Assembly: GCA_902536515.1 (NCBI GenBank) | Contig: CACAXU010000002.1 | Span: 26,951-90,950 of the forward strand | Reading direction: 5' to 3' | Origin: an uncultured Litorivicinus sp. | GTDB lineage: Bacteria > Pseudomonadota > Gammaproteobacteria > Pseudomonadales > Litorivicinaceae | Length of the DNA stretch: 64,000 bases | Shown: positions 1-64,000 of the stretch, in pieces | Position numbering within the stretch: position 1 is the first letter of the stretch | How the letters are laid out: every line of letters begins with the position of its first letter | Translations under genes and position numbers: made by a program | Notes under the pieces: model-generated | Seen by the model: only the letters and a program-made list of their open reading frames with translations | Databases searched by the model: none | Told to the model about the DNA's origin: nothing

Positions 1-757
1 TCGATTCGCCATGTTCAGTTATCACCCCGACACGGTCACCATCACCATCAAATGCGAGGCCAACATCACAACCCTGTGTTTTCACCGCCGTGATCACGTC
101 CACCAAGTTTTTCGGTTTGGATGGATCCGGATGATGGTTTGGGAAGGTTCCATCAATATCAACATAAAGCGGAATCAAGTCACAGCCAAGTTGTTTGAAT
201 AATGCTTCAGCACAGACGCCTGCAACACCATTACCGCAATCAATCGCGATTTTAAGCGGTTTCTTCAATTGAACGTCGCCGGTGATTTTTTTTAGGTAGG
301 GTGTCAGCGCATCGGCCTCTGAAATTGATCCTTGGCCCACGACTAAACTGTCTGACTCGATGGCGCCATAAAGACCGGTAATATCGTCGCCATAAAGCGT
401 ATGCCCGCCAATCATCATTTTAAAGCCGTTGTAGGCTGGTGGGTTATGGCTTCCCGTTACCATGACACCAGATCCCGTGCCCAATGTCAGAGCTGCAAAG
501 TAGAGCACTGGCGTTGGGACCATGCCAACATCGATGACATCAACACCGGCGTGAATCAAGCCCAGGTTGAGTGCACCCTGAAGGTCTGGACCGGATAATC
601 GACCATCGCGCGCAGTGACGACCGTTGATTGTCCTTGCTGTTTCGCATAAGTCCCAATTGCTTGACCAAGGGCGCTAACCACATCGCGATTAAGTTGATC
701 GGGGTAGGTGCCTCGGACATCGTAGGCGCGAAAAATCGTTGAAGTTATTGCATCCAT
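1..757 (-). CDS. algC: phosphomannomutase/phosphoglucomutase (partial, continues beyond the window start)
   Basis: Reverse-strand translation from ATG at 757 gives [27 protein letters not shown]...VVTARDGRLSG...GVMVTGSHNPPAYNGFKMM...AFDGDGDRVGV: phosphohexomutase active-site serine loop (TGSHNP) and metal loop (DGDGDR). Neighbours dut and coaBC fit Pseudomonas-like synteny. Confidence 0.93.
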   Translation of the reverse strand, partial: MDAITSTIFRAYDVRGTYPDQLNRDVVSALGQAIGTYAKQQGQSTVVTARDGRLSGPDLQGALNLGLIHAGVDVIDVGMVPTPVLYFAALTLGTGSGVMVTGSHNPPAYNGFKMMIGGHTLYGDDITGLYGAIESDSLVVGQGSISEADALTPYLKKITGDVQLKKPLKIAIDCGNGVAGVCAEALFKQLGCDLIPLYVDIDGTFPNHHPDPSKPKNLVDVITAVKTQGCDVGLAFDGDGDRVGVITEHGES

Positions 758-1206
758 TAATGCGTCCCCGTGTGGCCAAAACCGCCTTCACCACGCTCCG
801 ATACGTCAAAATCGTCTACTTCGACAAAATTTGGTTTCACGACTGGGGTAATGATTAGCTGTGCAATTCGATCCCCGGGCTCGATTGTCTCAGGCTTGCT
901 ACCGCGGTTCCATGCGGAAATCTTGAGTTCGCCCTGGTAGTCGGAGTCGATCAAACCGACCAAATTGCCGAGCACTAGACCTCGGTGGCCAAGTCCACTT
1001 CGAGGCAGAATCATTGCGCAAAGGCCCGGATCCTTCAGATGGATTGCAATCCCAGTCCCGATCAGTTTTGTCTCGCCGGGCTGAAGTGTTACCGTTTGAT
1101 CGAGACATGCGCGCAAATCAACGCCTGCAGAACCTGGTGTGCTAACCTCTGGGAGAGGCCAATCATTGCCAACGCGAGGGTCGAGACGTTTAAATTCCAG
1201 GTTCAT
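757..1206 (-). CDS. dut: dUTP diphosphatase
   Basis: 149 aa; trimeric dUTPase motifs ([47 protein letters not shown]). Confidence 0.97.
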
Positions 1207-2404
1207 TTCGAATCCCTTTCGCTAAGAGTGGAGACAGGGTTGCAAAGATTTCTTGAGCTACCTCAGATTTGGTTCCCGGCACAAGCTTTTGATCACTGTC
1301 ACTGAAAACAATTGTAGCTTCAGTCTCGTCTTGTCCAAAAATCTCGCCACTCGCAACACAATTGGCGATTACCGCATCGAGTGATTTCGTGGTCAGTTTT
1401 TGTCGCGCGTGTTCTAGAACACGTTCAGTTTCTGCTGCAAAACCGATGACCAAGCTTGGCCGGTTAGGGCTGGTCGCAACGGAATGGATGATGTCGATAT
1501 TTTCGGTAAGTATGAGTTGAGACAAATCGTTTTTCGACTTTTTTAATTTTTGCCTGGAAACAAACGTGGGCCGCATGTCACAAACAGCAGCAGCGCCTAC
1601 AAATAGATCAACTTCATCAAGAGCGGAGTGCACAGCAGCGTGCATATCGCTAGCTGTTTCAACACCAGCTGGCGCCTCAAGATGCACTGGGCCGGCAATT
1701 AAGGTCACTGCAGCGCCAAGACGGTTCGCGACCTCAGCGAGCGCGAACCCCATCTTGCCTGATGAACGATTACTCAAATATCGGACTGGGTCGACAGGTT
1801 CGTGAGTAGGACCCGCTGTAATGACAACCCGTCTTGCGGCGAGTGGACCACGATTTAATGTTGCCTCGAGTGTATTTGCGATTTCGAGAGCCTCACTCAT
1901 CCGTCCTGAGCCAACATCACCGCAGGCTTGGATTCCCGAATCTGGTCCGATGATTTGCGCTTTGCCAAACAGTCGTTCGAGATTTGCCTGTGTCTCTGGA
2001 TGTTCCCACATCTGTTGATTCATCGCCGGAGCAACCGCCTTTTCACATGTTGCTGCTGCCCAAAGGGTACTCAGTAAATCCGGCGCTTGGCCTCGTGCCA
2101 GCAATGCCATTGTGTTGGCAGTACAGGGTGCAACAAGAATGAGATCAGCCCAACGGGCCAACTCAATGTGTCCCATCCCAGCTTCTGCTTTGGGGTCAAG
2201 CATCGAAACTTTAACTTCTCGGCCGGTCAACGATTGAAACGTTAATGCGCTGACGAACGCGGTGGCAGTTTTAGTCATGACAACCTGCACTACTGCCCCG
2301 CGACGACCAAGTTCCCGGGCGAGCTCGCAGGCTTTGTAACACGCGATTCCGCCTGTAACGCCAAGCACAATGTGTTTGTTTTGAAACCAGGATATTTGCG
2401 TCAC
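1190..2404 (-). CDS. coaBC: bifunctional phosphopantothenoylcysteine decarboxylase / phosphopantothenate-cysteine ligase
   Basis: 404 aa; flavoprotein N-domain ([26 protein letters not shown]) and CoaB domain ([25 protein letters not shown]). Confidence 0.97.
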
Positions 2405-2561
2405 GGACGTTTCCTTGTTCTTAAGTCATCAATTTTATCATGAGTGATGGAATCAGCCGATGCCGAAATAAACGATTAATCGGCTCTTGTATGTTATTTC
2501 CAGCGACGGTATCCTTCGCGTCCATTTTTTATAGTCGGCGTAGCCAGAGGCGGATCAAGTT

Positions 2562-2798
2562 ATGTCAAAAGTGTGCCAAGTAACAGGCAAGGGTCCTGCG
2601 ACCGGCAACAATGTGTCGCATTCGAACATCAAGACGAAGCGTCGTTTCCTTCCGAACCTGCATTGGCATCGGTTCTGGGTTGATTCTGAGAAGCGTTTCG
2701 TTCGCCTTCGTGTGTCAACAAAGGGAATGCGCATTATCGATAAACTGGGGATTGACGTCGTTTTGGCAGATATCCGCTCACGTGGCAAAAAGGTGTAA
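2562..2798 (+). CDS. rpmB: 50S ribosomal protein L28
   Basis: 78 aa [39 protein letters not shown]... Confidence 0.98.
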
Positions 2799-2801
2799 AC
2801 C

Positions 2802-2957
2802 ATGCGTGACAAAATTAAATTAGTATCATCCGCTGGAACCGGTCATTACTACACGACCGACAAAAACAAGCGGAATACTCCCGATAAACTTGAATTCAAA
2901 AAGTATGATCCCGTTGTTCGTAAGCACGTGACGTACAAGGAAGCTAAAATTAAGTAG
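2802..2957 (+). CDS. rpmG: 50S ribosomal protein L33
   Basis: Below the ORF-track length cutoff; translated by eye: [51 protein letters not shown], directly after rpmB. Confidence 0.97.
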
Positions 2958-2963
2958 CGGCTG

Positions 2964-4824
<1,861 letters not shown>

Positions 4825-4867
4825 ATGCTATCATCTCGCCTGAAGATTTTTAGGGTTCCCAATTGCC

Positions 4868-5938
4868 ATGGCATTTGATCCATTTTTACTTATCGGAGTT
4901 GTTACATTTATTGCGCTCATCGTTTGGTTTGTGCTCTGGCGGAAGAAAGTAACGCCAGAGCAACCTGTCCAGACACAGCACGTTGCACTAGAGGCGACAA
5001 ACACTCCCGTCGTTGATGAAGTCGCTGAGTCGGTGAGTTTCTTTAGTGCATTGGCGCGATCACGTTCTCAAATATCAAGCAGCCTCAGAAGTTTGTTTAG
5101 CGGCGGTTTCGATGAAGAGATCCGTGAGGATCTTGAAGCGATCCTGCTATCGTCTGATGTAGGTGTCGAGACCACGAACTGGGTTCTGGAGTCGCTTGAA
5201 GAGCGCTCGAAGCTGGAAGACGTTTCAGATCCAGAAGGCTTGGTTAAGCTCTTAAAAGAAATCCTGGCATCCACTCTAACTACATCCGAAGTGACAGTGG
5301 ACGAGCGCGTGAATTCACCGCATGTGATTTTGATGATTGGAGTGAATGGCGTTGGCAAAACGACCACCATTGGTAAGCTCGCTTATCGTTATCAAGCAGA
5401 TGAGCGTTCGGTGTTACTTGCGGCAGGCGACACATTCCGTGCAGCAGCTGTTGAACAGTTGAAAACCTGGGGTGAGCGAAATGGAGTTCCTGTTATTGCT
5501 CAAGACAACGGTGCGGATTCAGCATCGGTTCTTTACGACGCTTGTGAATCAGCGAAAGCCCGAGGGACTGATATTGTTTTGGCGGATACCGCGGGACGGC
5601 TTCAAAATAAAGCAAATTTGATGAATGAACTCGAGAAGATAGGTCGGGTGCTTCACAAGCTCGACATTGGGGCGCCGCATGAGGTACTGCTGGTATTGGA
5701 TGCGGGCACAGGCCAAAATGCAATCAGTCAGGCGCGAGAATTTTCGAAAGCAATTCGGCCGACAGGTTTGGTCCTCACAAAGCTTGATGGTACTGCGAAA
5801 GGCGGTATCGTATTTGCGCTTGCTCGCGAGTTTGGTCTCCCAATCCGTTATGTCGGTCTTGGCGAAAAAGCTGAAGATTTGCGTACATTTGATGCGACAT
5901 CATTCGTAGACGCCATGTTCTCGGAGGCGTCTGAGTGA
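4868..5938 (+). CDS. ftsY: signal recognition particle receptor FtsY
   Basis: SRP GTPase NG domain: GVNGVGKTTTIGKLA, AAGDTFRAAAVEQL, DTAGRLQNKANLMNEL, TKLDGTAKGG. Confidence 0.98.
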   Translation: MAFDPFLLIGVVTFIALIVWFVLWRKKVTPEQPVQTQHVALEATNTPVVDEVAESVSFFSALARSRSQISSSLRSLFSGGFDEEIREDLEAILLSSDVGVETTNWVLESLEERSKLEDVSDPEGLVKLLKEILASTLTTSEVTVDERVNSPHVILMIGVNGVGKTTTIGKLAYRYQADERSVLLAAGDTFRAAAVEQLKTWGERNGVPVIAQDNGADSASVLYDACESAKARGTDIVLADTAGRLQNKANLMNELEKIGRVLHKLDIGAPHEVLLVLDAGTGQNAISQAREFSKAIRPTGLVLTKLDGTAKGGIVFALAREFGLPIRYVGLGEKAEDLRTFDATSFVDAMFSEASE

Positions 5939-6609
5939 TTGAGTTTGAGAGCGTTGCCAAAGTATTCGATGGACAACGCGAAGCGCTCTCTAATGTGAAC
6001 TTCCGCCTTGCGCCCGGTGAGATGGCGTTTCTGACAGGTCACTCCGGGGCGGGCAAGTCGACATTACTGCGACTCATCCTCGGTTTTGAGACTGCATCGT
6101 CTGGGGTTGTTCGTGTTGCGGGGACCGATTTATCAACATTATCGGGTGAAAAGCTGGCACGTTATCGACGACGTGTTGGTGTAGTCTTCCAGGACCCCAA
6201 TTTAGAAGATGACTTGTCTGTTTACGATAATGTTGCGTTACCGCTTCGTATTTCTGGATTTAGTGAATCAGAGATACCAAAACGAGTGAAAGCAGCACTG
6301 TCTCGAGTTGACTTATCGGACCAAGCGAAGGCGAGGCCACGCGTGCTTTCCGGTGGCCAGCAACAACGTGTCGGTATTGCCAGGGCAATCGTGCATCGAC
6401 CTGCTCTATTAGTGGCTGATGAGCCAACAGGAAACCTTGATCCAGAGCTTTCGGCACGCGTGATGCGGATGTTTACCCAGTTTCAGCAATTGGGCGTCAC
6501 AATCTTGGTCGCCACGCACGAACGCGCTGTAGTTGAGTCGTTACCATTTCGACGGTTAGTTATTGAAAGAGGGTCTCTTGTCTCTGATGGGATGGGGGCA
6601 AATCGTTGA
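5935..6609 (+). CDS. ftsE: cell division ATP-binding protein FtsE
   Basis: GTG start overlapping ftsY stop; Walker [12 protein letters not shown], signature [19 protein letters not shown]. Confidence 0.97.
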
Positions 6610-7511
6610 ACCGTTGGATATTGGATCACACGCAGGCTATTGCAGATGCTTGGAAGCGAACGTCGGATCGATTCACGCAGTTTATTGTCTTGGTTTGCCT
6701 ACTGGGAATTTTGCTTGCAATTCCTGGTTGGCTTGCACAAATATGGATCGGGATGGCCTCGCTGGTGCCAAAAGATGCTGTTCGCAGTGAGGCGATTGTT
6801 TTCCTAAAAAAAGATCTCGATGTTGAGGCACGAATTGATTTAGAGCGCCTACTCTCTGAAATGCCATGGGTAGATGAAATCATGTTTGTCCCACGAAGTG
6901 CAGCACTTGAACAATTGAGTTCGCAGGATGGTCTAGAATCGATTGCAGAATTGAAGAACAATAATCCACTGCCTGATGCACTTCGGTTGAAATTCACGAT
7001 GCACGGTGTTGAGGCGAGTGAAAATGAAATTATTGAAAAATTAACGTCGGATCGACGTGTACTCTCTTTACGTTATTACCCCTCCACACGGATTCAATAT
7101 GCATCACTTGTTGAGATGTTGGGCTTCTTGGGTGTTGGCTTATCATTACTGACGATTATCGGCGTGTTGATGGCTGTTTTCTTGGTTGCAGCGGCTGATG
7201 TGGTGGATGATCGTCGACGCATCGAACTGTATACCCTGCTCGGTGCATCTCGACGGTTTATCAAGCGACCGTATCTTTACAGGGCAACAATTCTTGGTGT
7301 GTTAGCCGGATTGATTGCATGTCTTGTGATTACCCTATTAAATGAGGTATTGTCCTCGGTTCTCGCATTAAGTTTGAAAGCAATAGATACTCGGCTTTCA
7401 AACTTCCCCATGGATGGTCGGATACTGATTGGTGTTGCATCGATTGCAGTGTTTACCAGTTGGGTTGGTGCAGAGCGCGCTGTCAGTCGACGATTGAAGG
7501 CCCTTCATTGA
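6606..7511 (+). CDS. ftsX: cell division protein FtsX
   Basis: TTG start overlapping ftsE; MacB/FtsX-type permease with RRRIELYTLLGAS; synteny ftsY-E-X-rpoH. Confidence 0.95.
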   Translation: MNRWILDHTQAIADAWKRTSDRFTQFIVLVCLLGILLAIPGWLAQIWIGMASLVPKDAVRSEAIVFLKKDLDVEARIDLERLLSEMPWVDEIMFVPRSAALEQLSSQDGLESIAELKNNNPLPDALRLKFTMHGVEASENEIIEKLTSDRRVLSLRYYPSTRIQYASLVEMLGFLGVGLSLLTIIGVLMAVFLVAAADVVDDRRRIELYTLLGASRRFIKRPYLYRATILGVLAGLIACLVITLLNEVLSSVLALSLKAIDTRLSNFPMDGRILIGVASIAVFTSWVGAERAVSRRLKALH

Positions 7512-7622
7512 TGACAAAAAGGACTCAATAGCATTCGATTTCCAGCGCATTGGAACTAAAATTGAATCACGCTCTCGATATACTAAGACTAAAGGTTAAA
7601 CAAGGATGTCAGCAAAGTTAAA

Positions 7623-8507
7623 ATGAATGCGCTAGCTGAAACGAGGTGTTTTGTGCCGAAAAAATCAAATTTACCTGTCGAAGTATTACTTCCAGGCGGT
7701 CAGATCGAGGCCTACATTCAGTCTGTCAGCCAAATTCCGATTTTGACCGCGGAAGAGGAAAAAGAAATTGCCGATCGCTTGTATTACGACAACGATCTTG
7801 ACGCGGCTCGTTCTTTAGTTATGTCACATTTGCGTTTTGTTGTGCACATCGCGCGTAGTTATTCTGGTTATGGGTTGCCGCAGGCGGATCTAATTCAAGA
7901 AGGCAATGTAGGCCTGATGAAAGCGGTGAAGCGTTTTAATCCTGAAATGGGTGTTCGCTTGGTGTCGTTCGCTGTGCATTGGATCAAAGCGGAGATGCAC
8001 GAATATATCCTGAAAAATTGGCGGATTGTTAAAGTTGCGACGACTAAAGCCCAGCGCAAGATGTTCTTCAACTTAAGAAGCGCCAAGAAAAAACTGGCTT
8101 GGTTTACTGCAGAAGAAGTAAAAAATGTTGCAAACGACTTGGGCGTCAGCGAAGACGTTGTTCGTCAGATGGAGGGCCGACTTGCTGCGCAAGATATGGC
8201 GTTTGATGGCTACTCAGATGACGATGATGATCTCTCTCTAGCGCCGGCACACTACCTCGAAGCGTCGGATGCGGATCCCGCCCACATATTAGAAAAACAG
8301 AACTGGACGCAAGATTCCACTGATCGTTTGTATTCTGCTTTGTCTGCCTTAGATGATCGGAGTAAAGATATTTTGGCGAGTCGTTGGCTGTCGGATGAAA
8401 AAGCAACGCTTCATGAGCTTGCTGGTAAGTATAATGTCTCTGCGGAGCGAATTCGTCAGCTTGAGAAGAATGCGATGAAGAAGGTTAAAATAGCGCTTGT
8501 GGCTTGA
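7623..8507 (+). CDS. rpoH: RNA polymerase sigma-32 factor
   Basis: 294 aa; [44 protein letters not shown], RpoH-box-like [45 protein letters not shown]. Confidence 0.97.
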
Positions 8508-8532
8508 TGGACGGACGCGTTTTTTTCGAGAA

Positions 8533-8556
8533 AGGTCGCTTACGCGGCCTTTTTTA
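8533..8556 (+). terminator. Rho-independent terminator after rpoH
   Basis: AGGTCGC-TTAC-GCGGCCT stem-loop followed by a T run, between rpoH stop and thiS. Confidence 0.85.
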
Positions 8557-8564
8557 TTAAAGGA

Positions 8565-8768
8565 ATGAGCATGCAAATATCAGTGAATGGCGAGACTGAA
8601 AGAATCGAGCCTCAAAGTCTTGAGAGGTATCTGTCCAACAAGTCATTACTGGGTCATCGAATTGCCGTTGAGCGAAATGGCGATATTGTCCCAAAATCGC
8701 AATTTTCTGATGTCATATTAGAGGATGGTGACGTACTCGAGATTGTGCATGCCGTCGGAGGAGGTTGA
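8565..8768 (+). CDS. thiS: sulfur carrier protein ThiS
   Basis: 67 aa ending in the Gly-Gly C-terminus (EIVHAVGGG); directly upstream of thiG. Confidence 0.95.
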   Translation: MSMQISVNGETERIEPQSLERYLSNKSLLGHRIAVERNGDIVPKSQFSDVILEDGDVLEIVHAVGGG

Positions 8769-9548
8769 GTGACAGACACAATTCAAGTGGGCTCATATGC
8801 ACTGAAATCTAGACTTCTTGTAGGCACTGGAAAATATCATAATTTGGATGAAACCGGTCGCGCGATTGAGGCAAGTGGTGCTGATGTCGTGACAATGGCC
8901 GTGCGCCGAACAAATCTAGGCCAAAATCCAAATGAACCAAACCTCCTGCATGTAATCTCTCCTGATCGCTATACTTTGTTACCGAACACTGCAGGGTGTC
9001 ATACGGCTGATGCTGCGGTTCGGACTTGCCGGCTTGCACGGGAGTTACTGGATGGCCACAACCTGGTAAAACTGGAAGTCATCTCAAAGTCCCGAACACT
9101 GTATCCGGATGTGGTCGAGACATTGAGTGCCGCCCGCACGCTCGTTGATGATGGCTTTGAGGTCATGGTATATACCTCCGACGACCCTTTAATCGCAATT
9201 GAGCTTGAAGCAATCGGTTGTGTTGCTGTGATGCCACTGGGTGCGCCGATTGGTTCAGGCCTTGGATTGCAAAATCCCTACAATATTCGGGAAATTCTCG
9301 ATCATCTGAAAGTGCCTGTGATCGTTGATGCCGGTGTTGGTACCGCTTCGGACGCGACGGTTGCAATGGAGCTCGGCTGTGAAGGTGTTTTGATGAATAC
9401 CGCAATTGCCGAAGCCAAAGATCCAATCAAAATGGCTTGCGCAATGAGACTTGCCGTTGAAAGTGGACGTCTCGCTTATGAGGCAGGACGGATTCCAAGA
9501 AAACGTTATGCAGGTGCTTCAAGCCCTGAGACTGGTTTGATTGAATGA
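8769..9548 (+). CDS. thiG: thiazole synthase
   Basis: [67 protein letters not shown]. Confidence 0.98.
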
Positions 9549-10240
9549 TCGATGAAACGAAGAAACGAACGATTCGGAGCTTTGTGTTGCGCACAGGTCG
9601 GATGACAAAAGCGCAAGATGAGGCCTATCGGACTCTATGGACTGAGTATGGGCTCGTTTGTCAACATCGGCGACTTGATCTTCAAGAGACATTTGGTCGG
9701 GACGCCCCAGTCGTGTTTGAAGTCGGCTTTGGCATGGGGGATTCATTGTTAAGCCAAGCGCTGAACGAACCCGATCGTGATTTTGTAGGTGTCGAGGTCC
9801 ATAAGCCGGGTGTGGGGCGCTTGATGAATGAGGCGAAAAAAGCAGGCATCACGAATCTTCGTGTCATCTGCGAAGATGCGGTTGAAGTTTTATCGGACGG
9901 ATTAGGGCCTCAGTCCCTTGAAGGTGTGCAAATTTATTTTCCGGATCCATGGCATAAAAAGCGTCATCACAAACGACGTATCGTGCAGATCAAATTGATC
10001 AACCTGCTCACGCATAGCGTGCGCCTGGGTGGATTTTGTCATTTGGCAACCGATTGGGCTCCGTATGCTGAGTGGATAGTTGAAATGTTTAGCCAAACTG
10101 TTGCCTGGCATAATACTTCTGAAAATGGAAATTTTGTCCCACGGCCTGCGCGTCGGCCGATTACCAAATTCGAAACACGTGGTGAGCGATTGGGTCACAA
10201 GGTCTTTGATCTCGTCTACGAGCGAAAGGCCTCAGATTAG
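9545..10240 (+). CDS. trmB: tRNA (guanine(46)-N(7))-methyltransferase
   Basis: [31 protein letters not shown]. Confidence 0.97.
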
Positions 10241-11353
10241 CATTTCTAAAATACGATTGAGGTAGCGCCAGCCAAGTTCGGATGCTTGAAAACGCCTGGG
10301 TTTTAGCAGATGCAGTCGGTCCGCTTCGGTCAAATGTGCCGCCCGAAATTGAACGGGATCAAGTCCGGTTCTCTCTTGAAAGCACGCATATGAGATTCCT
10401 GATTTCAATCGAAGGCCGTTCATCAAACATTCAGCACCTAAATAACCATCTGACAGAGGGTGTTCAGTTGCATGAAAATCACTGCGGGCAAGGTAATTGG
10501 ATGGCTGTCTCGTCCGTTGCGTGCGTATCGCTCCACGTGCAGTTGTGATTTTTCCGTGGGAGCCAGCGCCGATGCCAAGATAATCGCCGAACTCCCAGTA
10601 ATTTATATTATGTCTGGCCTCTTCGCCTGGTTTTGCAAACGCAGACACTTCATAGTGCTTAAGGCCCATCGAATCAATTAGCTCCTCTCCAATAGCCTCA
10701 GTGATATCCAGAATTTCTTCCTTGGGGAGGTTGGGTGGTTTTGAGTAAAAAGCAGTATTTGATTCGATGGTCAGTTGATACCAAGACAGGTGATCAATTT
10801 CGAGATCACGGACCATGTTGAGATCTTCCCGGGCGATGAGCGGTGTCTGACCAGGAGTCCCATGCATGAGGTCAACATTGAGCCGATTGAAGCCAATTAC
10901 TTTTGCATGCTCGATTATCTTAACAGCTTGGTGTCCGTCATGAATCCGTCCAAGTGCTTTGAGAACGTACTCATTGAAGCTTTGAACACCGATTGACAGC
11001 CGATTAATACCTAACTCGCGATAGCCACTAAGGTGACTTAGATCTAAAGTTCCTGGATTTGCTTCGAGAGTGATTTCAGTGTGATCGGAGATTAAATCAA
11101 GATCCCTGAGTCGCTGAAAGAGTGGTTCGAGGTGTTGTGGTGGAAAAAGGCTTGGGGTGCCTCCGCCAAAGAACATAGAAACGAAAGGAATTGATCCATA
11201 GCGCTCGAGATCAGCATTAAGATCATGAAGTAACGCGCGCCCATATGCGGCGTAGTCAGGATTTGCTTGTTCATGGCTGTTAAAATCACAGTAGGGGCAC
11301 TTCTCAATGCACCAGGGAATGTGGATGTAGAGCGAGCGAGGTAACGAATTCAA
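10232..11353 (-). CDS. hemW: radical SAM heme chaperone HemW
   Basis: SLYIHIPWCIEKCPYCDFNSH, FFGGGTPSLF, GVQSFNEYVLKALGRIHDG. Confidence 0.96.
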   Translation of the reverse strand: MNSLPRSLYIHIPWCIEKCPYCDFNSHEQANPDYAAYGRALLHDLNADLERYGSIPFVSMFFGGGTPSLFPPQHLEPLFQRLRDLDLISDHTEITLEANPGTLDLSHLSGYRELGINRLSIGVQSFNEYVLKALGRIHDGHQAVKIIEHAKVIGFNRLNVDLMHGTPGQTPLIAREDLNMVRDLEIDHLSWYQLTIESNTAFYSKPPNLPKEEILDITEAIGEELIDSMGLKHYEVSAFAKPGEEARHNINYWEFGDYLGIGAGSHGKITTARGAIRTQRTRQPSNYLARSDFHATEHPLSDGYLGAECLMNGLRLKSGISYACFQERTGLDPVQFRAAHLTEADRLHLLKPRRFQASELGWRYLNRILEMLI

Positions 11354-11946
11354 CTGAGAAGTGACCTTAGTTCGATTACGGCAAGTCCGCGATGGCTTCG
11401 CTGATTCTTCGATTCTGGGTCGAGCTCAGCGGCCGTTTGTTGGAGCCCATCTGGGAGAAAAATGGGATCGTAACCAAATCCATCCTCTCCACGGGGTGAG
11501 TCAATAATGTGTCCATACCATCGACCGATGACCACAATCGGATCTGGATCGGTTGCATGACGAACCAAGGCAAGTGCACAAATGTAATGTCCTCGCCGAT
11601 TCTCACCGGTGAGATCTTTCATCAGATCCAATAGCAGGTTCAGATTCTCTTGGTCTGACGCATTGCTCCCCGCGAAGCGCGCTGAATAGAGCCCAGGAGC
11701 ATAATCAAGTGCTGGAATCACAAGCCCGGAATCATCAGCTAAAGCTGCGAGTTGCGTGACCGCTGACGCATGGCGTGCTTTTAGCAGTGCGTTCTCGACG
11801 AAACTGAGCCCGGTTTCTTCTGGTGACTCGACATGAAGATCACTCTGAGGAATTACGTCAGTTCCAAAACCCGAAAAGAGTTTCGAGAACTCACGAAGCT
11901 TTCCTTGGTTGCCACTGGCTAATACCAGTTTGTCATCAGTCCACAT
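11350..11946 (-). CDS. rdgB: RdgB/HAM1 non-canonical purine NTP pyrophosphatase
   Basis: LVLASGNQGKLREF, ALADDSGLVIPALDYAPGLYSARFAG, GEDGFGYDPIFLPDG; start at MWTDDK chosen over the track start at 12009. Confidence 0.95.
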   Translation of the reverse strand: MWTDDKLVLASGNQGKLREFSKLFSGFGTDVIPQSDLHVESPEETGLSFVENALLKARHASAVTQLAALADDSGLVIPALDYAPGLYSARFAGSNASDQENLNLLLDLMKDLTGENRRGHYICALALVRHATDPDPIVVIGRWYGHIIDSPRGEDGFGYDPIFLPDGLQQTAAELDPESKNQRSHRGLAVIELRSLLS

Positions 11947-12370
11947 AGACTCTTTGCTTGAAGTTGACATCGATCGCTTGGGCATTGATGGGAATGACTT
12001 CAAGCGCAATTTGGATTTCTTCTTCGCTACTCACACGCAAGGGCGCGAGGTAGTAGATGGCATCGTCCCCCTCATCAATTTCGCGAAACGTGAGAGTTTG
12101 TGTTTGTCCGAGTAGGTTTTTTGAAAATCCGGTAACAGAGGCTGCCACCGCACCCCGTGCTTGTCCATCTGGCTGAATTTTCAACACAACCACGTTGATC
12201 AGTGCCTGACGACGACTCCGTTCAAATCCGTATGTCGAAGCAACATCCTGCGTTAAAAATGTTGATGGAAAGGGCTGAATCTGTACTTCAAATCCTTGTT
12301 CCCTGACCATTTCAGTGGCGTAAGTACTGACGGTCCAACAGCACAAAAGGGCGATGATCATCTGGCGCAT
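11936..12370 (-). CDS. DUF4426 domain-containing exported protein
   Basis: Signal peptide [18 protein letters not shown] then FEVQIQPFPSTFLTQDVASTYGFERSRRQALINVVV; syntenic position between metW and rdgB. Confidence 0.8.
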   Translation of the reverse strand: MRQMIIALLCCWTVSTYATEMVREQGFEVQIQPFPSTFLTQDVASTYGFERSRRQALINVVVLKIQPDGQARGAVAASVTGFSKNLLGQTQTLTFREIDEGDDAIYYLAPLRVSSEEEIQIALEVIPINAQAIDVNFKQRVYVD

Positions 12371-12966
12371 TAGAGCTCCTTGGTGAGTCTGTAGACAGCA
12401 ACTTCCCCAAAGAGATTGGGCCAAACTGTTCCAAGCCAAGTGCGCTTGCCCGAAAGATTCGACGTATCTTTATCTAGGATCTGAATTCCAAGTGTTTGAC
12501 AAAGTTCTTCGAAATCCCGGAATGTGGACAGGTGAATATTTGGTGTGTCGTACCATGGATTCGGAAGCTGTGGGTTTACCGGCATATGGCCGGCCAAGCC
12601 CAACTGAATACGGTTCCTAATGTAGGCAAAGTTAGGGAAGGTGACGATCGCTTCACGACCAACGCGAAGCATTTCAGACAAAGCCAGGTCCGGCCGTCGA
12701 ATCGCCTGCAACGTTTGCGTCATAATGACAGTATCAAACTGCTGATCATTGAAGTTTGAGAGACCACGATTCAAGTCTTGTTGGATGACACTGAGGCCCA
12801 AATCGAGACAGGTTGCTATTTTATCTGGATCTAATTCCAGACCTAGCGCATGAATCCCATGTGTCTTAACCAATTGAGCGAGTAACCGGCCATCACCACA
12901 CCCAAGATCGAGAACACGGGCATTATTCGCGATCCAAGCTGGAATGCGGTAAAAATGCGAAATCAC
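12370..12966 (-). CDS. metW: methionine biosynthesis protein MetW
   Basis: SAM-methyltransferase-like [61 protein letters not shown]; adjacent to metX. Confidence 0.95.
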
Positions 12967-14102
12967 GACGCCTCCATTAGATCAGTGTAGACGCGACTCA
13001 TAAATGCTTTAAACAGTCTTTCATAGGTAGCATCTGGGATGAGGAAGGCATCATGACCATGCGCAGACTCGAGTCGTGCATAGCTGACGGGCTTGCCGGC
13101 CTGAATCAACGCATCAACAATTTCCTCAGAACGAGACGGTGAAAAGCGCCAGTCAGTGGTGAACGATAGGACCAGGAACTTACAACGGGTCTCCCTCAGC
13201 ACTTGAGACAAAGCGATGGATTCATTCAGAGTGGGATCGAAGTAATCGAGCGCACGAGTCATCAATATGTACGTGTTGGCGTCAAAACGGCCGCTGAATT
13301 GTTTACCCTGATAGCGAAGATATTGTTCAACAGCGAAGTTGACGCCCTCAGCATCACGATCTTCACGGGGAAGATTTCGGCCAAATTTCTCACCCATCGA
13401 GATATCAGACAAATAGGTAATATGTCCGACCATCCTTGCCAATCCAACGCCAGATGCTGGAATAACATCATGGTCGGCATAGTTTCCATCAAAGAAATTC
13501 GGATCTCGCATAATTGCTTGTCTTGCTACTTCATTGAACGCGATATTTTGCGCGGTCAGTCGGGGTGCAGCGGCAATAACAGCCGCAGATTCGAGGCGGT
13601 CTGGATAGGTGATTGACCACTGTAGCGCCTGCATTCCTCCGAGTGACCCACCAACAATCGCGGCAAATTTGTGAATCCCCAAGTGATCAGCAAGTCGTGC
13701 TTGCACATGCACCCAGTCAAGCACTGTGACTTCTGGAAATGCAGGTCCATAGGCTTTGCCGGTTTCAGGATTAATCGACAAAGGACCTGTAGACCCCGAA
13801 CAACCTCCGATATTATTGAGGCTGACAACAAAAAATCGGTCAGTATCGATACATTTACCTGGACCAATATAGTGATTCCACCATCCAGGCTTAATGGATT
13901 CTGATTCGTGATATCCAGCGGCGTGGTGATCACCACTTAAGGCATGACACACTAAAACCGCATTTGATTTGTTTGCGTTTAAATTTCCGTAGGTTTCGAC
14001 CATCAGATCGTAACGTGGTAACGTCTGACCACGCTCAAGCTTCAGAGGTTTCTCAAAGGGGATCAGTTCGGGGGTGACCACCCCGAGTGATTGCGACATC
14101 AA
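12963..14102 (-). CDS. metX: homoserine O-acyltransferase MetX (substrate possibly succinyl-CoA given the MetW partner)
   Basis: [45 protein letters not shown]. Confidence 0.96.
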
Positions 14103-14689
14103 CCGATTCCAACAAAGAATTGGGCAGCAGTTTGCGATAATCCCATTGCACGTGCCGGGCCGCGAATCATCATCGCCTCAAGTAGGTTAATCGCGACAAA
14201 CAGCAGAATCGGCGAGAGATCGAGGCCACCGAGATTAGGGACAATTTTCCGGAATGGTGTAAGAAAGGGTTCCGATAGTTGATAAAGAAGTTCAGCACCG
14301 GGGTGGGTTGCATTTGGAGCAAGCCAAGACAGAATGATCATTCCGAGTAACGCATAAAATACTAGATTGATAATGACGCCGAATACCGACAAAACTGACC
14401 AAATCATGAGTTGTGCGACACCTGGTGTGCCACCGAGCAATAGCAAACAGAGTCCAGCTCCTACTGCTTGGATGACAATCGCAGCGACCAATATTCCAAC
14501 ATTAAAGGGTCCGACCGTAGGAAGCCCACTGAAGACAGCTATCAGTGGTGCGGTAAATCGATTTACACCTTGGGAAATTGGGTTATAAAAATTGGCCTGT
14601 ACAAGTTGTAGAAGGAAGCGAATGCACACTAAGGCTACAATGACAGCAATTGCTGTATTGAGAACGTAAAAAATCAAATTTGCTTCCAT
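14099..14689 (-). CDS. yggT: YggT family membrane protein
   Basis: 196 aa, two YggT-type hydrophobic repeats ([51 protein letters not shown]); next to proC. Confidence 0.9.
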
Positions 14690-14727
14690 GAGACTCCCTT
14701 AAGTTGATCGCTAGCCTAACGTAATTT

Positions 14728-15543
14728 TTAAGGTGCGTCTTTGGATAGCTCGCCCGCTCGATCCCGAGCCGCAATCAGAGCGCGATCAACTAAATCCGCG
14801 AAGTCACCTTCATTGAATACATTTAATGCCGCTTCTGTGGTTCCACCTGGTGATGTGACTCTTTCCCGCAGCACAGAGGGACCTACATCTGATGCCTCAA
14901 CCATCCCGGTAGCACCTTTTGCCGTTTGAATTACCAGAGATCTCGCTACTTCGGGGGAAAGACCGAGTCGAATGCCAGTATTAATTAAATTCTCAATCAT
15001 CAAGAAGAAATACGCCGGGCCAGACCCTGAGACAGCTGTCACCGCGTCGATTATGTCTTCACTGGGTACCCATAACGCTTGCCCACATGCATCAAAGATT
15101 TCTTGCACTGCCGTTTTGATGTCATTGCCCAGTGCGCGGTCTGACGCAATTGCGGACATTCCTTCACCAATCAGAGCTGGCGTATTTGGCATCACTCGTA
15201 CCACTGGATTTTGCGCGTCATTTAATTGACGACGAATATTTTGAATGGTAATGCCCGCTGCAATTGAGATGATCACTTGCGTCGCCTTGAGTGAACCAGC
15301 AAGTTTTGTAAGCACGTCATCCATGATCTGCGGTTTTACAGCAAGCACAATAAGATCAGCCTGCGCCATGACTGGAGCATTATCTGCAAAGCTAATGATG
15401 CCCATTTCGGCGAGTGCTTTCCTGCAGTCTTGGTTTGGGTCAGAGACGAAAATATCACTGGACGATCGCCCGCTTTTTAACAACCCAGCGATAATTGCTT
15501 GGGCCATATTGCCGCCGCCAATCAACCCGATCTGATGGTTCAT
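14728..15543 (-). CDS. proC: pyrroline-5-carboxylate reductase
   Basis: IGLIGGGNMAQAIIAGLLKSG, VMPNTPALIGEGMSAI, AVSGSGPAYFFL, VTSPGGTTEAAL. Confidence 0.98.
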   Translation of the reverse strand: MNHQIGLIGGGNMAQAIIAGLLKSGRSSSDIFVSDPNQDCRKALAEMGIISFADNAPVMAQADLIVLAVKPQIMDDVLTKLAGSLKATQVIISIAAGITIQNIRRQLNDAQNPVVRVMPNTPALIGEGMSAIASDRALGNDIKTAVQEIFDACGQALWVPSEDIIDAVTAVSGSGPAYFFLMIENLINTGIRLGLSPEVARSLVIQTAKGATGMVEASDVGPSVLRERVTSPGGTTEAALNVFNEGDFADLVDRALIAARDRAGELSKDAP

Positions 15544-16247
15544 AATGAATCCTTTGGAGGTCTTGCTCCGAACAATGCAGTTCCGATCCGCACCATGGTG
15601 CTTCCTTCGGTTACAGCAAGCTCTAAATCGTTTGTCATTCCCATAGAAAGCGTATCAAAAATCTCTGGTGCCGGGTGAGCTTGTTTCAACTCATCGAAGA
15701 GTGCTCTCAGTGTTTGGTGCGACCGCTTTAAGTCCTTTTCGCTCAAGGGATCTGGAATTGACATCAAGCCACGCAGTCTCAAGTTGGGTAGGGCCCAAAT
15801 CGTTTCAGCCAGACGCTTTAAATCACCCGGGATAACACCTGACTTGGTTTCTGCAAGATCAACGTTGACTTGGATTAAAATATTCAGAGGTTTGCCAATC
15901 CGAGCCTCATTGAGGCGGCTGGCTATTTTTTCACGCTCAACTGTATGTACCCAGTCAAATGCAGTTGCAATGATTTTTGTTTTATTGCTCTGAATGTGCC
16001 CGATGTAATGCCATTCGATATCAAGATCACTCAGTGAATCGATCTTTTCGACCGCTTCTTGTACGTAGTTTTCCCCAAATTGTCTTTGTCCGAGCCGAAA
16101 CAGTGTTTCAACATCTGATGCAGGCTTCGTTTTAGACACAGCAAGCAGATGCACTGAGCCGTGTTCTCGGTTAGCCGCACTTTCCGCATGCTGAATAGCA
16201 GATTCGATTTGAGAAAACTGATGTGTGAGCTCAGCAATTCGATCCAT
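15540..16247 (-). CDS. yggS: YggS family pyridoxal phosphate homeostasis protein
   Basis: LLAVSKTKP, FGENYVQEAVEKI, WHYIGHIQSNK, LSMGMTNDLELAVTEGSTMVRIGTALFG. Confidence 0.97.
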   Translation of the reverse strand: MDRIAELTHQFSQIESAIQHAESAANREHGSVHLLAVSKTKPASDVETLFRLGQRQFGENYVQEAVEKIDSLSDLDIEWHYIGHIQSNKTKIIATAFDWVHTVEREKIASRLNEARIGKPLNILIQVNVDLAETKSGVIPGDLKRLAETIWALPNLRLRGLMSIPDPLSEKDLKRSHQTLRALFDELKQAHPAPEIFDTLSMGMTNDLELAVTEGSTMVRIGTALFGARPPKDSL

Positions 16248-16249
16248 GG

Positions 16250-17509
16250 TTAGATTGCGACACGCTGCCCGTTAATCCAACATCCAATGACACATCCGGG
16301 TAATGTTTGCCCGAATAATGGGCTATTTGTTCCAGCGCTCAACCAATTACTCTCATTGAAGGCCGTGGAACTATTCGGATCAAAAAGTACGCAGTCTGCT
16401 GGATGACCATATTGGACCGAACCTAGTTGTTGTTGGTTAGCTACTCGAGCTGCTTTTGCTGTCATCGCACTGATCGACTGCTCGAATCCGAGCTCGCCGT
16501 TTTGATCAAGCTGGAGGAGGAGCTGAATCGCGCCCTCGATCAGGCTCATCCCTTTCTGTGTTTCTGGAAACGGAGCCAATTTGGCGCCCGTCTCATGTGG
16601 CGAGTGATCTGACACAATGAGGTCAATTGTTCCATCAGCGACGCCCGCGATCAGCGCCAGACGGTCGTCCTCCGTGCGTAATGGCCGCTCGAGATGAAAA
16701 TTGGGATCGAGACCTGCCAGCGCTCTCTCTGAATACAGAAGGTGAGCCAACGTGACATCACAAGTAATTTGAAGCCCTTTAGCTTTGGCTTCTCGAATAC
16801 GTGTGACCGATGCACCAGTCGTGATCCGTGAAAAGTGAGCCGTTACGCCCGTTGCATCAACTAACTCAAGATCAGCAGCAAGGCCGAGGGTTTCCGATAA
16901 TGGAGAATTGAGCGAAAGCCCGAGTCCTGTGCCGATTTGTCCCGCGTGGGCACAACCTTCAGCGAAGTCGCGTGATTCCGAGTCCAATATCACCTGAATG
17001 CCGAGACTCTGCGCATATTTTAGGGCGTTCAATTCGATTTTTCTTGAGCTGAATGGACGATTACCTTGGGCGAGAGCAACGCATCCTGCGTCGATGAGAG
17101 CGGCCATCTCGGATATGCGACTCCCTTTGCCGCCTTGGGTGAGCATGGCTGTTGGAAAGACTCTGCAATACCCCGATTCCGCCGCGCGCTCAAGGACCAG
17201 CCGAACATCGGCCGGGGAATCAACGACGGGATCGGTGATTGGTGTGGCGACCACAGATGTGACGCCACCTGCGACCGCTGCTCGCGTTTCAGATGCAATA
17301 GTGCCTTTGTGCTCAAGACCAGGTTCTCGTAAGTTAATTCTTAGGTCGATTAGGCCGGGAACCAGCCACCCAGATTTCCCATCAATCTCAGCGGCATTCG
17401 TCAGTGCAATTGGATCGACGAAGGTGTGTTGATCGATGCCGATCTCTGTTTCGCCATGCAAGGGGCTATCAGGTGAAATGATTCGAACATTCCGAATGAT
17501 CAGACTCAT
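16250..17509 (-). CDS. pyrC': dihydroorotase-like protein (PyrC'/PyrX type, probably non-catalytic)
   Basis: 419 aa dihydroorotase fold ([37 protein letters not shown]), but the metal-binding HxH is replaced by RIN; directly after pyrB. Confidence 0.92.
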
Positions 17510-18480
17510 GAGTGGCCGCCTTGCCGTGTTGACAATGTCATTGCCATGACGGCCATTCGGATAGCGATCCCATTGGTCACCTGATCAAGGATGACCGCTT
17601 GAGGTCCGTCGGCTACTTCATTTGCGATCTCTACTCCTCGGTTAATGGGCCCTGGATGCATCACGATTGCATTATCTTTCGCACGCCGGAGACGCGATTC
17701 TGTCATTCCGTACAGATTGAAAAACTCTCGTTCACTCGGCAATAACGCGTTGCTCATGCGCTCTTTTTGAAGTCGGAGAAGAACGACCACATCAACTTCG
17801 CTTAAACCATCATCAATCTGATGGAAGGTGCGGACACCGAGATGTTCGAGATCGGTGGGAAGCAAAGTGCCGGGCGCAATCGCTCGAATATCTGGACATC
17901 CCATGCCTCGGAGACCGTGGACTAGAGATCGCGCGACGCGTGAGTGTTTCAGGTCACCAACAATCGCGATAGATAGATTCGCAGGGTCACCTTTGTGCTT
18001 TTGAATTGTCATTAAGTCGAGTAGAGCTTGCGTTGGGTGGGCGTGTGTTCCATCACCCGCGTTAATCACCGCAATATTTGGGGTCACGCGATCTGCGATG
18101 AAAAACGGAGCACCGCCAGCGCTATGGCGTACGACGAAGAGATCTGCCTGCATGGCTTCGAGATTTTTCAGCGTATCGAACAGGGTTTCTCCTTTTGATG
18201 CTGCGCTAGTTTGGATATCGAGAGTGACAACATCAGCACTTAATCGGTGTGCGGCAATATCAAAGGTTGTTCGAGTTCGCGTTGAATTCTCAAAAAATAG
18301 ATTAACGACGGTCTTTCCGCGTAATAGTGGAATCTTTTTAACGGGTTGTCCTTGCGAGGACAGAAATGTTTCGGCGGTATCAAGAAGTTCAGTGATCAGA
18401 GGTTTTGGAAGGCCTTCGGTCGTCAGGAGATGTTTCAATCGTCCATCTGGTGTGAGCTGGAGCGCGGCTGGACCGTGCAT
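17506..18480 (-). CDS. pyrB: aspartate carbamoyltransferase catalytic subunit
   Basis: [47 protein letters not shown]. Confidence 0.98.
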
Positions 18481-18488
18481 GGCGTTCC

Positions 18489-18992
18489 TTATTCCGAATT
18501 CGGGGTCATGAGCACTAGTGACTCAGGTCCACGCAGTTTACACCGTCCAACCCCCTCTTCGCCAAGGGATTCTCCGAGGAAATTTGGTTCTATTGGTAAT
18601 TCACGACCGCCACGGTCAAATAAAATTCCGAGATGAATTGTTCCCGGGCGACCATAGTCAAACAGTACATTGAGGGCCGCACGAATAGTTCGCCCTGTAA
18701 AAAGCACATCATCAATGAGTAAGATATTCTCGCCGTTCAACTGCTGTGGCATTCGGTCTGTGGTCCCGGAGCGCTTGAGACCACTGGTTTGGAAGTCATC
18801 ACGATATAGAGAAATATCAAGGGTTGCAGGCTCTGCCCACTGCAAGGCTTCACAAAGACGGGAAGAGATCCAAGTACCGCCGGTGTGGATCCCAACCACT
18901 AAAGGGCTGCTCCCAGCATAGCCATCACGGACCTGATCAATCAGATTCTGAAGTGCGGCTTCAGTCGCTTTTTGAGATCTAATCTCACGCAT
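18489..18992 (-). CDS. pyrR: PyrR bifunctional regulator/uracil phosphoribosyltransferase family
   Basis: [17 protein letters not shown] loop [17 protein letters not shown]; start trimmed to [14 protein letters not shown] next to the ruvX stop. Confidence 0.94.
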
Positions 18993-19398
18993 GTTGCTCT
19001 CCAAGCCAGCGCTCAAGGATGACGCTTGCTGCCGTTGCGTCCAGTTTTCCATCTCGGCCATTAGCTTTGCTTCTGTAGTTGAGGTGCTCGCGTGCTTCGC
19101 GGGTACTTTCATACTCATCAATAAATACGACCTTTACACCAAATCGTCCATGAACGCGTTGGCCGAATTTTTTTGCGCGATCAGCCATGTCACTCATTGT
19201 TCCGTCCTGATGGAAAGGCAGTCCGACGACGACTACATCAGGCTTCCATTCAGCCAAGAGTTGTTCTACGGTCTTCCAATGAGGTGTGCCATTCTGAGCC
19301 GGTAATGCGGTCAGTGGGCTAGCTGTTTGTGTCAGCGTTTGTCCGGTTGCAACACCGATTCGAGACAGCCCGTAATCAAAGCCGAGCACCAATGGCAT
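18985..19398 (-). CDS. ruvX: Holliday junction resolvase-like RuvX/YqgF
   Basis: LGFDYGLSRIGVATGQ, VVVGLPFHQDGTMSDMADRAKKF, DEYESTREA. Confidence 0.96.
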   Translation of the reverse strand: MPLVLGFDYGLSRIGVATGQTLTQTASPLTALPAQNGTPHWKTVEQLLAEWKPDVVVVGLPFHQDGTMSDMADRAKKFGQRVHGRFGVKVVFIDEYESTREAREHLNYRSKANGRDGKLDATAASVILERWLGEQHA

Positions 19399-19967
19399 TA
19401 TGCGTGGCCTGCACCTTGTGGCAACTGAACGGGATCGATACCAAGTTGAGCCAGTGCTGCACGTTGTCGATCTGCGGTCGGAATCTGAAAGATCACATCA
19501 GCATCCCAAGGTACGTTGATCCATGTGTTTGCGGCCATCTCAGATTCTAGTTGGCCTCCAGACCAACCTGAATATCCCAAAATGAAAATCGCATCGCCTT
19601 GATTCAGTGCGTCAATTGCCAGCGGTAACACGTCGGGACTTGACGCGACGAATAGTCCATCGAGTACTTCAACCACATCATCAGTAATTGGGTGGTTGGA
19701 AAGGAGGAATCCTCGCTGAGGTTCAACCGGTCCGCCAGTCATGACTGGTATATCGGGGTCAAGCCCCTCTGCAGCATCGAGATTTAACTGCTCAAATATT
19801 TCCTGAACTGAGAATTCTGTTGTTTTATTAACAATAAATCCCATGGCGCCTGTTTCACCATGTTCACACATCAGCACCAATGATGAATTAAAAACGCCGT
19901 CTTTGAGATCGGGCATTGAAACTAAAAATTGGCCATTGAATTGTGTTTGTCCTGAATCATTGCTCAT
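19398..19967 (-). CDS. yqgE: YqgE/AlgH family protein
   Basis: FLVSMPDLKDGVFNSSLVLMCEHGETGAMGFIVNK, VMTGGPVEPQRGFLLS; alternative start at 19985. Confidence 0.95.
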   Translation of the reverse strand: MSNDSGQTQFNGQFLVSMPDLKDGVFNSSLVLMCEHGETGAMGFIVNKTTEFSVQEIFEQLNLDAAEGLDPDIPVMTGGPVEPQRGFLLSNHPITDDVVEVLDGLFVASSPDVLPLAIDALNQGDAIFILGYSGWSGGQLESEMAANTWINVPWDADVIFQIPTADRQRAALAQLGIDPVQLPQGAGHA

Positions 19968-20006
19968 CACTTGAGTCTCTTTCACAAATGTATTTCCTAG
20001 TGTAGC

Positions 20007-20960
20007 TCACTCATTCAAAAGTGCTTTGAAAAAATTGTGTCCGATTGCAGTACCCGCCTGCGCATCAATTTCGCGAACACAGGTTGGGCTTGTCACGTTG
20101 ATCTCAGTCAAATGGCCACCAATGACATCGAGTCCCACAAATAACAGCCCGCGATTTGTAAGCGTTGGACCGATTGTGTCAGCGATCTCTCGTTCACGTT
20201 CTGATATGCGCATTGCAACTCCTCGTCCGCCAGCAGCGAGGTTACCACGCGTTTCGCCTTGCGATGGGATTCGTGCAAGAACATGCGAGATCGGTTTGCC
20301 GTGCAGTACGATAACGCGCCGATCGCCATCGACGATTTCTGGCCGATATTGTTGTGCCATGATAAGCCGTGATTCGCTTGGCGAAAGAGTCTCTAGGGCC
20401 ACCCCAAGATTTAGACCATCTGCGGTTATCCTGAAAATTCCAGAGCCACCCATACCGTCGAGCGGTTTAAGAATGATGTCCCCTTGTATTTTTTGGAACG
20501 TTTGAATTTCTTCATGGTTTGATGAGACGATCGTCTTGGGCATCAAATCGCTGAATTCTGTCGCAAACAGTTTTTCATTACAATTGCGAATAGCTTGTGG
20601 GTCATTAACCACCATAACGCCCTGTTTTTTGGCTCGTTCTAAAATGTGAGTGCTATACAAGTATTCGCTGTCAAATGGTGGGTCGACGCGGATGACGATG
20701 ACATCCAAGGTATTGAGTGATGCTTTGACGGGGTCTCCCAATGCGGCAAAGGTTTCCGAGATCTCATCAGTTACTCTAACTTCTTGCATGATGGCTTTTG
20801 CTTCGCCGTGGTCCAGGCAGAGTCCGTTTTTTGGGAGATACACAAGTTCATGGCCCAGTTCCTGTGCAGCGAGCATCAAAGCAAAACTCGTATCCTTATA
20901 AGGCTTGATGTGCTCGATTGAATCCATCCAGAATCCAATCCTCTTGATGTGTGTTCCCAC
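20007..20960 (-). CDS. gshB: glutathione synthase
   Basis: IGFWMDSIEHIKPYKDTSFALMLAAQ, KPLDGMGGSGIFRI, NVTSPTCVREID. Confidence 0.97.
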   Translation of the reverse strand: MGTHIKRIGFWMDSIEHIKPYKDTSFALMLAAQELGHELVYLPKNGLCLDHGEAKAIMQEVRVTDEISETFAALGDPVKASLNTLDVIVIRVDPPFDSEYLYSTHILERAKKQGVMVVNDPQAIRNCNEKLFATEFSDLMPKTIVSSNHEEIQTFQKIQGDIILKPLDGMGGSGIFRITADGLNLGVALETLSPSESRLIMAQQYRPEIVDGDRRVIVLHGKPISHVLARIPSQGETRGNLAAGGRGVAMRISEREREIADTIGPTLTNRGLLFVGLDVIGGHLTEINVTSPTCVREIDAQAGTAIGHNFFKALLNE

Positions 20961-20969
20961 GTTTCTTTC

Positions 20970-21677
20970 CTAGTACTGGCCATATTGCTGTCCGAGCAAC
21001 GTTAGACCAACAATCGCTGCGGTTTCGGTTCTCAATATTCTGGGGCCAAGTGACATTGGTTTCACCTGCTTTTTTTGCAGTGCATCCATTTCTGCATCAC
21101 TAAAACCGCCCTCGGGGCCAATCAGTAAGAGCGTCTCATGGTCGGGATTGATCTGCACTGAGTCGGTTTTTGGATGGGCGATAATTGTTTGTTTGGGTAG
21201 TGCAAGTTCATGCAGTTGCCGTGGTTTACGAAGCACAGGAAGCCAGTTGTTTTCAGACTGTTCGCAGGCATTCACAAGGATTTCTTGCCAGTGACTCCAC
21301 TTTTTTTCGAGGCGATCTGCTTTCGGTGGTGAATCTGTAAATTGAGTAATGATTGGCTGAATTGCACTTACCCCAAGCTCAGTTGCTTTTTGTAATGTCC
21401 AATCAAAACGATCAGATTTAATTATTGCAAGACCAAGGGTCACGGGAAGTCTGCGATCTGGACTTTCGCTGATCGTCAGGGGTTCGATGGTTGTCTCGCG
21501 CTTGCTGATTTCTTTGACGGTTGCCTCGCAGGCGCGCCCATAACCATCAAACAGTAGAATAACCTGGCCCGGTTTTGCGCGTAAAACGCGAGACAGATAG
21601 TGATGATTACGCTCAGACAAACAGATCGCATCTGTCGCGTGACTAAGGGTGTCCGCATACAGACGAGGGGTTCTCAT
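20970..21677 (-). CDS. rsmE: 16S rRNA (uracil(1498)-N(3))-methyltransferase
   Basis: KSDRFDWTLQKATELGVSAIQPI, LLIGPEGGFSDAEMDAL, LGPRILRTETAAIVGL. Confidence 0.96.
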   Translation of the reverse strand: MRTPRLYADTLSHATDAICLSERNHHYLSRVLRAKPGQVILLFDGYGRACEATVKEISKRETTIEPLTISESPDRRLPVTLGLAIIKSDRFDWTLQKATELGVSAIQPIITQFTDSPPKADRLEKKWSHWQEILVNACEQSENNWLPVLRKPRQLHELALPKQTIIAHPKTDSVQINPDHETLLLIGPEGGFSDAEMDALQKKQVKPMSLGPRILRTETAAIVGLTLLGQQYGQY

Positions 21678-21679
21678 AA

Positions 21680-23071
21680 TTAATACTTGTATGTATCTGG
21701 CTTAAATGGGCCTTCGACTGATACGCCAATGTACTGCGCCTGATCTTCGGTTAGCTTGGTGATGACACCACCAAAGCCTTCAACCATGCAACGGGCCACT
21801 TCTTCATCAAGGTGCTTTGGCAATACTTCAATCTGAATGTTGCCCGCTTTGTCAGCCTCAGGCAACTTTGCAAAGCCACGCTGATACATTTCGATCTGCG
21901 CAAGAACTTGGTTGGCAAATGATCCATCCATGATCCGCGAAGGATGGCCAGTGGCGTTGCCTAAATTCACAAGACGGCCTTCTGCGAGTAATAGTAAATA
22001 GTCGTCTTGTGCATCTGAGCGGAAGACCTGGTGCACCTGAGGTTTTACCTCTTCCCAACGCCAGTTTTTGCGCATGTAGGCAGTGTCAATTTCATTATCA
22101 AAGTGACCAATGTTACAAACGATCGCCCCTTTCTTTACGCACTGAAGCATCGCGCTGTCGCATACATTAATGTTACCTGTTGTCGTCACGAGTACGTCGG
22201 TGTCATCTAGGAGTTGCATGTTCATGTCTTCGATTTCCCCTGTTTTCAGGCCATCACGATATGCGCTGACAACTTCAAAGCCATCCATACAGGCCTGCAT
22301 TGCACAAATCGGATCGGATTCGGTGACCCGAACGATCATGCCCTCCTGACGGAGACTCTGTGCCGATCCCTTGCCTACGTCGCCGTAGCCAATGACGAGC
22401 GCACGTTTGCCTGAGAGGAGCATATCCGTGCCACGTTTTAGGGCGTCATTTAGTGAGTGGCGACAGCCGTATTTGTTGTCGTTCTTCGACTTGGTAATAG
22501 CATCATTGACGTTAATTGCTGGGATCTTCAGCTCACCGTTGTTCAGCATTTCGACCAAGCGATGGACACCCGTTGTTGTTTCTTCAGTGACCCCATTGAT
22601 GTGAGCAAGCATTTCTGGATATTTCTTGTGAACCATGGCGGTAAGATCACCACCATCATCGAGAAGCATATTTGCATCCCAAGGCTGCTCGTTTTTCAAG
22701 ATGGTTTGCTCAATACACCATTCGCCTTCTTCATTCGTTTGGCCTTTCCATGCGTATACTGAGATACCCGCTGCAACGATTGCCGCCGCCGCTTCATCCT
22801 GTGTTGAGAAGATGTTGCAAGAGCTCCAGCGGACTTCAGCACCGAGCGCAACGAGCGTCTCGATCAACACAGCGGTTTGTACAGTCATATGAATACAACC
22901 GATGATCTTCGCACCTTTCAAAGGTTGTTCGGCAGCATATTTTTCTCGGAGACGCATCAAAGCTGGCATCTCATTTTCGGCTAGGCGGATCTCTCTGCGG
23001 CCCCAATCTGCCAATGAGACATCTTTAATTTTATAATCGCCGTTGAGAATGTCGTTCGGTAATGCGCTCAT
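21680..23071 (-). CDS. ahcY: adenosylhomocysteinase
   Basis: [57 protein letters not shown]-terminal KPDTYKY; start trimmed from 23110. Confidence 0.98.
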
Positions 23072-23090
23072 GATATTGCCTCTTTGATGT

Positions 23091-24254
23091 TTACAGCTTC
23101 GCGGCTGCATCAGCTAATGCTTGTGCGCGATCAATGCGCTCCCAGGTTAAATCCAAATCGTCACGTCCGAAATGGCCATAAGCCGCTGTCGGACGATATA
23201 TTGGTCGATTCAAGTCGAGCATGGTTGAGATTGCTCTCGGGCGCAGATCGAAGTGCTTGCGAACCAGCTGATCCAAATGTGTGTTGGTGAATTTTGATGT
23301 GCCAAATGTATCGACACGGATCGACGTTGGCTCAGCAACGCCAATTGCGTAAGACACTTGCACCTCGCATCGTTCAGCGAGTTTAGCAGCAACTAGGTTT
23401 TTCGCGACATAGCGTGCGGCGTAGGCTGCAGAGCGATCCACCTTTGACGGATCTTTTCCTGAGAAAGCGCCGCCGCCGTGACGCGCCATGCCTCCATAGG
23501 TATCGACGATGATTTTTCGGCCTGTTAGCCCTGCGTCGCCGACTGGCCCGCCGATCACAAAACGTCCCGTAGGATTGATGTGGTATTTGGTTTGCTCAGT
23601 GAGCCATGCTTCGGGCAACACAGGTGTAATGATGTGCTCTTTAACATCGCGTTGCAGTTGCTCGATCGATATCTCTTCATCATGTTGGGTCGAGAGAACG
23701 ACAGCATCGATACCAACGATCGTGTCGCCGTCGTATGCAAATGTGACTTGGCTTTTCGCGTCTGGCCGAAGATATGGAAGATCACCATTTTTGCGAACTT
23801 CTGCCTGGCGACGGACTAGGTTGTGGGAGTAATGAATTGGAGCTGGCATCAGACTGTCGGTTTCATTTGTAGCGTAACCGAACATCAAACCTTGGTCCCC
23901 CGCACCTTGCTCGTGGTTGTCAGTTTCGTCGACACCCTGTGCGATATCTTGCGACTGCTTGCCAATGCCATTGAGGACGGCACACGTATTGCCATCAAAA
24001 CCCAGTGAAGAATTGTCGTATCCGATATCAAGCACCACTTGGCGGATGATATCTTCGATATCGACCCATGTGTTGGTGCGAACTTCGCCAGAAACCAAAA
24101 TTAAGCCTGTTTTGACCATCGTCTCAATTCCAGCACGAGTATACTTATCATCAGTGAGTAGTGCGTCAAGAATCGTATCTGAGATCTGATCTGCCATTTT
24201 GTCTGGATGGCCTTCAGACACAGATTCTGAGGTGAAATAGGTCAAATCGGTCAT
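23091..24254 (-). CDS. metK: S-adenosylmethionine synthetase
   Basis: [64 protein letters not shown]. Confidence 0.98.
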
Positions 24255-24405
24255 TGCAGCGGTCCTGAGTCTTTAAAATCGATAGTGATTGTATAAAGAT
24301 ATCCTTATATGTCAATGTTGAAGCGAAATCCTGTCTTGTGGTTCTTGGCAGGTTTCATAACAATGCGTGTTCGAAATTTTTCTCGGTAATAACAAAGGAC
24401 GAGAT

Positions 24406-26385
24406 ATGACTGACCGCAGGACGCTCGCCAACGCGATTCGCTTTCTGAGTATTGATGCTGTTCAGGTAGCCAATTCAGGCCATCCAGGCGCTCCGATGGG
24501 GATGGCGGATATCGCCGAAGTGCTCTGGCGTGGAGTACTCCGTCACAATCCGAATAATCCACAGTGGGCTAATCGCGATCGATTTGTCTTGTCCAATGGA
24601 CACGGATCGATGCTGATTTATTCATTGCTTCATTTAACCGGATACGACGTCACAATCGATGACTTGAAGTCATTTCGGCAGCTTCACTCCCGAACTCCAG
24701 GTCATCCCGAGTATGGCTATACGGCTGGTGTTGAAACCACGACTGGCCCTCTTGGTCAGGGTCTGGCTAATGCTATTGGTATGGCCCTCGCCGAGAGAGT
24801 CTTGGCTACGCAATTTAACCGCGAACAATTTCCCATTGTTGATCATTACACCTATTGCTTTGCGGGCGATGGCTGTTTGATGGAGGGCGTGAGTCATGAG
24901 GCGTGTTCGCTGGCAGGTACATTGGGTCTCGGAAAGTTAGTTGTTTTCTATGATGACAACGGGATCTCAATCGATGGTGATGTACGAGGATGGTTCATTG
25001 ATGACACACCTGCGCGCTTTGAGTCATATGGATGGCAAGTGATTCGTGGTGTTGATGGACATGACGCTACAGAAGTCGAAACCGCGTTAAAAACAGCGCG
25101 TCAGGAAACATCGCGTCCCACGCTGATTTGTTGCCGAACAGTGATTGGTTTTGGATCGCCAAATCTCGCAGGGAGTGAAAAGACCCATGGGGCTCCGCTT
25201 GGTGATGCTGAGATGCAGGCAACGCGCCAAGCGATGAATTGGACTTATGGTCCGTTTGAGATTCCAGAAGATATCCAATCCGCATGGGATTCAAAAGAGC
25301 AGGGCGCCAAAGCACAGGCTGAATGGGATCAATTATTCGCAAGCTATCAAAAAGAGTATCCAGATTTAGCGACTGAGTTTTGGCGTCGTATCCAGGGTGA
25401 TTTACCTAACGACGCACTTGCTACTCTCGATGATGCGATTACTGAGACACAATCGGAATCCCCGAAGTTGGCCACTCGAAAAGCCTCGCAGAATGCGATT
25501 GGTGTAGTTGCCGAGCTCTTCCCAGAAACATTCGGTGGTTCTGCAGATTTAGGGCACTCAAACCTCACAGTCTGGCCAGGTGCCGAGGCGAATAGCCAAG
25601 ACAACCCCGGTGGAAATTACATGCACTATGGTGTGCGTGAGTTCGGTATGTGTGCGCTAATGAATGGAGTTGCTCTGCACGGCGGTTTCCTTCCTTTCGG
25701 TGGAACCTTTCTTATTTTTATGGAGTACGCCCGCAATGCGGTGCGTATGGCCGCTCTCATGAAGCTACGCGTAATCTATGTCTTCACTCATGATTCGATT
25801 GGTCTTGGTGAAGATGGACCAACACACCAACCGATCGAGCAACTGGCGAGTTTACGCTCGACTCCAGGCTTGGAGACCTGGCGTCCATGCGATACCACGG
25901 AGACCTTCGTAGCTTGGAAAGAAGCGGTCAGCCATCGAGGACCGACCGCCCTCGCGCTGTCGCGCCAGGGACTCGGAAATCAGCCGCGTGATTCCCAACA
26001 GGTCACAGACATCGCTCGCGGCGCTTATGTGTTGAAGCAAGAGACATCTGCGCTCGAGATGATCTTGATCGCCACGGGCTCTGAAGTTGAGTTAGCAGTT
26101 GCAGCTGCCGATGCGCTGGGTCATGGGGTTCGTGTTGTCTCGATGCCATCGACAAGTCGATTTGATAAGCAGGACGCAGCTTTCCGTGAGTCAGTTTTAC
26201 CGGCATCTTGCACGAAACGTCTGGCGATTGAAGCGGGTCACCCTGATGGTTGGTATAAATACGTCGGACTGAATGGAGGCGTCATTGGCATGCAAACCTT
26301 TGGTGAATCAGGTCCGGGTGGTGAAGTAATGAAACACTTCGGGTTCACGGTTGAGAACGTCGTTACTCAGGCAAAGGCCCTTTAA
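24406..26385 (+). CDS. tkt: transketolase
   Basis: [45 protein letters not shown] motif [35 protein letters not shown]. Confidence 0.98.
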
Positions 26386-27402
26386 TTGGCTTGGCGGCTT
26401 GGAATTAATGGCTATGGCCGCATCGGTCGCTGTGTTGTTCGCGCGCTTGCCGAGCGAGGCTTATTTGATCGTATTCAGCCAGTTTTGATCAACGACCCCG
26501 CGGATGCCGAAAGCCTGGTGCATCTGACCCATTATGATTCCACCCATGGACGGTCAGAGCGCATTTTTCAAAATGATCCGACAGGCAGGTATCTACTGAA
26601 TGGTCGTTCGATTGCTTTAACTCGATCTCTGTTACCAGCCACGATTGATTATCAGCAGACGCCAGTCGATGTTGTCCTCGAAAGCTCGGGTCGGTTTGCG
26701 AATCGTGAATCTGCAGATGCTCACTGTAACGCGGGCGCTCCTCGGGTATTGATTGGCGCTCCTGGTGGTCCGGATGTCGATTTGACGGTCGTGTTTGGTC
26801 TAAATCACCATCAGCTTGAAGAATCACATAAGGTTGTCTCAGCCGCAAGTTGCACAACCAACTGCCTGGCATTGGGGTTGTCTGGCCTCACGCGGTCTGT
26901 TGGGATTAAACGTGGATTTTACACGACTATTCATGCGGTCACTAATGATCAGGTTTTGGTCGATAGTGCCCACCGTGATTCCCGTCGTGGAAGATCTGCC
27001 CATAGTTCGATGATTCCAACCAGCACCAATGCAATTAAAGCACTCGAGTGGGTGATGCCAGAGCTGTCAGGACGCATTCAGGGTTTCTCGATGCGTGTTC
27101 CAACACAAAACGTGTCGTGCGTGGATTTGACGGTGGAATTCAGCCGCGAGGTTACAGAGAACGAAATTTTAGAAGCAATGCGCCATTGGTCGCAAATCCA
27201 AGGGGGCATGTTTGCTGTCAATGAAGAGCAACTCGTATCGATCGATTTTAATCATCATCCGGCATCATCAATCTTTGATGCAACACAGTTGATGGTGAAT
27301 GGGCGACTGGTGAAGTTGCTGTTTTGGTATGACAACGAATGGGGCTATTCCAATCGTGTAATCGACTTATTACTGCATTGGCAGTCCATTTCTAGGGGGT
27401 GA
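26386..27402 (+). CDS. epd: erythrose-4-phosphate/glyceraldehyde-3-phosphate dehydrogenase family
   Basis: TTG start; [14 protein letters not shown], catalytic SAASCTTNC, Epd-like [17 protein letters not shown] and DNEWGYSNR; tkt-epd-pgk-fba order. Confidence 0.85.
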
Positions 27403-27407
27403 ATCAA

Positions 27408-28565
27408 ATGATAAGAACAATGTCTGATTTGAATGTGCACGGGAAGCGCGTTTTGGTTCGTCAGGATTTAAATGTTCCGGTAAAAGAAGGTCAGGTCACA
27501 TCAACAGCTCGCATCGATGCGGCAATACCGACCCTTCAAGCGTTGCTGGAAAAAGGTGCAAAGGTGGCTGTCATGAGTCACTTGGGGCGGCCGGAAGAGG
27601 GTGTTTGTGAGTTAGAGTTTAGCCTGGCACCTGTCGCGAAAACCTTATCTGACAAGTTGGGTAGACGGGTCCCTTTGATCGCAGATTGGATTGATGGATT
27701 CGATCAAACCGATGACTTGGTTCTGCTTGAGAACGTACGGTATCTAGAAGGCGAGAAAAACGATGATGAGGCACTTTCCATCAAAATGGCCTCTCTCTGT
27801 GATGTGTATCTCATGGACGCGTTTGGAACAGCGCATCGAGCTCAGGCGTCTACACATGGTGTCGGTCGATTTGCTCCGGAAGTCGCCGCAGGTCCACTGA
27901 TGGCAGCTGAGCTCGACGCGCTCGGTAAAGCACTTGCAAACCCAGAACGTCCTGCAGTAGCGATTGTTGGTGGATCCAAAGTCTCGACGAAGCTTGACGT
28001 ATTAACAGAGCTTGCAAACCGGGTCGATCAAATCGTTGTTGGTGGCGGGATTGCAAATACATTTTTAGCGGCCGCAGGCTTCTCGGTTGGTCAATCACTC
28101 ATGGAAGCGGATTTGATTGATACTGCCAAAGCATTGATGTCGAAGGTGGATATTCCATTACCTGTCGATGTTGTAGTTGCTACAGAGTTTTCTGCTGATG
28201 CGACGGCGACAATTAAGCGGGTCGAAGATGTTGCTGATGACGACATGATCCTTGATGTTGGGCCGGAGACACAGGCCTCGTACCACAGCATAATGGCATC
28301 TGCTAAGACAATTTTATGGAATGGGCCTGTGGGTGTGTTTGAGTTTCCACAGTTTGAGGGTGGAACGCGTGCGTTATCGATGGCGATTGCGGTGAGTAAT
28401 GCGTTCAGTCTTGCAGGTGGCGGTGACACCCTGGCCGCGATCGATCAGTTTAAAATTGCTGATCAAATTAGTTATATCTCAACTGGCGGTGGTGCCTTCC
28501 TCGAGTTTGTTGAAGGGAAGGAGTTGCCGGCGGTTCAAATGTTGAAATCCAGAAAAGATTTATAA
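27408..28565 (+). CDS. pgk: phosphoglycerate kinase
   Basis: [63 protein letters not shown]. Confidence 0.98.
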
Positions 28566-28574
28566 GGAGTTTTC

Positions 28575-29639
28575 ATGGCTTTAATCAGTTTGCGCCAAAT
28601 GCTTGACCATGCTGCTGACCAGGGATATGGCGTTCCAGCGTTCAATGTGAATAATCTTGAGCAGATACGCGCAATCATGGAGGCCGCAGATGCAGTCGAT
28701 GCGCCTGTCATCGTACAAGCCTCGGCTGGTGCAAGAAAATATGCGGGCAGTCGCTTTCTGAGCCACCTCATCGCGGCGGCTATCGAAGAGTTTCCTCATA
28801 TTCCGGTGTGTATGCACCAGGACCACGGAGCATCTCCTGATGTCTGTCAGCAATCCATTCAATTGGGCTTTTCTTCAGTCATGATGGATGGCTCTTTGAT
28901 GGCTGATCAGAAAACCCCTGCAAGCTATGACTACAACGCTGAAGTGACCGCATTAACCACTCGGATGGCGCATGCTTGTGGAGTCTCAGTTGAGGGAGAG
29001 CTTGGTTGTTTGGGTTCATTAGAAACCGGCCAAGCTGGAGAAGAAGATGGTGTTGGCGCAGAAGGTACGTTGTCTCATGATCAGATGCTCACTGATCCTG
29101 ATGAGGCGGTTGATTTTGTGAAAGCGACAAAGGTTGATGCATTGGCTATTGCGATCGGAACATCGCATGGCGCGTATAAGTTCACACGACCACCAACTGG
29201 AGACATCCTTTCGATTGACCGCATTAAAGCGATTCACGAACGAATTCCAGATACTCATCTGGTGATGCATGGTTCGAGTTCCGTTCCCCAGGACTGGCTC
29301 CAGATCATCAACGAGTTTGGTGGAGAAATTCCAGAGACCTATGGTGTTCCAGTCGAAGAGATACAGGAAGGGATTAAGTACGGTGTTCGTAAAGTGAATA
29401 TCGACACGGATTTACGTTTGGCGTCGACAGGTGCGATTCGTCGTTACCTCGCGAAAAATCCCGCTGAATTCGATCCGCGGAAATACTTCAAAGAAGCGAC
29501 GAAAGCGATGAGTAATATTGTGAAAGCGCGTTATGAAGCATTTGGCTGTTCGGGTCAGGCTGCAAAGATCAAGGTGATCGGCCTTGAAGCGATGGCTGCT
29601 CGGTATTCAGCAAGAGAATTGGATCCGAGGATTTCTTGA
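28575..29639 (+). CDS. fba: class II fructose-bisphosphate aldolase
   Basis: [69 protein letters not shown]. Confidence 0.97.
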
Positions 29640-29647
29640 TCATGAAT

Positions 29648-29668
29648 GGGGAGACTGAGAGTCTTCCC
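29648..29668 (+). terminator. possible hairpin after fba (weak; no clear T-tract)
   Basis: GGGGAGACT-GAG-AGTCTTCCC inverted repeat just after the fba stop. Confidence 0.4.
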
Positions 29669-29774
29669 AAAGTCCTTGCACTGTCTCAATCAACATTTTC
29701 CGTGGGCTCTATGCTCCTGGTAACTTGTTGCGATTGTTGCTACTTGTCAGGCACACGGTGTCATTCTTTGGGAT

Positions 29775-30092
29775 TCAATGGAGTGAGGTTTGATGAGTGT
29801 TTCTGAGCACGTGGGAAGATACTGACATCGCTTGAGGGTATAAGCGCTTCGCCCAGTTTAAATATGGGTTCCAGATACGAGGAGTCCTCACAATTACGAA
29901 AAATGTTGCCGTCAGTCGCTTCTTATAAACGACGACTCTCGCGATGATGATTTCAACGATGGGTTGGGCAAGACGGCCGACACGTATGGCTGGTAGTGAC
30001 GCGATTGTAATGTCACCGCTACGTTGCAGGGCGATTTCGGTAAGCTGGGGCTCGTGCGCATCGTCCAAACCGATTTTTTGAAGGACATCCAT
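29775..30092 (-). pseudogene. unidentified ORF/gene remnant in an unusually long intergenic gap
   Basis: 105-aa ORF with protein-like composition (MDVLQKIGLDDAHEPQLTEIALQRSGDITIASLPAIRVGRLAQPIVEIIIARVVVYKKR...), in-frame stop just upstream, no family recognised. Confidence 0.3.
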
Positions 30093-30364
30093 CGCGGACG
30101 ATTTTTAAATCACCAGCAAATTGAATGCGAAACCATTATTGTGAATTGAAGTTGGTCCGCGCGAATCGACAGGTCTTACTACGAAATCGCAAATTATGGT
30201 CTACAAAGTCCAAACGTTGTCTAGAGGAGGGGGTGGCAAGGCTATGTGGTCTGTCGATGACGTAGCGCTCCAAAAGTCAATCGCGCTCTGGCGCTTTTTT
30301 TGGGAAGCATTTGGATCATTTTCAAAGGCGACCCTTATCACGGGGTCGAGTTTAAACTAAGCTC

Positions 30365-31591
30365 CTAAAACAAAACGCGGCAGCGAATTGTTCCCTCGAT
30401 TTCAGATAATTTCTCGAGCGCCATGTCTGAGTAGTCTCGATCAACATCAATCACGACATAACCAATTTTATCTGACGTTTGTAAGAACTGAGATCCGATA
30501 TTTATGTGATTTTCTGCAAAAACCGAGTTGATTGCTGAAAGCACGCCTGGACGGTTTTCATGCGCGTGCAAAAGACGATGGTGATTTGGATGCGCTGGTA
30601 ATGCAACCTCGGGGAAGTTCACGCTTGTCACTGTTGAACCGTTATCTGAGTAACGAACAAGCTTCTCAGAGACCTCGATACCAATGTTTTCTTGGGCTTC
30701 TTGCGTTGATCCACCGATGTGAGGCGTTAGGATGGCGTTATCGAAACCGCACAATGGCGAGACGAACTCATCATTATTCGACTTTGGCTCGGTTGGGAAC
30801 ACGTCGATCGCTGTGCCAAGCAGATGCTTTTCTTTAAGTGCTTTGGTGAGTGCATCAATATCGACCACTGTACCTCGCGATGCATTAATCAGAATGCTCT
30901 TTGGCTTCATCTGGCTGAACCGTTTGTGATTCATTAAATTCCGTGTTGATGGGAGATCTGGTACGTGAAGAGTCACAATGTCTGCTTGACCAAGCAGTCC
31001 CTCAAGTGAGGGAATTTGCAATGCATTGCCGATAGGGAGTTTTGACACCACATCGTAGAAAATCACGCGCATACCTAGACTCTCAGCAAGAACTGAAAGT
31101 TGGGATCCAATGGATCCATAACCGACGATACCGAGTGTCTTACCGCGAATCTCAAATGAATCATTCGCAGTCTTTGCCCAGCCACCGCGATGTGCTTTTG
31201 CGTTCTTTTCTGGGATACCTCGAAGCAACAGAGTTGCTTCTGCCAGAACGAGCTCAGCAACAGAGCGCGTATTTGAGTATGGTGCATTGAAAACGACAAT
31301 GCCGTGCTCGGTCGCAGCCGTGAGGTCGACTTGATTGGTACCGATGCAGTAACACCCGACTGCAACCAACTTATCGGCGGCTTCAAAAATATCCCGGGTT
31401 AGCGTCGTTCTCGAACGAATCCCAAAAAAATGAACACCCTCGAGTTTAGCCATCAGTTCTTCGCCGGTCAGCGCTGTATTTACCGTTTCAATGTTCGCAT
31501 AACCCGCGTCGCGGAAGATGCGTTCTGCGGAGGGGTGGATGCCTTCGAGTAAAAGGACTTTGAGCTTTGATTTATCAAATGAAGTGGTCAT
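30365..31591 (-). CDS. serA: D-3-phosphoglycerate dehydrogenase
   Basis: 408 aa with C-terminal ACT domain; GIVGYGSIGSQLSVLAESLGM, NASRGTVVDIDAL, TPHIGGSTQEAQENIG. Confidence 0.98.
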   Translation of the reverse strand: MTTSFDKSKLKVLLLEGIHPSAERIFRDAGYANIETVNTALTGEELMAKLEGVHFFGIRSRTTLTRDIFEAADKLVAVGCYCIGTNQVDLTAATEHGIVVFNAPYSNTRSVAELVLAEATLLLRGIPEKNAKAHRGGWAKTANDSFEIRGKTLGIVGYGSIGSQLSVLAESLGMRVIFYDVVSKLPIGNALQIPSLEGLLGQADIVTLHVPDLPSTRNLMNHKRFSQMKPKSILINASRGTVVDIDALTKALKEKHLLGTAIDVFPTEPKSNNDEFVSPLCGFDNAILTPHIGGSTQEAQENIGIEVSEKLVRYSDNGSTVTSVNFPEVALPAHPNHHRLLHAHENRPGVLSAINSVFAENHINIGSQFLQTSDKIGYVVIDVDRDYSDMALEKLSEIEGTIRCRVLF

Positions 31592-32280
31592 TAAGCGTCT
31601 CGTGAAAATTCTAGAATGTCGGTATCTGATGCCAGCAACAAGGTGTCGGCGGGGCGTTTTGCAAATAAACCGCAGGTGACAACACCGGGTATTTGGTTAA
31701 TCGCTAATTCGAAGCCTTTTGGATCGGTGATGGACATGCCGTGCACATCTAAAATCAGGTTGCCGTTGTCTGTAAGAACACCTTGACGATATTCAGGGTC
31801 GCCACCGAGCTCCACCAAAGCACGGCCGACCAAGCTTCTGGCCATGGGAATCACTTCCACCGGGAGCGGAAATTGACCAAGAATGTCAACGCGTTTTGAG
31901 TCGTCGGCGATGCACACGAATTGGACGGATGCTTCAGCAATAATTTTTTCGCGGGTTAGGGCAGCGCCCCCACCTTTGATCAGATTTAGTTTCGGGTCTG
32001 CTTCATCAGCTCCATCGACATAGACAGGTAAGATTCCGGTCGCATTGAGATCGAGTAATTCAATGCCGTAATGTCCTAGCCGTTCTTCAGTAGCCTTGGA
32101 TGATGCCACTACACCCAAAATGTCGATTTTGCTCTCAGCCAGAACATCGATAAAGCAGTTGGCAGTCGAGCCTGTTCCAATTCCAATCGGCGTTTCCGAG
32201 TCGAGTAGGTGTCGGACTTTTTCGAAAGCGGCTTCCGCCACTTGGCGTTTTTTCCCATCCTGGCCCATGATGATCTCCAT
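31591..32280 (-). CDS. rpiA: ribose-5-phosphate isomerase A
   Basis: [42 protein letters not shown]. Confidence 0.97.
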
Positions 32281-32351
32281 AAAAGCGGGCCGAAAGCATA
32301 GCTGTTAGCGGGCTCAGACGCTATGATGATGCGCTTAAATTTGGAATTCTC

Positions 32352-33866
32352 ATGCTAGACACCCTGATTCAAAAGATTTTATCGGCTCGCGTTTACGATG
32401 TAGCGATTGAAAGCCCCGTCCACCAAGCACCTTTTTTGTCAAAACGGCTTGGTCGTCCTATTTTTCTGAAACGTGAAGATTTGCAGCCCGTCTATTCATT
32501 CAAATGTCGGGGTGCGTACAACAAAATGGCAGGGATTCCGAAAGAGGTACTTGAGAAGGGTGTGATCGCGGCGTCTGCTGGCAACCATGCCCAGGGTGTC
32601 GCGTTGGGTGCGCAGAAACTGAAGATCCCAGCGGTCATTGTGATGCCAACAACCACGCCCGTAATCAAAGTCCGCTCTGTCAAAGCGCGAGGTGCTCAGG
32701 TGGTACTTCATGGTGACAGTTTTGACGAAGCATTCGCCAAAAGCCAAGAGTTGGTTGCTGAGTATGGATACACCTACCTGCATCCATTTGACGATCTTGA
32801 GGTCATCGCAGGTCAGGGAACTGTTGCCGTTGAGCTATTAAGGCAAATGACTCGCCCAGTGGATGCGGTTTTCATTCCAGTCGGTGGCGGAGGTTTGGCC
32901 GCGGGCATGGCGGCCTACATCAAATATGTCCGCCCTGAAATCAAGGTCATCGCTGTTGAGCCAGAGGATGCGGCCTGCCTAGATGCTGCGATGAAGGCGA
33001 GCGAGCGCATTGTGCTGCCGCAAGTCGGTTTGTTCGCCGATGGAGTCGCCGTTAAGCAGATAGGTGAAAACACTTTCAACGTTCTGAAAGATGCGTGTGA
33101 TGAGGTGATCACAGTTACCACAGATGAAATCTGCGCCGCTGTGAAAGATGTGTTTGATGATGTACGGAGCGTCAATGAGCCCGCCGGCGCGCTCGCAGTC
33201 GCGGGCCTGAAGAAATATGCTGAGCGAGAGGGTGCTGGTGGAGCGCTTGTTGCAGTGCTTTCAGGAGCCAATGTGAATTTTGATCGAATTCGCCATGTTG
33301 CGGAGAGAGCGGAAGTCGGCGAGAAGCGCGAGGCCATTTTGGCTGTGACCATCCCTGAGCGTCCTGGTGCATTTAAAGCGTTTTGTGAGCAAATTGGTCA
33401 CCGAAACATTACCGAATTCAATTATCGGTTCGCTGATGAAAATAAGGCTCATATCTTTGTTGGTGTAACAACAGATCCAACAACCGATGATCGAACACAG
33501 TTGGTTGATCGGCTTAACGCAGCAGACCTCCCCGTGGTCGATATGACTGATAATGAACTCGCGAAGCTCCACATCCGCCATATGGTCGGAGGTCGGAGTC
33601 CCGGAGCAGGGTCTGAATTGGTGTTTCGTTTTGAATTTCCAGAGCGGCCGGGAGCATTGCTGAAGTTTTTGAATAAAATTGGATCACGCTGGAATATCTC
33701 GGCCTTTCATTACCGAAATCATGGTGCCGCCTATGGACGAGTGCTTGTATCGATGCAGGCAAAATTGTCGGAGCGTAATGAGCTGTTGAGTTATTTTGAC
33801 GATATCGGGTACACGTATTTTGATGAGACAGAAAATGCAGCAGTTAGGCTTTTTATGAGAGGTTGA
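32352..33866 (+). CDS. ilvA: threonine ammonia-lyase, biosynthetic
   Basis: 504 aa; PLP motif YSFKCRGAYNKM, ASAGNHAQGVALGA, GGGGLAAG; two ACT-like C-terminal domains. Confidence 0.98.
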   Translation: MLDTLIQKILSARVYDVAIESPVHQAPFLSKRLGRPIFLKREDLQPVYSFKCRGAYNKMAGIPKEVLEKGVIAASAGNHAQGVALGAQKLKIPAVIVMPTTTPVIKVRSVKARGAQVVLHGDSFDEAFAKSQELVAEYGYTYLHPFDDLEVIAGQGTVAVELLRQMTRPVDAVFIPVGGGGLAAGMAAYIKYVRPEIKVIAVEPEDAACLDAAMKASERIVLPQVGLFADGVAVKQIGENTFNVLKDACDEVITVTTDEICAAVKDVFDDVRSVNEPAGALAVAGLKKYAEREGAGGALVAVLSGANVNFDRIRHVAERAEVGEKREAILAVTIPERPGAFKAFCEQIGHRNITEFNYRFADENKAHIFVGVTTDPTTDDRTQLVDRLNAADLPVVDMTDNELAKLHIRHMVGGRSPGAGSELVFRFEFPERPGALLKFLNKIGSRWNISAFHYRNHGAAYGRVLVSMQAKLSERNELLSYFDDIGYTYFDETENAAVRLFMRG

Positions 33867-33898
33867 TTCTCATAAATTGGCTTAACTCACTATAAAAG

Positions 33899-33926
33899 TT
33901 GACTTTTTTGTTTTTTGTCGTATTCT
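33899..33926 (+). promoter_or_regulatory. candidate sigma-70 promoter ahead of a small ORF
   Basis: TTGACT - 16 nt - TATTCT. Confidence 0.4.
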
Positions 33927-33954
33927 GTATCAAATTAGATCTGGTGCAAGATGC

Positions 33955-34047
33955 ATGAATCGTCGCAACCCATTCAGAATGCTTATGGTGATCGGTGGCC
34001 TCATTTTGGCTGTCACTGTTGCACACAGCGCAATTATCGGCGGATAA
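33955..34047 (+). CDS. putative 30-aa membrane microprotein
   Basis: MNRRNPFRMLMVIGGLILAVTVAHSAIIGG: basic N-terminus plus one hydrophobic helix; weak RBS; no homology check possible. Confidence 0.3.
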   Translation: MNRRNPFRMLMVIGGLILAVTVAHSAIIGG

Positions 34048-34588
34048 AGCCGTCCTCTGTGACAATCCAGTCGACCGGCTGATCCCATGGATCTGGCTCG
34101 AAACAGACTTGTTGCTCGGCAAATGCGACGCCGATACGGAGCGGTGCGTCGGGTTCACAGTGTTCTAAAGCGCGATCGTAGTAGCCACCACCCATTCCTA
34201 ACCGATAACCGCGTTGATCGAATCCACTACAAGGCATGATCAGCCAATCGAGCGTACCAAAACCAATGGTCTCTTCCTGTAACGATGTCACAATCCCGAA
34301 GGCACCCTCGGTGAACCGCTCTTCGTGATCCAGCGCTACCATTTCCATGGCTGTCTTCGACAAGATTCGCGGAATGTAAAGCCGGTGGACGGATGCCAGT
34401 ATTTCATGATGAAGCCACTGCAGGTCGACTTCGGATCCAAAGGCCATGTATGAACCGATTTGCAGGGTGTCTGTGGGAAGCGCAGAGAGCAAATGTTTGC
34501 TAATTGAGAAACTGAGTTCTCGGCGAGTTTCGCCAGAAAGACGATTCCGCATTTCGAGCAATTGCTCTCGGAGCATATTTTTAGACAT
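34034..34588 (-). CDS. fau: 5-formyltetrahydrofolate cyclo-ligase family protein
   Basis: LREQLLEMRNRLSGETRRELS, MPCSGFDQRGYRLGMGGGYYDRAL; adjacent to 6S RNA and zapA as in E. coli ygfA. Confidence 0.95.
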   Translation of the reverse strand: MSKNMLREQLLEMRNRLSGETRRELSFSISKHLLSALPTDTLQIGSYMAFGSEVDLQWLHHEILASVHRLYIPRILSKTAMEMVALDHEERFTEGAFGIVTSLQEETIGFGTLDWLIMPCSGFDQRGYRLGMGGGYYDRALEHCEPDAPLRIGVAFAEQQVCFEPDPWDQPVDWIVTEDGFIRR

Positions 34589-34594
34589 AAAAAA

Positions 34595-34765
34595 CCCAAG
34601 TTGCCGCTGTCAGTTTGGCCCTTGAACCAAATGGTTCAAGGCGGGAAACGCAAACACACATTAGGCTTTCCGAAGACGGACCTGCGCACCGTGTATTGTG
34701 TGCTTCCCTGGAATAAGATTATCGGCTCAGGGACATCACTGACTGACGAACAACCCAGGAGCAAG
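34595..34765 (-). ncRNA. ssrS: 6S RNA
   Basis: Minus strand contains TCCCTGAGCCGATAATCTTATTCCAGGG, GGTCCGTCTTCGGAAAGCCT and CCTTGAACCATTTGGTTCAAGG, all matching E. coli 6S landmarks; 5' CCTGGGTTGTT pairs with 3' GGCAACTTGGG as closing stem, then T-run; conserved zapA-ssrS-fau position. Confidence 0.95.
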
Positions 34766-34772
34766 AAGTATA

Positions 34773-35069
34773 TCAGTCTGTTTCCGTCTCAGACAGCCGT
34801 TCAAGTGTTCTACCGATGCGATCGGCAAGTCGCTTCAGTTCTTGGTCTTGTCCTGTGGTTTCGACAGTCAAGTGCTCGTGGGCGATGTTGAGTGCGGCCA
34901 TCACAGCCAGTCGCTCAAGCGCGTTATTCCCAGTTTTTTCTTGAATCTCGCGCATTCTGTGATCTACGAACTCTGCCGCTGCTTCAAGCTCATGCTCTTG
35001 GCCCGCTGGACAAGCGACCGGAAATTCCCGTCCAAGAATCTGAACGCGCACGGTTGCGATTTCGGTCAT
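34773..35069 (-). CDS. zapA: cell division protein ZapA
   Basis: VRVQILGREFPVACPAGQEHELEAAAEFVDHRMREI; MAALNIAHE. Confidence 0.94.
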   Translation of the reverse strand: MTEIATVRVQILGREFPVACPAGQEHELEAAAEFVDHRMREIQEKTGNNALERLAVMAALNIAHEHLTVETTGQDQELKRLADRIGRTLERLSETETD

Positions 35070-35272
35070 GACAGCACCTCGTAGTTTTTGAGCCGCCCAA
35101 GGACAGCATCGATTTGCTGCCGTGCTTCGTCGCGTTGTTTCAACAGCTCTGCTCGCGCACGTTTTAACTCCACCTGTTGCTTCCGCAAGTGGCGATTCTC
35201 CTGATTGAGACGTTCTGAAAGTTGGATCAGTTTCTCAACTTGCTGTTCCAACTCCTGCAAATCGTTATGCAT
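35066..35272 (-). CDS. small coiled-coil protein (TIGR02449-like), upstream of zapA
   Basis: 68 aa heptad-rich ELEQQVEKLIQLSERLNQENRHLRKQQ; overlaps zapA. Confidence 0.8.
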   Translation of the reverse strand: MHNDLQELEQQVEKLIQLSERLNQENRHLRKQQVELKRARAELLKQRDEARQQIDAVLGRLKNYEVLS

Positions 35273-35362
35273 TTAGGTTTTCCGATAACACTCGTGCATC
35301 ATACGTCTGCTCACTCGTTGGCACAACAGACGTGATACGATTAATGCCTCAGGAGGTGCTCG

Positions 35363-35926
35363 GTGATCACAAAGTTATATCGTCCTATGGACGATTGGTT
35401 AGTCGACCAGAATTGCGATATTCGGGCGTCAGAAGTCCAGGGATTACTTGCGGGTTTAATGGCGGCCAATATCCAAGTGAAGCCAGATGAATACGTTGCT
35501 CGCTTAGCCGAATATGCAGATCTTCAGCCGGGTACCATTACCCAAATTGCAAGCACGCTTGAGACCTTAGCTGGGAGTCTTCATGAAAGCTGGAGCGGGA
35601 TCGGTTTGGACTTTGAAATGTTGTTGCCTGAAGACGATGAGCTCATTGAAGAGCGAGCTGATGCACTGGGAGCTTGGTGCGAGTCTTTCCTGGCGGGTCT
35701 TGGTTTTTCTGGTGAACTGTCAAAGGAACGGAAACTGTCTGAAGACGTTCGCCAAGCGTTAGAAGATTTATCTGAAATCGCAAGAATCGAAGCGGGTGGT
35801 GATGATGAATCCCTTGAAAAAGCGTTCGCCGACGTCAGTGAACACGTAAGACTGACATCGCTTCTGATCGCTACCGAACTTCGCGGCGACCAAAATGAAG
35901 CATTGAGTGAGCCAATCATTCACTAA
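35363..35926 (+). CDS. ygfB: UPF0149 family protein YgfB
   Basis: EVQGLLAGLMAAN, GAWCESFLAGLGFSG; divergent from zapA, upstream of pepP. Confidence 0.9.
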   Translation: MITKLYRPMDDWLVDQNCDIRASEVQGLLAGLMAANIQVKPDEYVARLAEYADLQPGTITQIASTLETLAGSLHESWSGIGLDFEMLLPEDDELIEERADALGAWCESFLAGLGFSGELSKERKLSEDVRQALEDLSEIARIEAGGDDESLEKAFADVSEHVRLTSLLIATELRGDQNEALSEPIIH

Positions 35927-35937
35927 GTGAGTACGTG

Positions 35938-37230
35938 ATGTTTTCTTTGCATTTTTATCAGCAACGACGCGACCGTCTGAAGGCATTGATGCCCGATAAA
36001 TCGCTCGCGATTATCTCGGGGGCGCATGAGATCGTTCGAAATCGGGATGCCGAGTACCCTTTTCGACAGTCGAGCGATTTCTGGTATTTAACCGGCTTCA
36101 CTGAGCCTGATGCGGTCCTTGTGATCGGTCCGAATCGGCCAGATCGCTTGTTTGTAAGGCCTAAAAACCCCGATCAGGAGGTTTGGACCGGCCGGCGACT
36201 GGGGCCTGAGAACGTGCAGACTCAGTTAGGCATTGATGAGGGATTTCCAATTGATGCACTCGATGCGGAACTCGGGCGTCTGTTGATGGATGTTGTCTGG
36301 CTTGAGTATCCATTTCAGTGCATGCAATCGTCGGCGATCGTGGACCAAGCGATCAAATCGAAGAGTATCAAGTCGAGACGCCAAGACTTGTTATCGCATC
36401 GCGCCGATTTATCTCGTCACTTGCATCAGGCGCGTCTCATCAAGTCTGATGAAGAAATCACTGCGATGCGTGAGGCGGGACGGATTTCTGCATTAGGTCA
36501 TGTCGCAGCAATGCAGGCATGCCAGCCGGGTATGACTGAAGATCAATTGGCGTCCATCGTTGAGCATTGTTTCCGCATGGAGGGCTCCCCTTCAGTCGCT
36601 TATCAGACCATCGTTGGCGGTGGTGGCAATGCATGTATTTTGCACTACATCGATCGCGCCGATCGATTGCAGGATGGTGACCTCGTGCTGATTGATGCCG
36701 GTTGCGAAGTCTTTGGATATGCGGGTGACATTACTCGTACTTTTCCGATTAACGGGTCATTTTCAAGCGCACAAGCCGAGTTGTACGACGTGGTATTGAG
36801 CGCACAGGCTGAGGCGATTCAGGCCATGGTTGTCGGGAATTCGATCAAACAATTTCACGAGGGTGCTCTCCGCAGACTCACTGAAGGTTTGATCGACCTA
36901 AACATAATTGAGGGTTCTATTGAATCCGCCCTCGAAGAGAAGCGATATCTTCCATACTACATGCACGGGACCGGACATTTTCTGGGCCTCGATGTGCATG
37001 ATGTTGGCGCTTATGAGGACAACGGCCAACCTGTTGGGTTGTCTGAAGGCATGGTGATTACATGTGAGCCAGGCCTATACATCGATCAACGATCCGATGC
37101 CCCTGAAAGATATCGCGGTATTGGCATCCGCATTGAAGATGATGTCCTGATTACTAACCAAGGTCCCGATATTTTGACATCAAAGGTGCCAAAAGAGCGG
37201 TCTGACATCGAAACCCTAATGCGAGGCTAA
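35938..37230 (+). CDS. pepP: Xaa-Pro aminopeptidase P
   Basis: FRQSSDFWYLTGFTEPDAVL, DAGCEVFGYAGDITRTFPINGSF, HGTGHFLGLDVHDVG. Confidence 0.97.
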   Translation: MFSLHFYQQRRDRLKALMPDKSLAIISGAHEIVRNRDAEYPFRQSSDFWYLTGFTEPDAVLVIGPNRPDRLFVRPKNPDQEVWTGRRLGPENVQTQLGIDEGFPIDALDAELGRLLMDVVWLEYPFQCMQSSAIVDQAIKSKSIKSRRQDLLSHRADLSRHLHQARLIKSDEEITAMREAGRISALGHVAAMQACQPGMTEDQLASIVEHCFRMEGSPSVAYQTIVGGGGNACILHYIDRADRLQDGDLVLIDAGCEVFGYAGDITRTFPINGSFSSAQAELYDVVLSAQAEAIQAMVVGNSIKQFHEGALRRLTEGLIDLNIIEGSIESALEEKRYLPYYMHGTGHFLGLDVHDVGAYEDNGQPVGLSEGMVITCEPGLYIDQRSDAPERYRGIGIRIEDDVLITNQGPDILTSKVPKERSDIETLMRG

Positions 37231-37232
37231 TC

Positions 37233-38336
37233 ATGGAGGTGAGTGTTATCGGTGGCGGACCGATAGGGATGGTCGCGGCACGCGCGTTGCTCGATGATGG
37301 ACATCAAGTTCGCTTATTTGACCCCTCAATCGACAAGCCGACGATGTCACTTGCCCTCGCTGAGTCCACGCTCCTTTTACTCGAGCGCATCGGCGTAGAC
37401 CTTGAGGCAGGCGAAGACCTCACCGAAATCCTTGTGAACGAGAAAGGATTACCAGGCTCCATCTGGTTACAAGCAGCTGAGTGTGGGTATCTGCGATTCG
37501 GTCGAGTCGTCTGTTCACAAGCCCTTGAAAGCGCTGTGGCACAGCATGTATCAGATAACGTTGAACCGATCGCCGTTGAGACTATCCATGCGCGAAGTGC
37601 GCGAGCGAATCCTCGTATTCAGCTGGCGACCGGCGAAGAAGTCAATCCGGATCTTGTGATTCTGGCTGATGGTGGCCGTAGTCATCTCACCGAGACGTTG
37701 GGGTTGACCGCGTATTACAGACCCTTTGATCGTTCTGCAATTTTAGGCCGTATTCGTGTCAGCGCGCCAAAGAAAGGGCGTGCCTATGAACGCTTCGTCG
37801 GTACGGGACCTTTGGCATTATTACCCATTGAGCCGGATGTCTATGGATTCGTCTGGTCTCTTAGTCCAGCTCACGCTGAGCAATTCCAGCAATCGTCTGT
37901 TGCGCTGATTGAGGCGCTAAGGGACGCGATGCCTGAAGAGCTTGGATCAATTGAACTCGCGACAGATCCTCTGGTAATTCCATTGATCGAACGATGGATT
38001 GATCAGCCCCATCGTCCAGGCATTGTATTGATCGGTAATGGTGCGCAGACGATTCATCCGGTTGCAGGCCAGGGCTTGAATCTCGCTCTTCGTGGAGTGA
38101 TGCAAATCACCGCTGAACTCAAGCAGTCAGATCCTGACACTGCGATTCGAAGGGCATTTGCGAATTGGAAACCGAATCGGGACAAAACACGACTGGCCTC
38201 CTCGAGTCTCGAGGCAATATTTGATCGTGATCTATTACCGCGAAAAGTTTTGACTAGTCTCGGTATGATGGCAGCTGATCAAAGTCCGTGGCTGAAGACC
38301 AAAATTGCCGAGGCCGGTATGGGGATTGTGTCTTGA
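37233..38336 (+). CDS. ubiH: UbiH-family FAD-dependent hydroxylase
   Basis: VIGGGPIGMVAARALL; VLIGNGAQTIHPVAGQGLNLALRGV; pepP-ubiH-ubiI order. Confidence 0.9.
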   Translation: MEVSVIGGGPIGMVAARALLDDGHQVRLFDPSIDKPTMSLALAESTLLLLERIGVDLEAGEDLTEILVNEKGLPGSIWLQAAECGYLRFGRVVCSQALESAVAQHVSDNVEPIAVETIHARSARANPRIQLATGEEVNPDLVILADGGRSHLTETLGLTAYYRPFDRSAILGRIRVSAPKKGRAYERFVGTGPLALLPIEPDVYGFVWSLSPAHAEQFQQSSVALIEALRDAMPEELGSIELATDPLVIPLIERWIDQPHRPGIVLIGNGAQTIHPVAGQGLNLALRGVMQITAELKQSDPDTAIRRAFANWKPNRDKTRLASSSLEAIFDRDLLPRKVLTSLGMMAADQSPWLKTKIAEAGMGIVS

Positions 38337-39454
38337 AAACCGCGGTGATCGGTGCAGGTTCAATTGGTTTAGCGGCAGCTTTGGTGTGTCAGAAAGCAGG
38401 ACATTCAGTCACCCTCTTCGATCCACAAGGATTCGAGCAGCGGGCTTTGTCGTTGGAGGCCGATCCACGTGTTTGGGCGCTTGGGTCGCGATCAACTCAG
38501 TTGCTCGCAGAGCTTGGTGCTTGGGCGTCCAATGAAAGAATCTGTGCCTATCAATCGATGCATGTGATTGACGCACGGAGTGATGCGCGAGTCACCTTTA
38601 CCGAGGCTACCCTTGGTCATTTAGTTGAGGCAGATTGGATTCGGAATCAATTACTGTCACGAGTTGATGGAACAGGTATCGATTGTGTTTCAGAGCGGGT
38701 TGAGTCTGTTTCGCAACGAGGCGTGTTGACGCTCCCCAAGAATGAGCTGGATGCTGATTTAGTGATCTTTGCAGAGGGACGCCAAGCACGCACGGCACTT
38801 GCCTCTGGTTTTGAAATTGTCGACGGTGGTTATCGACAGATGGCAGTCGTTGGGACATTGAGAAGCGAGCAACCCCATCATGAAGAGGCTTTTCAAATTT
38901 TCACTGAATGTGGTCCGCTAGCACTGCTGCCATTACCTGATCTGGACGGTGAGCATCGTGTGAGCCTCGTTTGGTCGTTGGATATCGACACTGCGTCTGA
39001 ACTCAAAGAGTATTCAATCGAGACATTGTGTTTAAAGATCACTCAGACCAGTGAGTGGGTTCGAGGTGCCTTGAGTTTCGTCGATGAACCGATTTGGATC
39101 CCGCTGTCTCAGCAATCATTGAAGCAGGATTCTCTGGGATGTTTGTTAGCCATTGGCGATACTGCACACGGCATTTTGCCGTTAGCAGGTCTTGGAGCAA
39201 ACCTTGGATTTGCAGATGTGATTGCGTTACAACAGACGCTGGTAAGGGCTCCTTCAGCCCTTGGTGATCGCATTGCGCGAACTGTTTCGCGTGAACGGCG
39301 TTTTGAGCAACGGACTGTTGCTATGGTGATGGGTCTTTTTTCCAACATATTTCGCTCTGATCAGCCACTGTTGCAATTGGGCCGAAGTTTTGCATTACGA
39401 ACAGCGGATCGTCATCCAACGATTCGATCGTTGATTCAGGAGTTAGCTGGTTAA
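38333..39454 (+). CDS. ubiI: UbiI/VisC-family FAD-dependent hydroxylase
   Basis: TTG start giving (M)KTAVIGAGSIGLAAALVCQKAGHSVTLFD; AIGDTAHGILPLAGLGANLGFADV. Confidence 0.85.
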   Translation: MKTAVIGAGSIGLAAALVCQKAGHSVTLFDPQGFEQRALSLEADPRVWALGSRSTQLLAELGAWASNERICAYQSMHVIDARSDARVTFTEATLGHLVEADWIRNQLLSRVDGTGIDCVSERVESVSQRGVLTLPKNELDADLVIFAEGRQARTALASGFEIVDGGYRQMAVVGTLRSEQPHHEEAFQIFTECGPLALLPLPDLDGEHRVSLVWSLDIDTASELKEYSIETLCLKITQTSEWVRGALSFVDEPIWIPLSQQSLKQDSLGCLLAIGDTAHGILPLAGLGANLGFADVIALQQTLVRAPSALGDRIARTVSRERRFEQRTVAMVMGLFSNIFRSDQPLLQLGRSFALRTADRHPTIRSLIQELAG

Positions 39455-40065
39455 TGTTCACAGGGGTTGTTCAGGGTTTGGGTGAGGTCACTCAGATTCA
39501 GGATCACGGCGGAATTCGTCGTCTCCAGGTTCGACTACCAACCGGTCGCGACCAGGGGCTGGAAACGGGCGCATCTGTTGCAATTAATGGCGTTTGTTTG
39601 ACAGTCGTCGGTTGGGATCAGAATGGTGTCGAATTTGATGTGATTGATGAAACGTTGCGACTGACAAATCTCGGTGATTTGAAGGTCGGTCATGTCGTTA
39701 ATGTAGAGCGTGCGGCTCGTTTTGGTGATGAAATTGGTGGTCATGTGTTGTCCGGGCACATTCATGGGCGAGCTCAAGTGACCGAAGTGGTAGAAACTAA
39801 CGCAAATCTAGCGGTGTGGTGGGCTGTGCCGGAAGCGCTGAAAAAGTACGTGCTGCCAAAGGGCTATGTCTCGCTGAATGGATGCTCGTTAACCGTCGGT
39901 GAAACAGAACGAGACGGGCGGTTGAGTATTCATTTAATTCCCGAAACCCGTGAATTAACGACTTTTGGTCGAGTCACAGTCGGTGACTCGTTGAATCTCG
40001 AAATTGATTCTCAAACCCAAGCGATCGTCGATACTGTTGAGCGAGTCTTGGAACAGCGATTGTGA
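39454..40065 (+). CDS. ribE: riboflavin synthase (alpha chain)
   Basis: MFTGVVQGLGEV; two lumazine-binding repeats (GASVAINGVCLTV; GYVSLNGCSLTV); GGHVLSGHIHG. Confidence 0.96.
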   Translation: MFTGVVQGLGEVTQIQDHGGIRRLQVRLPTGRDQGLETGASVAINGVCLTVVGWDQNGVEFDVIDETLRLTNLGDLKVGHVVNVERAARFGDEIGGHVLSGHIHGRAQVTEVVETNANLAVWWAVPEALKKYVLPKGYVSLNGCSLTVGETERDGRLSIHLIPETRELTTFGRVTVGDSLNLEIDSQTQAIVDTVERVLEQRL

Positions 40066-41048
40066 ATGCGTGGAAAAAGGAGTTAGCCAACGGTGTTACA
40101 AGTTCCGAAGTGCTACTCACACGTCTCGGATTGGATGCTACCCAAGTACTGAGTGTTGATTACACGCCAGCTTTTTCGGTTCGGGTCCCTGAACCTTTTA
40201 TCAAGCGAATGGTCCCTGGCGATCCGCATGACCCATTGTTACGACAGGTGCTATCCGTTAGTGAAGAACGTACCCCGACTCCAGGCTTTGTGGCTGATCC
40301 TTTGGATGAATTCGACAGTGTGTTACCTGGTGTCCTGCACAAATATCGGTCGCGAGTTCTCCTGATTTATCGTGGTGGTTGTGCCATCAACTGTCGTTAC
40401 TGTTTTCGGCGTCATTTTCCATATCAAGGACAGACACTGACGTTACGAGATGTTGATTTGCTAGTCGGCTATTTGATCGAACACCCTGAAGTGAACGAAG
40501 TCATCTTGTCAGGCGGTGATCCTTTGATGGCCGATGACTCCTCGATTCGGGATCTATTGTCACGACTTGAATCGATACCCACGATCGCGCGTTTGCGCAT
40601 CCACAGTCGGTTACCGGTGGTGATTCCGGCTCGGATCACCGATACCTTTTGTGAAACGATTGCATCCATTCGACTGCCTATTGTCATGGTTTTGCATGTT
40701 AATCATGCCAATGAAGTTGACGGGTCTGTGAAGTGTGCTGTCGGTCGGTTAAGAGCAGTCTGCCGTTCAGTACTGAATCAAGCTGTGATTTTGCGTGGCG
40801 TCAATGACTCGGCAAAAAGTCTCATTACTCTAAGTGAGCGATTGTTCGAGGCAGGGATCGATCCGTATTATCTCAACGTATTGGATCGAGTTGCTGGTGC
40901 ACATCACTTTGATGTGACCGACGAAGAAGTCGCTACTCTCTATGAGGCGTTATTGGATGCACTTCCAGGATATCTCGTTCCGAAACTTGTGAGGGAAGTG
41001 CCGGGAGTAGGGCACAAAATGCCATGGAGGGAAACGGCACGCTTATGA
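40062..41048 (+). CDS. epmB: EF-P beta-lysylation protein EpmB (lysine 2,3-aminomutase family)
   Basis: GTG start; radical-SAM CxxxCxxC (GGCAINCRYCFRRHFPY); EVILSGGDPLMADD. Confidence 0.93.
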   Translation: MNAWKKELANGVTSSEVLLTRLGLDATQVLSVDYTPAFSVRVPEPFIKRMVPGDPHDPLLRQVLSVSEERTPTPGFVADPLDEFDSVLPGVLHKYRSRVLLIYRGGCAINCRYCFRRHFPYQGQTLTLRDVDLLVGYLIEHPEVNEVILSGGDPLMADDSSIRDLLSRLESIPTIARLRIHSRLPVVIPARITDTFCETIASIRLPIVMVLHVNHANEVDGSVKCAVGRLRAVCRSVLNQAVILRGVNDSAKSLITLSERLFEAGIDPYYLNVLDRVAGAHHFDVTDEEVATLYEALLDALPGYLVPKLVREVPGVGHKMPWRETARL

Positions 41049-42613
41049 TGTCGACAGTATTGATTTGGATTGCCGGCGCTTGGGGAGCGGGTCAAATTGC
41101 TCGTTGGATCGCATTACCTCCTTTGGTCGGATATCTAACGGTCGGTGCTCTTTTTGCCGCAAATGATCTTGGGGACATTAATCATTGGCTCGATGTGCCA
41201 TCAGAAATCGGTGTCGAGCTCCTTCTGTTCGCGGTTGGCTTAAAAATGAACCCCAAGTCGATCTTTCGATTCGACGTTGCTTTTGGAACCCTCCTGCATC
41301 TGATGTTGTCTGCCCTGATTTTGGTGCTGGCTCTTACGCAGGATTTGTCTATCGAGATGAAGATTGCGTTGGCGCTGACCCTCGGTTTTTCGAGTACGGT
41401 CGTCGCTGCAAAAGGACTCGAGGCGCGTCGAGAAATCCGTGCGTTTCACGGTCGCTTGTCGATTAGTATTCTGGTGCTTCAGGACCTTGTTGCAGTGACT
41501 TTGTTGGCGATTGGTGGTGATTCGGCGCCCTCACCCTATGCGCTTGGATTGCTTGCAATACCACTGGTTGCTCCGGTGTTGAGAAAAAGTCTTGAAAAAC
41601 TGTCTTCGGAACCAGAATTGCAGTTATTGGTTGGCGTTTTGATTGCATTGGTTCTTGGTGCTCAATTATTCAAAGTCGTTGGAGTTAGTGGTGAACTGGG
41701 TGCGCTGGTCATGGGTATGGTGTTTGCGAACCATCCGGTGGCAAAAGGCCTTGCGAACTATCTTTGGGGTATCCGCGAGTTACTGCTGATTGCGTTCTTT
41801 TTGCGTATTGGGATGCAAGTCCCGCTCGATCTCCAGGTTCTGATGGACGCAATACCACTGCTACTTCTTCTGCCGATCAAAGTGATGGTGTTGTTTGCGC
41901 TTTTGCTAGTCATTCGGCTTCGCTCCTATACAGCGTTTTTAATGTCGATCACATTGTTTTCGTATTCCGAATTTGCCCTCATTGTGGCCGCAACTTGGGC
42001 AGGCACTGGCTTGATTCCAACATCGGTACTTCCCGTTATTGCTGTTGCTGTGACCTTGAGTTTTGTAATTTCTGCGCCGTTGAACCGGTTTGCGCACGAA
42101 TTGTATGAGCGATTTGAGGGGCCACTCATGCGCCTTGAGCGAACGGATCGTCATCCAGATGAGCAACCGTTGACGTTAGGTGGGGCACATGTGCTTGTGA
42201 TTGGGATGGGTCGAATTGGAACGGCTGTTTTCGATGGCCTAACGGCCGATGGTGAAAAAGTTGTTGGTATTGACGCTGATCCGGGGAAACTAGAATCGCA
42301 TCGTCAGGCTGGTCGTCGAGTTGTATTTGCTGATGCTGAGGACCCTGGGTTTTGGAATAATTTGCGTTTTGGTCGACTTGAGGCTGTGGTACTAACGATG
42401 CCTGAGCCTGAATCACAGTGTTGGGCTACGAATCGTTTAAGAGAACGGGGTTTCGAGGGTGTGATTGCGGTGAGTACACATTCTCGTCATACTTTTGATC
42501 GGGTTGAGGATGCGGGTGCAAATCTCATTTACGATGCTCACGACGCCGCCGGTTTTGGCCTTGGAAAGGCTGTGCTTAAGTGTCTTGGTGGCGAGCGATT
42601 AGGAAATCCCTAG
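41045..42613 (+). CDS. CPA2-family cation/proton antiporter with TrkA-N domain (YbaL/KefB-like)
   Basis: About 11 hydrophobic segments; LGFSSTVVAAKGLE; C-terminal Rossmann VLVIGMGRIGTAVFDGL. Confidence 0.93.
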   Translation: MMSTVLIWIAGAWGAGQIARWIALPPLVGYLTVGALFAANDLGDINHWLDVPSEIGVELLLFAVGLKMNPKSIFRFDVAFGTLLHLMLSALILVLALTQDLSIEMKIALALTLGFSSTVVAAKGLEARREIRAFHGRLSISILVLQDLVAVTLLAIGGDSAPSPYALGLLAIPLVAPVLRKSLEKLSSEPELQLLVGVLIALVLGAQLFKVVGVSGELGALVMGMVFANHPVAKGLANYLWGIRELLLIAFFLRIGMQVPLDLQVLMDAIPLLLLLPIKVMVLFALLLVIRLRSYTAFLMSITLFSYSEFALIVAATWAGTGLIPTSVLPVIAVAVTLSFVISAPLNRFAHELYERFEGPLMRLERTDRHPDEQPLTLGGAHVLVIGMGRIGTAVFDGLTADGEKVVGIDADPGKLESHRQAGRRVVFADAEDPGFWNNLRFGRLEAVVLTMPEPESQCWATNRLRERGFEGVIAVSTHSRHTFDRVEDAGANLIYDAHDAAGFGLGKAVLKCLGGERLGNP

Positions 42614-43082
42614 CCTCGTTGATCAATGCTGCAAGATAATCAGTGCCGTCTTTGTCTGGATGCATTTTACCCATTAGCTTTCTGTGCGCTGCCCTGATCT
42701 CGGCGGGTGTCGCGTTCTCATCGATACCAAGAATTTCAGCAGCGCGCTTGACGGTCATTGGTTCATCACGTGCTGGTCTCTGCTGATTAGCGTGCGCAGC
42801 ACCAGCCCCTGCGGCTGCACCGAGCCCAAGGATTTGACGAAGTTGTGGGAACATCGATAAGAGCCCGCGAAGGCTCCACAAGCGCCTGCCAAATGCTGCG
42901 ACCGGTGCCGCGAGGGCTGCCAAAGCAGGCAGTTTCCCTGTGACAACTAGCAATAAGATACCGACTGCAACAGCGCCACCGATGAACTTGAATTTGTTTT
43001 CCGCAATCCAGCCTTTGGTTGATCCGCGAGTGAGTAGATAAAACAACGCGAGGACGACGAGGGCGATGATGAGTATTCTCAT
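42576..43082 (-). CDS. membrane-anchored J-domain protein (DnaJ/Tim14-like)
   Basis: N-terminal TM segments, C-terminal AEILGIDENATPAEIRAAHRKLMGKMHPDKDGTDYLAALINEA with HPD motif. Confidence 0.9.
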   Translation of the reverse strand: MRILIIALVVLALFYLLTRGSTKGWIAENKFKFIGGAVAVGILLLVVTGKLPALAALAAPVAAFGRRLWSLRGLLSMFPQLRQILGLGAAAGAGAAHANQQRPARDEPMTVKRAAEILGIDENATPAEIRAAHRKLMGKMHPDKDGTDYLAALINEARDFLIARHQDT

Positions 43083-43090
43083 GTTCTATA

Positions 43091-43104
43091 TTTGTCTAGA
43101 CAAA
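43091..43104. promoter_or_regulatory. 14-bp perfect palindrome, candidate MerR-family operator
   Basis: TTTGTCTAGACAAA in the divergent intergenic region between the J-domain gene and the MerR gene. Confidence 0.55.
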
Positions 43105-43133
43105 AGTGGGACAATATTGCCACACTATTGGGT

Positions 43134-44141
43134 ATGGCTACTTTAGAAACGATTTCAAGTATCGACACAGCACCCCGACATCCGATCCGACTGGTCGCCA
43201 ATCGAACTGGTTTGACGGTCGACTTGATTCGCGCCTGGGAGAAACGTTACCACGTTGTTGAGCCTGCGCGTAGTGATACCAAACGCAGACTTTACAGCGA
43301 TTATGATATTGAACGGCTTCGACTGATCCGGATCGCGAAACACAACGGGCGCCGCTTGGTCGATGTTGCTCCGATGTCTCTCGAGGCTCTTCGAGACGTG
43401 GTCTCCGAAGACAGCCGCTTTGATGCAGCACAAGACAATCAAGCAGAGGTCTATCGGCCAAGCTGGTCTAACCCGCTTGATTCCACTGACACGCAAGATG
43501 CTGTCGACGCCATGTTGTTCGCAATCCAAACCATGGATCAGCACCGCTTTGATCAGTTGCTACAAGAGGGCCTTGTGAAGCAAGCGCTGCCAGCGTACTT
43601 AGAGACTGTGATCGGACCTTTGCTTCGTGAAATTGGTGAGTCCACGCGGCTTGGAAAGCTCCGGATCGCTCATGAGCACATGGCAACCGCGCACTTGAGA
43701 ACGTTTATTGGAGCCCTACGATTTCGCGAAACATTTACTGGTAGCGAGCCGAAGATTGTGATCACCACACCAACCGGACAGCTGCATGAGCTTGGAGCCC
43801 TTATGATCGCTGCGCTTGTCTCAGTCGATGGCTGGTTGCCCGTCTACCTAGGACCGAATACGCCGGCAGATGAAATCGCAGCGTGTGCAATGCAGTCTGG
43901 AGCGCGTGCGGTGAGTTTGTCATTGACCTATCCAGCCGATGATCCACGTATTCCCACTGAATTGACTCGATTGCGATCGCAACTTGACCAGAAGATCCCA
44001 ATTTTTGTCGGTGGCTACGCTGCGGTGCATCATCAACAGTTAATTGGCCGATTGGGCCTTCAATCACCGCCATCCTTAAATGGACTGCGGCAAACGTTAA
44101 ACGAACTTCGCGATCGAGGGTTCAGGCTACAATCGGCGTGA
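43134..44141 (+). CDS. MerR-family regulator with B12-binding domain (CarH/LitR-like architecture)
   Basis: HTH PIRLVANRTGLTVDLIRAWEKRYHVVEPARSDTKRRLYSDYDIERL; helical cap KLRIAHEHMATAHLR; Rossmann TTPTGQLHELGALMIAALVSVDGWLPVYLGPNTP. ATG 43134 preferred over the track TTG at 43092, which lies inside the palindrome. Confidence 0.92.
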   Translation: MATLETISSIDTAPRHPIRLVANRTGLTVDLIRAWEKRYHVVEPARSDTKRRLYSDYDIERLRLIRIAKHNGRRLVDVAPMSLEALRDVVSEDSRFDAAQDNQAEVYRPSWSNPLDSTDTQDAVDAMLFAIQTMDQHRFDQLLQEGLVKQALPAYLETVIGPLLREIGESTRLGKLRIAHEHMATAHLRTFIGALRFRETFTGSEPKIVITTPTGQLHELGALMIAALVSVDGWLPVYLGPNTPADEIAACAMQSGARAVSLSLTYPADDPRIPTELTRLRSQLDQKIPIFVGGYAAVHHQQLIGRLGLQSPPSLNGLRQTLNELRDRGFRLQSA

Positions 44142-44458
44142 CTTTAGAAGATCTCAAAGTAATGTTCGCAAAGGGTCAGTCACTGACTCTTGAGATCCAT
44201 GCATTTGAAGGAATTATCTATCTGGTGAAGATCGTGACAGAGGTAGAGGAAACCATGTTGAAAAAAGCGGATGGTGACATTCAGGTGTTTAAGTCGTCAA
44301 CACAGGCTGGTATGGCATTGGCTGACGTGGGGGGAACGGACGCTGTCATTGTGCACCAATGTGCGTATGACGAAGTGATTGGTCATGAGCCATACCAAAC
44401 TGAGGATCCATCCCTGCGTACGCCAATGGACTTACGGCTACTCGCTGGTCTCAGCTAG
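44138..44458 (+). CDS. small conserved protein (DUF6482-like)
   Basis: 106 aa; start overlaps the MerR stop; family assignment from recall only. Confidence 0.65.
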   Translation: MTLEDLKVMFAKGQSLTLEIHAFEGIIYLVKIVTEVEETMLKKADGDIQVFKSSTQAGMALADVGGTDAVIVHQCAYDEVIGHEPYQTEDPSLRTPMDLRLLAGLS

Positions 44459-45315
44459 CTTCTGAGCTGGTTTCTTCGTTCACAAAGCGACGCATAATCG
44501 GGCGTGTTGTCTCCAGTTAAAATGCCGTGGCGAATCGCGAAATCAATGATCACCAGGTTGCAGTTGTATTTAAAAGCGTCCGTTGTTTCGATGATTACCA
44601 ATACGTCTTGAATTGGTAGTCGTTCAAACGATTCTACTTCACCATCCTGGCACATTGGTACGAAGCTATCTGGGAGTTCGAGATCATAACAGTACAAAAC
44701 ATCGCGTTTTAATCCGCGTCCATCGGTGTATCGATAGCTTACTGCCCCTGTTGCAATCGATTGACTGGCTTGAGCTTCTGAAATGCCAGCTTCTTCGGCA
44801 CACTCTTTGATTAAATTTTCGAAGAGACCAACTCCAGCTGGTTGTCCACCAGCAACTATATTATCGAGTTTGCCAGGAAATGTTGGTTTGCTCTGTGATC
44901 GCTTTGCAACCCACAACTCTATGCCAGCTTGTGTCCTTACAAAGCCATTGAGATGCACGCCAAAGGTTAGGCAACCAAGCGGTGCGGTCAATGTGCGCTC
45001 CATTACAAACCGAGTCGGGTCTGTCACTGATGCTTTGACAGGAAAGGGTTCACCAACCCAGCCCCAGAGCAATCCTTCTTCGTATGCGTCTTTTGCAAAT
45101 CTCGCGAAGAGTTGATTGAGATCTCCTTCAGACAGGCCTGGAATCACTAGACCCGATTCTGATTCTTGCCACAGACCAAAACTTAATCCACGTTCTTTGA
45201 AATTATCTTGAACATAACCAAGTAACGCATCTCCCTGTAACCAGGGTGTCCATGATTGAAGATCGGCGTTGTGCGCGCGGTCGAAATGGTCGAGAAAACT
45301 CAAGGGTGTCTCCAA
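44455..45315 (-). CDS. NUDIX hydrolase with N-terminal DUF4743-like domain
   Basis: TTG start; SKPTFPGKLDNIVAGGQPAGVGLFENLIKECAEEAGIS Nudix box variant; DVLYCYDLELPDSFVP. Confidence 0.88.
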   Translation of the reverse strand: METPLSFLDHFDRAHNADLQSWTPWLQGDALLGYVQDNFKERGLSFGLWQESESGLVIPGLSEGDLNQLFARFAKDAYEEGLLWGWVGEPFPVKASVTDPTRFVMERTLTAPLGCLTFGVHLNGFVRTQAGIELWVAKRSQSKPTFPGKLDNIVAGGQPAGVGLFENLIKECAEEAGISEAQASQSIATGAVSYRYTDGRGLKRDVLYCYDLELPDSFVPMCQDGEVESFERLPIQDVLVIIETTDAFKYNCNLVIIDFAIRHGILTGDNTPDYASLCERRNQLRS

Positions 45316-46306
45316 TAGTATGTGAATAATGGGATGAGCATACCCATTGCCAGTACGCGGACAAGGTGATGTGTCGTTACATAGAGTCCATCAGGACTGG
45401 TTTTTATGCAACCACTGGCATTACTTGAAGTCCTTCAGGCATAAATGCGAGTTGGGTATCTGATAGTGGTATATTGATTTTTAACTAGGTTATATCAGCA
45501 CCAACTGCTGCTACAATCTGGCCAATACATTCGGGTGAATAGCAGAAGAGCAATCGTCTTAGTCAAGATCAGTAAGCCTTGTTTCAGGATGTCGATCGCG
45601 AGGTACCATCCGAATCTGATCATTGCAATAGAAATAAAATACCATGGAGCATTTACTAGTTCTATTTCCGAAAAATTGATTGAGCAGTCACTATGGTGCC
45701 AGTAAGTAAAACGCGGGAGTAGTCACCCTAAGTTCTTTAAGAACCTGTGTCATCAACCAAGCGAAGGCCACAAGCAAAATTCAAATCATGAAATCTGAGC
45801 TTCCGAAAGCTTTTGATATGTAATGGGCCTCGGGAACATAAAAAATCAGAGAGGTAATCACTGTTAAACTGCCAGTTTACGGTCGTGGTAGTCGCCGCTT
45901 GGGATATCGATCCGACTACCTGGTGAGCGATGGCAACGGTAGGCGTGAGATTTCCGGGGTCCGGTCATTTGGGCACTAACTTTTCCCATGCCCAGTAATT
46001 GTTGATTGAGATGCCCTAGGGTAAGCAGAATAAGAACCATCGTAAGCAAAAGTAATTACAGGTTCACTGGTCAGTTTTCTGTGTGGTTCAGAACCGCCGG
46101 GGTCACGTGGCTGCCTAGAACGGTGCCGATAAGCATTATTGCGAATTCCGTTGCATCGACACCCTAGTCGAGTGATTCTCTATTAAGGCAAACTTAGATT
46201 ACCACTGCGAAGATGGGTACAATCTAAGCAAGCGGGATTTCGATGGCTTCGAAGACAATGACTGATGCTGCTGACACCAATCCAAAAACAAGTGAAGGCT
46301 GACGCA
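45299..46306 (-). pseudogene. degraded AbrB-family membrane protein (ammonia-monooxygenase/AbrB duplication type)
   Basis: No long ORF, but minus-strand frames give GVDATEFAIMLIGTVLGSHV, LAFMPEGLQVMPVVA-stop and LYVTTHHLVRVLAMGMLIPLFTYYWRHP-stop, in the order of AbrB C-terminal motifs (LAxxPGGLxEM ... VxxHHLVRxxxVxxxxPL), with many stops and frame changes. Confidence 0.7.
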
Positions 46307-46627
46307 TTAGGCATCGTCGACTTGTAGTTCGATCACCCCCTTATCATTAATTCGGATAGGGAAAGTCGATACCTGTCCATAGGCAGGCGCAGACAGTGCT
46401 TGGCCTGTCTTGACACAAAATCTTGCGCCGTGTCGCGGGCATTCAATCTCACCGTTGATATAGAGACCACCACAGAGTTCGGCACCATCGTGTGTACACA
46501 AATCTTCGATCGCATAGACCGCATCACCTTCACGAAAAACCAACACATCCATCTCATCAAGCTCAAAGCGCTCATAAGCTCCATCGACGAGTGCATCGAT
46601 CGTTGAGATTTCAATCCAACTGCTCAT
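46307..46627 (-). CDS. Rieske-type [2Fe-2S] ferredoxin associated with SUF
   Basis: MSSWIEISTIDALVDG...EDLCTHDGAELCGG...IECPRHGARFCVKTG: CxH...CxxH ligand pattern; end of SUF operon. Confidence 0.92.
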   Translation of the reverse strand: MSSWIEISTIDALVDGAYERFELDEMDVLVFREGDAVYAIEDLCTHDGAELCGGLYINGEIECPRHGARFCVKTGQALSAPAYGQVSTFPIRINDKGVIELQVDDA

Positions 46628-46635
46628 AACGCCTC

Positions 46636-47190
46636 CTAAAATAAACCTGCCTCTAGACGTGCTTCTTCCGTCATCCTGCTTGCGTCCCAAGGCGGATCAA
46701 AGATCATTTGTATGTCTGCTTGGTCGACTCCCGACAGTGCTTCAATCTTTAGTTTGATATCTCGGGCCATGATGGGTCCCATACCACAGCCAGGGGCTGT
46801 CAACGTCATATCTACTCTGACATGCGTTCGACCATCGATGAGTTTGGAGATTCTCAAATCGTAAATTAAACCCAATTCAACGATATTCACTGGAATTTCC
46901 GGGTCATAGCTCTGTTTGAGCACATCCCACACTTGATCTTCTAGTGACAGTGTATCCATTGTGCGATGCTGCTTTGGGGCTTCAACACCAAGCCTGGCGA
47001 GATCGTCAGTCTCAATCCGGACCAAACGGCTACCAATGTCGAGCGTTAAGGTATCTCCAAGCGCCTGCATGACTGTGACTATCTCTCCGACACCAATGGT
47101 CAAAGGAATCCCCTGAGGGACTTGTTTCCCCGTCACATTCTCAAGGACGGTCAGTTCAGAGCCTTTGTCGAGTGTCGCAAAGGAGATCAT
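46636..47190 (-). CDS. sufT: Fe-S assembly protein SufT (DUF59/MIP18 family)
   Basis: VWDVLKQSYDPEIPVNIVELGLIYDLRI...MTLTAPGCGMGPIMARDIK...FDPPWDASRMTEEARLEAGLF. Confidence 0.95.
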   Translation of the reverse strand: MISFATLDKGSELTVLENVTGKQVPQGIPLTIGVGEIVTVMQALGDTLTLDIGSRLVRIETDDLARLGVEAPKQHRTMDTLSLEDQVWDVLKQSYDPEIPVNIVELGLIYDLRISKLIDGRTHVRVDMTLTAPGCGMGPIMARDIKLKIEALSGVDQADIQMIFDPPWDASRMTEEARLEAGLF

Positions 47191-48410
47191 CAGTCTGTCA
47201 GCATTCCTATCACGCGATCGAGTGCCTCAAGGAAACGATCCACCTCATCAACTGTGTTGTAAAACGCCACCGAGGCGCGCGCCGTTCCTGGCAGCCCAAA
47301 ATGCTCCATCGTTGGCATGGCACAGTGATGGCCTGTTCGTACCGCGAACCCGAGTTGATCAAGAAGCGTCCCGACATCGGTGGGGTGCGCGCCTTTGACA
47401 TTGAATGAACACACACTTGTCCAGTGTTCGGGGTGACCCAATACATCGACTTTTTTGCGACTCAGCATGGCCTCAATAAGATGTTGATGGACTTGGTGTT
47501 CATGGGCGATAGCAGCATCAAAATCGATGGATTCAAGGTAGTCTAGAGCCCTCGCAAACCCAATGGTATCGGCGATATTCGGCGTCCCTGCCTCGAATTT
47601 CCAAGGCAGTTCGTTGTATGTCGTTCCACTAAAGCTCACACGATCAATCATATCGCCACCGCCTTGCCAAGGCGGGAGAGACTCCAGTAATTCACGTTGG
47701 CCAATCAATACACCGATCCCAGTTGGACCACAGCATTTGTGTGCACTCACTGCGTAGAAATCCGCGTGAAGATCCTGCACATTGACTCGCATATGTGGTG
47801 CCGCCTGCGCTCCATCAATCACTGAAAACGCACTATTGTCCTTTGCCAATTGAATAAATCCCGAGATATCATTGATCGCTCCAATGGCATTTGAGACATG
47901 CCCTATCGCTATGACGGCAACTTTGTGTTCTTTACACAGGTTCTTCGCTGACTCCAAACACAAGGTTCCTGTGGCATCGACCGGAATTGGAATGACCTGA
48001 ATTCCAATTCGAGACTCAAGTTGTTGCCAAGGGACTATATTCGCGTGATGTTCAGTTTCGCCAACTAACACCACATCACCGGATTTGAGACCAGTTGAGA
48101 GAGTATTGGCGACGAGATTCAGAGCTTCGGTCGCTCCTCGGAGGAGGATGACTTCTCCAGTGTCTTCAACTCCAAACCATTGCCCAATTCGTGCGCGCGC
48201 GCCCTCATACGCGTCGGTTGCCTCACCGCTTAAGGTATGGACTCCACGATGGACGTTGGAGTTGTAGCGATCGTAGTAGTCACTGATCGACTCGATGACT
48301 GTTGTTGGCTTTTGTGACGTTGCAGCGTTGTCAAAGTAGACTAACGGTTGTCCGTTAACTTCACGCGATAAAATCGGAAAATCATCGCGAACACTTGCGA
48401 GATCAAACAT
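47190..48410 (-). CDS. sufS: SufS-type cysteine desulfurase
   Basis: PLVYFDNAATSQKP, YYDRYNSNVHRGVH, SAHKCCGPTGIGVLIG, VRTGHHCAMP. Confidence 0.97.
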   Translation of the reverse strand: MFDLASVRDDFPILSREVNGQPLVYFDNAATSQKPTTVIESISDYYDRYNSNVHRGVHTLSGEATDAYEGARARIGQWFGVEDTGEVILLRGATEALNLVANTLSTGLKSGDVVLVGETEHHANIVPWQQLESRIGIQVIPIPVDATGTLCLESAKNLCKEHKVAVIAIGHVSNAIGAINDISGFIQLAKDNSAFSVIDGAQAAPHMRVNVQDLHADFYAVSAHKCCGPTGIGVLIGQRELLESLPPWQGGGDMIDRVSFSGTTYNELPWKFEAGTPNIADTIGFARALDYLESIDFDAAIAHEHQVHQHLIEAMLSRKKVDVLGHPEHWTSVCSFNVKGAHPTDVGTLLDQLGFAVRTGHHCAMPTMEHFGLPGTARASVAFYNTVDEVDRFLEALDRVIGMLTD

Positions 48411-49599
48411 CGACAGATTCCTTGAGCTCGGCGATCAGTTCACCATGCTTCAATTCCCCCAAGAGTTGCGTCTCGACCAATTCTCGGATGTCTCGATGCT
48501 CAATTTTCTCGACGATTTTTTCTGCAAAAGCGTATTGCAGGAAGGCGCGGGCGTTGGCCTCTGACAGTCCACGACTTTTCAAGTAGAAAAGCTCAGTCTT
48601 ATTGAGACTACCAACAGTACACCCATGTGAAGCGGTTACATCGTCGGCATAGATTTCGAGTTCTGGTTTTGGATTCACGCGAGCAGATTCTGACAACAAA
48701 AGGTTTGCAATAGACTGCTCAGTCGCTGATCGTTGTGAATCTTTGCAGATCAGGACGCGACCATTAAATGTCGCCTCCCCTTTCCCATCGACCATATTTC
48801 TGAAGGTCATTTCACTGTTGGTTTCACCGACCACATGGTCAATCGCCAGATGTGTATCGTGGTATTGAGTGCCGCTTGTGATGGCAAGTCCGTTCACCGA
48901 AGCCGATGCCTCGCGCCCAACTAGAGCAATGTAAATATCGTTCCGAGCTAATTTCGATCCGAACTCAATCGTTTGTAGTCGGTAGTTCGCATTTTCACTA
49001 CATTCAACATCGAGATTGGAAAACACGTGAGCAGTAGCGTTGGCTGCTTGAAAGCGCACATGCGTGACCGATGAATCACGTGATAACGCCACCAGACAAC
49101 GTAGTGAGCTGAGATTTGCCGACTCAATATCGGTTGATTCGAATTGTTCGACCAGGGTCAGCTGTCCACCCGCCTCAACTCGCAATACGAGTGTTGCGAA
49201 ACCTGCTGAGCTCGCCTGATTCGCAAGGTGATGCAGATTTAGAACCACCGACGCAGTTTTTTGGATCGTAAGCACCAACCGATTGTTTTCAAGTGCAGCC
49301 TGGGTAAGACCAAATCCATGGGCCTGACTCATCCTGTCAAGGCGTGTCTGCTCGGATGCGGTCAGCGTATTCTCAGATACTGCGCATCCGTCGACCTTGG
49401 GGACATTGACAAATTGACCGCCCGTCAATGCAAATTGTTCTGTAGTCTGCGGACTTGCCGGTTGCCATGTAGTGCGTGCAAGGCCCCGGATCGGCACATA
49501 TTTCCATGACTCGACACGTTTGGTGGGTAAGCCAACTGCTAGCGCTTCTGACGCACAGACGTCCTTGACGTCAGCTAACCACTCACTGAATCCGCTCAT
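48403..49599 (-). CDS. sufD: Fe-S cluster assembly protein SufD
   Basis: KPELEIYADDVTASHGCTVGSLNKTELFYLKSRGLSEANARAFL. Confidence 0.96.
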   Translation of the reverse strand: MSGFSEWLADVKDVCASEALAVGLPTKRVESWKYVPIRGLARTTWQPASPQTTEQFALTGGQFVNVPKVDGCAVSENTLTASEQTRLDRMSQAHGFGLTQAALENNRLVLTIQKTASVVLNLHHLANQASSAGFATLVLRVEAGGQLTLVEQFESTDIESANLSSLRCLVALSRDSSVTHVRFQAANATAHVFSNLDVECSENANYRLQTIEFGSKLARNDIYIALVGREASASVNGLAITSGTQYHDTHLAIDHVVGETNSEMTFRNMVDGKGEATFNGRVLICKDSQRSATEQSIANLLLSESARVNPKPELEIYADDVTASHGCTVGSLNKTELFYLKSRGLSEANARAFLQYAFAEKIVEKIEHRDIRELVETQLLGELKHGELIAELKESVDV

Positions 49600-50339
49600 G
49601 CTGCTTCGATCCCTTCGTAGCCTTCGCGCTCGAGCCTTTCAGCCAGCGTATGGTCACCTGATAATTTGATTTCACCATGCGCCAACACGTGCACAAAGTC
49701 GGGTTTCACAATGTCGAGTAAGCGTTGGTAGTGCGTGATGAGTAAGACGCTACATTCTGGCGAGCGCATTCGGTTGATTCCTTCGCCAACAATACGAAGC
49801 GCATCAACGTCGAGGCCGGAGTCTGTCTCATCAAGGAGCGCGAGCGTTGGCTCAAGTAGTTGCATCTGCAGGATTTCATTCCGTTTCTTTTCGCCACCTG
49901 AGAAGCCTTCGTTGACGTTACGATGCAGGAAGGATTCATCCATTTGCATGACTTTGAGTTTTTCACGCACGAGTTTCAAAAAGTCACCAGCTTTTAACTC
50001 AGGGAGTTCGCGATGTTCTCGTATGGCGTTCACTGCTGCTTTCAACAAATAAATGTTTTTGACACCTGGAATTTCAACGGGATACTGGAAAGAGAGAAAC
50101 ACACCGGCCCACGCACGCTCCTCAGGCTCTAAATCGAGTAGGTTTTGACCCATGTAGATGACTTCTCCGTCGGTCACTTCGTAGTCGTCGCGGCCGGCAA
50201 GCACCGACGATAATGTGCTCTTACCGGAGCCATTTGGCCCCATGATGGCATGTATTTCACCAGTACCGATCTCAAGATTAATGCCTTTGAGGATGGGCTT
50301 ATCACTAACCCGTGCGTGTAGATTGCGAATAGACAGCAT
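49596..50339 (-). CDS. sufC: Fe-S cluster assembly ATPase SufC
   Basis: MGPNGSGKSTLSSVLAG, GFSGGEKKRNEILQMQLLEPTLALLDETDSGLDVDAL. Confidence 0.98.
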   Translation of the reverse strand: MLSIRNLHARVSDKPILKGINLEIGTGEIHAIMGPNGSGKSTLSSVLAGRDDYEVTDGEVIYMGQNLLDLEPEERAWAGVFLSFQYPVEIPGVKNIYLLKAAVNAIREHRELPELKAGDFLKLVREKLKVMQMDESFLHRNVNEGFSGGEKKRNEILQMQLLEPTLALLDETDSGLDVDALRIVGEGINRMRSPECSVLLITHYQRLLDIVKPDFVHVLAHGEIKLSGDHTLAERLEREGYEGIEAA

Positions 50340-51781
50340 CAGCCGATTGCTCCTTCAAGTGTGATACCAAGGAGTGCTTCGGCCTCGACGGCAAACTCCA
50401 TCGGAAGTTTTTGGAAGACTTCTTTACAGAAACCATTGACGACCATGTTGAGTGCGTCCTCTTCACTCATGCCACGCGTCCTCAGGTAGAACAACTGGTC
50501 ATCACTGACTTTTGACGTTGTGGCTTCGTGTTCAAGTTGAGCGCTGGGTTCTTGAGCCTCAACGTATGGGAATGTGTGCGCACCACACTGATCGCCGATT
50601 AGTAGCGAATCGCACTGTGTGAAATTCCGTGCATCAACAGCACCGGGCAGGACCTTCACCAATCCTCGATAGGCATTTTGACCGCGGGCAGTCGAAATAC
50701 CTTTTGAAATAATTGTTGAACGCGTGCGTGGGCCAATATGGACCATTTTTGTGCCGGTATCTGCTTGTTGCTTCTTCCCAGCAACTGCTACTGAGTAGAA
50801 CTCGCCAACGGAATCTGCTCCTTTTAAGACGCAACTTGGATATTTCCAAGTGATGGCGGAGCCTGTTTCAAGTTGTGTCCAACTGATCTTGGCTCGATCA
50901 CCACGGCACTCACCGCGCTTGGTTACAAAATTATATATTCCTCCTTTGCCTTCATCGTCACCAGCAAACCAGTTTTGTACTGTTGAGTATTTGATCTCGG
51001 CATCGGTTTCAGCAACCAGTTCGACAACCGCCGCGTGCAATTGATTTTCGTCACGTTGTGGTGCTGTGCATCCTTCAAGATATGACACATATGAGCCTTC
51101 CTCAGCGACAATGAGTGTACGTTCAAACTGCCCTGTGTTTTGCTGGTTAATCCGGAAGTAAGTCGAGAGCTCCATCGGACACCGAACGCCCTTCGGGATG
51201 TAAACGAACGAGCCATCCGAGAATACTGCCGAATTGAGAGCGCCATAATAGTTGTCGTTTTGAGGAACGACCGAGCCCAGAAACTTTCTCACAAGCTCAG
51301 GGTGGGAATGAACGGCTTCTGATAACGGGCAAAAAACAACCCCCGCTTCATGTAACTTTTCCTTAAAAGTTGTTACCACACTAACCGAATCGAAGACCGC
51401 GTCGACAGCGACACCTGCGAGCATCTTTTGTTCTTCAAGTGGAATCCCGAGTTTGTTGTACGTTTCGATCAATGCAGGATCGACTTCGTCTAGGCTTTTC
51501 GGTCCATCGCCTTGCTTTTTCGGCGCAGAAAAATAACTGATTGCCTGGAAATTAATTGGTGGGTAGTCAAGGTGCGCCCATTCAGGTGGTGTCATCTCAA
51601 GCCATTTGGCATAAGCCTCCAGCCGCCATTCCAATAACCACTTAGGTTCACATTTGCGGGTCGAGATTTCACGAATGACATCCTCATTCAAACCCGGCGG
51701 TAGTGTGTCGGATTCGATGTCGGTCACGAACCCATATTTATAGTCCTGGTCGACTAGTTGATCGATCTCTTGTTGACTCAT
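50339..51781 (-). CDS. sufB: Fe-S cluster assembly protein SufB
   Basis: [52 protein letters not shown]. Confidence 0.98.
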
Positions 51782-52233
51782 CAGTACACCTCCAAAGTCT
51801 CGATACGGCGATCGGATCGCGCATAGAGCGTGTGTGGGCTGATCAGGTCTTCCAACGTCGTTTTTGTCAGAATGTGATCCACCTGATCACCTAATTCCCG
51901 CCACCGTGACATCACTGAACAATGGTCGGTGAGCCGGCACAGCGTTTCATCTGTCCCGCACTCAGTTATCGCCGTCGGTCCCTCGATGGCCTCAATGATT
52001 ACTTTGACCGGGATTTGTGACGGTGCTTTCGCCAAGCTGTAACCGCCTCGAGCGCCTTGCCTTGATGTCAGCACACCACCTTTAACCAAGAGTTTGAGCA
52101 ACTTTATGCATGTTGGTTTCGGGATGGATGATTCGTCAGACAACTGCCCTGCTGACCACAGAACATCAGGATACTTTGCCATTTGAGCTAAGATCACTGA
52201 GGCGTAGTCAGTCAGTTTTGACAGTCGTACCAT
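51781..52233 (-). CDS. Rrf2-family SUF system regulator (IscR-like)
   Basis: [23 protein letters not shown]; Cys cluster [14 protein letters not shown]; first gene of the SUF operon. Confidence 0.95.
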
Positions 52234-52266
52234 CGGCGCACCACAAATAAATTCCGGGTATGCATT

Positions 52267-52291
52267 ATATAGGACTGATTAAGTCCTATAT
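52267..52291 (-). promoter_or_regulatory. IscR type-1-like operator in the SUF operon promoter
   Basis: ATATAGGACT-GATTA-AGTCCTATAT: 10-bp perfect inverted repeat with GACT-N5-AGTC core. Minus strand reads TTGATA-N17-TATATA(AT), so the operator occupies the spacer. Confidence 0.88.
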
Positions 52292-52298
52292 CAAGCGT

Positions 52299-52721
52299 TT
52301 ATGTGGATTTCGCAACCAATTGTGCCGCTTCCGCCTTCAGCCGTTGCAGCATGGAGGCAAGTCCATTCGCCCGTGTTGGCGATAAATGCTGAGATAAACC
52401 AATCGCTTCGACGAATTCAGGTTCTGTTTTGATTATGTCTTCTGCGGATGCATCGGAATACAAACGTACGACCAGCGCGATCAAACCTGAGACGATCGCA
52501 GCATCTGAATTCGCGCGAACGGACACATGGGATGCCTCACCGTCGACAACCATCCAAACCTGCGATTGACAGCCTCGGACTAAATTCGTTTGGTTTTTTT
52601 CTGATTCATCGAGCGGTTCAAGATCCTTGCCGAGATCAATCAAATATTGGTATTTGTCCATCCAGGAATCAAAAAACTGAAATTCGTCAATGATTTCTTG
52701 CTGTCTTTCAATCAATTGCAT
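52299..52721 (-). CDS. sufE: cysteine desulfuration protein SufE
   Basis: YLIDLGKDLEPLDESEKNQTNLVRGCQSQVWMV, GLSQHLSPTRANGLASML. Confidence 0.96.
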   Translation of the reverse strand: MQLIERQQEIIDEFQFFDSWMDKYQYLIDLGKDLEPLDESEKNQTNLVRGCQSQVWMVVDGEASHVSVRANSDAAIVSGLIALVVRLYSDASAEDIIKTEPEFVEAIGLSQHLSPTRANGLASMLQRLKAEAAQLVAKST

Positions 52722-52791
52722 GTGTGGTCTCACTTCAAAAGGTCACGACAGGGTATACTCCGTCGCAAATTCACGAAACTGACAGGTAGTT

Positions 52792-53655
52792 ATGTCCGAC
52801 GCTCATTCAATCCAAGTCACATCTGAAACTTTTGAGACAGATGTTCTCCAAAAATCACAGGAAACCCCTGTTCTTGTTGATTTTTATGCAGAATGGTGCG
52901 GCCCCTGTAAAACGCTGGGTCCCATGCTTGAAGGACTTGCTGATGAATATGCCGGTGCATTTGTTTTAGCCAAGGTCGATGCGGATGCCGAGCAAATGCT
53001 TGCGGCAGGTATGGGTGTGCGTTCGTTGCCGACTGTTGTCCTTTTTAAGAAGGGCCAACCGGCTGATCACTTCATGGGAGCGTTGCCAGAAGGGGAGATT
53101 CGTGCCATTTTGGATAAGCATGTTGAGCGAGTCGAAGCATCTCTGCTCGAACGTGCCGCTGAGCTTGTCGAATTAGGTCAATATGACGAAGCGATTGCTT
53201 TGTATCAGCTGATTACCGCCGATGACCCAGAAAACTATGACGCGTATCTTGATATGGCGCAGGCCCTACTAAAAAAAGGTGATTTAGACAGTGCTGAAGC
53301 GATTATCGAGCGTCTCCCAGATGCACATCGGATGGATCCAAGAGCAAAGTCGATTGCTGCGGGCAAGGCATTTCAGGATTTATTAGCGGGCGCCCCTGAT
53401 CGCGCAACTTGCGAATCTCGCATCGAGGTTAGTGACGAGGACAGTGAGGCCCGTTATTTCTTGGCCTTACACTTAATGGTCTCCGATGACGTCGAGTCAG
53501 CGATTACGCATTTATTAGCCATCATTCGGACAGATCGTCGATATAACGACGATGCTGCGCGTTTGTTATTGATTCAAATTTTTGATCGGTTGGGTAATGA
53601 CGATCCGCGAACACGAACAGGCCGCAGAAAGCTTGCGACTCTGTTGATGGTGTAA
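52792..53655 (+). CDS. cnoX: thioredoxin-TPR co-chaperone (CnoX/YbbN family)
   Basis: Trx domain with AEWCGPCKTLGPML followed by TPR-like repeats; 287 aa. Confidence 0.92.
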   Translation: MSDAHSIQVTSETFETDVLQKSQETPVLVDFYAEWCGPCKTLGPMLEGLADEYAGAFVLAKVDADAEQMLAAGMGVRSLPTVVLFKKGQPADHFMGALPEGEIRAILDKHVERVEASLLERAAELVELGQYDEAIALYQLITADDPENYDAYLDMAQALLKKGDLDSAEAIIERLPDAHRMDPRAKSIAAGKAFQDLLAGAPDRATCESRIEVSDEDSEARYFLALHLMVSDDVESAITHLLAIIRTDRRYNDDAARLLLIQIFDRLGNDDPRTRTGRRKLATLLMV

Positions 53656-53657
53656 CC

Positions 53658-55304
53658 GTGAGCGAAAAGCCAACGAACTTTATTCGGACAAAGATCGCCG
53701 ACCAAATTAAACAGGGTCAACTGACGGAAGTCGTCACGCGTTTTCCACCAGAGCCCAATGGGTATTTGCACGTTGGTCACGCGAAGAGTATCTGCCTCAA
53801 CTTTGGATTGGCTGAAGAGTTTGGTGGGCGTTGCCATCTTCGATTTGATGACACCAACCCCGAGAAAGAATCTCAGGAATATATTGATGCAATTGAAGCA
53901 GATGTACGTTGGCTTGGGTTTGACTGGTCAGCACTCTGCCACACGGCTGACTATTTTCAGCAACTCTTTGATTGGGCATTGCATTTAATCCGAAATGGGG
54001 ATGCCTACGTCGATGAGCAGTCAGCGGAAGCAATGCGAGCCAACCGGGGAACATTGACGGAGCCTGGAATCGATAGTCCTTATCGTGATCGCTCATCCGA
54101 AGAAAACGAAGCGCTATTTCTAAAAATGCGTGATGGCGAGTTACCTGTAGGGGCGGCTGTTCTTCGAGCGAAGATTTCGATGTCGGCCCCGAATTTGAAT
54201 CTTCGCGATCCAGCGTTATATCGCATTCGGCATCTATCACATCCACGGGCTGGTGATCAGTGGTGTATTTATCCCACCTATGACTATGCCCACGGTCAAA
54301 GTGATGCGATCGAAGGAATCACGCACTCGTTATGTACGCTCGAGTTTGAAGATCACAGACCACTGTACGAGTGGCTCTTGAAAAAACTGCCAGTCCCTCA
54401 TCGTCCAAAACAGACTGAATTCAGTCGCCTTGAGCTTGAGGGGACTGTAACCAGTAAGCGGAAGTTAAACGCCCTGGTTGAGAGCGGTTATGTATCAGGG
54501 TGGGATGATCCGCGGATGCCGACAATCGCTGGGATGCGTCGTCGGGGTTACTCACCCGAAGGAATTCGCTTGTTCTGCGAACGCATCGGCGTCACTCGGA
54601 AGCCTAACATAATAGAACTACAGATTCTTGAGGGTTCGATACGTGATGACCTTGAATGGCGTGCGCACAAAGCGATGGCTGTGTTAAATCCGCTGAAGGT
54701 AGTGGTCATGAACTGGGATCAAGTCCCTTTAGAGCTGGATGTTTCCTGGCACCCTAAGCGGCCTGAATTAGGATCTCGCACCATGCTTTTCGGTCGCGAG
54801 CTTTCGATCGATCGGTCCGATTTTGAACTTGATCCACCGGATGGATTTTTCCGACTATCCCCAGGCGGTAGCGTTCGTTTGAAGTATGGATTCATTGTCG
54901 ATTTCGAGGACCTCGTACTTGATGCTGAAGGGCAGGTATCTGAAGTCCATGTGCGATACGATCCAGAAACCCGTTCAGGCCAGGATCAATCAGGCCGAAA
55001 GGTCAAGGGTACTATTCATTGGGTCCACACAGCATCCGCGAGGGCGGTCGATGTGCGTTTGTATGATCGACTCTTCACAGTGCCGAATCCTGGAAACTAT
55101 GAAGATCCTGCATCAGTCATAAATCCGGAATCATTGATCGATGGCCAAGCATTGGTTGAGCCTGCACTCGGAACACTAATGCCCGATGCCTATTTCCAAT
55201 TCGAGCGTGTTGGCTTTTTTAAACAAGATTCTGAGAGTCCTGATGGCCGGATCATTTATAACCGTTCTGTGACATTGAAAGACGCATGGGCCAAGAAAAA
55301 GTAA
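53658..55304 (+). CDS. glnS: glutaminyl-tRNA synthetase
   Basis: GTG start; TRFPPEPNGYLHVGHAKSICLNF, TRKPNIIELQILEGSIRDDLE. Confidence 0.97.
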   Translation: MSEKPTNFIRTKIADQIKQGQLTEVVTRFPPEPNGYLHVGHAKSICLNFGLAEEFGGRCHLRFDDTNPEKESQEYIDAIEADVRWLGFDWSALCHTADYFQQLFDWALHLIRNGDAYVDEQSAEAMRANRGTLTEPGIDSPYRDRSSEENEALFLKMRDGELPVGAAVLRAKISMSAPNLNLRDPALYRIRHLSHPRAGDQWCIYPTYDYAHGQSDAIEGITHSLCTLEFEDHRPLYEWLLKKLPVPHRPKQTEFSRLELEGTVTSKRKLNALVESGYVSGWDDPRMPTIAGMRRRGYSPEGIRLFCERIGVTRKPNIIELQILEGSIRDDLEWRAHKAMAVLNPLKVVVMNWDQVPLELDVSWHPKRPELGSRTMLFGRELSIDRSDFELDPPDGFFRLSPGGSVRLKYGFIVDFEDLVLDAEGQVSEVHVRYDPETRSGQDQSGRKVKGTIHWVHTASARAVDVRLYDRLFTVPNPGNYEDPASVINPESLIDGQALVEPALGTLMPDAYFQFERVGFFKQDSESPDGRIIYNRSVTLKDAWAKKK

Positions 55305-56191
55305 CGCTACCACCGACGGAGATCGTCGATCCGACTGGTCGAGAGTTTGACCGGCTCCCGGTTGCCCTGCAACTAGAGCGTTTGTTGGCGTCGCAGGTTC
55401 AAGCAGTTAAGGCGATAAAAAAAATTACAGATCAACTTGCCGCCGCTGTCGAGGCTGCGACAGACCGTCTTAGTGGGAGTGAAGGGCGTATAGTGTATGC
55501 CGGTGCAGGCTGTTCTATTCGGATTGGTGTCCAGGACGGTGTCGAACTGGTCCCGACATTTGGATGGCCCCTGAATCGTCTGATCTATTTGATTGCAGGG
55601 GGTGCGAAGGCGCTTGCTGAATCGGTCGAGGGTGCCGAGGATAACGTCGATGATGCGGTTGTACAGGTCGAACAACAGTGTCTCACTGCCTCAGATGTGG
55701 TCATTGGTATTGCAGCCTCGGGAAATACACCATTTACCTGTCAGGTTCTCGCAGCAGCCAAAGTGCAAGGTGCTTTGACCATCGGCGTAAGTTCAAATCC
55801 GACCGGTCAACTGATTGCGATCGCCGAGTATGGTTTGGTCACTGAAACTGGCGCTGAAGTCCTTGCTGGTTCCACTCGGTTGGGTGCCGGTACGGCGCAA
55901 AAGGTATTACTGAATTCGTTTTCCACAGCTCTTATGACGCAACTTGGGCGTGTACTCGGTAATGAGATGCTCTGTGTCCAAGCAACTAATGCGAAACTGA
56001 AAGATCGCCAGGCGCGAATCTTGGCAGGCCAAATCGATGGGTTTGACCAGTCGCGTGCATATCAGCTGTTGCGTGAACTGAATTGGGATTTACGCACAGG
56101 CCTATTAGTCGCGTCGGGGTGGGAGCGACAAGATGCCCAAGAAGCTCTCGCGGATGAGCGTCCTTTTAGTGAGTTGCTACGCTCCAGCTGA
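55286..56191 (+). CDS. murQ: N-acetylmuramic acid 6-phosphate etherase
   Basis: SIS domain: AGAGCSIRIGVQDGVELVPTFG, DVVIGIAASGNTPFTCQVL, AGSTRLGAGTAQKVLLN; overlaps glnS 3' end. Confidence 0.93.
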   Translation: MGQEKVTLPPTEIVDPTGREFDRLPVALQLERLLASQVQAVKAIKKITDQLAAAVEAATDRLSGSEGRIVYAGAGCSIRIGVQDGVELVPTFGWPLNRLIYLIAGGAKALAESVEGAEDNVDDAVVQVEQQCLTASDVVIGIAASGNTPFTCQVLAAAKVQGALTIGVSSNPTGQLIAIAEYGLVTETGAEVLAGSTRLGAGTAQKVLLNSFSTALMTQLGRVLGNEMLCVQATNAKLKDRQARILAGQIDGFDQSRAYQLLRELNWDLRTGLLVASGWERQDAQEALADERPFSELLRSS

Positions 56192-57913
56192 TTGAGTATG
56201 GCCGTTAGTCTCGCACGCTGGGTCGAGTGTACACATCGCCTCATAATGCGAGAGGAAAATCTGCCCTGTCAGGTGCGCTTTGAAACCGACTCTGTCCAGG
56301 CGGTCCATCACAGGCCCTTTGACCTCTGACAAGTGAAATTTGATGTTCTGAGAATGCAGTCTTTCATTAATTGATTCGAGCACTTCAAGGCCTGACGCAT
56401 CAATTTCGTTAATCGCGTGACAGAGCAACACCAAATCGGTCAGGCGTTTGTTTTTGCTGAGTAACTCATTGATGGCATCTTCGAAGGTATGACCGTTTAA
56501 AAAATACAGCATTTCATCCAAGCGGATGGCCAGAATTTTTTCACTCTTCAGGACGTCATGGCGGTTTGCATTTCGAAAGTGCTGGGTGCCAGGGATCTGA
56601 CCGATGACGGCGAAGTGTGGACGCGCAATTTTTGCTAATAGAAAGCAAATTGAAACGACAATTCCGGCCACGATTCCGGCTTCGATTCCGATCCCTAGGA
56701 CCACGACGATCGTTGTTAACATCGCCCCAAAATCGGGTTTAGAAAAGACCCAAACGCGATGGATCGCTTTCAAATCGACAAGAGATAGGACAGCCACTAT
56801 GACTGTCGCAGCCAACACAGCTTTGGGAAGATATTCAAACAGGGGAGTCAAAAATAAGGCAGTCATTGCGATCATGATTGCCGTGATGACACCCGCGAGT
56901 GGTGTTTTTGCACCGGCTTCAAAATTTACCACTGAGCGGCTAAACCCACCAGTGACGGGAAACCCTCCGCCAAAACCACTGGCAATATTTGCTGCTCCCA
57001 ATCCGATTAGCTCTTGGTTCGGCTGGATTCTTTCGCGGCGACGGGCGGCGAGAGTGTGGCCAACGCTAACTGTCTCAACAAAGCCAACGATCGAAATAAG
57101 AAACGCCGCAGGAAGGAGTTCTTTGGCAAGTGTTAGATCAAGCTCTGGCAATGAGGGTACCGGCAGTCCATCGGGTATATTGCCAACGATTGAAACACCT
57201 GCGTGATGCAAGGCGAAAAAACTAACAAAAGTCGTTGAAACAGTCACTGCCACCACCGGTCCGGCCTTAGTCACACTCCCGGCAACGGCCGCAGTCATCC
57301 CGATTTTTATCAATAGAGGTTCGAGCCCACTTCGGACCCAAAATAGAAAGATCATCGAGGAAATACCGATGACTAACGTCGGTAAATTGGTCTCATTCAG
57401 ATGTGTTGTCAAATTGAGCAGAATTGATGGGATGTCGTGACCGTGCACTGGGATGCCCAAGATGTGCTTGAATTGACTAACTGCGATCAAGATCGCTGAG
57501 GCGCTGATAAAGCCAGAGATCACCGGGTGTGAGAGGAGATTGGCAAGAAATCCTGCGCGAGCAACACCAAGTCCCGTGAGGATGGCGCCTGATAGCAGGC
57601 TCAGCAAGATCGCTGCACCCAGGTATTCCGGTGAACCTTGCGTGGCGATTGGATCAATTGCTGCAGCTGTCATTAACGAAATGATAGCGACAGGCCCAAC
57701 AGCAAGCGTCATACTTGAGCCTAGGAGTGCATAAGCGAAAAGAGGCAGGATTGACGCATACAGACCAACTTCTGGTGGTAATCCAGCAAGCATGGCGTAT
57801 GCGAGTGACTGAGGAATCAGCATGATGGTGACGACGACAGCTGCAAGCGTATCGTCGCTCAGTTTCGAGCGATTGTAGGCCTTAGCCCAGTGAAATAGTG
57901 GTGGTCTTAGCAC
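56177..57913 (-). CDS. SulP-family anion transporter with C-terminal STAS domain
   Basis: VVVTIMLIPQSLAYAMLAGLPPEVGLYASILP, ASGFGGGFPVTGGFSRSVVNFEAGAKTPLAG, STAS LCHAINEIDASGLEVLESI. Confidence 0.96.
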   Translation of the reverse strand: MLRPPLFHWAKAYNRSKLSDDTLAAVVVTIMLIPQSLAYAMLAGLPPEVGLYASILPLFAYALLGSSMTLAVGPVAIISLMTAAAIDPIATQGSPEYLGAAILLSLLSGAILTGLGVARAGFLANLLSHPVISGFISASAILIAVSQFKHILGIPVHGHDIPSILLNLTTHLNETNLPTLVIGISSMIFLFWVRSGLEPLLIKIGMTAAVAGSVTKAGPVVAVTVSTTFVSFFALHHAGVSIVGNIPDGLPVPSLPELDLTLAKELLPAAFLISIVGFVETVSVGHTLAARRRERIQPNQELIGLGAANIASGFGGGFPVTGGFSRSVVNFEAGAKTPLAGVITAIMIAMTALFLTPLFEYLPKAVLAATVIVAVLSLVDLKAIHRVWVFSKPDFGAMLTTIVVVLGIGIEAGIVAGIVVSICFLLAKIARPHFAVIGQIPGTQHFRNANRHDVLKSEKILAIRLDEMLYFLNGHTFEDAINELLSKNKRLTDLVLLCHAINEIDASGLEVLESINERLHSQNIKFHLSEVKGPVMDRLDRVGFKAHLTGQIFLSHYEAMCTLDPACETNGHTQSAGA

Positions 57914-58129
57914 GTTCGGATATCACGAGTCATTCTCGTCCATTGAATACGAGGTAAAAGTCCATTGAAATGGTGTTGCTGGCGATGAAAGCTCGCAACA
58001 GGACCAAGGCAACGTAGGATATTTTGGTTGCTTGCTAGCATGAGACGCCCGTCATATCCATATTTAGCCATGACACCCTCACCGCATTCGATCCTTTTAG
58101 TCATGCAGACATGTTGGTCTACCGATCGC

Positions 58130-58540
58130 CTATGACAACCGATGAGCGATATCGACGACGCTTAAGCCCGCTTTGTCCACTGTCTCGATGAGCGTGTTGA
58201 CATCCTGTTTGCCAGCCTCAGAAAGCGCCCACAACTTGGCACAACGCGCTCCGGAACGGCAATAAGTCAAAACAGGCCCTGGTACTTCCGACAGCAATGC
58301 AGCATGTTGTGCAACATTAGTGTCTGTGATGTTAGCGCCATTGACTGGCAGATAACGGAATTCAAGGCCAAGAGCGTGCGCTTTCTGCGCCATCGAGTCG
58401 GCGTCTGCATGCGGTTCACCCTCTTCATCAGGGCGGTTACAAATTACGGCGTTAAAACCAGCTTCCTTAACCGCTTCCAAATCATTTATGGTGAGTTGGT
58501 CAGCGACAGACAGTTCAGTTGTCAATTGACGAATAATCAT
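58130..58540 (-). CDS. TIGR01244/DUF442 family sulfur transferase/phosphatase-like protein (BLH domain)
   Basis: FNAVICNRPDEEGEPHADADSMAQKAHALGLEFRYLPVNG...GPVLTYCRSGARCAKLWAL: CxxGxR loop; next to PDO-like gene. Confidence 0.92.
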   Translation of the reverse strand: MIIRQLTTELSVADQLTINDLEAVKEAGFNAVICNRPDEEGEPHADADSMAQKAHALGLEFRYLPVNGANITDTNVAQHAALLSEVPGPVLTYCRSGARCAKLWALSEAGKQDVNTLIETVDKAGLSVVDIAHRLS

Positions 58541-58549
58541 GGCGCCTCC

Positions 58550-59410
58550 TTAGACGGAATCGAGCGGAATTTTGAGATAGCGTACGCCGTTCTCTTCAGC
58601 GGGCGGTAATTCTCCAGCTCGCATATTGACTTGCACCGATGGCAGGATTAGTGATGGCATACTCAGTGATTGATCTTTCGCTCTGCGCATTGCGACGAAT
58701 TCGTCTTCTGAAATGCCATCGTGGACGTGAAGATTGCAGGCTTTTTGCTTGCCAACAGTCGTTTCGTACTGCATCTCACGACCATTGGGCATGTAGTCAT
58801 GGCACATGAACATTCGTGTTGTCGGTGGTAGTGCCAACAGTTTTTGGATGCTCTGATAAAGAACACGTGCATCACCGCCTGGGAAATCACAACGCGCCGT
58901 TCCAGAATCTGGCATAAACATTGTGTCACCAACAAAAAGTGAATCACCGATTTTGTAGGTCATGCAAGCCGGTGTATGCCCAGGGGTATGTATTGCTTTC
59001 GCTACGAGTCCGCCGATCGCGAAGGAGTCGCCGTCGACGAATAAATGATCAAACTGGGACCCATCACGACAGAAATCCGGCTCGACATTGAATAGATTGC
59101 CAAAAATTTGTTGCACATCGGTGATGTGGGCACCAATACCGATTTTGCCACCGAGATGCTTGTGTAAATATGGAGCAGCTGACAAGTGATCAGCGTGAAC
59201 ATGGGTTTCTAGAATCCATTCGACCGTTAAGTTTTCGTCCGTAACCATTGAGATGACTTGTTCTGCGCCATCTGTTTTTGTTCTGCCACTTGCCCCCTCA
59301 TAGTCGAGTACTGAGTCGATGATCGCACAAGCAGACGAATCAGGATCCTTGACAAGATAGGTTAACGTCCATGTTTTGTGATCAAAGAATGCTCGGACAT
59401 CAGGTGCCAC
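58550..59410 (-). CDS. MBL-fold persulfide dioxygenase-like hydrolase (ETHE1/Blh family)
   Basis: ETHVHADHLSAAPYL, HTPGHTPACMTY, GDTMFMPDSGTARCDFPGGDA, CHDYMPNGREMQYETTVG. Confidence 0.93.
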   Translation of the reverse strand: MAPDVRAFFDHKTWTLTYLVKDPDSSACAIIDSVLDYEGASGRTKTDGAEQVISMVTDENLTVEWILETHVHADHLSAAPYLHKHLGGKIGIGAHITDVQQIFGNLFNVEPDFCRDGSQFDHLFVDGDSFAIGGLVAKAIHTPGHTPACMTYKIGDSLFVGDTMFMPDSGTARCDFPGGDARVLYQSIQKLLALPPTTRMFMCHDYMPNGREMQYETTVGKQKACNLHVHDGISEDEFVAMRRAKDQSLSMPSLILPSVQVNMRAGELPPAEENGVRYLKIPLDSV

Positions 59411-59423
59411 GGAAATCTCCTCT

Positions 59424-59452
59424 GCGCTATAGCGCTTGGTTATAAGCTTATA
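59424..59452. promoter_or_regulatory. two adjacent perfect 12-bp palindromes in the divergent sulfur-gene promoter
   Basis: GCGCTATAGCGC (59424-59435) and TATAAGCTTATA (59441-59452) between the PDO-like gene and the YeeE remnant. Confidence 0.5.
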
Positions 59453-59511
59453 TCACTCGATCTTATGATTCGATATTATCTGTTATATGTTGACCTTGAG
59501 GTAAATCAACG

Positions 59512-59945
59512 ATGATTGAATTTACACCGATGCTGTGTGTGTCAGGGGGCTTCTTAATCGGATTGTCTGCAAAGCCGTATTTGTCCTTTGGATGTATCCT
59601 TGGGATATCGGGAATTATTGCCCACACCCTAAATTTTTATTTTGTCCCGGGCCCATGGCGGCCTTTTTTTAATCGGTTTAGTGGGATAGCCTGCAGTGGT
59701 ATAGATGGCTTCGCCATCGCCGCATGAATTTGAACCCAAGAGTCTGATTCCGATGATGATTGGCGGCTTTCTGGTGGGCTATGGCACACGTGTTAGTTCA
59801 GGGTGTATCAGTGGCCTCGGCATTTGCTATATTTCACGACTTTCGGAACATTTGATCTTTGCGATCTGCAGTTATGTGGCGGTAGCAGTGATCACCGTTT
59901 TTGTTCGTCATTTAACGCAGGGTGCGTCATACCCAAGATTATCGC
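59512..59945 (+). pseudogene. YeeE/YedE-family sulfur-compound transporter, disrupted
   Basis: N-part MIEFTPMLCVSGGFLIGLSAKPYLSFGCILGISGIIA and C-part MMIGGFLVGYGTRVSSGCISGLGICYISRLSEHLIFAICSYVAVAVITVFVRHL lie in different frames; shift near the T7 run at 59664-59670, plus in-frame TAG at 59687 and 59702. Confidence 0.85.
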
Positions 59946-60330
59946 ATTTGTGCTCGGCGCTGTCTTTGGTGGTGGGTTATCCTTAGCCAGAATGACGACT
60001 CCGTCAAAGATCGTTAACTTCCTTGTTAACACAGGTACCTGGAGTCCGAGCTTGATTTTCTTGATGGGCTGTGGGAGTCCAGTGGCAGCGGTCGGCTTTT
60101 TGATTCTGAAAAAGCTTGAAAAGCTGACGGTTTTTGACGATGTTCAGGTACCGACAGATTGCGTGATCGATCAGTGATTAGTGATCGAAATTGGTTGTAT
60201 TGGCTGGAGCGTTTCAGATCTTTGTCCGGACCCAGCGTTCGCGTTTGTCCTACTGGAACCTAAGATTATCATCCCGTATTTAATTGCTTTGGTTCTCGGT
60301 AGTCTTGCTAACGATCAAATCCAACGGTAG
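59929..60330 (+). pseudogene. YeeE/YedE (DUF6691-type) second subunit, disrupted
   Basis: KIIAFVLGAVFGGGLSLARMTTPSKIVNFLVNTGTWSPSLIFLMG lacks a proper start codon; in-frame TGA at 60175, after which the same frame continues [50 protein letters not shown]-stop. Confidence 0.83.
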
Positions 60331-60365
60331 CGTTTGATCTTTCTAACGACTCAAAGGGTGCTCCA

Positions 60366-62603
60366 TTGTCGCTTGAATCAACCGAAGCTTTCGAACGGCT
60401 TTCCTTAAAAACATATACCGAAAAAGCGTACCTCGATTATTCGATGTACGTTATTTTGGACCGCGCTCTTCCTCATATCGGCGATGGATTAAAACCAGTT
60501 CAACGGCGCATTATTTATGCGATGAGTGAACTGGGTTTATCCGCTCAATCCAAGCATAAGAAATCAGCGCGAACAGTTGGTGATGTGCTTGGTAAGTTCC
60601 ATCCCCACGGCGACTCTGCATGCTACGAAGCAATGGTGCTGTTGGCGCAACCGTTCTCTACGCGCTATCCACTGGTCGATGGCCAGGGAAATTGGGGTAG
60701 TCCAGACGACCCAAAAAGCTTCGCTGCAATGCGCTATACCGAAGCACGTCTTACACCCATTGCGAAAATCTTGCTCGACGAATTGGGTCGAGGGACGGTT
60801 GATTGGCAGCCAAATTTCGATGGTACCCTCAAAGAACCCAAGTTACTTCCAGCGCGTGTGCCATCGATCCTTCTCAACGGAACTACAGGTATTGCAGTCG
60901 GTATGGCGACTGACATACCGCCACACAATTTGCGTGAAGTTGTGAACGCCGCCGTTCATCTGCTTGATGATCCTGACGCTTCGGTTGACGAGTTGATGCG
61001 ACTTGTCCCGGGTCCAGATTATCCGACGACTGCTGAAATTATTTCTCCTTCAGCAGATTTGACGAGGATCTATGAAAACGGTAACGGATCGATCCGGATG
61101 CGTGCGACCTATATATTTGAAGATGGCGATATCGTGATTAATGCGTTACCACACCAGGCATCTCCAGCGCGTATCCTTGAACAAATCGCCGCACAAATGC
61201 AGGCCAAGAAATTACCAATGATTGTCGATTTGCGTGATGAGTCAGATCATGAAAACCCGATTCGTTTGGTATTAACTCCGCGTTCAAATCGAGTGAACGC
61301 TGAAGAAGTGATGACGCACTTGTTCGCGACCACTGACCTCGAGAAAACCTATCGTGTGAACTTGAACATGATTGGTGTTGATGGTCGCCCACAGGTAAAG
61401 TCACTACGTTCAATTCTGAGCGAATGGCTTGATTGGCGTCGTCAGACGGTGACTCGACGATTAACCCATCGTCTCGATCAGGTGATGGACCACCTGCATA
61501 TTTTAGAAGGATATTTGGTCGCTTACCTGAATATCGACGAGGTGATTCGTATAATCCGCGAAGAGGATGAACCGAAACACGAATTTATGGTTCGATTTAA
61601 ACTCAGTGAAATCCAAGCGAATGCCATTCTTGATCTTCGGTTGCGTTACTTAGCCAAGCTCGAGGAAGTGAAAATTCAAGCAGAGCAAAAAGAGCTTGAG
61701 AAAGAGCGGAAGTATCTGGAAGGAGTGCTCGGTTCTCGCATAAAAATGACGCGATTGATGCGAGATGAGCTTACACAGGATGCAGAGACCTATGGAGATA
61801 AGCGTCGTTCGCCAATTGTCGTGAGACAGGAAGCGCGTGCTCTCCGTGAGGATCAGTTAGTCGCATCAGAGCCTGTGACCGTCGTGTTGAGTGATAATGG
61901 TTGGATTCGGTCTGCCAAAGGCCACGACATCGATCCTCGCGCCCTAACCTATAAATCTGGAGATCAATATCTGACTTCAGCTCAGGGCCGCTCAAACCAG
62001 CCGCTAGTCGCATTTGATACAACAGGACGTGCATATTCGTTACAGACACATACACTGCCGTCGGCACGGAGTCAGGGTGAGCCGTTATCGGGTCGGATTG
62101 ATTTGGCAACTAACGCTAAAATCGCTCAGCTAGCGCTTGCCGATGAAACAACTCAATGGGTATTAGCAACTGACCATGGGTATGGATTTATCTGCAAGCA
62201 TGGAGCTCTCCTCGGCCGAAACAAAGCCGGTAAGTCTGTCGTGAACGTGGGTGAAGCGAAATTGTTACCGCCTGCTGAAATTGGCGATACAGAATTATCA
62301 CGCATTGCCGTTGTGGTCTCGAGTGGGCACCTATTAGTTTTCGAAGCACATGAGTTGCCGGAGCTTGTCAAAGGCAAAGGGAATAAATTGGTTCAAATAC
62401 CACCTGCGCTCCTTAGAGAGGGGCACCGTGTCAGGGCGATCACGGTCTTACCACCACTTCGATCACTTCGGGTCATTGCGGGTAAGCGGCATGTCACGTT
62501 ATCCCCATCAGATCTTGAGAATTTTGTCGGAGAACGCGCACGTCGCGGGAAACTCCTACCGCGCGGATTCCAACGTGTGGATGTGCTTGAGGTGGAATCA
62601 TGA
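60366..62603 (+). CDS. parC: DNA topoisomerase IV subunit A
   Basis: TTG start; [58 protein letters not shown]. Confidence 0.96.
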
Positions 62604-63457
62604 GGCTGCTTTGGTTTGTCAGTGACGCGATCCATCGTGAGGCACTTAACGCTGCCTTGTGCGATGCGCATTTGAACAACGAAGAAAGACACCATCGTCG
62701 ACCTAAAGATCTGTTAGTTCCACCGACGTGTGATTGTATCGAGATGTCAATCGATACACTGGATGAAAGCCTTCTCGCAGCGCATGCTGAAGAGGCGAAC
62801 ACTGATTATTTATTAGTTCGCGAGGAGCGCCCGAAACTTGCTGTATTCGACATGGATTCGACATTGATTCAGCAAGAAGTTATCGATCAACTTGCAGCTG
62901 CATTTGGTTTAGGCGACCAGGTGTCGGCGATTACCGAACCCGCGATGCGTGGCGAGCTCGACTTTATCGAGGGTTACACAGAGCGTCTAGGACTCTTATC
63001 AGGGCTTGCCGAGTCAGAACTCGATGTTGTCTATCAACGTCTCACGCTGATGCCCGGTGCAGAGATTTTGACAGCGAACTTATCTGGTGCTGGGTTGCGT
63101 TTGGGCATTGTATCCGGTGGATTCTCCTATTTTGCCGACCAAATTGGTGATCGTCTCGGCATGGATTTTGTCTTATCTAATACGCTCGAGTGTCGAGATG
63201 GCCGAGTCACAGGCCGTGTGATTCCACCAATTATTGATGGATCGATGAAACTGCAAACGCTAACTACTGAGGCCCACATTCTGGGGATTGATTTGGTTGA
63301 GACATTGGCAGTTGGAGATGGTGCCAACGACATACCGATGCTCACTGCATCTGGAATCGGCGTTGCGCACCATGCGAAACCCAAGGTAAGTGATGCAGCA
63401 AACCATCGTCTGAATCACCACGATTTGAGCGCGTTGTCTTATCTCGTTAAATTTTGA
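62600..63457 (+). CDS. serB: phosphoserine phosphatase
   Basis: HAD motif [45 protein letters not shown]. Confidence 0.97.
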
Positions 63458-63526
63458 TTGCCAGATGCGTCTTCTGGCCAGTGTTGGTAAACTCGCCGGC
63501 TCTTTGACTGATTCTAGGGACGGAAG

Positions 63527-64000
63527 GTGACGCGACCCAGCTGGATATTGCCCGACGGCATGGAGGAATGTCTCCCCGACGAGGCGTGGGCGATCGAAGA
63601 CGGTCGTCGTCGCTGCTTGGATCTTTTCCGCCAGTCTGATTTCGGCTTGATTATGCCGCCTATGGTTGAGTATCTAGATAGTCTGACCAGCGGTGTTGGC
63701 CAAGACTTGTCTGATCAAATCATGGTTGTTACGGACCGCGTATCAGGCCGTCTCCTGGGCATCCGCCCAGATATGACGCCACAGGCTGCGCGAATCGACG
63801 CACATGCATTGAATGAGTCTGGGACAACCCGTTTATGTTATTGCGGTAGTGTCCTTCGCGCGGTTGCGTCAGGCGGTGATTCCAGTCGTTCTCCGTTGCA
63901 GTTGGGCGTGGAGATTTTTGGTAATCCCGGTTTGTCGGCGGATGTCGAAGTGGTACAACTCGCACTCGACACGGTGCGATTATTCACTGCCGAACCATTA
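63527..64000 (+). CDS. hisZ: ATP phosphoribosyltransferase regulatory subunit (partial, runs off the window end)
   Basis: GTG start; VTRPSWILPDGMEECLPDEAWAIEDGRRRCLDLFRQSDFGLIMPPMVEYLDSL...GIRPDMTPQAARIDAH; class II HisRS-like domain. Confidence 0.9.
   Translation, partial: MTRPSWILPDGMEECLPDEAWAIEDGRRRCLDLFRQSDFGLIMPPMVEYLDSLTSGVGQDLSDQIMVVTDRVSGRLLGIRPDMTPQAARIDAHALNESGTTRLCYCGSVLRAVASGGDSSRSPLQLGVEIFGNPGLSADVEVVQLALDTVRLFTAEPL

Follow-up and report, generated by a model that had tools for sequence, protein, structure and literature searches.

Results

The 64-kb stretch of DNA analysed here (the window), which named relatives place among the Litoricola-like marine Gammaproteobacteria (Litorivicinus at NCBI), contains upstream of its suf genes a palindrome that is very probably the autoregulatory operator of the TIGR02944-type Rrf2 SUF regulator, at which a cluster-loaded dimer is predicted to repress the suf run. 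The operator and SUF autoregulation are strongly supported by the sequence comparisons presented below, and repression is likely to be cluster-dependent and more RisR/NsrR-like than IscR-like.

Direct reading of positions 52267-52291 gives a perfect 10-bp inverted repeat with a 5-nt spacer, exactly as claimed in a preliminary description of this DNA, and the arms can be lengthened to 15 nt with imperfect symmetry (87%). The repeat occupies a 65-bp gap between sufE, which ends at 52299, and the Rrf2 gene, which starts at 52233, both on the minus strand. Length by itself makes only a weak case for the palindrome, given that two perfect repeats with 10-bp arms and spacers of 3-8 are present in the window versus 0-1 per shuffle; its significance comes from its position and conservation. 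The regulator gene heads the suf operon, with sufB directly downstream, and the regulator, sufB, sufC, sufD, sufS, SufT-like and Rieske genes follow each other on the minus strand, overlapping or nearly touching (Table 1). At its end the sufT-like gene overlaps with the gene for the Rieske-type ferredoxin.

Table 1. Coordinates of the operator, the predicted promoter elements and the suf genes in the window.
Feature	Position	Strand	Basis and remarks
Operator, 10-5-10 perfect palindrome	52267..52291	.	ATATAGGACT-GATTA-AGTCCTATAT; core TAGGAC-N7-GTCCTA
Left arm	52267-52276		ATATAGGACT
Spacer	52277-52281		GATTA
Right arm	52282-52291		AGTCCTATAT
Putative -35 hexamer TTGATA	52289..52294	-	Family conservation; overlaps palindrome arm in part
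Putative -10 hexamer TATAAT, perfect	52264..52269	-	Family conservation; 19-nt spacer
Alternative -10 TATATA	52266..52271	-	17-nt spacer
sufE-like	52299..52733	-	ORF and profile match; directly upstream of operator
Rrf2-family SUF system regulator (TIGR02944), 150 aa	51781..52233	-	Profile score, AlphaFold fold
sufB	50339..51781	-	888.9 bits
sufC	49596..50339	-	Profile match
sufD	48403..49599	-	218.6 bits, slightly under model cut-off of 222
sufS	47190..48410	-	Profile match
SufT-like (TIGR03406)	46636..47190	-	193 bits, slightly under cut-off of 202.6
Rieske-type [2Fe-2S] ferredoxin, final gene of overlapping run	46307..46690	-	ORF and profile match

The proposal that the operator lies inside the promoter of the regulator-sufBCDS-sufT-Rieske run is supported by the TTGATA-TATATA/TATAAT geometry of the predicted promoter. 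At the -35 offset, TTG is kept in all 22 family members with context, with a mean of 5.0 of 6 matches to TTGACA. Across the family the TATAAT offset (19 nt) averages 5.4 of 6 matches versus 4.1 of 6 for the TATATA offset (17 nt), so of the two -10 candidates TATAAT is the better conserved in the genus. The flanks originally named, TTGATA and TATATA, are both present with a 17-nt spacer, but the better conserved TATAAT had been overlooked. A simple sigma-70 promoter scan called nothing at the operator, TATATA being a poor -10 and TATAAT requiring a 19-nt spacer. Outside the family, 58% of operators have TAnnnT at their centre (positions 10-15), and a weak -35 peak lies 17 bp upstream; there the operator would usually cover the -10. 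In the Litoricola-like family it is shifted into the spacer, its ends overlapping the -35 and the -10. In either geometry the bound protein would block polymerase. This position is not new, since Pseudomonas aeruginosa IscR site B likewise sits between -35 and -10 (PMC6599224).

Among 25 genomes of the genus and family, the operator stands before the regulator gene in 22 (20 of the genus, the window counted, and 2 of a sister genus), and the other three have neither the site nor a detected gene. The presence of the repeat in close relatives, on which the preliminary description had staked its reading, was therefore found wherever the gene was (22/22), and this coupling of site to gene supports the assignment of the operator to the adjacent Rrf2 protein. 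The upstream regions of the family read TAGGACY-N5-RGTCCTA, always with TTGAWA to the left; the -10 after the operator is TATAAT, TATACT or TATCAT in the genus and TATTAT at 17 nt in the sister genus. Whole-genome pattern scans with one mismatch allowed gave one site per genome, at the regulator gene, in 22 of 22; one genome (G015) has one additional one-mismatch match, on another contig. With three mismatches, 56-109 matches per genome were obtained versus 193-318 for a reversed-pattern control, and no wider regulon was seen in the family genomes, where matches with two or three mismatches were fewer than in the control. Because there is one site per genome, at the regulator gene, and no hidden excess at three mismatches, the operator is, on comparison of these genomes, a dedicated local one-site loop and not a global IscR-like regulon, its single copy resting on the relatives. 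It is likewise comparison that establishes the site itself, its conservation, its coupling to the gene and, as described below, its difference from type-1 sites.

To extend the comparison, relatives were compared by gene-anchored upstream regions instead of by a bare type-1 pattern, and a 25-bp matrix was fitted to the upstream 250 bp of 116 TIGR02944 genes of Gammaproteobacteria, with the genus down-weighted. All but one of these regions (115/116) exceed the 99% shuffled level, with a median of 25.4 bits versus 4.8, and on a coding-region control the matrix reached at most 0.4. The class consensus is AAWTAGKACTAWWWTAGTMCTAWTT, in which AC-N7-GT is nearly invariant. Within the 64-kb window the operator scores 25.1 bits and the runner-up position 4.1. 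Further named loci outside the genus all scored above 10 bits (73/73), including Cupriavidus (Betaproteobacteria) and Niveispirillum (Alphaproteobacteria); some of these overlap the training families, and only the Alpha/Beta loci are fully independent. Sites such as AAAACGTACAATTTCGGTCCTAATT were found in Arenimonas (Xanthomonadaceae). In each of the 80 named TIGR02944 loci sufB lies downstream on the same strand. Literature searches outside subscription journals found no dedicated paper on TIGR02944 operators. The matrix can be used to look for SUF autoregulation in Gammaproteobacteria at large and in some Alpha- and Betaproteobacteria, and it sets SUF-class sites apart from IscR sites, which consensus searches confuse.

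The regulator scores 128.8 bits on the TIGR02944 'SUF system regulator' model (cut-off 110.65), against 52.7 bits on the IscR model TIGR02010 (cut-off 207.55) and 47.4 on a second IscR model (cut-off 275). It is the only Rrf2 protein found in its own assembly, which is 60.8% complete, and has orthologs 96% identical in AG-915-K04 and 93% identical in LSUCC0096. An AlphaFold model (mean pLDDT 82.5) has the Rrf2 fold, about equally close to CymR, RsrR, IscR and NsrR, a comparison that does not discriminate among them. Residues were aligned with Escherichia coli IscR and Streptomyces coelicolor NsrR, the two reference sequences having been compared with the ligand positions in the literature and with the CEGDNPC turn. 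By this alignment the window regulator has Cys92, Cys99, Cys105 and Asp9, and P40, T41, I43 and K44 in its HTH. The three cysteines are kept in 115 of 115 TIGR02944 proteins, and Asp9, aligned with the NsrR intermonomer ligand Asp8, is Asp in 113 and Glu in two. At the position of IscR His107 the window regulator has Met, and none of the 115 has His; K44 is present in all 115 where IscR has Gln44, and residue 43, Glu in IscR (E43), is Ile in the window. The position of NsrR Arg12, the partner of Asp8, is Val13. The ligands alone, three Cys and an Asp, suggest an NsrR/RisR-like [4Fe-4S] cluster.

Residue 43 also varies with the operator. Arg or Lys at this position goes with AT half-sites at operator positions 6-7 in 19 of 22 cases, versus 1 of 77 for other residues, and Ser, Ile, Val, Thr, Ala or Gly is found where positions 6-7 are GG or GT. 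IscR E43, the equivalent residue, contacts the operator (PMC9338935), and in this way the coupling ties the regulator to its DNA. On the tree the correlation is phylogenetically clustered, and no more than one origin is required by the starred branches; we count it only as support, not as a record of many independent events. A specificity switch at the IscR E43 equivalent is possible, and residue 43 offers a simple specificity-swap experiment.

Discussion

The original identification of the palindrome as a true IscR type-1 site, which would be read by an IscR-type [2Fe-2S] protein, is improbable. The window site has the 25-bp register and the GACT-N5-AGTC core in common with type-1 sites and is identical to the E. 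coli consensus ATASYYGACTRWWWYAGTCRRSTAT at 18 of 25 positions, which is why it was seen as a type-1 fit; verified P. aeruginosa IscR sites reach only 68-76% identity (PMC6599224). The layout invoked, ATAnnnGACTnnnnnAGTCnnnTAT, however, leaves positions 4-6 free, where true type-1 sites have SYY. We built an IscR matrix from the regions upstream of 30 iscR genes in this class. IscR and SUF-class sites share the register A1, A8, T10 and T25 and differ at positions 4-6 (SYY versus TAG), and the matrix score differences part the two sets of sites without overlap. At the six discriminating positions the window site matches none, against four to six matches in 30 of 31 IscR-promoter sites, and it scores -3.0 bits on the IscR matrix against 25.1 on the SUF matrix; the type-1 identity is rejected on these grounds. 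The regulator in turn falls far under the IscR cut-off and has no E43, Q44 or H107, and no IscR was found in its own assembly at 60.8% completeness. A search for an isc operon, suggested earlier, was run and found no isc system belonging to the genus itself. Among the 22 genomes there were two strong IscU matches, in G007 and G015 (C336). In G007 (C17:17500-22500, L271) an IscR gene stands beside the IscU match, with a canonical type-1 site, ATTCTTGACTAAAATAGTCGGGAAT, that the matrices assign to IscR. This contig, the only one with ISC genes that was examined in the genus, is judged contamination because its GC content (57% versus 48%) and tetranucleotide make-up (correlation 0.18-0.45 versus 0.79) differ.

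The remaining alternatives concern the signal and the nature of the repeat. The regulator might bind the operator but respond mainly to NO, iron, redox or cysteine, as NsrR, RirA, RsrR and CymR do, and not to cluster supply. In favour of this, NsrR, an Rrf2 protein in which the Cys3-Asp ligand pattern is the same, senses NO (PMC5411485), and the predicted fold is about as close to CymR, RsrR and NsrR as to IscR; but the suf operon is the only target found, with no second strong site, and RisR, whose operator core is the same, exerts feedback on isc and suf (PMC9973013), so that we consider a different main signal unlikely. It is very improbable that the repeat is a transcription terminator or an RNA hairpin closing sufE: a perfect 10-bp stem with a 5-nt loop does begin 8 nt past the sufE stop, but no T run follows the stem, the palindrome is not among the terminator calls, and the same motif precedes the regulator gene in families with no sufE found upstream. 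Moreover, inner positions vary without base-pair compensation, operator positions 10/16 occurring in all four combinations, including C/A (the latter in 8 family members), which argues against an RNA stem, and the hairpin was rejected. A chance palindrome in an AT-rich promoter has almost nothing to commend it; while finding one perfect 10-bp palindrome within 64 kb is nothing unusual, conservation in 22 of 22 relatives and across the class-wide family refutes it.

In the autoregulatory model that we favour, a regulator dimer, most likely loaded with an Fe-S cluster, would bind TAGGAC-N7-GTCCTA in the -35/-10 spacer and bar RNA polymerase from the promoter. The regulator-sufBCDS-sufT-Rieske transcript would then be low when clusters are plentiful and would rise once the regulator's cluster is lost or not supplied. 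The loop would be dedicated to one site, with a design like that of IscR or RisR and an operator of the class of the regulator's own family. We infer binding, repression and the transcription start, and, with less certainty, the dependence on a cluster and its type. A design in which an Rrf2 Fe-S protein represses the assembly operon that it belongs to has been described before, and the system is ordinary in kind. No cluster-assembly system other than SUF was found in these marine bacteria with small genomes, and the operator would therefore be where their iron-sulfur supply is set.

In outline the ISC-style feedback suggested earlier is plausible, but among tested systems RisR is the closest model, the regulator is not an IscR equivalog, and the homology to ISC that the suggestion implies is not supported. 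Myxococcus xanthus RisR heads risR-sufBCDSUT, its holo form represses, and its footprint at the -35/-10 contains T(t/g)GAC-N7-GTCC(t/a); the authors of that study suggest that it carries a [4Fe-4S] cluster and is more closely related to NsrR than to IscR (PMC9973013). As in the window, the Rrf2 gene heads a sufBCDS operon, the protein has three Cys and residues unlike IscR S40/E43/Q44, and the operator combines a GAC-N7-GTC core (GGAC-N7-GTCC in the window) with AT-rich flanks over the -35/-10. RisR differs in also repressing a separate isc operon and in its Cys spacing (C92, C102 and C108 versus C92, C99 and C105). We read the window regulator as a RisR-like feedback repressor because it has the same operator core and NsrR-like ligands; the likeness is one of core and ligands.

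Other systems resemble it in part. E. coli and P. aeruginosa IscR share the 25-bp register, the ACT/AGT core, the A and T ends, the operator inside the promoter and first-gene autoregulation of an Fe-S assembly operon; in contrast, their sites have SYY at positions 4-6 where the window has TAG, and IscR, which has His107 and E43/Q44, regulates globally; no IscR belonging to the genus was found. S. coelicolor NsrR is alike in its three Cys, an N-terminal Asp at the Asp8 place and a Lys at the IscR Q44 position, but is an NO sensor of hmp genes with an unrelated operator, and its Arg12 is not kept. Cyanobacterial and mycobacterial SufR are also autorepressors of sufBCDS operons but belong to a different protein family, with the operator CAAC-N6-GTTG (PMC8593673).

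The Xanthomonas campestris regulator, reportedly named and filed as IscR by Fuangthong in 2015 (cited in PMC6599224 and PMC8593673), is an Rrf2 protein of a SUF-only gammaproteobacterium. It probably belongs to TIGR02944, since that family takes its name from Xanthomonas. Its site is listed among the IscR type-1 sites in PMC6599224. Tentatively, then, TIGR02944 may be a lineage within Rrf2 whose members are SUF feedback repressors, each dedicated to a single site, with an operator code particular to them (residue 43: AT versus GG/GT) and a Cys3-Asp cluster replacing the Cys3-His of IscR, such sites, for example that of Xanthomonas, having been wrongly pooled into the type-1 logo; we regard this as a possibility well worth entertaining, if somewhat short of probable.

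Weak NifU_N (PF01592) matches of 61-72 bits, in proteins of about 160 aa, were seen in most of the genus (G002, G004, G006, G008, G009, G011, G017, G018, G020 and G021), and no such protein was detected in the 99%-complete G001. It looks like another NifU_N-domain protein, possibly SufU-like or some other scaffold.

In the Litoricola-like family sufE lies on the same strand directly upstream of the operator, and the other named loci showed no sufE in that upstream position. The window's sufE would fall outside the repressed unit and would escape the feedback on SufBCDS, unless the sufE transcript reads through.

Two tandem SUF-type operators, for example TCAGGACTATATTAGTCCTACATTATAGGACTAGATTAGTCCTC, lie upstream of the TIGR02944 gene in several families (L066 in G159, L069 in G391, L100 in G382, L101 in G233 and L103 in G268), which suggests two dimers and graded repression there.
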